Below are positions 1-37,149 of a stretch of 37,149 nt of DNA, one piece after another. Each line of letters begins with the position of its first letter. The stretch's first letter is position 1. The notes beneath the pieces were generated by a model. The model saw nothing but the letters and a program-made list of their open reading frames with translations, was not told where the DNA came from and ran no database searches. The position numbers and the translations under genes are program-made. The stretch covers positions 1 to 37,149 of the forward strand of contig JAKLFY010000064.1 of NCBI GenBank assembly GCA_022710935.1, written 5' to 3'. Source of the stretch: Verrucomicrobiota bacterium (GTDB lineage Bacteria; Verrucomicrobiota; Verrucomicrobiia; Limisphaerales; J093).

Positions 1-359
1 ATCCCAACCCCCAAACACTACTCAGAGAAAAGACACTGAAACCCAAAAACAAAGCAGCCATCGGGTAACACCCCTTTTGGCACAACGAATCCCCCGCCCG
101 GGTAACAGTTACTTTTGGCGCACGGCGCGCGGGGTGCGGCGTGACAGCAGGACGGCCCCCCTCTCACCACCGAAAGCGCTCGTGAGAATGAAGAGCCGTG
201 CGATGGGAGAACGGCCTTCGAACCCAACCTGCGATTCCAGCAATGGGGAGATCATCCAGGCACGCCCGCCGTGGAGAGCGATGTCGAACGCAGGTTGGGC
301 TTCGACGGATCAGGAATTCGGCTTGTTTCATGCCGACGGCGGCGGTCTGATCAGCCGCG
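1..359. other. No recognisable gene; leader of the first glycosidase
   Basis: I see no reading frame that resembles a protein. Two imperfect copies of a short block, CGGGTAACA followed by CTTTTGGC, lie at 62-81 and 99-119. The stretch should hold the promoter of the glycosidase gene that starts at 360, but I cannot point to convincing -35 and -10 boxes. Confidence 0.4.
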
Positions 360-2168
360 ATGAACACCGCGCCGGCACCCGATTCAACGCCCCTCAGAAC
401 ACCCGGCTTCGAGCCAACCCCGTGTCGCGTCGACCAACGGCGCCCGCTGCTTTCAGCTCGGTGCCGGCTTGCATTCCTCGCCCTCATCCTGGCCCAGAAC
501 AACGGGGCGGGCCGATCCGCTCAGGCGTCGCCCGACCCCACGCCCGGCCACCCGGTCCTGAAAGCCGAGGCCTTTCGACATTACGTCGACAACTTCAACC
601 GGGAAGATCGCGAAACGGTCGTCAATCACATCCCGAACGCGGCGGCGTGGCAGTGGATGTCGCAGAACATCCCGCGGTTCGACTGCGCCGACAAGGATCT
701 CGAAGAGATCTACTATTTCCGCTGGTGGACCTATCGGAAGCACATCAAGAAAACACCGGACGGTTTCATCATCACGGAATTCCTGCCGCCGGTGCCCTGG
801 GCCGGGAAACACAACTCGATCAATTGCCCCGCCGGCCACCACTTCTACGAGGGCCGCTGGCTCCTCGATCCGCAGTACCTGGACGACTACGCTCTCTTCT
901 GGTTCCGCAAAGGCGGTGAACCGCGCAAGTACAGCTTCTGGGCTGCCGACTCGATCCACGCCCGCAGCCTGGTCCTCGGCGACGACCGCATCCCGCGGGA
1001 GCTGCTGCCCGATCTGATCGCCAACTACGAGGCCTGGGAAAAGAGCCACCTCGATGAGTGCGGGTTGTTCTGGCAGAACGACGGCAACGATGGCATGGAG
1101 GTCTCGATCGGCGGTAGCGGCTGCCGGGCCACGATCAATAGCTACCAGTACGGCGACGCCATCGCCATCTCTCGCATCGCCGAGCGCGCCGGGCACCCCG
1201 ACCTCGCCCGAACGTGGCGCGCCAAGGCCGACGCCCTGCGCCACCTGGTGCTCACAAGGCTCTGGGATCCCGAAGCCCGCTTCTTCAAGGTCCTGCCCCG
1301 CGGCAAGTCGACGCTTGCCGACGTCCGCGAACTGCACGGCTACACCCCGTGGTACTTCAATCTCCCCGAACCCGCGATGTCGGTGGCGTGGCGGGAACTC
1401 ATGGATCCCACAGGTTTCTACGCTCCCTTCGGCCCCACAACCGCCGAACAGCGACACCCCTCCTTTGCCGTTGCCTACGCCGGACACGAATGTCAGTGGA
1501 ACGGCCCGAGTTGGCCGCTGGCAACCTCTGTGACGCTCACCGCGCTCGCAAACCTCCTCAACCGCGACTCGCAGGACATCATTGGCAAAGCCGATTACTG
1601 GAAAACCTTCCAGTGCTATCTCCGCAGCCACCGGTTCCGCCAACTGCCCCCGCAACCGGCAGAACGAGAGATCACCGGCGCCCTCAGCGAGACCGACGCA
1701 GCCAGACCCAGCGCCCTCAATGATGGCGGCGCCCGCCTCGATCGCATCGAGACGCGCCAGCCCTGGATCGACGAAAACCTCAATCCCTACAGCGGCGACT
1801 GGATCGCCCGGACCCTGCTCAAACAACGGCGCCAGCCGCCCGATGAACGCGGCAAGGATTACAACCACTCGACATTCTGCGACCTGGTGATCACCGGCCT
1901 GGTCGGCCTGCGTCCACGCCCCGATGACATCATCGAGGTCAACCCGCTCGTGCCGGAGGGAACCTGGGATTACTTCTGCCTCGACGGCGTGCGCTACCAT
2001 GGACGCACGCTGACAATTCTGTACGACCGGACGGGGACGCGCTACAGACGGGGCGCTGGGTTGCAGGTGCTTCTTGACGGCCAGAGCGTCGCGCGCAGCG
2101 ACTCCTTGCAGCGCCTTACCGCGCCTGCAGCGCATGCAGAATCACCGAAACCGGCTGCTTCAGATTGA
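360..2168 (+). CDS. Secreted MGH1/GH63-like glycoside hydrolase
   Basis: A 602-residue protein that looks like an (alpha/alpha)6-barrel glycosidase of the mannosylglycerate-hydrolase-like (MGH1, GH63-related) type. Supporting segments are the aromatic-rich start of the barrel (IYYFRWWTYRKHI, residues 117-129), WQNDGNDGME (239-248), a Tyr/His-rich Asn-Ser segment near 150-165, and the closing YNHSTFCDLVITGLVGLRP segment near 510-530. Family knowledge suggests hydrolysis of alpha-linked sugars; the substrate cannot be read from the sequence. A basic stretch followed by LAFLALILA (38-46) and SAQA looks like a signal peptide, which supports the ATG at 360 and an extracytoplasmic location. The 3' end overlaps the convergent GH20 gene by 53 bp. 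Family level fairly sure, specificity unknown. Confidence 0.8.
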   Translation: MNTAPAPDSTPLRTPGFEPTPCRVDQRRPLLSARCRLAFLALILAQNNGAGRSAQASPDPTPGHPVLKAEAFRHYVDNFNREDRETVVNHIPNAAAWQWMSQNIPRFDCADKDLEEIYYFRWWTYRKHIKKTPDGFIITEFLPPVPWAGKHNSINCPAGHHFYEGRWLLDPQYLDDYALFWFRKGGEPRKYSFWAADSIHARSLVLGDDRIPRELLPDLIANYEAWEKSHLDECGLFWQNDGNDGMEVSIGGSGCRATINSYQYGDAIAISRIAERAGHPDLARTWRAKADALRHLVLTRLWDPEARFFKVLPRGKSTLADVRELHGYTPWYFNLPEPAMSVAWRELMDPTGFYAPFGPTTAEQRHPSFAVAYAGHECQWNGPSWPLATSVTLTALANLLNRDSQDIIGKADYWKTFQCYLRSHRFRQLPPQPAEREITGALSETDAARPSALNDGGARLDRIETRQPWIDENLNPYSGDWIARTLLKQRRQPPDERGKDYNHSTFCDLVITGLVGLRPRPDDIIEVNPLVPEGTWDYFCLDGVRYHGRTLTILYDRTGTRYRRGAGLQVLLDGQSVARSDSLQRLTAPAAHAESPKPAASD

Positions 2169-4404
2169 GCGAGGACTCGATTCGGTCCATCGCCTGAGCT
2201 GGCGAACCCTCGATCAGACCGGCAAAAGTGACAAAGTGCTGGCCGGGCATCGAGTTCTCGATAACCAGCCCCAGCCGATGCGTCGCCGTCGCGTCCGCCC
2301 AAGGCAGCTCCGGATCAAGCTGCGTCTCGATGATCTGGCCGGGCTTCATCCGGCGCGTCAGAGGCTTGGGCAAGACCAGTCCGAGCTTCTCCGGGGTAGG
2401 CAATCCGCGCCCGGCAGTGGCCTCGGCGCGGGCATCAGTCAAGGCGCGCAGGAGGGCATCGTATTGCTGCACGGTGTTGGTGTAACGGCGCATTGTCCAA
2501 TCGAGTGCATAAGGCTTGCTCTCGGCCAGCCACAGAGACGCAAACGCACGGCCCAGAACCTCGTGGGCATCCCGATTCTTGCGAACAAGTCGTTCGACCG
2601 GCGCCAACGCTTCCGCGCCGGCATTGGCCGCGTAAGCCGTCTCGTACAGCCGCGCCGCCTCGAGCCCGTCGAGCATTCTCCGGCCGATCAACTCCATCCG
2701 CCGAGCCCCGAAAAGAAAGGCATCGAGCACCTGCCGGTTGCAGCGCGCTTCCGCCCGGCACCGTTCCAGGCACTCGATGGCGGGACGCACGATCGCAAGC
2801 AGATTCGTGGCGTTCGATTCGATTGCGGCGGGTCGGGTTTTCGGGATGAAGTCGTGCTCCCAGAACCGCGCGTTCATCATCCCCTTCATCGCGGGCAGAC
2901 GATGCGCCCGCCCCAGCAGGGCCACCGCCCGGCCGAAATGATCGCCCCCCTCCCCAAACAGCACCGCCCCGACGCGGCGATTAAAACTCTCGATCGAGGT
3001 CGTGGAGCCATTCCAGGCGCACTCGGCCGCCCACGCATCCGCGTGCCACTTGACCGCGTTGATCGCTTCGCCGTCGTCTTCCCAGTCCGTGTTGAGCATG
3101 CCCAGCGCGCCGTGTTTGACGCCGTCCCGCACGAAATGCTGGATGTTGGTTATCGCTACGCCGAAGTCGGGCAAAATGCGGCTCCAGTTGTTGACGCCCG
3201 GGCAGACGAAGAACTCGTAGCCCGACTTGGCGAACGGGACGATCTGATCTTCGAAACTGGGGCGGGCGTCGTAACCCCAAGTCAGCATCAGCGTGTCCTT
3301 GGGAATCTGTTCGAGTTGGTCCGGATGCTGCAAAATGATGTCCCCCCACATCATCATGCGTTTCCCGTGCTTTTCCTTCAGCAACGCGTGAACCCGGCGG
3401 ATGTGGCGAACGTACACACCCCCCACCCCGATCTCCGATGCCAAGGCCTTCGACGGACCGGTGCCCAGCCCCCACGTCTCGTCGCAACAGACGTTGAACC
3501 ACGGAAACGGGAGCAGCGGGCAGACCTCCGAGTAGAGGTCGTCCAGGAGCCGATACGTCTCCTCGCGCGCCGGCGTGAGGACGTCGGCGGTCTCGCGCAA
3601 CGCAGCGTACTCCGGATGCTTCAGAATGTGGCCGAAATGCCCGAACGACTGCTGATTGCCGAGGATGTCGATCTGGAGCGGTTTGGCGTAGGCCACCAGG
3701 GCCGACAGCTCGTCCGGCGTCAATGCGCCGTCCGGCGGACCGATTCGCGGATGCTTCTTAAACGCATACTGGTACTCCATGTAGAAGGTCATCAGGTTGA
3801 ACTTCAGAAAGGACCCGAGCGACGCCTCGAATTGCAGCGTCTCGAGCCTCGAACTGGGCCCGCGCGTCATGTCGTCCTGAAAACACCGCCAGCGCAATGA
3901 TGGCCAGTCGCGTATGGCGAGACACGGAAGGGCATCCCCTCGGCGGTTGGCGCGGATCAGTTGGCACAAGGTCTGGAGACCGTAATGCAATCCGGCCGGA
4001 TCCGATGCTGCACAGACCACCTCATCGCCCCTTACCTCGAGCGCGTAGGATTCCGGACGGTCTCCAGGTGAAAGGCCCCAGGAACCGCCATCCGATTCTT
4101 GGACCCCGACCCGGAACTCCAGTCCGGGCATCCCCCTGGCCCGCACCTGGACAGCTTCCAGCCCAGCCCGCCGCAGTTCTTCGTTCAGCAGGCGCCCCAA
4201 CACCTCAGCTTGTGCTGCCGGGGCGTCGAGACGGAGGGTGCGCCCCAGGACATACTCGCCGGCCATCCGCCGGACCTCCTTCGGGAATGGAATCAGCCGA
4301 AGGTCATCGGCATCGCCGCCAGCCGCCATGGCCGAGCAGATCGCCAGCGTCAAAAGAAAAGGCATCCAGGGGTGCATACGACACGATGTAACAACCGCGG
4401 ACAT
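2116..4404 (-). CDS. GH20-type beta-N-acetylhexosaminidase, secreted
   Basis: A 762-residue protein with a hydrophobic signal segment (about residues 11-28), an N-terminal GH20b-like domain (about 33-160) carrying the typical DPAGLHYGLQTL segment (135-146), and a GH20 TIM barrel. The segment NVCCDETWGLGTG contains the Asp308-Glu309 pair expected of GH20 enzymes, which use substrate-assisted catalysis on N-acetyl-hexosaminides. GNQQSFGHFGHI (249-260) fits a barrel strand. The C-terminal 250 residues are helical and not assigned. The family often acts on chitin-type, glycan or peptidoglycan fragments; the true substrate is unknown. A second ATG at 4377 also fits; the longer start was kept because it gives a basic residue before the hydrophobic core. 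It converges on the preceding glycosidase gene with a 53-bp overlap. Confidence 0.85.
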   Translation of the reverse strand: MSAVVTSCRMHPWMPFLLTLAICSAMAAGGDADDLRLIPFPKEVRRMAGEYVLGRTLRLDAPAAQAEVLGRLLNEELRRAGLEAVQVRARGMPGLEFRVGVQESDGGSWGLSPGDRPESYALEVRGDEVVCAASDPAGLHYGLQTLCQLIRANRRGDALPCLAIRDWPSLRWRCFQDDMTRGPSSRLETLQFEASLGSFLKFNLMTFYMEYQYAFKKHPRIGPPDGALTPDELSALVAYAKPLQIDILGNQQSFGHFGHILKHPEYAALRETADVLTPAREETYRLLDDLYSEVCPLLPFPWFNVCCDETWGLGTGPSKALASEIGVGGVYVRHIRRVHALLKEKHGKRMMMWGDIILQHPDQLEQIPKDTLMLTWGYDARPSFEDQIVPFAKSGYEFFVCPGVNNWSRILPDFGVAITNIQHFVRDGVKHGALGMLNTDWEDDGEAINAVKWHADAWAAECAWNGSTTSIESFNRRVGAVLFGEGGDHFGRAVALLGRAHRLPAMKGMMNARFWEHDFIPKTRPAAIESNATNLLAIVRPAIECLERCRAEARCNRQVLDAFLFGARRMELIGRRMLDGLEAARLYETAYAANAGAEALAPVERLVRKNRDAHEVLGRAFASLWLAESKPYALDWTMRRYTNTVQQYDALLRALTDARAEATAGRGLPTPEKLGLVLPKPLTRRMKPGQIIETQLDPELPWADATATHRLGLVIENSMPGQHFVTFAGLIEGSPAQAMDRIESSLNLKQPVSVILHALQAR

Positions 4405-4438
4405 GCCGCTGGAAAGAGGAAAAAGCGGAAAAACGAAC

Positions 4439-4467
4439 TTGACACGGCCCTATATCTGATGCATTAA
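4439..4467 (+). promoter_or_regulatory. Possible sigma-70 promoter for the first PEP-CTERM gene
   Basis: A perfect TTGACA box (4439-4444) is followed after 17 bases by CATTAA (4462-4467). The -10 match is weak. It lies about 95 bases before the ATG at 4563, in the divergent gap with the GH20 gene. A short ACGCAT/ATGCGT inverted pair (4472-4477 and 4498-4503) lies between promoter and gene and could be an operator. Confidence 0.3.
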
Positions 4468-4562
4468 CACCACGCATACGCGCAAAATCGAAAAGTGATG
4501 CGTACGTACATATATTGGTTAAGACAACCCAAAGCGCGCGCAAAAAGAAAGGCAACCTAACT

Positions 4563-5093
4563 ATGGGCAACACGGCAAAATCGCTAGCAATCGCCGCTGC
4601 GCTCGCCCTGAGTGTGGCCGCAAATGCGACCATCACGAGCTACAATCTTGTCGACGACCCGCTGAATTTCAGCGTGTCCATTGACTATCAGCCTGGGCAG
4701 AGCGCCGAATTCTACTCGACGAGCGGTAAGTGGTACGCGAGTGCCGCATTCATTCCTCTCGGTGGCGGCATTGAGGTCATCGCCGGCAGCATGCTCCATC
4801 TAGTCGCTCCGCATGCTAATGAGTTAGCGCCGAATCCACATGGGTTCAATTTTGCGTTCATTATAACGGCTGGAGTGGCTTCATTACCCAATCCAGATTG
4901 GGCGAGTTCTGTGCATCCTAATGAAGGACACCAAGATTCATTCACGGCTGCCATTACCCCCTCACAACTTAACGTCTATCCTTACACACTCACTCTGACC
5001 GGCAGCCATCCGGTGCCTGAACCGCAGCAGTTTGCGGTGTTAGCGGGCCTCGGACTTCTGGGCTTCGGAGTGTATCGCCGGATGAGGTCTTAG
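4563..5093 (+). CDS. PEP-CTERM sorting-domain protein, copy 1
   Basis: A 176-residue secreted protein. It begins with an Ala/Leu-rich signal peptide (AKSLAIAAALALSVAANA) and ends with the exosortase sorting signal VPEP, a hydrophobic helix (about 20 residues rich in Leu and Gly) and a basic YRRMRS tail. PEP-CTERM proteins are exported and then processed by an exosortase at the cell envelope, often in bacteria that make extracellular polymer. The passenger domain is not recognised. The ATG at 4563 was chosen because the signal peptide starts there and a purine-rich AAAGAAAGG lies upstream; an in-frame codon at 4515 is possible but unlikely. It is paralogous to the gene at 5905: both share a DDPL motif near the start and a block reading APH.ELAPNP. 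No exosortase gene is in the window. Confidence 0.85.
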   Translation: MGNTAKSLAIAAALALSVAANATITSYNLVDDPLNFSVSIDYQPGQSAEFYSTSGKWYASAAFIPLGGGIEVIAGSMLHLVAPHANELAPNPHGFNFAFIITAGVASLPNPDWASSVHPNEGHQDSFTAAITPSQLNVYPYTLTLTGSHPVPEPQQFAVLAGLGLLGFGVYRRMRS

Positions 5094-5119
5094 ACCTCCC
5101 GAACTAGAATCAGTTTGCA

Positions 5120-5150
5120 CGGCGCTGGATATGTCCAGCGCCGTTTTTTT
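5120..5150 (+). terminator. Intrinsic terminator after PEP-CTERM copy 1
   Basis: Perfect 10-bp stem CGGCGCTGGA (5120-5129) and TCCAGCGCCG (5134-5143), loop TATG, then seven T. It starts 27 bases after the stop codon. The core GGCGCTGG stem is repeated in the terminator of the paralog. Confidence 0.9.
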
Positions 5151-5229
5151 CCGGCCTCCCCCGCTCGTTTCCCCCGCGAAGCTCCTGTGCAGATGACTGG
5201 TCGTCAACCGGACAGTCCAGAGAACCTCT

Positions 5230-5311
5230 GCGTTGAACGTTGAGCGTTGAACGTTGAGCGTTGAGCGTTGAACGTTGAGCGTTGAACGTTGAGCGTTGAG
5301 CGTTGAGCGTT
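5230..5311. repeat. Heptamer tandem repeat, unit RCGTTGA, about 11.7 copies
   Basis: Eleven full copies of (A or G)CGTTGA in strict 7-bp register from 5230 to 5306, followed by a partial copy to 5311. The only variable position is the first base, which alternates between A and G without a simple order. The array is noncoding. Confidence 0.95.
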
Positions 5312-5732
5312 TCCGGTTCACCGTCCCCATGCGCATTAAGCCGTTGAATATCAACGCTTCCTGTGAACCGCACCTCTCGGAGGGCCGAGTTACACGAGGC
5401 CCTGATCGACGACGGTCATTATCTCGATCCACGGACTCTCCCGCGCATGCGGGATCGTCCCTCCGAATTGGTTCTTGGTCTGCATGCGCCTCAGCTTTCG
5501 CGCCAGGGCTCAGAATCACATCTTGCTCGAGGGATACCACTTCATTTGACAACGGGCGGCGGGGGGGGCGGCGCCACATTCGTCTCGACTGTGTCGACAC
5601 CTTCGACCGATCTCTCGACCGCTTGGGTGTGCCGCGCGGAAGGTGGCGACAAAGTGGCCGACGAGGCTGGCGATCGGACGTCTGTTTTCGGGGATGCCAG
5701 TAGTCAGCAACCACGAATCTCGGGCAGTCTTG

Positions 5733-5759
5733 GATTCGTGTGATTCGTGTGATTCGTGG
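5733..5759. repeat. Three tandem copies of GATTCGTGT
   Basis: GATTCGTGT at 5733-5741, 5742-5750 and 5751-5759, the last ending in G instead of T. It lies in the same spacer as the heptamer array. The function is unknown. Confidence 0.9.
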
Positions 5760-5904
5760 TCCTTTACCCCTGACCAGCCCCATAAGGAACATCGTCGCTT
5801 CCTGTGAGCCTGTGAAACGGCTGTAAAAATGGCTTGACGCAGGCTGCAATTTGGGGTCATCTACGCGCACGACGTTCGGGTTGGCGAGCTAAACGACAGA
5901 TTAT

Positions 5905-6441
5905 ATGACCAAGCTGCTTTCTTTTGCTGTACCTCTGGCTGCTGCAATGAGCGTTTGCGGGCTGAATGTTCAGGCAGCGATAACGCAGGTGACGCTCAGT
6001 GATGACCCGCTCGAAGTCTTTGCCCAACTCCGGATCGGGACAGGGCTTGACACCTACGAAAACGTTGGCAACTGGACCGTCAGCGTTGTTAACACTCCTG
6101 TTCAATCCGCGTCCCCACGTTCAATTCTCTCGATCTTCGGTCAGCATAATGTCGCTCCTCACGCGGGGGAACTTGCACCGAATCCGGACACGTTCAGCTT
6201 TCAGTTCACGCTCCTTCTAGGAAACAACTTTCAGTACGCAGTGACGCAAGTCGAGACTCAGAGCCTCTCACACGGGGACCACGCTGATCAGTGGTTCGCT
6301 CTGGTCCGCCCTGACACACAACAGAATGTTTACGTCCTGGAGCTCAATGGGACACATCCCATTCCCGAGCCCCACCAGTATGCTCTGATGGCCGGCCTGG
6401 GTCTCTTGGGCTTCGGGGCGTATCGCAGGGTTCGGGCCTAA
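5905..6441 (+). CDS. PEP-CTERM sorting-domain protein, copy 2
   Basis: A 178-residue secreted protein paralogous to the one encoded at 4563. It has a signal peptide (hydrophobic core about residues 4-22, then VQAA), a passenger domain of unknown function, and a C-terminal IPEP, hydrophobic helix and YRRVRA tail typical of exosortase substrates. Shared blocks with the paralog are DDPL near residue 33, an APHAGELAPNPDTF segment near 84-97, and L.GTHPIPEP before the helix. The ATG at 5905 directly starts a good signal peptide, although no clear Shine-Dalgarno is seen. A strong terminator follows. Confidence 0.85.
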   Translation: MTKLLSFAVPLAAAMSVCGLNVQAAITQVTLSDDPLEVFAQLRIGTGLDTYENVGNWTVSVVNTPVQSASPRSILSIFGQHNVAPHAGELAPNPDTFSFQFTLLLGNNFQYAVTQVETQSLSHGDHADQWFALVRPDTQQNVYVLELNGTHPIPEPHQYALMAGLGLLGFGAYRRVRA

Positions 6442-6469
6442 ATCCCCCCAAAAAACAGATTTGCCTTTC

Positions 6470-6498
6470 AAGGCGCTGGGTTTTCCAGCGCCTTTTTT
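6470..6498 (+). terminator. Intrinsic terminator after PEP-CTERM copy 2
   Basis: Stem AGGCGCTGG (6471-6479) and CCAGCGCCT (6485-6493) with loop GTTTT, running into six T. It repeats the GGCGCTGG/CCAGCGCC stem of the terminator at 5120. Confidence 0.9.
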
Positions 6499-6634
6499 GT
6501 TGTTTGAACCGATCCTCGGATACGCTCCGAGCAGAACACCGCCGCTCGAGTTACTCCCCAGATGAAACCTGTGGCAAATGAGTCAAATCTTGGCGCCGCG
6601 CAGCGGCGCCACTAAGCCAGGCGCCGACGGCTGT

Positions 6635-8071
6635 TCATGCGCCCGTCACGCCGGGAAGCCAGACGGTGAACTCGGAGCCCCGGCCCGACTCGCTCGCGAC
6701 CGACACCCGTCCGCCGTGGGCTTCCACGACGGCCTTGACCAGACTCAGGCCCAGGCCCAGGCCGCGCTGGGATCGGCTCTTGTCGCCCCGATAAAGCCGT
6801 CCCCAGATCTTGTCCTGTTCCTCTGCCGGGATCCCGATGCCGTTGTCGCAGACCCGGACGATCACATGGCGCGGATCATGATCGACCCGGACTCGGACCT
6901 CGCCGCCTTGAGGTGTGTATTTGAGGGCGTTATCGAGCAAGTTCCCGAACACCTGGCGGAGGCGGTTGGCATCGACCCAGGCGTGCCGCGGTTCGCTAAA
7001 CTCCCGCTGCACGGCAATTCGCTTCTCATCGGCAACGAACGCGTAGACCTCGATCACTTGGGCGAGCAGCGCGCCGATCTCGACGCGTTCCCGCTGGAGC
7101 GGCATCATGCCCGCCTCGGCCTCGGCGATGTCCATGAGCACCTTGAGCATCCCCAGGACGCGATCCGATTCCTCGACGCAATCGGCCAGCGCCTCGCGGC
7201 TCTTGGCGGCGTTGGCCGGGTCCTGAAGAGCCAACTCGGCGATGCCGCGCATCCGGGTCAGCGGGGTGCGCAGGTCGTGCGCGGTGTTGTCGAGCGATTC
7301 GCGCATGGCCTTGATGAGCGCCTGGTTCTTGTCGAGCATGGTGTTGAACAGGCGCGCCAGCTCGTTCAATTCGTCGGGAGACTCGCGCAAGGGCACGCGG
7401 GCATCGAGTTGACCGGTCTGAATGATCGACCGGGCGGTGGCGATGATCTGGCGCAGCGGTCGGCTGGCGCGGTGGGCGAGCAGGGCGCCGCCGGTGAAAC
7501 CGAGCAGCACGGTCGCGCCCAGGGCGAGCAGAAAGGTGCGCTGGACCGGGCGCAGCAGGGTGTTCCGGCTGTTGGCGCTGCGCCCCACCTGCAGCAGCGA
7601 TCCATCGGCGAATCCCATCGACACCAGCGCGAAATCGCGTTCCTCGTCTTTCGGGATGCGGATCACGCCCACCTGGCGCCGGTAGCCTTCCCAGCCGGTC
7701 TCGACGTCCCTGAACGAGACCCAGTCATCGGGGACCTGCACGACGAACTGCTGGTTCCAGCGGTCGACGAGCCGGACGAAGAACTGGGCCTGCCTGCCGG
7801 TCTCCTTGTTCTGGGCCGCCCAGCGGCGCAGGCCGGACAGCCCGCCGCTCTGGTAGATCAGGGCATATTCCTTGAGACGGGCTTCGAGCACCTCGCTCTC
7901 CTTGCGCTCGATCGCGGCGACCAGCACGTAATAGACGAGCAGGAACAGAAGCCCGTTGCACGCGATGAAGATAAGGGCGTGCCACAGGTTGAGGCGCAAC
8001 GCGAAGTTGCGCCTCAGACGCTCGAAGATCGAGGGCGGCTTGGCCGCCGCGAAATCAGCAGGCCCGCTCAT
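6635..8071 (-). CDS. Membrane sensor histidine kinase
   Basis: A 478-residue two-component sensor. Residues about 29-53 and 180-200 are membrane helices flanking a periplasmic sensor region of about 125 residues. A HAMP linker follows (about 200-255). The dimerisation/phosphoacceptor segment [16 protein letters not shown] places the phosphorylated His at 265. The ATPase domain shows the N box ([11 protein letters not shown], Asn381), the G1 box (DNGIGIP, 409-415) and the G2 box ([11 protein letters not shown]). It should phosphorylate a response regulator in the cytoplasm, but none is encoded next to it; an isomerase-like gene lies 29 bp upstream on the same strand and the downstream side is the PEP-CTERM locus. 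What it senses is unknown; cotranscription with the upstream gene is inferred from spacing. Confidence 0.92.
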
Positions 8072-8100
8072 CTGGCATCGGCGGCCGACCCCGAGTCCGT

Positions 8101-9534
8101 TCAGCCTTCCTCGACCAGCTTCATGTCCATCAGCCGACAGAGGTGGCGCGCGTTGTCCATCTGGTCGTCATAGAAGACCACGCGATGGAGCAAGGTCATG
8201 GCGTCTTCGGTCTCGAGCACGCTGCTCCAGTTGGCGGCCATCTTGGCGGCATCCCGGACCTCGGTGACGATCTGCGTGCGGCAGGCCCGAACCGACCGCG
8301 ACGGCACCTCGATGACCTTGCCCGTCGATGCAAGGAGGGTGTCGAGATTGACCAGCTTGGTGCGGGTGATGGTCTGGCCGACGCGGTAAAGGACCTCGGG
8401 AACGCATCCGCTGCCCCCAACCTCGGAATGCCCGCGCAAGAGGTAGGGAGATTGCTTGCCCGCCACACCTTCCATCTTCAGTGGGGCCGTGCAGTGGGCC
8501 GTCCACACCACGTTGCGTGATGTGTCGAAGGTGGCGTTGCCCTGGAAACCGGCGCGATCGATCGCATACCCAAAGACGAGCATGGTCAACAAGGAGTCCA
8601 TGTCGCCTTCGCAGGCCGCGGGGATGCCGATGTCGCGGAGGCGGGCGAAGCCCAGGCAGGGGAAGCCTTTGGGCAGCCAGCCCATGCAGGTGCCAATGGC
8701 GAGGCCCTGGGCCTGTTCGCGTTCCATCAACTGCTGCAAAGCCACACTGATGCGCGCTGCCTTGTTGATGTCCTCGGCGCTGGGCTCGACGATCTCCTTG
8801 GCCTCCTTGGTCCATCGCTCGGCCTCGGCGCGCACCGCCTTCTCATCCGCTCCGTTGATCAGGTCGTCGAACGCCTTCTCCTCGACGGCCACCACCTCGG
8901 CTCCCAGGCGCTTCTTCACCTCCTCGGGCGACCGCGCGGGTTGTGTCCCCTGAGCGGGTGGGAACAGAACGATCCGGGTCTGCTGCATCATGGGGATGAC
9001 CCGGAGCAGGCGCAGGGCGCGTTCGAGCTCATTGTAGTCGCTGGTGGGGAAGAGGGTGACACGGTGGCCTCGGCGCTGCCAACGATGCGGATACATCCAG
9101 TCGTGACCGCTGGCCGGCAGCGAGAAGACAATCATGGGATGCCCCCCATCGAGAATCGGCTGCACCACCCCGACCAGGGCGAAGCAGGCCAGGTTAATCG
9201 CAAGAACGGGCGTCTTGGGTCCGGCCTGTTTTAGAAGTGCCGCTGTCTGTTCGGCGTTCCCTGATTGCCCGATCACCAACTCGATATTCCCCAACTCCTT
9301 CTCCGCCCGATCGAGCCTGGCCTTCATGGCCGCCATCTGCCCGGGATCGGTGTTCCATCCGCGATCCGCCGGACCGGGCGCTCCGGTGAAAATGACGCAG
9401 ATACGCGCCTTGCGCCTTGGCTGGGGCATCGGCGCCTCCGAAGCCAGCGCATACGTCAGTCCGCCACTCGATAGCATCAATCCCGCGGCCACTCCGGTCC
9501 CCAGGAACTCGCGTCGCGTGCATTGGTCACACAT
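8101..9534 (-). CDS. Tat-exported protein of L-fucose/L-arabinose isomerase fold
   Basis: A 477-residue protein. The N-terminus [17 protein letters not shown] carries a twin-arginine signal, so it should be exported folded. The body resembles the L-fucose/L-arabinose isomerase superfamily: an N-terminal Rossmann-like part, then a central [19 protein letters not shown] segment with DSLLTML, and later CTAP, a HSE motif and NLDT. Acidic and His residues in CEGD and HSE would fit a metal site, but the exact reaction cannot be read. Start chosen at 9534 because the Tat signal begins there and GAGGAG lies just upstream; the frame is open further upstream to 9630. Only 29 bp separates it from the sensor kinase gene, so the two may form an operon. 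Confidence 0.72.
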
Positions 9535-10093
9535 GGTAGTCGTCTCCTCGTCTTTTGCGTTGTTTGTTAATGTTCTCGGATGCCACGTCGATAGGCCCCG
9601 CCCCTCCCGCCGGCGTTGGCCGGACAGCATCTTGGCAAGGCTCGGGCGTCGATGCGACGATGTTCAGGCCGATGCCGATTGTCAAGGCAAGCCGGCGCTC
9701 CCTCCATCATCGACTCAGATGTTGGGAACCGACTGGGATTCACCACGAAGACGCAGCGCGGCAAAGCCACAACCAACGCAACGGGAACCTCACGCGAGGA
9801 CTTGGGAGTCCGCGGTTGTCTTGACGGCGATCCCAATCCCTGGCGAATCTACACCGAACGACATCAATGATGCAGCGCCGGGTCAGGGGACCCGGCCTAC
9901 AAGCCTGTAGGCCGCGTGCCCTCACGCGGCGGGACTTCTGACGCTGTGGATAAGGGCAACCGCGGTGAGACAAACACTCTGACATGCACAACTCGTCCGG
10001 GAGCGCTTGGGTGAAGCGGTTGATCGTTATCGCCCTCGAAGCCGCCAACCGCGCTGCCGTCGACGCCCTCCGGTACGAGTCGACGCCGCCCGC
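9535..10093. other. Divergent intergenic region with a palindromic repeat
   Basis: This separates the minus-strand isomerase-like gene from the plus-strand transporter gene. No gene is recognised. It includes the three-hairpin repeat at 9877-9930. Promoters for both flanking genes should lie here; none is clear enough to call. Confidence 0.4.
9877..9930. repeat. Three overlapping perfect palindromes (REP-like)
   Basis: Three hairpins with 4-base loops follow one another and share bases. The first is GCCGGGTC (9877-9884) with GACCCGGC (9889-9896). The second is CGGCCTACA (9893-9901) with TGTAGGCCG (9906-9914). The third is GCCGCGTG (9911-9918) with CACGCGGC (9923-9930). Because stems 1/2 and 2/3 share 4 bases each, neighbouring hairpins compete. 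It lies between divergent genes. Confidence 0.85.
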
Positions 10094-11494
10094 ATGAGCA
10101 CTCCACCGTCGTCCGCCCGCACCCCGCTGCCGCGCCAAATCCCGTTCATCATCGGGAACGAAGCCTGCGAGCGCTTCAGCTTCTACGGGATGCGGAATAT
10201 CCTGACGATCTTCCTGGTCGATTACCTGCTCCGCAGCGAGGTGCCCGACGAGGGGCTCCGACAACAACTGGCCAAGGACCATTTCCACACATTTGTCGCC
10301 GGCGTTTATCTGTTCCCGTTGCTGGGTGGGTTCCTTGCCGACCGGTTCTGGGGCAAGTACCGCACGATCCTGTGGCTGAGCCTGGTGTACTGCCTGGGCA
10401 ACCTCTGCCTGGCCCTGTGCGTCGAGAGCAAATGGGGCTTCTTCGCCGGCCTGTTTCTCATCGCGCTCGGTTCGGGCGGCATCAAGCCGTGCGTCTCGGC
10501 GATGGTGGGCGACCAGTTCGACGACACCAACAAGCATCTGGCCACAAAGGTGTTTGGCGCGTTCTACTGGAGCATCAACTTCGGCTCGCTCTTCGCCTCG
10601 CTGTTCATCCCCGTGATTCTCAAGAAGTGGGGGCCGGCGCTGGCCTTCGGTGTGCCGGGTCTCCTGATGTTCATCGCCACCGCAATCTTCTGGGCCGGCC
10701 GAGACCTCTATGTCCAGGAGCCCCCCACCGGGCCGAACCCGCACTCGTTCCTCCGCGTGTTGGCCGCGGCCTGGCGCCGACGCAAGGCCCCGGGTGGAGG
10801 CTGGGCCGGGGCCTGCGCGGCGCACCCCGAACGGGCGGTGGACGGCGCGCGCGCAGTCTTGCGCGTGTTGCTGGTGTTCGCCCCGATCCCGTTCTTTTGG
10901 GCGCTGTTCGATCAGAAGGCGAGCACCTGGGTGCTCCAGGCCAAACAGATGGTCCTCGAAGTGGGCCCCTTCACCTTCGATCCTTCTCAAATGCAGTTCA
11001 TCAATCCGGCGTTGGTGATGATCCTGATCCCGTTGATGCAGGTCGCCGTGTATCCAGCCTGCCGCAGGCTTGGGCTCGATCCCACACCGCTGCGACGCAT
11101 GGTGGCGGGCATGTTCGTCGCGGTCCTCTCGTGGGTGGCCGCGGGCGCAGTCCAGGTGCCCATCGACCAGGGCCTGAAACTGTCGATCCTCTGGCAGCTC
11201 GGACCCTATGTCCTGTTGACCCTCGCCGAAGTGCTGGTCAGCACCACCGGACTCGAATTCGCCTACAGCCAAGCCCCGCCCGAGATGAAGGGCACGCTCA
11301 TGAGCTTCTGGACCCTGACCGTCGCGGTGGCCAATCTGGGCGTTGCGAAGCTGGGTCGGTTCGTCCCCTACACCGGCGCGGCGCTCTTCTTCTTCTACGC
11401 TGGCTGCTGCCTGATCGCCGCCATCGCCCTGGCCTTGATTGCGCGCCAATACAAGATGGTGGACTACTTCCGGCGCAGTGCGGGACAGGCCTGA
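10094..11494 (+). CDS. POT/PTR family proton-dependent oligopeptide transporter
   Basis: A 466-residue inner-membrane MFS transporter of the proton-coupled oligopeptide (POT/PTR2) family. The proton-coupling motif on helix 1 is present as EACERFSFYG, matching the family ExxERFxYYG pattern. The PTR2 signature region GGFLADRFWGKYRTI and the second signature FYWSINFGSLFA are also present. About a dozen hydrophobic helices can be traced to the C-terminus, with a charged cytoplasmic loop near residues 215-255. It should import di- or tripeptides or related compounds. ATG at 10094 was chosen because the conserved domain starts soon after it; the frame is open upstream to 10007 but that stretch is arginine-rich and unlike the family. 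Confidence 0.9.
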   Translation: MSTPPSSARTPLPRQIPFIIGNEACERFSFYGMRNILTIFLVDYLLRSEVPDEGLRQQLAKDHFHTFVAGVYLFPLLGGFLADRFWGKYRTILWLSLVYCLGNLCLALCVESKWGFFAGLFLIALGSGGIKPCVSAMVGDQFDDTNKHLATKVFGAFYWSINFGSLFASLFIPVILKKWGPALAFGVPGLLMFIATAIFWAGRDLYVQEPPTGPNPHSFLRVLAAAWRRRKAPGGGWAGACAAHPERAVDGARAVLRVLLVFAPIPFFWALFDQKASTWVLQAKQMVLEVGPFTFDPSQMQFINPALVMILIPLMQVAVYPACRRLGLDPTPLRRMVAGMFVAVLSWVAAGAVQVPIDQGLKLSILWQLGPYVLLTLAEVLVSTTGLEFAYSQAPPEMKGTLMSFWTLTVAVANLGVAKLGRFVPYTGAALFFFYAGCCLIAAIALALIARQYKMVDYFRRSAGQA

Positions 11495-11642
11495 TGCGCG
11501 AGTTTTCCCACGCCTTCAAAGCCCCGGAGCCAATTCCTCGACAGTCGCCTCCGCCGGCGAAAAGTCTCAACGAAACGGCGGGATCCATCGGTGTGCTCCG
11601 AACCGATTCGCCTTTCACCGCACGGTCTCAAATCGTATTTCA

Positions 11643-14342
11643 ATGCCGGTCATGACAGAGCGTCTGCCGATCTATGAACTCGAGGAGGCTTTGGTCTCCG
11701 AAGCCCGCGCGCATCGCCGCCTGATTCTTCAGGCCCCTACCGGATCGGGCAAGTCCACCCAGGTGCCCCAGATGCTGCTGGCACACGGTTTTCTCGATCG
11801 CGGTCAGGCCGTCATCCTGCAACCGCGGCGCCTGGCCACACGCCTTCTGGCTGCGCGTGTCGCCCGCGAACGCGGCTCTGAACTCGGACGCGAGGTCGGA
11901 TACCAGATTCGTTTCGATCATGTGGCCGGGTCGGAAACGCGGCTCAAGTACGTCACCGAGGGCATTTTGCTGCGCCAGATGACGCAGGATCCGCTGCTCT
12001 CGGGCGTGGATGTGCTCGTGTTCGATGAGTTCCACGAGCGTCACCTCTACGGCGACATCACACTGGCGCGCGCCCTCGATTTGCAGGCCGCGCAACGACC
12101 GGATCTCCTGATCCTGGTGATGTCCGCCACCCTCGAAACCGAGACCCTGCAGAAGTACCTCCATCCTTGTTCCGTGCTCCGCTCCGAAGGCCGCATGTTC
12201 CCGGTCGAAATCGAATACCTCCCGCGACGACCCGGCCCCGGGTCGCCGCCTGTCTGGGACCTGGCCGCGGGGGCGTTCGAACACTCCGTGCGAAATGGCG
12301 GGCGAGGCGATGTCCTCGTCTTCATGCCCGGGAGCTTCGAGATCAACCAAACACTCGAAGCCATCCGCCATTCCCACGAGTCCGCGGGTTACCTGCTCCT
12401 GCCACTCCACGGCGAGTTGCCGCCGCGCGACCAGGACGCCGCCGTCGCGCGCTACGATCGCCCGAAGGTCGTGGTCTCGACCAACGTCGCCGAGACCTCG
12501 GTCACCATCGACGGCGTCCGGCTGGTGATCGACAGCGGCCTGGCCCGCCTGCCCCGGTACGACCCGCATCGCGGCATCAACACGCTGCTGATCGAGCGGA
12601 TCAGCCAGGCGTCGGCCGACCAGCGCGCTGGTCGCGCCGGTCGCACCGCCCCCGGCACCTGCGCCCGGCTCTGGTCCCAGGACGAACACTGGGAACGGCC
12701 GGCTCATGAGCTGCCGGAGATCAAACGACTCGACCTCGCGGAAGTGGTGCTCACCTTGAAAGCGGCGGGTGTCGATGATCTTCGCCGCTTTCGCTGGCTC
12801 GAACCGCCGTCCGAACAGGCGCTTGCCCACGCGGAAGAACTCCTCGTCGACCTCGGCGCGCTGCACGTTGCCGAGCTGCCTCCCACCCCCAGATCCATAC
12901 GCATGGAGCCGACCGCGTCTCCTCCACCTTCTGATCCAGATTCCCCACCCGCTCCCCTGCCCTGCCCCACACGCATGCTGCCGGGCACATCGCCGGCTCC
13001 TCCGCCGGCGAGCACGCCGCCACTCACACGCATCACCCCCGTCGGACGCAAGATGCTCGCATTTCCAGTCCATCCCCGTTACTCCCGGATGCTCCTGGCC
13101 GCCGGCGAGTACGGCTGCGTCTACCAGGCCTGTCTGGTCGCCGCGTTGACCCAGGGACGCGATCTCCTCCTGCGCAGGCCCGGACGCGACGTTGCGGCGT
13201 TTCGCGAGGATCTGTTTGGCGACCGCGCTTTGTCGGATTTCTGGATCCTGATGCGGGCATGGAACTACGCATCCAAGAACAACTACAGCATCGAGGCCTG
13301 CCGCCGCGCCGGCGTCCATGCGGTCACAGCCCGCCAGATCGGCCCGCTGCTCGATCAGTTCCTCCGCATCGCCAGAGATGAGGGCCTGGATGTCGAGCCG
13401 CGCCGTGTCCCGGACGAGGCGCTCCAGAAGTGCATCCTGATTGGCTTCTCGGACCGCGTCGCCCGCCGCCTGGACACCGGCACGCTGCGCTGCGAGTTGG
13501 TGCACGGACGCCGCGGCGTCCTCGCCCGGGAAAGCGTGGTGCATGACAGCCCGCTGCTCGTCGCCGCCGAGGTCAGCGAGATCGAGGGGGCCGACAAGAC
13601 AGTCAACACGCTCCTGTCTCTCGCCACGGCCGTCGAAGCCGGTTGGTTGCGCGACCTTCTCCCGCAGGACATCCGCAGCGAGGTCAAGGTCGAGTACGAC
13701 GCCACGGCCCGCCGCGTGGTCGCTCAGGACCAACTCCGCTTTCGCGATCTCCCTCTTGCGATCCGCCGGATCGAGCCGCCTCCTGCGGAACCGGCGGCGC
13801 GGTTGCTGGCTGCCGAAGTCGCCGCGGGGCGCCTCACGCTGCCGAACTGGGATCATCAGGTGGACCAGTGGCTCCTGCGCCTGAATCTGCTCTCCGGCTG
13901 GTGTCCCGAGCTTCAACTGCCGCCAGTCACGGAGGCCGACCGACACGATCTGGTCGAGCAACTGTGTCTCGGCGCCGTCTCGTTCAAGGATCTCAAGGAT
14001 CGTCCCGTCAAACCGGTGATCGAAGCCTGGCTCTCATCCGCCCAGAAGACCCTGCTCGACAAACATGCGCCCGAACGGCTCAGCCTGTCCAACGGACGCA
14101 CACCCAAGGTGACCTACGTCGCGGATGGCCCGCCTTTCATCGCGCTCCGGATCCAGGAGTTGTTCGGCGTCAACACGACGCCCCGCATCGGCATGAATCG
14201 CGTGCCGGTGGTCGCACACATCCTTGCCCCCAGCATGCGCCCCGTGCAAATCACGCAGGACCTCGCCGGCTTCTGGCGCGACCATTACCCCCGCATCAAA
14301 CAGGAACTCCAACGCAAGTACCCGAAGCACGAATGGAAGTGA
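11643..14342 (+). CDS. hrpB: ATP-dependent helicase HrpB (DEAH family)
   Basis: An 899-residue superfamily 2 helicase. Motif I is GSGKST near residue 34, motif II is DEFHER (a DEAH variant usual in HrpB), motif III is SATLE, and motif VI is DQRAGRAGR. The C-terminus has the HrpB ending with RPVQITQDLAGFWRDHYP and RKYPKHEWK, which separates it from HrpA. HrpB is an RNA-helicase-like ATPase of unclear role in bacteria. An extra proline-rich linker of roughly 45 residues lies at about 12870-13030, before GRKMLAFPVHPR, where I expect only a short loop. ATG at 11643 or 11652 both fit; the frame is open upstream but that part is not helicase-like. It follows the transporter gene by 148 bp. Confidence 0.92.
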   Translation: MPVMTERLPIYELEEALVSEARAHRRLILQAPTGSGKSTQVPQMLLAHGFLDRGQAVILQPRRLATRLLAARVARERGSELGREVGYQIRFDHVAGSETRLKYVTEGILLRQMTQDPLLSGVDVLVFDEFHERHLYGDITLARALDLQAAQRPDLLILVMSATLETETLQKYLHPCSVLRSEGRMFPVEIEYLPRRPGPGSPPVWDLAAGAFEHSVRNGGRGDVLVFMPGSFEINQTLEAIRHSHESAGYLLLPLHGELPPRDQDAAVARYDRPKVVVSTNVAETSVTIDGVRLVIDSGLARLPRYDPHRGINTLLIERISQASADQRAGRAGRTAPGTCARLWSQDEHWERPAHELPEIKRLDLAEVVLTLKAAGVDDLRRFRWLEPPSEQALAHAEELLVDLGALHVAELPPTPRSIRMEPTASPPPSDPDSPPAPLPCPTRMLPGTSPAPPPASTPPLTRITPVGRKMLAFPVHPRYSRMLLAAGEYGCVYQACLVAALTQGRDLLLRRPGRDVAAFREDLFGDRALSDFWILMRAWNYASKNNYSIEACRRAGVHAVTARQIGPLLDQFLRIARDEGLDVEPRRVPDEALQKCILIGFSDRVARRLDTGTLRCELVHGRRGVLARESVVHDSPLLVAAEVSEIEGADKTVNTLLSLATAVEAGWLRDLLPQDIRSEVKVEYDATARRVVAQDQLRFRDLPLAIRRIEPPPAEPAARLLAAEVAAGRLTLPNWDHQVDQWLLRLNLLSGWCPELQLPPVTEADRHDLVEQLCLGAVSFKDLKDRPVKPVIEAWLSSAQKTLLDKHAPERLSLSNGRTPKVTYVADGPPFIALRIQELFGVNTTPRIGMNRVPVVAHILAPSMRPVQITQDLAGFWRDHYPRIKQELQRKYPKHEWK

Positions 14343-14454
14343 ACGGTGCGCTGACGGCGAGGCCGGGCTGGCCATTGCCGAATTGAAAATGCGGATCTGA
14401 CCGTATTGCCTTCCTTTGTCGCGAAGGCAGCGACAAAGACTGTCGAGAGGCTGT

Positions 14455-15765
14455 TTATTCTCGGGATGACTCCGCTCTCGGAGGGGCGATTCTCCGGGCG
14501 AACTCGGCCACGTCCACAGTCTGCGACGTCAATCGCGCTTGCTCGGCCGCGAAGGTCAGGACATGACTATGGACCGTCGAGTCGATGCCGGCCTGCAACG
14601 GTTCGCCCGCCGGTCGAGTCATTTCGTCGTAGAGGGCGTTGACCAGGCCCGGATCGCCGCCGCCATGCAGTTCGTAGCCGCCGTCCTCCGCCTGGACTGT
14701 ATAGCGCTCGGGCGCCCCTTCATGCGGGAGGAAGACCAGGTGCGCACCGAAATGGTGCCGATAGGTCTCGCCGCCCTTGAGCACGCCTTTGGTGCCATAG
14801 ACCTCGATGTGCCGCCCGTTTTCGAAAGCCGTCATGGTGAACGTTCCCGTAATCCCGCCCTCGAACTCGAGCGCAAGCACCTGGCGATCGACCGCATCGT
14901 TGTCGCAACGGTAGACGCATCGCCCCCACGGGCTTGTCCGCAGCCACTCGACAACCTCCTCGGCTGTTGCGGACGCCGCCCGGTCGTACACCATTCCCAG
15001 CCAGGGAACGCGCCGGTCGCCCGCGTAGCGCAGCGCGTTGTACGGGCAACTCTCGGCCACCGGACACCCGTCCGTGCATCTTTGGGGCGCGCCCGCGGGG
15101 GCCCGCTCGCGTCGGAAGAACTCGAGCGAGCCGAAACTTGCCACCCTCAGGCAACGCCGCCCAACGAGCCAGTGCAGCACATCGGTGTCATGGCAACATT
15201 TCGAGAGCAGCATCGGCGAACTCTTCGCCACGACCGACCAATGGCCGCGCACAAACGAATGGGCCTGGTGCCAGGGCATCACGCCTTCGCTGGCCTGGAT
15301 GCCTGAGACCTCGCCCAGCCTCCCCGAATCGATGATCTCCTTCACCTTCCGATAGAACGCGGCGAAACGGAGAACAAAACATACCATGACGCGCCGGCCT
15401 GTCTGCCCCGCCAGGCGCTCGATTTCGAGCACCTGCTCGACGCGGGTGGCGATCGGTTTCTCGAGCAGGATGTTGTAGCCCAACTCGAGGCCCCGACCGC
15501 AGGGCTCGAAATGCCCATGGTCCTGCGTGGCAATCACCAGGACGTCCGCCAGCTTCCCGGCGGCCAGCATGGCCGCCCCGTCGGCAAAGCCGCGGAAATC
15601 CGGGTTCGAGGATACGGCGCGGATCCGCTCGACCCGTTCCGACGCCGGGTCGGCGCCCGCCACGATGCGGTATCGATCGGGCCGGCGCGCTGCCAGTTGT
15701 GCATACGTGGTGCCTCGGGCCCCGCAGCCCAGAAAGGCCAACCGCAGAGGAGGAGTCTTGCTCAT
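14455..15765 (-). CDS. Gfo/Idh/MocA family oxidoreductase
   Basis: A 436-residue cytoplasmic NAD(P)-dependent oxidoreductase. The N-terminal Rossmann fold shows FLGCGARG (11-18), and EKPIA is the family signature near residue 103. The C-terminal dimerisation/substrate domain contains a CTDGCPVAESCPYNALR segment with three Cys, seen in a subset of the family and possibly a metal or structural site. Such enzymes oxidise or epimerise sugars and inositols; the substrate is unknown. It is the last of four minus-strand genes (two permeases, a URO-D-like protein, this one), separated from the URO-D-like gene by a palindromic element at 15792-15867. No Shine-Dalgarno is obvious before the ATG. Confidence 0.88.
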   Translation of the reverse strand: MSKTPPLRLAFLGCGARGTTYAQLAARRPDRYRIVAGADPASERVERIRAVSSNPDFRGFADGAAMLAAGKLADVLVIATQDHGHFEPCGRGLELGYNILLEKPIATRVEQVLEIERLAGQTGRRVMVCFVLRFAAFYRKVKEIIDSGRLGEVSGIQASEGVMPWHQAHSFVRGHWSVVAKSSPMLLSKCCHDTDVLHWLVGRRCLRVASFGSLEFFRRERAPAGAPQRCTDGCPVAESCPYNALRYAGDRRVPWLGMVYDRAASATAEEVVEWLRTSPWGRCVYRCDNDAVDRQVLALEFEGGITGTFTMTAFENGRHIEVYGTKGVLKGGETYRHHFGAHLVFLPHEGAPERYTVQAEDGGYELHGGGDPGLVNALYDEMTRPAGEPLQAGIDSTVHSHVLTFAAEQARLTSQTVDVAEFARRIAPPRAESSRE

Positions 15766-15791
15766 GGATTGTCTTTGGTGTTGATGGCTTC

Positions 15792-15867
15792 TCTAGCCCG
15801 CATTGGCCGACGCGTTGGAGTCTTCGGCTTCGCCGTAGTCACAAGTCCATGAAACATGCGGGCTAGA
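15792..15867. repeat. Short palindromic element, copy 1 (ends TCTAGCCCGCAT)
   Basis: Perfect 12-bp inverted ends: TCTAGCCCGCAT at 15792-15803 and ATGCGGGCTAGA at 15856-15867, enclosing 52 bp. It lies in the gap between the URO-D-like and Gfo/Idh/MocA genes. A related element with CTAGCGCGCAT ends is at 18802-18874. Confidence 0.85.
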
Positions 15868-15890
15868 ACCGAACTCGATCAAGCGCGATG

Positions 15891-16943
15891 TCATATCCCC
15901 CGTCGCGCCATCTCGATCATGGCATCGAGATTCTCAGTCGGTGTCTCGACCGTCAGGGTGCATCCGGAACTCAGGACGAACCGCGAATGCCCGCACGCCG
16001 CGACAGTCTCGATCGCCCGGCGGGCGGCCGCTTCAACCTCGGCGATGCTGCCCTGCGCCAGGACGGCGACCGGATCGAGGTTGCCCCACAACGCAACATT
16101 CGGTCCGACCACGCGACACGCCTGGCCGAGGTCGACCTGGTGATCGATTTCGAGAATGTCGGCGCCCGTGACAGCCATGTCGGCCAGCAGCGGCGTCGAG
16201 TCGCCGCAGATGTGAAGCGACACCGGTTTGCCTGTCATCGACTTCAGCCCGGCGATCAGACGCCGCTCGAATGGCCACACCCTCTCGCGGTAGAGCCGAG
16301 GCCCGATCAAGCCCGCCGGCGAATCCCCGCCGCTCAGGACATCCGCCCCCGCGGAGGCCAGGGCGCACCCGTAGGCCAGCCCGTATTCGAGGCACCGTTC
16401 CATCAGCGCCTCGACAAACGGAGGATCATCCACCATGCGGAGCATTGTCTTTTCGAGACCGGCCAGGGCGGCGGCCAGTGAAAACGGGTACTGATCGAGG
16501 CAGGCCACAACGCAAACGTCCGGCCCCAGGGCCTTGACGATTCTGCCGAGGGCTTCGAGCATCAGCGGGTAGCGCCCCTGCCCGCCGGGATCCGGCGGCG
16601 GGATCTTGCCGATGTCGCGCGCACTTCGGACCCACGGTGGCCCGAGTCCGCCAAACGGCTGGTTGTCTGCTGTGGCTCCCACAGGGACGCCCATGGCCTC
16701 GGCGCTGACCCACGTATCGGCTGACAGCCACACGGCATCCGGCTTGAACCGCTCGTAGTACCGGATCACCGACTCCGCCAGCACCCGGGCATCTGTCGCG
16801 TATTGCCGAAGCGTCGCGCCCGCGAACCGCGCACAGAAGTGGACCGCCAGCGGACCAGTCGCGATCCGCGAAGCCGGCCGCCCGCGCAGCGCATCGAACA
16901 CCACACCTCGATTCGATTCGGATCGTTGCATTCCGCGGTTCAT
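15891..16943 (-). CDS. URO-D-fold protein (uroporphyrinogen decarboxylase family)
   Basis: A 350-residue protein of the uroporphyrinogen decarboxylase superfamily, which also includes methyltransferases. Supporting segments are the N-terminal R.VFDAL.GRP..R pattern, SLHICGDSTPLLADM (His and Cys of the methyltransferase-like zinc site type), LEIDHQVDLG, ALWGNLDP and the C-terminal SSGCTLTVETPTENLDAM. The HICG and SSGC segments fit the methyltransferase-like branch better than a haem-pathway enzyme, so the product should not be called HemE. The substrate is unknown. ATG at 16943 was chosen because the domain starts right after it and GAGG lies 9 bases upstream. The gap to the upstream permease gene is 22 bp, suggesting cotranscription. 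Confidence 0.82.
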   Translation of the reverse strand: MNRGMQRSESNRGVVFDALRGRPASRIATGPLAVHFCARFAGATLRQYATDARVLAESVIRYYERFKPDAVWLSADTWVSAEAMGVPVGATADNQPFGGLGPPWVRSARDIGKIPPPDPGGQGRYPLMLEALGRIVKALGPDVCVVACLDQYPFSLAAALAGLEKTMLRMVDDPPFVEALMERCLEYGLAYGCALASAGADVLSGGDSPAGLIGPRLYRERVWPFERRLIAGLKSMTGKPVSLHICGDSTPLLADMAVTGADILEIDHQVDLGQACRVVGPNVALWGNLDPVAVLAQGSIAEVEAAARRAIETVAACGHSRFVLSSGCTLTVETPTENLDAMIEMARRGI

Positions 16944-16965
16944 CTTGCTGCCTCGCCGCCCGAAG

Positions 16966-17805
16966 TCAGGATCCAGCACTCGTGTATTGGCGCACTGAGG
17001 CCCGCCAGCCGGCCTCCGAAACCACGAAACAGACGCACGCCATGCCGAGCAGCAGGGCAATCTCGAGAGGCGACTCGAGCATCCCGACCAGAAGCTTCAC
17101 CGGCACGTTGGACACGAGCAGCATGGGCAGGGCAAAGGTGAACACCGCCTTGAACACGCCGGGGCGGAACGCGCCGTCGGGCAGCCGCGCGACGGTGAAC
17201 AGGTTGTAGTAGCCCCACACGATCCCCTGGGCCCGGACGGTCCAGAAGCATATTGTCGCCAGGAGAAACATGAGGAAGTAGTGGATGAGCACGCCCGCCA
17301 CGCACAACGCCAGGAAGGCCAGGACTTCGAGAATACCCGGATCCAGGCGCAACTGCCGGGCGGCATAGATGATGACGGCCACGGCGGATGCCGCGTTCAC
17401 GAATGCGCCCAGATCGATCTGCCGGAACGAGACGAGAAACCGCGTGTTGACCGGCAGCAACAGCAGAAAATCAAGCCGTCCGGTGCGGACCAACTCCGAG
17501 AGGTTCGAGCAGTTCAGCAGGAAAACGGCGGTGAAGATCTGCTGGATGAAGTGGCTGGCGCCGATGAGCATCACCACCTGCCACTTCGACCATGTCGCGA
17601 TCCGATCCGTATGCTGGTAGATCACCGCGATGAAGGCCAGTTGCAGGGCGAACCAGAGCATCTCGACGAAGATCCAGAGCACAAAGTTCGTCTTGAACCC
17701 CATCTCGCGCACGACGGAGTTGCGCCACAGGGCCCCGTACAGCCGGGCGTAACGGCGCAACAACCCCCAGCCCGCGAAGGCCCTGCTGTGCGACGAGGCG
17801 TTCAT
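16966..17805 (-). CDS. ABC-2 family transporter permease (first of pair)
   Basis: A 279-residue polytopic inner-membrane protein of the ABC-2 permease type (DUF990-like, PF06182 group). About six hydrophobic helices are seen, for example FVLWIFVEMLWFALQLAFIAV and LEVLAFLALCVAGVLIHYF. The cytoplasmic TGRLDFLLLLPVN segment is characteristic of this group. It should form the channel of an exporter together with the permease encoded just upstream, 22 bp away, driven by an ATPase. No ATPase gene is in the window. ATG at 17805 was chosen because the transmembrane domain follows and an upstream extension would overlap the neighbouring gene. Confidence 0.85.
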   Translation of the reverse strand: MNASSHSRAFAGWGLLRRYARLYGALWRNSVVREMGFKTNFVLWIFVEMLWFALQLAFIAVIYQHTDRIATWSKWQVVMLIGASHFIQQIFTAVFLLNCSNLSELVRTGRLDFLLLLPVNTRFLVSFRQIDLGAFVNAASAVAVIIYAARQLRLDPGILEVLAFLALCVAGVLIHYFLMFLLATICFWTVRAQGIVWGYYNLFTVARLPDGAFRPGVFKAVFTFALPMLLVSNVPVKLLVGMLESPLEIALLLGMACVCFVVSEAGWRASVRQYTSAGS

Positions 17806-17827
17806 GACTCGAAGATCTGCCCAGTGT

Positions 17828-18634
17828 TCAACCGCCCACGGCCGCGTAGCGCCGGATGCCCCGATCCCATGCGAAGCGCGCCAGGCCATAGAGCGCCACC
17901 ACCCAAAACGACTGAATCAACAGCCCGCGCCAGAGCTCGTCTCCGGTGATGCGGCCCAGGTAGATGCTGACCGGGAAATAGAGCTGGTAGGGGAAGGGCG
18001 TGTAACTGAGCGCCTGGGCCAGGGCGGACGGCAGGATATCGAGAGGAAAGAGGTGGCCGCCGGCGATGTACTCGAATGCGAACAGGATGAAGATAAACGT
18101 CGAGACTTCGAGCACCCAAAAGGCCAGCAAGGCGATCGTATAGGACATCAGGAACTGCAGGAGCGCCGTCAGAACCGTCGAAGCCAGGAACAACGCAAGC
18201 GTCAGCCCATCCGACGGCAGCACGAAATGCGACCTCTGGACCACGATGAACAGGATCACCGGCAGCGCCGCAACAGCCGTGTAAATGATCCGACCCGCCC
18301 CGAATAGGCAGAGCCGGTACGCGAGGTAGTCAATCGGTTTGAGCAGGAACTGGCTGATCCGGCCGTCCTTGATGTCAGCCGCGATCTGCCAGTCGTCCTC
18401 CGCCACCGCCGTGAGGGCATCGACGACCGTGGCGAGCAGGTAGTACGACGTCATCGTCGCCAGCGAGTAGCCGGCGATCCGCGGACTGTCCGCATTGCTC
18501 GCGAAGATGGCCCGCCACAGGTAAATCGTCGCCATCAGCGGAATCAGGGCAAAACAGGCCCGAAAGAGGAAATTCACCCTGTAGACCAGGGTGTTCTGAA
18601 TCCCCACGCCCACAACATGCCAGTACTTGTTCAC
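17828..18634 (-). CDS. ABC-2 family transporter permease (second of pair)
   Basis: A 268-residue inner-membrane permease with six hydrophobic segments, of the same PF06182-like group as its neighbour. DGRISQFLLKPIDYLAYRL matches the conserved cytoplasmic motif of the family, and YTPFPYQLYFPVSIYLG is near the end. Start is uncertain: a GTG at 18634 (VNKYWHVVGVG) puts the conserved N-terminus first and is preferred. An ATG at 18706 in the same frame would add 24 residues, but its codons lie within a 13-bp inverted repeat and look noncoding. Usual relatives are encoded beside an ATP-binding subunit; here the upstream neighbour encodes a LolA-like secreted protein, so the ATPase is elsewhere or lost. 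Confidence 0.83.
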   Translation of the reverse strand: MNKYWHVVGVGIQNTLVYRVNFLFRACFALIPLMATIYLWRAIFASNADSPRIAGYSLATMTSYYLLATVVDALTAVAEDDWQIAADIKDGRISQFLLKPIDYLAYRLCLFGAGRIIYTAVAALPVILFIVVQRSHFVLPSDGLTLALFLASTVLTALLQFLMSYTIALLAFWVLEVSTFIFILFAFEYIAGGHLFPLDILPSALAQALSYTPFPYQLYFPVSIYLGRITGDELWRGLLIQSFWVVALYGLARFAWDRGIRRYAAVGG

Positions 18635-18689
18635 CGCGCCCAACCCGGAGACTTCATAAGGCTTCGCGGAGTTCCATATCCGGGCTGTG

Positions 18690-18797
18690 GCAAAACCGCG
18701 CCCCAACGCGGAGAAGGATCAACGCCGTATTACCCACAAGCGAAGGCCTTGTGAGCAGACAGGATTCTCATGACTCCCTCCCGCGGCGCGGTTTTGC
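18690..18797. repeat. 13-bp inverted repeat upstream of the permease operon
   Basis: GCAAAACCGCGCC at 18690-18702 is the exact reverse complement of GGCGCGGTTTTGC at 18785-18797, with 82 bp between. The left arm overlaps the alternative N-terminus of the second permease. Confidence 0.75.
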
Positions 18798-18801
18798 TCG
18801 G

Positions 18802-18874
18802 CTAGCGCGCATGAGTGCACCTTTCGATGACATCGGCTCCGCGTTCTCAGAAGTTGGTGAGAAATGCGCGCTAG
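18802..18874. repeat. Short palindromic element, copy 2 (ends CTAGCGCGCAT)
   Basis: CTAGCGCGCAT at 18802-18812 and ATGCGCGCTAG at 18864-18874 form perfect 11-bp inverted ends around 51 bp. It differs from copy 1 (15792-15867) by one symmetric base pair in each arm and has nearly the same length. Its right end supplies the TAG stop codon of the LolA-like gene. Confidence 0.85.
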
Positions 18875-19632
18875 GCCGCGGGCTTCGCAAACTTCGCGTC
18901 CTCGATGACTTCGTTGTGCCTGATCTCCTTGACCTTGATCGAGAACTCCGCCCCCGGTTGTCCCGGGATGTCGGTGCGGATGCGCATGAGGTGCGGGTAT
19001 TTGATCCCGCCCACCACGCGATGATCCGAGAAGAGCATCTGCAGTTTCATCCGACCGTCTGCCGTGTTGAACTCGGAATCCTGGCGCACCAGGATCCCGT
19101 TCGCGGCATCGAAATACCAGCGCTCGACCGCCTCTGCTGACGGCTTGGCTTCGAGCACGGACACGTCGGCGCCGTTGACCTTCTCCGTGCCCTTGTAGGT
19201 CAGGTTCGTGTAGACGGTTCGGAGATGCAGGTCCCGGTAGAAATCAGCGTCGCGCTTCTGTTTGGCCAATTCGTCTCCCTCTTTCACCCGCAGCCCGGCA
19301 AAGGGGTTCTTGGACCAGGCGACTTGCCCGTCAAAGCCATCGAGCATCTTGCCCATTCCCGCGATGTCGATCTCCGCCAACTGTTTGTTCGGCGCTTTGG
19401 CGTACTGGGTCCAATCCAGGGCCGCGGGCATCCCCGGGCCCTCGAACGACGCCTTCATGATCCGGGTCGTCACCTTCTCGATCGCGACACGGCCTCCCAT
19501 GGCCTCGGTGTACCGATCCAGAACGGCATCAATCTGCTTGTCTGCGGGGGTGGCATCGGCAGCCAGGCCAGACAGGCGCGTCAGAGGCGCAAGGGCAATG
19601 AGTCCAGTCAATGCAAGCAACAGTGTCTTCAT
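18871..19632 (-). CDS. Secreted LolA-like (outer-membrane lipoprotein-sorting fold) protein
   Basis: A 253-residue exported protein of unknown function. It has a Leu-rich signal peptide (MKTLLLALTGLIALAPL) and then a domain starting DRYTEAMGGRVAIEKVTTRIMK, followed by WTQYAKAPNKQ, a GFDGQVAW turn, YFDAANGILVR and a final DAKFAKPA. This pattern is found in Acidobacteria and Verrucomicrobiota proteins annotated as outer-membrane lipoprotein-sorting-like, which share the open beta-barrel of LolA and may bind lipids or other hydrophobic ligands. ATG at 19632 was chosen because the signal peptide begins there; upstream the frame runs into the tRNA gene. The stop codon lies inside a palindromic element. 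Confidence 0.65.
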   Translation of the reverse strand: MKTLLLALTGLIALAPLTRLSGLAADATPADKQIDAVLDRYTEAMGGRVAIEKVTTRIMKASFEGPGMPAALDWTQYAKAPNKQLAEIDIAGMGKMLDGFDGQVAWSKNPFAGLRVKEGDELAKQKRDADFYRDLHLRTVYTNLTYKGTEKVNGADVSVLEAKPSAEAVERWYFDAANGILVRQDSEFNTADGRMKLQMLFSDHRVVGGIKYPHLMRIRTDIPGQPGAEFSIKVKEIRHNEVIEDAKFAKPAA

Positions 19633-19694
19633 AAAGGGATGCCAATAAGGCGACGCCGGACCGGGCGTGTCAATCCAGGACTGTTCATTGGGAA

Positions 19695-19785
19695 TGGCGG
19701 AGAGAGGGAGATTCGAACTCCCGGTGGGGTATAAGCCCACTCACGCTCTCCAGGCGTGCGCATTAAACCACTCTGCCATCTCTCC
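19695..19785 (-). tRNA. tRNA-Ser, anticodon GGA
   Basis: On the minus strand the acceptor 5' arm GGAGAGA (19779-19785) pairs with TCTCTCC (19699-19705). The anticodon stem ACGC/GCGT encloses the loop CTGGAGA, giving anticodon GGA (reads UCC). A long variable arm typical of serine tRNAs follows, and the T arm contains GGAGTTCGAATCTCC. Discriminator G and an encoded CCA end at 19695. The 5' end faces the recombinase gene. Confidence 0.95.
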
Positions 19786-19790
19786 AGCCA

Positions 19791-21035
19791 TTGATAATCA
19801 GCAACTTACAGATCACGAGCCAAATTCACTTTGACAATCTGATACTGAAATCTGATACTGTTTGCGTGCAAGACGACGCAGCAGCGTCCGCAAGGCTCTG
19901 GCAAAAGACCCCAGTGCCCAATTTGGTTCGTTACCGATCATCGGGGACCTTATTCGCACGGGTTCGGGTCAAGGGCAAGCTGATTCGGCGTTCGCTCGAA
20001 ACCAAGGCTCTCTCCATCGGGAAGTTGCGCCTGGCCGACCTGGAGAAGGCTGAACGACAAAGCGCCGAGCACGCCCTGGAGTGCGAAGGTGGCAAAATGA
20101 CCTTCGGCGACGCGCTCAAGATCTACCGGGCACGGCTCCACGGCGACCCTTCTCTCAAACCCCGCACCAAAGCGCACCGGGAAGAACGAATCGCGGCCAT
20201 CCTGAAGACCTGGCCGGCGCTTGAGAAAACCGACGTGCGCAAGATCGCCAAGCAGGACTGTCTTCTGTGGGCCGCGGGCTACACCACAAGCGCGGTCAAT
20301 TTCAACAAGACCGTGCAGACCTTGCGCGTGATCCTGGAGGTTCCGATCGAGGCCGGCATCCGCTACGACAACCCGGCGCGCTTCATCAAAACGATGAAGG
20401 TACGCCTCAAACCCCTTCAACTCCCGAGCCGGGCGCAGTTCCATGAAATGGTGAAGAGCGTCCGCGTAGTGAACAAGCGATTCAGTCATGACGCCGCGGA
20501 CCTGATTGAGTTCTTGGCCTATGGCGGATTCCGAAAGAGTGAAGCCGAGAACATTCGCTGGACCGATTGTGATTTCGACCGAGGAGAGATTCTCGTGCGA
20601 GGGGACCCGGAGACTGGCACGAAGAACTGGACCGTTCGAACCGTTCCCATGATTCCCGAAATGCGTCGGCTCTTGGAACGGTTACGTGCGGAGCGTCCGG
20701 AAACCACAGCTAGCCAAAAAATCATGGCGGTTTCTCGGTGCAACGGGTCCCTTCGGAACGCCTGTCAAAGGCTGGGCATACCAAGGATCACCCACCACGA
20801 TCTGCGCCATCTCTTTGCCACGACTTGCATCGAATCGGGCGTCGATATTCCGACCGTGGCGCGGTGGTTGGGCCACCAGGACGGCGGCGCCCTTGCGATG
20901 AAGGTCTACGGTCACCTGCGCAACGAACACTCAGCCAACATGGCCAAGAGAGTGAGCTTCGATGCTACGCCACAGCCCGACGGGGTCACAGACACCGCTG
21001 GCAAGGCCGCCGAAGGTGGACGCGTGCCGACATGA
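19791..21035 (+). CDS. Tyrosine recombinase / integrase
   Basis: A 414-residue site-specific recombinase of the phage-integrase type. The catalytic residues are all present: Arg248 in GGFRKSE, His336-x-x-Arg339 in HHDLRH, His362 in LGHQDGG and the nucleophile Tyr373 in KVYGHLR. The N-terminal part has an arm/core-binding layout, with SSGTLFARVRVKGKLIRRSL near 50-70. It would cut and rejoin DNA at an attachment site, probably the adjacent tRNA-Ser region. The first ATG at 19791 lies only 5 bp from the tRNA; a GTG at 19866 is a more natural start for the conserved domain. No excisionase or cargo genes are evident, so it may be a solitary or relic integrase. Confidence 0.9.
   Translation: MIISNLQITSQIHFDNLILKSDTVCVQDDAAASARLWQKTPVPNLVRYRSSGTLFARVRVKGKLIRRSLETKALSIGKLRLADLEKAERQSAEHALECEGGKMTFGDALKIYRARLHGDPSLKPRTKAHREERIAAILKTWPALEKTDVRKIAKQDCLLWAAGYTTSAVNFNKTVQTLRVILEVPIEAGIRYDNPARFIKTMKVRLKPLQLPSRAQFHEMVKSVRVVNKRFSHDAADLIEFLAYGGFRKSEAENIRWTDCDFDRGEILVRGDPETGTKNWTVRTVPMIPEMRRLLERLRAERPETTASQKIMAVSRCNGSLRNACQRLGIPRITHHDLRHLFATTCIESGVDIPTVARWLGHQDGGALAMKVYGHLRNEHSANMAKRVSFDATPQPDGVTDTAGKAAEGGRVPT
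19836..19860. repeat. Direct repeat AATCTGATACTG x2 near the integrase start
   Basis: AATCTGATACTG at 19836-19847 and 19849-19860, 13-bp period, in an AT-rich stretch between tRNA-Ser and the conserved part of the integrase. The spacing and position suit integrase arm-type sites or an operator; this is an inference. Confidence 0.7.
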
Positions 21036-21068
21036 CCCCCGCATCGTTCTTGCTTCCTCGAGTTTGTC

Positions 21069-21102
21069 CCGGAGACCGAGCGCGTGGAGCGACGGTCTCC
21101 GG
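21069..21102 (+). other. Hairpin downstream of the integrase
   Basis: CCGGAGACCG (21069-21078) pairs perfectly with CGGTCTCCGG (21093-21102) around a 14-base loop, 34 bases after the integrase stop. No T run follows, so it is either a weak terminator or a REP-like repeat. Confidence 0.5.
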
Positions 21103-21641
21103 ATTCGTTACTCCGTTGTCTGCACCACCGGCGCCAACCGGGACTCGAAGGGACTCGGCCTTGGCGCACAGCCAACTGACCGCCGGGGGCAGCGGACCGA
21201 AACGCACCGCAGTGCCCCCTGCGATCGGCGGCGGGTGACAAGTCGGGGTGACAACGGCCCGCAGATCGAACCCGCAACGCGCCCGTCCGTTTGGCTCCCC
21301 TGATCCTCGCGCTCGCAAACCGTCTCGAGGGAGCTTCATCTGGCAATCGACGGCATTCATCTTCCCCATGGATTCCATGTTTTCACCCCCGCATGGCCAA
21401 GCCCCGTGTTCGCTTCTGACCGGCGTCACCGACTGTCAAGCTGGATCACGATGCGCACCGCCCGGCAGACCTTTGCTCCGCCGCTCGCCGAAAGACCGGC
21501 GCCCTCGCCGGAACTCGACGCCTTGGTCCCTGCAGGGCTCCCCCTCTCCAACCGCCGACGCGATCTACCGAGGATCGCACGGGATCCAAAACTGACTGAC
21601 GAGATAGTCGCCGCTGTCCACCGGGTGCCCAACGGTGGCGC
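21103..21641. other. Gap after the integrase; no gene recognised
   Basis: Several short frames are open here, but none resembles a protein I know. A T-arm-like GACTCGAAGGGACTCGG occurs near 21139-21155 without the rest of a tRNA. The stretch may be decayed element DNA. Confidence 0.35.
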
Positions 21642-22010
21642 TCACGCGCAGCGCTTTGCCGAGCATGAGCGCCAACTCAAGCTATCACGATATTGTGCGG
21701 CAAGTACTCCGCCCCAGCACGCCGCGTGACGGGCGCGACCCCGGCGGTCCTGCGATTGCGACCGGCGCTTCCCCTTCCTCGCGCGAATCTGCCGGCTGGA
21801 TTGGTCGTGGGCCTCGCGGGACTGGCTCGCCGAACGCTGCGACTTCGCCATCGGCTTGCCGGCGTGCTCCTGCTCCCACTGCTTCGCGACCGCAGCGCGA
21901 ACCGCCGCCAGTTGCTTGGCGCTGACGGGGTGCAGTTTGGCCCAGCCGGCGCGAACCCGTTCGCCGAGCTTGCGCAGATTCGCCGCCGCTTTCGTGTTGT
22001 CGTCGCTCAT
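21642..22010 (-). CDS. Small hypothetical protein paired with a sigma-like gene
   Basis: A 122-residue protein I do not recognise. The first 55 residues look real, being helical and charged (NLRKLGERVRAGWAKLHPVS, then AVAKQWEQEH). The C-terminal half turns into Arg/Ser-rich sequence ending in Cys- and Trp-containing residues, which suggests a frameshift or read-through into noncoding DNA. It starts 4 bases after the stop of the upstream sigma-region-4-like gene, so the two are probably translated together and may work together, for example as a regulator and a small helical partner. That role is inference from spacing only. Confidence 0.45.
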   Translation of the reverse strand: MSDDNTKAAANLRKLGERVRAGWAKLHPVSAKQLAAVRAAVAKQWEQEHAGKPMAKSQRSASQSREAHDQSSRQIRARKGKRRSQSQDRRGRARHAACWGGVLAAQYRDSLSWRSCSAKRCA

Positions 22011-22014
22011 GGCT

Positions 22015-22314
22015 TCAACCTCGTTCCTCGACCAATTCGCGCGCCAGGGCCAGACACCGTTGGATCTGCATCCGCATCGCGTCCGGGGTCGTGGCGAAAG
22101 TCTCGGCGAGCTCCCCGTAATCCAGCCCCTCGATAAAGTGGAGCGTCAAATACACGACGCAGGGCGGCTTGGAGGCAGCCAGCAATGCCAGAGCAGCTTC
22201 GAGTCTCTCGCGATCCTCGTCGAAGACCGGCTGCTCCACTACCGTCGCTTCGACCGCGCGTCGAATCTCCTCGATGTCGAGGGAGACCACGGGCCGGTTG
22301 CCTGGTCCGCGCAA
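22015..22314 (-). CDS. Sigma-70 region 4-like protein, apparently N-terminally truncated
   Basis: A 99-residue product whose second half fits region 4 (type 2) of ECF-like sigma factors: LEAALALLAASKPPCVVYLTL, then HFIEGLDYGELAETFATTPDAM and RMQIQRCLALARELV, a helix-turn-helix with a recognition helix. The -10-binding region 2 is absent. The start is a TTG; the frame stays open upstream to beyond 22440, and LPTRLADYLRGPGNRPVVSLD across the TTG still reads like protein, so the true start may be further up or the gene may have lost its 5' part, possibly when the transposon remnant to its right arrived. Without region 2 it cannot act as a normal sigma factor. Confidence 0.5.
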   Translation of the reverse strand: MRGPGNRPVVSLDIEEIRRAVEATVVEQPVFDEDRERLEAALALLAASKPPCVVYLTLHFIEGLDYGELAETFATTPDAMRMQIQRCLALARELVEERG

Positions 22315-22443
22315 ATAATCAGCCAGCCGCGTTGGCAGGACCGTGCGATGGCGCAGGAGGCCAAGCTGACAGCGGCTTCTCCTACCCTGGAGGACGCGAT
22401 CGAGGCGAAGGTCACTGCGGAGGCGGTGATGTCCTAAGCTTCC

Positions 22444-23342
22444 TGTAAAAACCGACCGGGTGCAGACACGCTCCGGTCAAACAGAAAGCAAAAGACATCC
22501 ATGAAACGCCAACTTCCCAGCCAGATCCTCGAACAACAGTTCTTCAGCCTCGCCGCTCGCCGGGCTGCACTCTCCGAATCGATTCAACTTGGCGCACAGC
22601 TCATGCTCCAGAAGGCCGTCGAACTCGAAGTGACTGAGTTCCCGGGCCGAGAACACTACGGCCGCAGTGGGGACGAACCGCTCCGGGCTTACCGCAACGG
22701 CTACGAGGATCAGCAGGTCCAGACTGCGGAAGGCCCGCTGCATCTCAAGATGCCCCAAGTCCGTGACACCATCGAGGAGTTCGAGAGCGTGTGGCTGCGG
22801 GCACTGGTCCGGCGGAGCGACAAGCTACCGGAGAAGGCTCGACCTTGGTTGAAAAGACTGCTGCAGAAAGCATTCACCGCAGCGACCTACAAGAAAGGAT
22901 TTGAACAGGCGCAAGGGATTGTGGCGACGTATCGAGAGCAGTTCCCCGAAGCCATGAAGTGCCTGGCGACGGACCTGGAGGAAGTCCTGACCGCATTGCG
23001 CTTTCCCGAGAGTCACCGTAAGCGCATCCGCCTACGAACCTGTTGGAGCGTCTGTTCGGAGAGGGGCAGCGTCGAGCGAAGGTCATCCCTCGGTTCATGA
23101 GCGAAAAGTCGGGGTTGAGCCTGATGTTTGCCGTTCTGGTCGATGCGTCGGCGGCTTGGCGCGGAGTTAAGGTTAGCCCCGCCGCTGCCCTCGAATTGGA
23201 ATCACTGAGGACTCTCACGAAGGCTCCGCAGGCCGCGCGACTGGCAGCATAAGAGCCGTAACCGAGAAAGGCACGCCAGCATCCCGCACACCTGGCGACC
23301 AAGTGCATCGCCCGGACCAAGAGCTGCATTCGGAGATTTACA
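22444..23342 (+). mobile_element. Possible IS256-type element remnant with TGTAAA ends
   Basis: The transposase remnant is flanked by TGTAAAAACCGA at 22444 and, in inverted orientation, TGTAAATCTCCGAATGCAG ending at 23342; both contain a following TGCAG. The match is imperfect and I found no target-site duplication, so the borders are tentative. Confidence 0.35.
22501..23252 (+). pseudogene. IS256/Mutator-family transposase, core deleted and frameshifted
   Basis: The 5' part encodes the family N-terminus (EFPGREHYGRSGDEPLRAYR, then TAEGPLHLKMPQVRDT). At about 22825 the frame jumps from RRSDKL directly to LPEKARPWLKRLLQKAF, which normally lies after the catalytic domain, so roughly the central DDE core is missing. 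A second lesion near 23030, probably loss of one base after RKRIR, puts the conserved end (LLERLFGEGQRRAKVIPRF, then LMFAVLVDASAAWRGV) into another frame that closes at 23252. The gene cannot make an active transposase. Whether it can be mobilised by a complete relative depends on its ends, which are uncertain. Confidence 0.85.
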
Positions 23343-23370
23343 TTGCGACCGCTTGATTTACGCTGCGCTC

Positions 23371-23934
23371 GTGAGCGACGTCACGCGCATCCTGGACCGT
23401 GTGCAGCAGGGCGACGCCAAAGCCGCTGAGGACCTGTTGCCGCTGGTATACCAAGAATTGCGCAAGCTTGCCGCCCAGAAGATGGCCCTGCAGCCGCCGG
23501 GCCAAACCCTTCAGGCCACCGCGCTGGTGCACGAGGCCTGGCTCAGGCTCACCGCCGACAGCCAGCCGTCGTGGAATGATCGGCAGCATTTCTTTCGCGC
23601 CGCCGCCGAGGCCATGCGCCACGTGCTTGTGGATCGAGCTCGGGTTAAGGAGAGCCAGAAACGGGGTGCGGGTCCCTTCCGTGTGAGTCTCGACGAAGTC
23701 GATCTTGCGACGACCACTCCACCGGAAATCCTGCTCGTCGTGGACGAGGCCCTGCAAGCCCTCGAACGCGAACATCCGGATAAAGCGGAGTTGGTGAAGC
23801 TGCGGTTTTACGTGGGCCTCAACGTGACGGAGACCGCGCAGACTCTGGGACTTTCGGAGAAAACTATCCAACGGAACTGGATCCACGCCCGTGCGTGGCT
23901 CTTTCGAGAGATCAATCGCCTGATGCGCACATAG
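23371..23934 (+). CDS. ECF-type RNA polymerase sigma factor
   Basis: A 187-residue sigma factor of the sigma-70 ECF group common in Planctomycetota and Verrucomicrobiota (PF07638 type). Region 2 spans DLLPLVYQELRKLAAQKM to ALVHEAWLRL, and FFRAAAEAMRHVLVDRAR is the characteristic -10-recognition part. Region 4 is ELVKLRFYVGLNVTETAQTL followed by the recognition helix SEKTIQRNWIHARAWL. It directs RNA polymerase to specific promoters. GTG at 23371 was chosen because it begins the conserved DVTRILDRVQQGD; a TTG at 23353 is also in frame. The next gene, 151 bp downstream on the same strand, encodes a Ser/Thr kinase, and the pairing of this sigma type with such kinases suggests control by phosphorylation. 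Confidence 0.92.
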   Translation: MSDVTRILDRVQQGDAKAAEDLLPLVYQELRKLAAQKMALQPPGQTLQATALVHEAWLRLTADSQPSWNDRQHFFRAAAEAMRHVLVDRARVKESQKRGAGPFRVSLDEVDLATTTPPEILLVVDEALQALEREHPDKAELVKLRFYVGLNVTETAQTLGLSEKTIQRNWIHARAWLFREINRLMRT

Positions 23935-24085
23935 TCGGACGCGTTACAATCGATCGCGCTTCCGGATCTTGGCTGCTGGTAGTTTTGTCGGGGATCGGCG
24001 GCTTCGAGACCCTCGTGATCTTTTCTGACCGCTTTTGTCCGGGAATCTCGTTACTGTGTGTGAAGACCGAGAACTGTCATCGCCC

Positions 24086-27000
24086 ATGAGCGCCGAACCT
24101 CTCAGTGAAGAAACGATGCTTGAGCAGGCGCTGACCTTTGGCTCAAAGGAAGCCCGGATGTCCTACTTGCAGGGAGCCTGTGGGAGCGACGAATCACTCC
24201 GCGCCCGTGTGGAATCCTTGATTGAAGCGCATGAAGCTGCGGGTGGTTTTCTGAAGAATCGGAGAAGCGGTCTCGACGGCGTAGTCCCGACGGTACTGGT
24301 CCCGGTCACCGAGAAACCCGGGGACCGGATTGGCCGCTACAAGCTGCTCCAGCAGATCGGGGAAGGCGGGTGCGGCGTGGTGTACATGGCCGAGCAAGAG
24401 GAGCCGGTCCACCGCCGCGTCGCCTTCAAGATCCTCAAGCTGGGCATGGAGACCAAGTCTGTGATCGCCCGCTTTGAAGCCGAGCGGCAGGCGCTGGCCC
24501 TGATGGACCATCCGAACATCGCCAAGGTGCTGGACGCCGGGGCCACGGAGACCGGCCGCCCTTACTTCGTGATGGAACTGGTTCGGGGGATCAAGATCAC
24601 CGAATACTGCGACCAGAACAACCTCTCAATCCGCGAACGGCTGGACCTGTTCATTCAGGTCTGTCACGCCATCCAGCATGCCCACCAGAAGGGCATCATC
24701 CATCGCGACATCAAGCCGTCGAACATCCTGGTCACCGTCAACGATGGGGTGCCGATGCCCAAGGTGATCGACTTCGGGATTGCCAAGGCGACCGAACAGC
24801 GGCTGACGGACCAGACTCTGTTCACGGCCTTCGAGCAGTTTATCGGCACGCCAGCTTACATGAGCCCGGAACAGGCGGGAATGACGAGCCTGGACATCGA
24901 TACGCGGAGCGACGTCTATGCCCTGGGGGTCTTGCTCTACGAGTTGCTGACGGGCAAGACGCCTTTTGATCCCAAGACATTGTTGGCAGCGGGCTTGGAC
25001 GAGATGCGGCGGACGATCCGGGAGCAGGAGCCGGTGAGACCCTCGACGCGGCTGCACACGCTGCCAGGGGAGGAGTTGACGACGAGCGCCCAGCGGCGGG
25101 GAACGGAGGCGCCAAAGCTGATCTACTCGGTGCGCGGAGACCTGGACTGGATCGTGATGAAGTGTCTGGAAAAGGACCGAACGCGGCGCTACGAGACGGC
25201 CAACGGGCTGGCGATGGATATCGAACGGCATTTGACGCACGAACCGGTGGTGGCCTGTCCGCCCAGCACGGCTTACCGGGCTAGGAAGTTCATTCGCCGG
25301 AACCAGCTGATGGTGACCGCCGCAGTCCTGGTCGCAGGGGTACTGGTCTTGGGTATCGTCCTCAGCACTTGGCAGACGGTTCGCGCCACCCGGGCGGAGG
25401 GTAAGGCCGAAGAAGCACTCCAGCACGAGTTGGCTGAGCGCCAGAAGGCGCTCCAAGCCCAAGCGGGCGAAGCGGCGCAGCGCAAGGTTGCCGAGGACCG
25501 AGCGGAGGAGAGCCGACAGCGCTTGGTCCAGGTCAACGTCGCCAATGGCGTCCGGCTCATGAACGAAGGGCAACTCTTCGCTTCGCTTCCCTGGCTGGTG
25601 GAGGCGTTGCGTTTAGAGGAAGGCAGGCCGGAGGGGGAGGACCTCCAGCGGCGGCGGTTGGGCGCCGTGCTCGAGCAGTGTCCACAGTTGACTCAGATCT
25701 GGTTCCACGACAGTCCGGTGAAGTGCGTGGCGTTTAGCCCGGATGGCCGACGGGTCGCCACTGGCACTGGCCGCATCGTTCAGTTCCTGATCGACAAAGG
25801 CACACCAGGCCAGGCTCAGGTGTGGGATGTCGAGACAGGTGAGCAGGTGGGGCAGCCCCTGATACACGGCAGCAGCATCAGCCAACTGCTCTTCAGCCCG
25901 GATGGGCGGTGGATTGCAACGGCCAGCGCTGATGGAACGGCGCGGGTCTGGGATGCAAATAGCGGCGAGCCGGTCACTCCACCGCTGAAGCACAGCAACT
26001 CGGTGGTGTGCCTCACGTTCAGCCGGGACGGAAGCCTGCTGGCAACAGCGAGCCACGACAAGACGGCGCAGGTCTGGGAAGCGCGGAACGGCCGGTCGGT
26101 CACCCCGTCCTTACCACACCTCGACGTGGTATGGGGCGTGGATTTCAGCCCCGATGCGACCCGGCTGGCGACCGTGTCGAGCGATGGCATCCTGCGTCTT
26201 TGGGACACCAAGAGTGGTGCCTGTCTTTTCACCCGCCGTGAACATACGAGCGAGATTCTTGGCGGAGTTCAGTGGAGCCCCGATGGGAGCCGGTGGATCA
26301 CTGCGAGCCGCGACATGACGGCCAGACTCTGGGACGCCAACAAGGGAGAGGTCCTGGCCACCTTGAGACACGATGAGGAAGTGTGGCGGGCAGCTTTTAG
26401 CCCGGATGGGTGGCGCGTCGTTACGGCCTCTGTTGATGGGACTGCCCGCGTTTGGGAGGTCAAGACTGGCGCCGCTCTCACCTTCCGGCATGGCGATTGG
26501 GTTCATTATGCTGAGTTCAGTCCAGATGGACTGATGGTAGCCACTGCTTCCCGCGATCGCACGGCGCGCGTCTGGGACGCGATGACCGGCCGACCGCTGA
26601 CGCCCCCCCTGCACCACGGCGGCGAGGTCTGGCAGGCGGTCTTTAGCCCGGACGGGCATCACCTGGCCACGGTGAGTTATGACGGGACGGCGAGGGTGTG
26701 GGACCTGGCGACGGGTGGGAGTTTGGTGCAGTTCACGCATCGGTTGCCGGTCACGCGCGCCGCGCTGAGTCCGGAACAGCGCCGCGTGCTCACAGCGAGC
26801 GCGGACGGGACAACCCAACTTTGGGACTCGGACAGCGGCGAACCAGTCGGGCCCCCTATCGTGCACCTCCGCGGTGTGAGTGAAGCCCTGTTCAGCCCCG
26901 ACGGCCGTCGCCTGCTGACGGCCAGCTATGACCGGACGGCCCGGGTATGGGAAGCCGGCGCCGGAAACCCCCTCACGCCGCCGATGTGGCATCAGGAAGG

Positions 27001-28693
27001 CGTAGTGCATACGGCGTTCAGTCCTGACGGCCGCTGCGTGGCGACGGCCAGCACCGACAAGACGGCGGCGGTGTGGGACGCGGCCACGGGCCGGCGGATC
27101 ACACCGTTCCTGGTCCACGAGCGGGAGGTGCAATGGGTCGCGTTTAGTCCTGATGCGCAGCGGTTGGTCACTGCGAGTCGGGACCGGTTGGCCCGGGTCT
27201 GGGACGTGACCACGGGTCATGAGCTGCTGCGACTCATGGGGCACAAGAACTGGGTCCTGCGGGCCGTGTTCAATTCGAATGGTAGCCAAATCCTGACTGC
27301 CAGCACCGACAAGACCGCGCGGCTTTGGGATGCCGCCACGGGAGAACCGCGTGCCGAATTCAGGCATGGCGACTTCGTGGTGGTTGCGGAATTCAGCCCT
27401 GCCCGTGACCGAATTGTCACGGCCAGCTACGATGGCACGGCCCGAGTATGGGATGTTGACAACGGCGAAGCCGTCACTCCGCCTTTGCGTCACGACAACC
27501 GTGTGGAACAGGCTGCATTCTCCAGCGACGGTCGCTGGGTGGTCACGGCCGGTTGGGACGAGACTGTGCGCCTCTGGAGTGCGATTACCGGTGATCCGAT
27601 CGCACCGCCGATCCGACTGGCCGAGAGGGTGCGTGACGCGCGCCTGAGCGCCGACGGCCAACGCGTGGTGGCGGCAAGCGAGTCCATGGCCCAGTTGTGG
27701 AATCTGTCAAAAGAGGTACGTCCGGTGGCCGACCTCGTTCTGCTGGCGCAGTTGTTGACGGGGCAGGCGATTGACGTCAAAGGCCGGGTGTCGCCGCTCG
27801 ACGCACAAGCGGTCAAGCAGGTGTGGCAGACCCTTAAAACCAAGTCTGCCGAACTGCGCGCCGCTGCACGGACGGATGCCCGTGCCTGGCATCGGCAAGC
27901 CCTGACCCAGGCACTCAAGCAGCAACAGGGGTTTGCGGCACGATGGCATGCCGATCATCTACTCAAGCTGGTGCCGGATGACGATTCTCTGAGCCAGCTA
28001 CGCGCCAGGCTGGAGTCGAAAGAAGCGGCTTCGGCAGCCAGCGCGTGGATAGTTCCAGACCCGTTCGCCGAGGCTCGGTCTCGTATCCCTCCACAACAGG
28101 CCGGGACCTCCGAGCAGGTGATCGACTTGTCCGACTATTACACCCAGTCTGTCGAAGAGGGCGATGTGGGCGATTGGAACAGGTGGCGGGAGTTTAACAA
28201 TGACTCTGGTCTGGCTCGCGGTGTTCAAATGCTGGCAGAGGTGAAATTCGATCTCCGTGGCCGAGTGTGGTTGCAGGGAATCCAGGCGAAAGGCACGGGA
28301 TTTGTCCTTCCCGATCGGATCAGCGGAATAAAAGTGGGCCGCTTTTGCCGGCGTCTGCATTTCCTCCACGGTACCGGCTGGAGCGAGACCGAAGGGAAAG
28401 AGATCGCGAGGTATGTCATGCACTTGGCCAACGGTCAGCAGAGGCACCGGGTTGTCCGATACGGCAACGACGTTCAGAATGCCTGGCTGAGAGCAGGCGA
28501 TCCGCCCGAACATAAAGACGCGGTGCGTGCCTGGGTGGGAACCAATGCCCTGACGGGCGAGACCGGCATTTCGTTTCGATACTACAAGTCTGTCTGGGAG
28601 AACCCGCGACCAGACGTCCCGGTCAAGACCATCGACTTCATCTCGACGATGTCCGACTGCGCCCCGTTCCTGATCGCAATTACGGCGGAGTAG
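24086..28693 (+). CDS. Transmembrane Ser/Thr protein kinase with 16 WD40 repeats
   Basis: A 1535-residue Hanks-type kinase. The kinase domain (about 84-385) has the Gly loop IGEGGCGVVY, Lys115 in VAFKILK, the catalytic HRDIKPSN (Asp208), DFG (229-231) and GTPAYMSPEQ. One membrane helix (about 408-428) and a charged coiled-coil-like stretch (435-485) follow. From about 540 to 1225 I count 16 WD40-type repeats, each with an FSPDG turn and an (A/V/L)RVWD-like end, probably a double or extended beta-propeller. The last 180 residues form a separate beta-rich domain (LHFLHGTGWSETEGKEIARYVM) that may bind a ligand. Residues 1-80 resemble the short N-terminal segment usual in these kinases. ATG at 24086 was preferred to an in-frame codon at 24035. 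It likely acts with the upstream ECF sigma factor. Confidence 0.93.
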   Translation: MSAEPLSEETMLEQALTFGSKEARMSYLQGACGSDESLRARVESLIEAHEAAGGFLKNRRSGLDGVVPTVLVPVTEKPGDRIGRYKLLQQIGEGGCGVVYMAEQEEPVHRRVAFKILKLGMETKSVIARFEAERQALALMDHPNIAKVLDAGATETGRPYFVMELVRGIKITEYCDQNNLSIRERLDLFIQVCHAIQHAHQKGIIHRDIKPSNILVTVNDGVPMPKVIDFGIAKATEQRLTDQTLFTAFEQFIGTPAYMSPEQAGMTSLDIDTRSDVYALGVLLYELLTGKTPFDPKTLLAAGLDEMRRTIREQEPVRPSTRLHTLPGEELTTSAQRRGTEAPKLIYSVRGDLDWIVMKCLEKDRTRRYETANGLAMDIERHLTHEPVVACPPSTAYRARKFIRRNQLMVTAAVLVAGVLVLGIVLSTWQTVRATRAEGKAEEALQHELAERQKALQAQAGEAAQRKVAEDRAEESRQRLVQVNVANGVRLMNEGQLFASLPWLVEALRLEEGRPEGEDLQRRRLGAVLEQCPQLTQIWFHDSPVKCVAFSPDGRRVATGTGRIVQFLIDKGTPGQAQVWDVETGEQVGQPLIHGSSISQLLFSPDGRWIATASADGTARVWDANSGEPVTPPLKHSNSVVCLTFSRDGSLLATASHDKTAQVWEARNGRSVTPSLPHLDVVWGVDFSPDATRLATVSSDGILRLWDTKSGACLFTRREHTSEILGGVQWSPDGSRWITASRDMTARLWDANKGEVLATLRHDEEVWRAAFSPDGWRVVTASVDGTARVWEVKTGAALTFRHGDWVHYAEFSPDGLMVATASRDRTARVWDAMTGRPLTPPLHHGGEVWQAVFSPDGHHLATVSYDGTARVWDLATGGSLVQFTHRLPVTRAALSPEQRRVLTASADGTTQLWDSDSGEPVGPPIVHLRGVSEALFSPDGRRLLTASYDRTARVWEAGAGNPLTPPMWHQEGVVHTAFSPDGRCVATASTDKTAAVWDAATGRRITPFLVHEREVQWVAFSPDAQRLVTASRDRLARVWDVTTGHELLRLMGHKNWVLRAVFNSNGSQILTASTDKTARLWDAATGEPRAEFRHGDFVVVAEFSPARDRIVTASYDGTARVWDVDNGEAVTPPLRHDNRVEQAAFSSDGRWVVTAGWDETVRLWSAITGDPIAPPIRLAERVRDARLSADGQRVVAASESMAQLWNLSKEVRPVADLVLLAQLLTGQAIDVKGRVSPLDAQAVKQVWQTLKTKSAELRAAARTDARAWHRQALTQALKQQQGFAARWHADHLLKLVPDDDSLSQLRARLESKEAASAASAWIVPDPFAEARSRIPPQQAGTSEQVIDLSDYYTQSVEEGDVGDWNRWREFNNDSGLARGVQMLAEVKFDLRGRVWLQGIQAKGTGFVLPDRISGIKVGRFCRRLHFLHGTGWSETEGKEIARYVMHLANGQQRHRVVRYGNDVQNAWLRAGDPPEHKDAVRAWVGTNALTGETGISFRYYKSVWENPRPDVPVKTIDFISTMSDCAPFLIAITAE

Positions 28694-28921
28694 GCCCATG
28701 GCTGCCACAGTTGAATCAGAGATTTCGGATTTTCGGCTGAGGCTCTGTGCCTCGCCCCGGTGCGCCCAGCACATTCACCTATAAGAAAAGAGGGGTGTCG
28801 TCCCTCGCGCGTGGAGTGTTGTCTGGCACCACCAGTTTCCGCCACCGAAGGACGGTGGCGAAAGGCAAGCAACAACAAAATTAACCCGGCGCCCAGCGCC
28901 GAAAAAACGAAAGGTCAGAAA

Positions 28922-29653
28922 ATGAAAAAGCGACTAAACCACGTCATCCGAGCGAGCCGTGCTCAGCCCGGTGGACTCCTGCTGGCAGCGCTACTGCTGC
29001 TGCCCATCACGCCACGTCTGGATGGCGCCCAGCGTCCGATTGAGGACTTCCTGGTCAACCAAGGCACCTACTTCCCCCAAGGCTATTACGTTAGCTGGCT
29101 TGATCCACGCCCTACAGGCCCGGCCAACTGGGCCTGGATCGACTACGCAGGCCTCGACAACTTGAAAATCATCGAGGCAGGCTGGCCATTTCTGGGGACC
29201 ATCGTCTGGGGGACTGTAAACGAGCGTTCATTGCCCGACGGGCGGGCGGAGGTGGAGGTGGTCGTCCACGCCCGCAACGCCCTGGCTTGCGCGTTCCATT
29301 CACCGGACTTTATGAATCTCGGTGACTTGGTGTTTGGGCACCCGGTGGAAGATGTTCTGCTTGGAGCTGAGCCGACACTTGGGAACTGCACCCTCAAGGT
29401 GAGGTTCATCAATACGGCACCCGCCGCATCTCTGCCGGATCTGTTCCACCTGTTGTTGTCGCCGGACCCCGGCATGGAAACGATCTCTATCTACTTCGTT
29501 GGACAGGCGAATGGTCTGATGGTCGACGGCAGTTGCGGACATCTGGAGATCACGCAAGTCGGTCTTATGGCTGCTTCGCCGCCGAAACCGCCCATGTTCG
29601 ATTCGTGGCCGGTCGAGCACATTCTGCTGAAGCGGGTCGGCGACGGCAAGTAG
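28922..29653 (+). CDS. Secreted protein of unknown function downstream of the kinase
   Basis: A 243-residue protein. It starts with MKKR and a strong hydrophobic core (LLLAALLLLPI), a clear signal peptide ending near residue 36. The mature part begins IEDFLVNQGTYF and contains SWLDPRP, WAWIDYAGLDNLK, then VNERSLPDGRAEVEVVVHARN, VRFINTAPAASLPDLFHL and a final WPVEHILLKRVG; it looks beta-rich. I cannot assign a family. AAAGG lies 9 bases before ATG 28922, which decides the start. It is on the same strand as the sigma and kinase genes, about 230 bp after the kinase, and could be the target or sensor partner of that system; this is inference from position. Confidence 0.6.
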   Translation: MKKRLNHVIRASRAQPGGLLLAALLLLPITPRLDGAQRPIEDFLVNQGTYFPQGYYVSWLDPRPTGPANWAWIDYAGLDNLKIIEAGWPFLGTIVWGTVNERSLPDGRAEVEVVVHARNALACAFHSPDFMNLGDLVFGHPVEDVLLGAEPTLGNCTLKVRFINTAPAASLPDLFHLLLSPDPGMETISIYFVGQANGLMVDGSCGHLEITQVGLMAASPPKPPMFDSWPVEHILLKRVGDGK

Positions 29654-29688
29654 GGTTCTTCAAAGCAGGATTGAATTCTTCTACCGGT

Positions 29689-29719
29689 GCCAAGGCCGCG
29701 TTAAGCGGCCTTGGCGTTT
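29689..29719 (+). terminator. Terminator-like hairpin after the secreted-protein gene
   Basis: Perfect 11-bp stem GCCAAGGCCGC (29689-29699) and GCGGCCTTGGC (29705-29715), loop GTTAA, followed only by GTTTA. The stem is strong but the T run is short. Confidence 0.6.
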
Positions 29720-29734
29720 AGCCGAGACCTCGGT

Positions 29735-29875
29735 TACGTATGTCTCATCAAGCCGCTCACACCCGGCATTCACACGGTGAACAACTACGTTGAGGACAAC
29801 TTCTTCTGGGGGGCTTCCTGGGAGGAGACTCGGACCATCACCGTGATCCCATGGACTCACCAGTTGATTTTGTAG
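29735..29875 (+). pseudogene. Decayed C-terminal gene fragment
   Basis: A frame with no start codon reads YVCLIKPLTPGIHTVNNYVE, then DNFFWGASWEETRTITV, and ends at TAG 29873-29875. The LKPL-PGxHT turn and the alternating beta pattern resemble the end of secreted verrucomicrobial beta-sandwich proteins. No upstream part is visible, since the hairpin at 29689 lies directly before it. It is therefore a remnant, perhaps of a former neighbour or second copy of a secreted protein gene. Confidence 0.5.
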
Positions 29876-29894
29876 CTGCCCGTGAAAGAGAACT

Positions 29895-29932
29895 GCGCAC
29901 GCCCGGCGCGCAGAAACGCCCCGGGCGTGCGC
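29895..29932. repeat. 12-bp perfect inverted repeat
   Basis: GCGCACGCCCGG (29895-29906) pairs with CCGGGCGTGCGC (29921-29932) around 14 bases. It starts 19 bases after the decayed fragment and has no T run. It may be a REP-like element or an old terminator. Confidence 0.65.
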
Positions 29933-29937
29933 CTGGA

Positions 29938-30437
29938 CGGACCCCAACCTGCCACCATCTTCACCGCTAACCTTCCCCCGCTACCCGCTGCGCCTTCGCG
30001 CTCCCGCTTGCTACCGACCCCACGCTTCCTCCGCCTTGCGAGTTCGACCCCGCTACTCCCCCCAAACCAGCGACCTCACACCGCCGGTTCTGCCCCAACC
30101 CGAGCCTTCACTTCCCCCCAGCACCGTACAGCGACAGCCTACCGGGCCGACGAGTTGCCCACAGTCGGCGCTCGCTCTGCGGGGCCCTTTGGTCGGCCCC
30201 CGCTCGCGCCGCCTATGGACAACTCTGCTGCCTCGCGATACCGCGTCGGCATCCCCCCCTTCAACCCCCCACACCGGATGCACCTACGTTGCACAAAAGC
30301 GCCGAAAAGCCGTGCTGAGTTGTTCATTTCCAGCCGGTTGCGCTGTTTACGTTTTGTAGACAAGAAGACCGGCAGGAAGGCGTAACCGACAGGATGGCAA
30401 GGGAATGGCCTGTTTACCGCGGTGAGCAGAGCGCGGC
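29938..30437. other. Pyrimidine-rich noncoding stretch
   Basis: About 340 bases of the plus strand (to roughly 30280) are rich in C and T with repeated C runs of four to seven and few G runs. No frame on either strand resembles a protein. A GGGGCC/GGCCCC hairpin lies at 30181-30200. The part after 30290 is of ordinary composition and contains GTTTACGTTTTGTAGAC near 30345-30361, possibly part of a promoter for the gene at 30438. Confidence 0.4.
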
Positions 30438-30908
30438 ATGGTGAGCCCAAGGAGATGCGTTGTCTACATCATCTCCCTGGCCAACCGCTGGATGAACGTC
30501 GCCCGCAAATGTGGACAGTTTCCACATTTGGAAATCCCCCGCTCGACCCTCTACCTGCTGGCCGCCAACTCGACCCCGGACACTCTCCGGGAGGAATTCG
30601 TGCGGCGGGTCGGGGCTGGAGAACCGCCCATGACGCATTCGGAACTCAAAGCCCAAATCGAGTCGCACCGTCCAGAACCTGCCTCCACCGGCAACCAGTC
30701 CGCGCCCAAGGCCGCGGCCCGAAGCCTCCGCGAGGAAATCCTCGCCTGCCTCGATCAGGCGGCGAGCTTGCTCAACGGCAAGAACGCTGCGGCGTTGAAA
30801 GCCCTGTTGAACCGTGTTCCGCCGAGCACCGCTTCGGTCAGACACATGGTACCGAGTCGACCGCTCACTGATCTCGGTTGTCGTCCGCGGCAACGGGCTC
30901 CTGCGTGA
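30438..30908 (+). CDS. DUF3102-like protein, short or truncated
   Basis: A 156-residue product. Residues 15-70 fit the centre of DUF3102-type proteins, which resemble ParB/KorB helix-turn-helix proteins and occur on mobile elements: ANRWMNVARKCGQF, IPRSTLYLLAANSTPDTLRE, FVRRVGAGEPPMTHSELKAQI. The usual N-terminal part with the first helices is missing or unrecognisable, so the gene may have lost its 5' end. The C-terminal 80 residues are Ala-rich, then contain LREEILACLDQAASLL and KNAAALKALL, probably helical. If functional it would bind DNA or a protein partner in partition or transfer; this is uncertain. Confidence 0.5.
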   Translation: MVSPRRCVVYIISLANRWMNVARKCGQFPHLEIPRSTLYLLAANSTPDTLREEFVRRVGAGEPPMTHSELKAQIESHRPEPASTGNQSAPKAAARSLREEILACLDQAASLLNGKNAAALKALLNRVPPSTASVRHMVPSRPLTDLGCRPRQRAPA

Positions 30909-30995
30909 TCTGCCGTCACGCCGACGATGAGCCAGACTCACCCGCCGGGATTCGCTGGGCTTCGCCGGCCCGAGCGCGATACGCTCGTCCTACGG

Positions 30996-31367
30996 ATGAA
31001 CAAGATGTCCAGCATCGTCCTGAAGTTGGCGGAGGAGGTCCTCCTTCAACCGACTGAGAAGTCCAGCCGCGAAGCCGTCGCGGTCGCGTTGCTGCTCACC
31101 AACGTCGCCTGGAACCGCGCTGTGGACCCGATGGGCGGAGACCAGGTCGGGTCCTACCGCAAGGTCATTGAAGCCCTCCGACGTGAGAATCCCAAATGCC
31201 TCAAGGAACTGAGGTCAACCAACTTCGAAACCATGATTCAGGACTTGGCCAGGCTAAAACTGGCCCGTCACCCGCGCGACAAACGCGTCATCCACCTGTG
31301 CGGCATCACCCCGGAGAATACAGTGCGAGTGGAATGGCGCGACGGCCCCACCGTCGGGGCAAACTGA
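30996..31367 (+). CDS. Small hypothetical protein
   Basis: A 123-residue soluble protein I do not recognise. It reads as a compact alpha-helical domain (MNKMSSIVLKLAEEVLLQP, REAVAVALLLTNVAWNRAVD, YRKVIEALRRENPKC) followed by a short beta-like end (DKRVIHLCGITPENTVRVEW). There is no signal peptide or membrane segment. ATG at 30996 was chosen because the upstream 23 in-frame codons are Pro/Arg-rich and lie in GC-rich sequence that looks noncoding. It follows the DUF3102-like gene by about 90 bp on the same strand, so the two may be cotranscribed. Confidence 0.55.
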   Translation: MNKMSSIVLKLAEEVLLQPTEKSSREAVAVALLLTNVAWNRAVDPMGGDQVGSYRKVIEALRRENPKCLKELRSTNFETMIQDLARLKLARHPRDKRVIHLCGITPENTVRVEWRDGPTVGAN

Positions 31368-31583
31368 CCGGCGACTGAATGCGCACGCAGGTGGCGAGCG
31401 GGGCACATCGCCCCGTCGGGTCGGTGGCGCGAGCGTGGCGGCTGGCTTCGCCGCCGACCGGCCCGTACTCCGCCGCCAGGATGCAGGTCCGCTCCCGGTC
31501 TCGCCGTGTTCTGTCCTCAGAACCGATCTGAAAGAAGTCGTGAGGTCCCCCGCGGGCGCATCCGCAATTCCAACCGCTCGCTC
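31368..31583. other. Gap between converging genes; nothing recognised
   Basis: Spacer between the plus-strand hypothetical gene and the minus-strand regulator. Short GC-rich hairpins are likely (for example GGGGCACATCGCCCC at 31399-31413) but there is no T-run terminator or gene. Confidence 0.3.
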
Positions 31584-32129
31584 CTACCCTTCCCGGTGGC
31601 GCGGATTCGGCGGCCACGACGGGATCCGCCACTCGCGTCGAAGCACCGCCAGCCGTCGCTGCCATTCCGCGTTGCAGCCTGGACCCAGATCCGTCTCCGC
31701 CAATTCCGCTGCCACAGAATGGAAGCCGTACTTCCCGATGCCCCGGACGCGTAGCAGCGGCGTGCGAGAAAACGCGTCAGCCGCATCGGCGTGCTCGGAA
31801 ATGACAAGGTCCATGAATTCCCGGAGACTCATCTCCGTTTTGTGTTGCTGGTCAAAGTGGGTGAGCAGACGCGCCCGAGCGACCGTGAGCAGATGCAGGG
31901 CGTCCACCAGGTTCACGACGGGCCACACTTTGTCGAGATCGTCCGCAAGGCGCATCTCCGCCTGGAGTTGGGCGCGTCGCTCAGCCTGAGCCTTTTCCGT
32001 CGCGGCCTCCTGCTCGATCATCGTCACTCGATCGGGTGTGATGCGGAACAGCCGCGCAATCTCCTGGCGTGTCACTCCCTGTGCGCGCATTTCAACGATC
32101 TGTCGGTTACGCTGACAGGTGGTCCTCAT
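31584..32129 (-). CDS. DNA-binding protein with sigma-4-like HTH and alpha-CTD-like domain
   Basis: A 181-residue cytoplasmic protein. Residues 8-40 (RQIVEMRAQGVTRQEIARLF, then ITPDRVTMIEQEA) form a helix-turn-helix like that of sigma region 4 or a recombinase. A charged linker (41-62) and a helical segment (66-110) follow. Residues 124-150 (PLLRVRGIGKYGFHSVAAEL) match the helix-hairpin-helix-like core of the RNA polymerase alpha C-terminal domain, and NAEWQRRLAVLRREW completes it. Domain names are assigned by pattern only. It is transcribed divergently from the 529-residue protein gene across a 67-bp gap, so it is a good candidate for the regulator of that pair. No Shine-Dalgarno is seen before the ATG. 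Confidence 0.6.
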   Translation of the reverse strand: MRTTCQRNRQIVEMRAQGVTRQEIARLFRITPDRVTMIEQEAATEKAQAERRAQLQAEMRLADDLDKVWPVVNLVDALHLLTVARARLLTHFDQQHKTEMSLREFMDLVISEHADAADAFSRTPLLRVRGIGKYGFHSVAAELAETDLGPGCNAEWQRRLAVLRREWRIPSWPPNPRHREG

Positions 32130-32162
32130 GGTACGAAAACGCCCGGACAGCGTGCCGGATGC

Positions 32163-32190
32163 TTGCGGGAAGCGCCAGCGAATCTAATCT
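32163..32190 (+). promoter_or_regulatory. Possible promoter for a leaderless transcript
   Basis: TTGCGG (32163-32168), a 16-base spacer and TAATCT (32185-32190). The ATG of the next gene is at 32197, about 7 bases after the -10 box, and no Shine-Dalgarno is present, which would fit leaderless translation. Weak evidence. Confidence 0.3.
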
Positions 32191-32196
32191 CGCCTC

Positions 32197-33786
32197 ATGT
32201 CTACGGCTGAGAACCGCCTAATCCGAGCCGATCCGCTCCTACGGGACATCGCCTTACTCGACAAGCGATTCCGGGGGGCGCTGGGGGATTGGCGTCGCAT
32301 CGACCGCGTCCGCGGCTTCGGCGGCCCGAATAGCCCCTACGAGGACTTTACCCCGAAACTGGAGCGCCTGTTGGAGCGTGCGCGGATGACGTTCGACCAA
32401 GGGAACATGAACCTGGCGCGCGATGCCTACGGTACGCTCTTCGAGACGCTGGCCCTAAAGGACGATTACGGCTTCGCTCTCCCGCGCCCCAAATCAATCT
32501 CGATCTGCGACGAGCAGGTCCGCTATTTGCGCACCGTGGGCGAGACGGCGCCCGCCGGGCAGCGGGGGGTGGAACTGACGCAGAAATGGCACCATCTGGG
32601 CCGGAGCCTCTGGGAGCGATGCGAGCTGACCCTCCGGTCGCTGCTGGACATCGCCCCCATGTCGCAAGATGTGCGTGAGGCCTGGTTGGACGAACTCATC
32701 GCTGTCCTCCGTCCTGACCGCGAGCGCGAGGCGGATCGGTGGCTGCGGGAGGCCGTCCTGTTGAGACGTGGTGCCACGGGCTTGCTGGACCTGGCCCGTC
32801 AGGACAGTCCGTGGCGACCTCAGGCCTGGCTCGACTGGCTCGAAAGTGTCGCGACGCAGCAAGACCCTTCCCGGCTGCGTCAGTCTGCAAGGGAGGCCTT
32901 GGCGAACATGCCGGAAGGACTGGAGTCGCGCGCGGTGGCGGCCGACCATTTGGCGCGTGCGGCGCAGGCTCTGAATGATCGCGAGTCCCTGCTCACCGCG
33001 CGTTGGGAAGCGTTCCGGGCCGAGCCGTTTCCCCGCCGCCTGCTCGACTTGCGCGACGCGGCACGCGACCGGAAGGCACAAGACAAATGGATGCACCAGG
33101 TCGTGACCCGGTTGTATGACGAGACCGGTGGCCTCATTCCGGGACCCTGGGTGGGCGGCGGCATGAGGGGCGACCAGGTCTTGTTCCTTCAGGACGGTGA
33201 CAGTTTCACCAGCGGCGCAACGGACGGGACGACCGCCTGCGCCCTGATGCTGGCGGGGGATTGGAGGAAGACCTTTAAGATGGCCCGCGAGGACGGATAC
33301 CCCGATTGGGTGGGGCAGATGACGGCTCGGGCGTTCATTCTGCCGGTGATCCTGGCTTGGCTGGCAGGGTGGCCGGAACATCCGACGCCCGCCAACACGG
33401 CGGCGGTGCTGGATGCGGCGCTGGATCTGTTCGACGTTCCCGAAGAGCCTGAACCAAGGGTGAGTCGGCGCCTCCGGTCGGCGCTGGCGGAGGTCGTGCC
33501 AACCTGGAAAGAACCGGCCAAGGCTGGCAAGGCCACCGTCGTGAATGCCTGCGTCCGACTGGTTCGTGCCGGTGTTCAAGCGGCATTCGAGCACGATCAT
33601 CACCCCCATGTCGAAGGTGTAGTCGTTCTGGTGAGCGCAACGGCCGAGGTGCTCCAGATGCAGCAGTCGGATGCCGCAGCGTCCAAGTTTCTGGACGATC
33701 TGGTGGCAAAGTACCGCCAGCATCGTGATTTCACGAACCAGCTCGCCCTCGGTCGCAGGCAAATGCGAAGAAACTCGTCGACGTAG
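32197..33786 (+). CDS. 529-residue helical protein of unknown function
   Basis: I do not recognise this protein. It has no signal peptide or membrane helix. Much of it reads as paired amphipathic helices in the style of TPR or other alpha-solenoid proteins (for example GNMNLARDAYGTLFETL near 70-85, SRAVAADHLARAAQALNDRE near 245-265, and a C-terminal AASKFLDDLVAKYRQHRDF). It is rich in Trp and Arg. The C-terminal Lys/Tyr-Arg-x-His-Arg segment recalls the ends of helical-repeat proteins linked to SWIM-domain proteins, but no SWIM Cys/His motif is present. The DUF488 gene follows 16 bp after its stop, so they are almost certainly one operon, divergent from a putative regulator. Confidence 0.6.
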   Translation: MSTAENRLIRADPLLRDIALLDKRFRGALGDWRRIDRVRGFGGPNSPYEDFTPKLERLLERARMTFDQGNMNLARDAYGTLFETLALKDDYGFALPRPKSISICDEQVRYLRTVGETAPAGQRGVELTQKWHHLGRSLWERCELTLRSLLDIAPMSQDVREAWLDELIAVLRPDREREADRWLREAVLLRRGATGLLDLARQDSPWRPQAWLDWLESVATQQDPSRLRQSAREALANMPEGLESRAVAADHLARAAQALNDRESLLTARWEAFRAEPFPRRLLDLRDAARDRKAQDKWMHQVVTRLYDETGGLIPGPWVGGGMRGDQVLFLQDGDSFTSGATDGTTACALMLAGDWRKTFKMAREDGYPDWVGQMTARAFILPVILAWLAGWPEHPTPANTAAVLDAALDLFDVPEEPEPRVSRRLRSALAEVVPTWKEPAKAGKATVVNACVRLVRAGVQAAFEHDHHPHVEGVVVLVSATAEVLQMQQSDAAASKFLDDLVAKYRQHRDFTNQLALGRRQMRRNSST

Positions 33787-33802
33787 CGACCCCGGCAAAG
33801 AA

Positions 33803-34312
33803 GTGGGATCCAACGCACAATCACATTCCCAGGAGGACCTGGATCGCATCACCGCCGAGTATCTGGACGGGCTGCTCAATGCCGGTGGTCCGCCTCCACG
33901 GTTGTTCACGGTCGGTTACGGGGGACGCAAACCGGAGGAACTGACCGCTCTCCTGCGCAGCCACGGCGTCATCACGGTCGTCGACGTCCGTCTGCGGCCC
34001 GACCGGGCCGCCCTGGGCGCGTACGCGAAGGCCAGGACGCCGGACAAAGGAATCGAGAAGCTGATGCGTGACGCCGGTCTGAACTACGTCTCGCTGATCG
34101 AGTTGGGAAACCTGTTCATGGACCTGGACGATTGGCAACCGCGCTACGGTGACTTGCTCAAAGCCGCTGGCCCTTTCCTCATCGAACGCTTGGTGGGGCT
34201 TCCGGCGCCTTCCTGCTTACTCTGTTGCGAGAAGGACCCGGCGCACTGCCACCGCCGGCTCATCGCGGATTACATGGCCCGCCGAGGCTGGATCATCGAG
34301 CACATCCTCTGA
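33803..34312 (+). CDS. DUF488 family protein
   Basis: A 169-residue cytoplasmic protein. LFTVGYGGRKPEEL (34-47), VVDVRLRPD (59-67) and the C-terminal CLLCCEKDPAHCHRRLIADY (138-157) are the hallmarks of DUF488. The conserved CxxCC...CHR cluster (Cys138, Cys141, Cys142, Cys149, His150) could be a metal or redox site. The biochemical role of the family is not established; members are often found in accessory and conflict-related gene clusters. GTG at 33803 was chosen because it is the first start after the upstream stop (33786); longer starts would overlap that gene. It forms a two-gene operon with the 529-residue protein gene. Confidence 0.82.
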   Translation: MGSNAQSHSQEDLDRITAEYLDGLLNAGGPPPRLFTVGYGGRKPEELTALLRSHGVITVVDVRLRPDRAALGAYAKARTPDKGIEKLMRDAGLNYVSLIELGNLFMDLDDWQPRYGDLLKAAGPFLIERLVGLPAPSCLLCCEKDPAHCHRRLIADYMARRGWIIEHIL

Positions 34313-34735
34313 GTGGCGATGGGCTTGCGGTTGTCCCAGAAGTCCCAGCTTCGAGGAGGAAAAGCGCCGGCCATTGGAACAACCTCGCGCTGCGGTTGGG
34401 CTTTGGTCTTGCCGCGACCACGGGGTCTTGTGGTTTCGGCGCTTCTCGAGTCAGCTTCTCCTGCGCTCTGGAGGGGCCGCGCGGCCCCATCGCGATTCCG
34501 TGCCCCCGATCTTGGACCCCCACGGAATCGCAGGCCCCTTAGGAACCGCTTTCCTGGAGATTCTCGCTGACACAGCACATGAGCCTCGAACCGGCTTCGC
34601 TGCCCCGGGTGTCATTCTGGCAGGTCCTTCCGAATGATCACCCCCAAGCTCTGTCTTGCTCGTCTTTTCACTTGCCCTCAGCCGCGATTCGAACTACCGC
34701 CATGAGCAAGCTGTTGAAACTCCGGTCCTTTGGCT
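34313..34735. other. Intergenic region with strong palindromes; no gene
   Basis: No frame resembles a protein. It contains the palindromic block at 34473-34540 and may include the terminator of the DUF488 operon and the promoter of the PIG-L remnant, neither clear. Confidence 0.4.
34473..34540. repeat. Compound palindrome: GGGGCCGC dyad plus 11-bp hairpin
   Basis: A perfect 16-bp palindrome, GGGGCCGC (34473-34480) with GCGGCCCC (34481-34488), is followed by GCGATTCCGTG (34492-34502) pairing with CACGGAATCGC (34521-34531), and then by GGCCCCTT (34533-34540), which can pair back with the first arm. The whole block can fold as one large or two smaller hairpins. Confidence 0.75.
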
Positions 34736-35342
34736 ATGAAAACTCCTCGATTCCTCTGCTCTTCTGGGATGCCTCGCCGCTCGTTTCTCAATCTCGCGGC
34801 GGTCACCCTGTCCTCGTTTGCGGCGAGCCGTTTGCAGGCGCAACCGGCCGAGCGCAAGCCGCCCACCGGTGACGGCAAGCTGCGCATCATCGTTTTTGGC
34901 GCCCATCCAGACGACTGCGAAGTCAGCGCCGGCGGAACCGGCGCCAAGTGGGCCGCACAGGATCACCGAGGATGAGTTCCAGCGACCCAACCCCTTCACG
35001 CCGGACGTGGTGGTCGCGATCGACGATGTGGTCGAGAAGAAGCTCGCGGTGATCGAGGCGCTCGAATCCCAGTTCTATGAAGGTGGCTGCAACGGAGGCC
35101 CCCACCTGGTGCCGGACCCCAAGGACGCGGCCGCGGTGGCGGCGAGGAAGAAGGCCGTCCGCGAGGAATGGGCGGGCTACTTCTCCGCCACGGCGAAACG
35201 ATTCCGCGCCGTGCTCGCCCAGCATTACGGCAAAGAACGCGCGGAGACGGTCAGATTCGCCGAGGGATTTGAGATTTGCGAATATGGCCGCAAGCCAGAC
35301 CGGGAGGAACTGAAGCAGCTTTTCCCGTTTTTCGGAGCCTGA
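34736..35342 (+). pseudogene. PIG-L family deacetylase, middle deleted and out of frame
   Basis: The 5' frame encodes a Tat-like signal (PRRSFLNLAAVTLSSFAAS) and the PIG-L/LmbE metal motif AHPDDCE, then GGTGAKWAA, and stops soon after at about 34975. A second frame carries the family C-terminus (DEFQRPNPFTPDVVVAIDD, YEGGCNGGPHLVPD, FAEGFEICEYGRKPDREEL) and ends at 35342. The join near 34960 skips the central part, normally well over 100 residues with the remaining metal ligands. The enzyme would have been an exported N-acyl-glucosamine-type deacetylase. It is now inactive, unless the join is an assembly error. Confidence 0.82.
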
Positions 35343-35515
35343 CCGTCCTCCCCAAGTCAGTTGAAGCCGCTTCGCCCGCTGATCCCGCGAACGCACCCCT
35401 TCAGGACCGACGCACCGGCAGGAGGCCGGGGGCATTTGCCCTTGCTGGTCTCGGTCAACCGCCTGAGCGCATCGCGGAGTTTGATCGCTTCCGTCCGGCC
35501 AGATAAGCTGCCGAC

Positions 35516-36170
35516 GTGGATACGTTGCTGCGCATCGCCCCGGCAGCGGTTTGCGCCCGACTGTTGGCGGCCAGCCTCCTCGTGGCCGTGGTCCAGTCGG
35601 CAAAGGGTGCCTCCGACCAAGAGGGCGCGCCGGCGACACCGCGCGTTCTGAACAACTTCACCGCGGAACTACTGCGGCTCAGCCGCCCGACCTTGGCGAC
35701 CAACGCCTCCTGGCGCTTCACCCAGCCGCGCACGGGTTGGCTGTGGGTCCGCAGCGAATCACCCGTCCAGGGTGTCGGCACGCTGGAAATGGTCATCGAA
35801 CCGATCAAGCCGGGCACCGTGGTCGATGCGCGGCAGGAAGTGCGCGACGATACCGCGAGCCGGTGGCTGTTGCGTCATGATGCAGCGAAGCCGAGCGTCC
35901 AGGAAGCCATGCGGTTTCTGCCGGCTGGCGACTATCAGCTCACCGGTTTCAAAGCGGGTGCCACGACGCTCGACAGCCTGGTCATCTGCGCCGTTCCAGA
36001 GCTGATCTTCTGCAAGTTTCAGTACGACCCCCTTGTGCCGCCGCACGGGCCGTATGACTGGGCGTTCCTCGAAAAGCACGTCCTGGCGCACGTCAACTGC
36101 ATCGTCGGCAACGGCGCCGACACCCATGCGCCCCTGGCGCAACAGTGGAAGCAGCGAGGCGAGCGAGACA
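35516..36170 (+). pseudogene. Secreted-protein gene cut off at about 36.16 kb
   Basis: From GTG 35516 a frame encodes a signal peptide (ARLLAASLLVAVVQSAKGAS) and about 215 residues of good protein, including TNASWRFTQPRTGWLWVRSE, a RFLPAGDYQLTGF beta turn, AVPELIFCKFQYDP, GPYDWAFLEKHVLAHVN and IVGNGAD. The pattern fits large extracytoplasmic proteins of Verrucomicrobiota and Planctomycetota with an N-terminal beta domain followed by a TIM-barrel-like part. After about 36160 the frame remains open to the window end, but it reads antisense to the metallophosphoesterase gene and no longer looks like protein. The gene is therefore 3'-truncated by a join. Confidence 0.6.
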
Positions 36171-37042
36171 TCAAGCATCTTCCGCGGCTCAGTGACCCAC
36201 TGTTGGGCTCCATAATTGTACGGCAGCGCCAGGAGCCGCCCGGCCTGGAATCGGACCACCATGAATTCCCGTTGCCCATTGGGTGCGGGGGAAGGCAGTT
36301 GCACGAAAGTGCGGTTGCGGTACTGGTCCACCTGCGCTTTGTGGTAGTGACCGCCGAGGATGAGAACCACGTTCGCCTCGCCGAGGGTGTCGATGAACTG
36401 GTCCCGATTGGTCAGCGCATCGAGGCAGAGATGCATGGCCACGACGACCGGAGTTCCAGCAGGTCGGCGCTTCAGGTCTTGAGCGAGAAAACTCAGAGCC
36501 TCGCGGGAAAGGGCTTGCGCCGGGTTCTTCAGGCTCTCGTCGTAAGCAGAGAACAGCGCGATGAAATGAATGCCCGCGCGGTCGAAGGTGTAGGAAAGGG
36601 CACCGTGCCGCCGGACCAACCACTGCTTCATGGTTTCCACCGGCGCGTCGCCGCCTTCATCGTGGTTGCCGAGGATGTCGAAGCTCGGCCATTTCAACCG
36701 GCGTGTGATCGACTCCGTGTACGTGTCTCGCGCGGCGGCGGAGGGCCATTCCGTGATGTCGCCGCAACCGAACACGAACGCCGGTTCGCTGACCTTCCCT
36801 CCAAATCGGTCTGGATACGGCGTGCCAGACAGCGCGTTCATGGCGTCGATGGCCGCGTGCAGGTGCGCACCCTCACCGCTTGCCTGCACGTGCTGGTCCG
36901 ACCAACCGAAGAAAGTCAGTTCGCCGGTCCGAGGCGGCGGCGGCGCTTCGCCCGCACGCGGGCATGTACCGAGGGCGACAAGCAGCGCGACGAGGAGAGC
37001 GGCGATTTGACGCTGCACGGAGGATCGTCTTGGCTCAAGCAT
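35759..37042 (-). CDS. Secreted metallophosphoesterase, C-terminus replaced at the join
   Basis: The calcineurin-like phosphoesterase motifs are complete: SDQH (Asp49, His51), GCGD (Asp95), GNHD (125-128), VVAMH, and LILGGHYHK. An N-terminal basic and hydrophobic segment (RRSSVQRQIAALLVALLVAL) is a signal peptide, so it acts outside the cytoplasm on a phosphoester of unknown identity. ATG at 37042 was chosen for the signal peptide; the frame opens earlier at 37126. Recognisable sequence ends near EPRKMLDVSL at about 36155-36190. The frame then continues to 35759 antisense to the truncated plus-strand gene, so the last 130 or so residues are probably not native. Confidence 0.78.
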   Translation of the reverse strand: MLEPRRSSVQRQIAALLVALLVALGTCPRAGEAPPPPRTGELTFFGWSDQHVQASGEGAHLHAAIDAMNALSGTPYPDRFGGKVSEPAFVFGCGDITEWPSAAARDTYTESITRRLKWPSFDILGNHDEGGDAPVETMKQWLVRRHGALSYTFDRAGIHFIALFSAYDESLKNPAQALSREALSFLAQDLKRRPAGTPVVVAMHLCLDALTNRDQFIDTLGEANVVLILGGHYHKAQVDQYRNRTFVQLPSPAPNGQREFMVVRFQAGRLLALPYNYGAQQWVTEPRKMLDVSLASLLPLLRQGRMGVGAVADDAVDVRQDVLFEERPVIRPVRRHKGVVLKLAEDQLWNGADDQAVERRGTRFETGELIVASRQKPHGFLDARLRCIMTQQPPARGIVAHFLPRIDHGARLDRFDDHFQRADTLDG

Positions 37043-37149
37043 GCCGAACTGATCTGGCGCCGACACGAAATCGGCAAGCGGAAACCACGGCCACCGGGCC
37101 GGCAGGCAGGACGAGCACATGGGCATGCGGCCCCTGCCAAACTCTTGGA
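37043..37149. other. Window end; no gene recognised
   Basis: This is the upstream side of the metallophosphoesterase gene and should contain its promoter. Nothing specific is seen in this short stretch. Confidence 0.3.

Follow-up and report, generated by a model that had tools for sequence, protein, structure and literature searches.

A head-on join of two partial genes in a Verrucomicrobiota draft genome and its probable origin by deletion

Near the right end of a contig from a Verrucomicrobiota bacterium, a plus-strand gene for a secreted-type protein and a minus-strand metallophosphoesterase (MPE) gene meet head on, and the question is which event brought them together. The window, meaning the whole 37,149-base stretch of DNA that was analysed, is one entire contig, C221, from a draft genome whose 259 contigs total 7,519,762 bases, with an estimated completeness of 95.7% and contamination of 4.29%. 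The first-pass annotation described both frames correctly: the plus-strand ORF starts at 35516 and meets no stop before the contig end, the minus-strand ORF runs from 37126 to 35759, and each continues antisense through the other gene. The head-on join is a real feature of the assembly, and its most likely reading is a real join made by an ordinary deletion. Bacterial genomes contain pseudogenes made by microhomology deletions. We saw nothing relevant to this junction in the literature and make no claim that it is absent from print. Elsewhere the window holds an ordinary tRNA-Ser (gga) on the minus strand (19695-19785).

Two genes of unequal preservation

The MPE gene lies on the minus strand at 36156-37042; a start at 37042, where the sequence looks signal-like, is likelier than one at 37126. 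Among 58 genomes the protein matched 21 at E<=0.001, and among 320 genomes of the order it matched 39 at E<=1e-8, its own genome being included in each count. The three closest homologs outside its own genome are 47-52% identical, have native ends in frames of 284, 315 and 284 aa, and stop 2-3 residues beyond the point where the window breaks off; a further copy, which this genome carries on contig C193, likewise runs two residues past the break and then stops. Because all four end so soon, the window gene is nearly whole, having lost just about two codons and the stop. A scan of genome contigs with the MPE gave two loci only, at 27-28% identity.

Calcineurin-like phosphoesterases carry the metal-ligand pattern D-x-H, GD, GNH, H and GHxH. 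In the alignment, the window MPE and its three close homologs have SDQH, GD, GNHD, H and GHYH, with varying residues around them. The likeness to the calcineurin-like family (PF00149) consists of this motif pattern and weak profile matches: the window MPE is not above the gathering cut-off (18.4 vs 21.5 bits), and its 52%-identical homolog L038 clears it (24.3 vs 21.5 bits). The window MPE also falls below the equivalog cut-off of NF050112, the model for the cyclic nucleotide phosphodiesterase SpdA (26.8 vs 400 bits), and its similarity to SpdA is distant. No solved structure related to it was found at E<=0.1.

The plus-strand gene is represented by its 5' third (35516-36160), 215 codons kept of about 600-700, apparently with a GTG start and a signal-like N-terminus. 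Queried with these first 215 residues, 4 of the 58 genomes matched at E<=0.001 and 10 of the 320 genomes of the order at E<=1e-6, its own again included in both. The alignment comprised ten homologs whose frames are long (602-700 aa, stop to stop) and omitted two short matches of about 200 aa (L058 and L015); L064, a second fragment of one homolog, was set aside. All ten keep a Trp (36146-36148) and a Gly (36158-36160), and after this Gly codon the window departs from them. Since the homologs continue beyond the residue at which the homology of the plus gene stops, the gene is short of about 400 residues, some two thirds of its length. Neither the retained part nor the full-length homolog L056 contains a Pfam family that we could find. 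The missing part was not found in the genome's own assembly with a full-length homolog as query (E<=1), an absence that we count as moderate evidence given a distant query and a draft genome. The segment that leads into the plus gene and covers its beginning (35447-35588) is 73% identical to G005:C500:283-427, which precedes a different gene that we take from its look to be thioredoxin-like; this is perhaps a dispersed upstream repeat.

Both homologies end at one place. The first-pass annotation set it at about 36155-36170; the coincidence holds, and alignment of both proteins to their homologs moves the precise site to 36156-36160, with boundaries at 36160 for the plus gene and 36156 for the MPE. 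The bases GAGGC at 36156-36160 fit both genes, as the match between the MPE and C193 sets in at 36156 and the plus-gene Gly codon occupies 36158-36160. The two homologies thus overlap by 2-5 bases, the GG of the Gly codon alone being firm for the plus gene. These boundaries, the homolog lengths and the short overlap are direct observations. Both genes had been called truncated, and both do lose homology here, but far more is gone from the plus gene (about 400 residues) than from the MPE (about two residues and the stop). A hairpin or quasi-palindrome at the break (arms 36137-36148 and 36197-36208) was considered and rejected as an inverted repeat that is weak against random positions: 544 of 5000 such positions reach its gapped score, and 146 of 3000 (about 5%) its ungapped one.

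Read-through beyond the join

Past the join, the MPE frame runs antisense to the plus gene for 131 residues and a stop (35759-36154, minus strand), and in the ORF listing the plus frame runs antisense to the MPE (36161-37147) and is open to the contig end. In line with the first-pass annotation, no full-length MPE homolog sharing the last 130 residues was found, and the tail is absent from the C193 copy and from all three close homologs. Against the 320 genomes, the 131-residue tail matched the window itself and, weakly, G266:C61:4959-5213 (E 2e-4), which lies antisense to a homolog of the plus gene (G266:C61:4947-5210). This sole outside match confirms that the tail is antisense translation of the plus gene; it contains no Pfam family.

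The antisense frame is codon-aligned in both genes and can be closed solely by sense-strand TTA, CTA and TCA. These codons make up 0.69% of all codons in 279 long frames from sampled DNA of the same genome (at least 400 codons, counted as genes by length alone), and of the 2580 300-codon windows taken from these frames, 910 contain none. Since the three codons are rare and so many windows are open, long antisense read-through is unremarkable and needs no special cause; the MPE part has none in 295 codons and the plus part two in 215. With its catalytic core kept, the MPE may be produced even now, ending in about 131 residues unrelated to the native protein. That the join has yielded a new expressed fusion, namely an exported phosphoesterase with an intact core and an antisense-born tail of that length, is highly improbable.

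Origin of the join

We propose that the join is an ordinary deletion between convergent genes, closed by non-homologous end joining, an origin that seems probable without being assured. Such a deletion would have taken the 3' two thirds of the plus gene, then the space beyond that gene, then roughly the final two codons of the MPE along with its stop; the ends would then have been joined at 2-5 bases of microhomology, leaving each frame to read antisense into the other gene. End joining with microhomology leaves such short overlaps. Under this explanation, the best we have for the locus as a whole, the plus gene is a pseudogene; the two genes would have been adjacent before a single deletion, and the join would be present in the genome of the cell and not just in the assembly. 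The locus resembles the microhomology-deletion pseudogenes of bacteria in its short or absent overlap at the join, in having partial genes on both sides and in having a decayed gene nearby; it differs in that we infer the deletion itself and found no ancestral arrangement. The two genes were not seen side by side in a relative among the 58 and 320 genomes searched with each protein or the 14 searched by DNA, the own genome included in these sets. Neighbours were inspected at three MPE loci and one plus-gene locus: the MPE is convergent to its neighbour in two of the three relatives that have a close MPE (G192 and G175, not G166), and in none of the three is this neighbour the plus gene.

The first-pass annotation had offered inversion, deletion or chimera, of which deletion fits. 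Inversions typically give head-on joins, and an inversion that broke both genes here and left their remaining halves at another place in the genome would produce one; however, the genes face each other anyway, so a plain deletion suffices for the head-on picture and inversion is unneeded. Moreover, searches of the assembly did not turn up the other half of the plus gene, and C193 holds a native MPE 3' end with 978 bases beyond it that match nothing else in the genome. Inversion is the least probable of the origins considered.

Assembly or amplification chimeras occur in draft genomes, and they share with this locus the head-on join of partial genes; a chimeric contig would mean that the join arose in library preparation or assembly and is in no cell. 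The 259 contigs and the contamination estimate of 4.29% are compatible with this, as is the unresolved branch in which C221 ends, about 870-990 bases from the join and 107 bases upstream of the MPE start. This right end (37023-37149) overlaps exactly, over 127 bases, with the ends of contigs C57 and C16, which points to a branch of the assembly graph, and overlaps of this length suggest graph assembly with k=127. Within 36991-37149, 95-127 bases are common to the ends of C57, C16 and C199 (L008, L009 and L010), and C57 and C16 continue alike past the shared end for about 700 bases at 86%; the stretch, which gave matches of only 25-35 bases in 3 of 24 other genomes searched, is likely a repeat that breaks the assembly. 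At the join, by contrast, no repeat was found that spans it and would give graph assembly cause to err: 20-, 25- and 31-mers crossing the junction do not recur in 50 other loci of the genome, DNA searches of the whole genome gave no further match that crosses it, and C221 and C193 share no exact run longer than 77 bases, which is below the 127-base contig-end overlap. The continuation of the plus gene, expected in an assembly that is 95.7% complete, was not found elsewhere in it either. A chimera is therefore disfavoured and, in our judgement, unlikely.

A more substantial alternative, which we regard as possible and still rather doubtful, is an insertion or translocation in which a copied MPE segment entered the plus gene, or a larger rearrangement took place, between genes that were not neighbours before. 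Two copies of the MPE, 93% identical and differently flanked, are present in its own genome, and G001, a genome of the same genus, has a remnant in yet another setting; because the surroundings of the MPE differ among C221, C193 and G001:C48, the gene may have moved. Duplications of 0.4-2.4 kb also exist elsewhere in the genome. A self-comparison of 969,394 bases (the window and 50 loci of the same genome, a sample of about one eighth of its 7.52 Mb) gave 52 unclassified pairs of at least 150 bases and 80% identity, a few of them listed in both directions and 44 of them shorter than 360 bases; more joins like the present one may exist in the genome. On the other hand, the MPE loss falls within a few codons of the natural 3' end, as deletion between convergent genes predicts, and the rest of the plus gene was found on no other contig. 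A mobile unit with a fixed end at 36156 was rejected, not with certainty: the mutual similarity of C221, C193 and G001:C48 breaks off at a single position, give or take one base, and the natural MPE 3' end about 10 bases further on accounts for this boundary. Among 14 genomes of the family (own included, 21 candidates scored in each), these three were the only copies of the MPE 3' end at E<=1e-5.

Copies of the phosphoesterase gene and apparent decay around them

The MPE stretch shared with C193 at 93% identity covers 36156-36817 on the minus strand and corresponds to C193:42660-43321 (L007:7661-8322). Between the two copies there are 35 synonymous and 14 non-synonymous differences, and the resulting dN/dS of about 0.11 suggests that the MPE was under selection during much of their separate history. 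The C193 gene (L007:7471-8332) has lost its first 70-75 residues, including the first metal motif; what precedes it instead is the end of a helicase-like gene that carries an MrfA Zn-binding domain, so that this genome has a second join of one gene to another. In G001, a remnant of the MPE 3' end lies between two long frames (L136:9197-9264 on G001:C48), with 52 bases at 85% identity to the window and 68 bases at 79% to C193.

Directly left of the plus gene is a PIG-L deacetylase-like gene (34730-35342, plus strand). Compared with a paralog on C233 (L079), which is a clear PIG-L protein, it has undergone a separate internal deletion, about 360 bases long and located near 34970, its reading frame changes, and its front piece is a weak PIG-L match. 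A palindromic non-coding element further left (34437-34535) is 86-94% identical over 85-99 bases in three genomes of the family, G005, G001 and G013; its RNA fold has a z of -2.5, no Rfam family reaches the gathering score there, and a 21-residue match to the DUF488 neighbour of the window lies beside the G001 copy only.

In view of the PIG-L deletion of about 360 bases, the front loss in C193 and the short remnant in G001, this region gives the impression of genes in ordinary decay. Read in this way, the MPE would be seen in three states of decay, with its stop lost in C221, its front lost in C193 and a remnant of less than 70 bases left in G001. For annotation of such loci this carries a warning, since automatic calls across the join could yield a protein of 544 residues or more, or one of 455 residues, with antisense read-through making up a large part of it.
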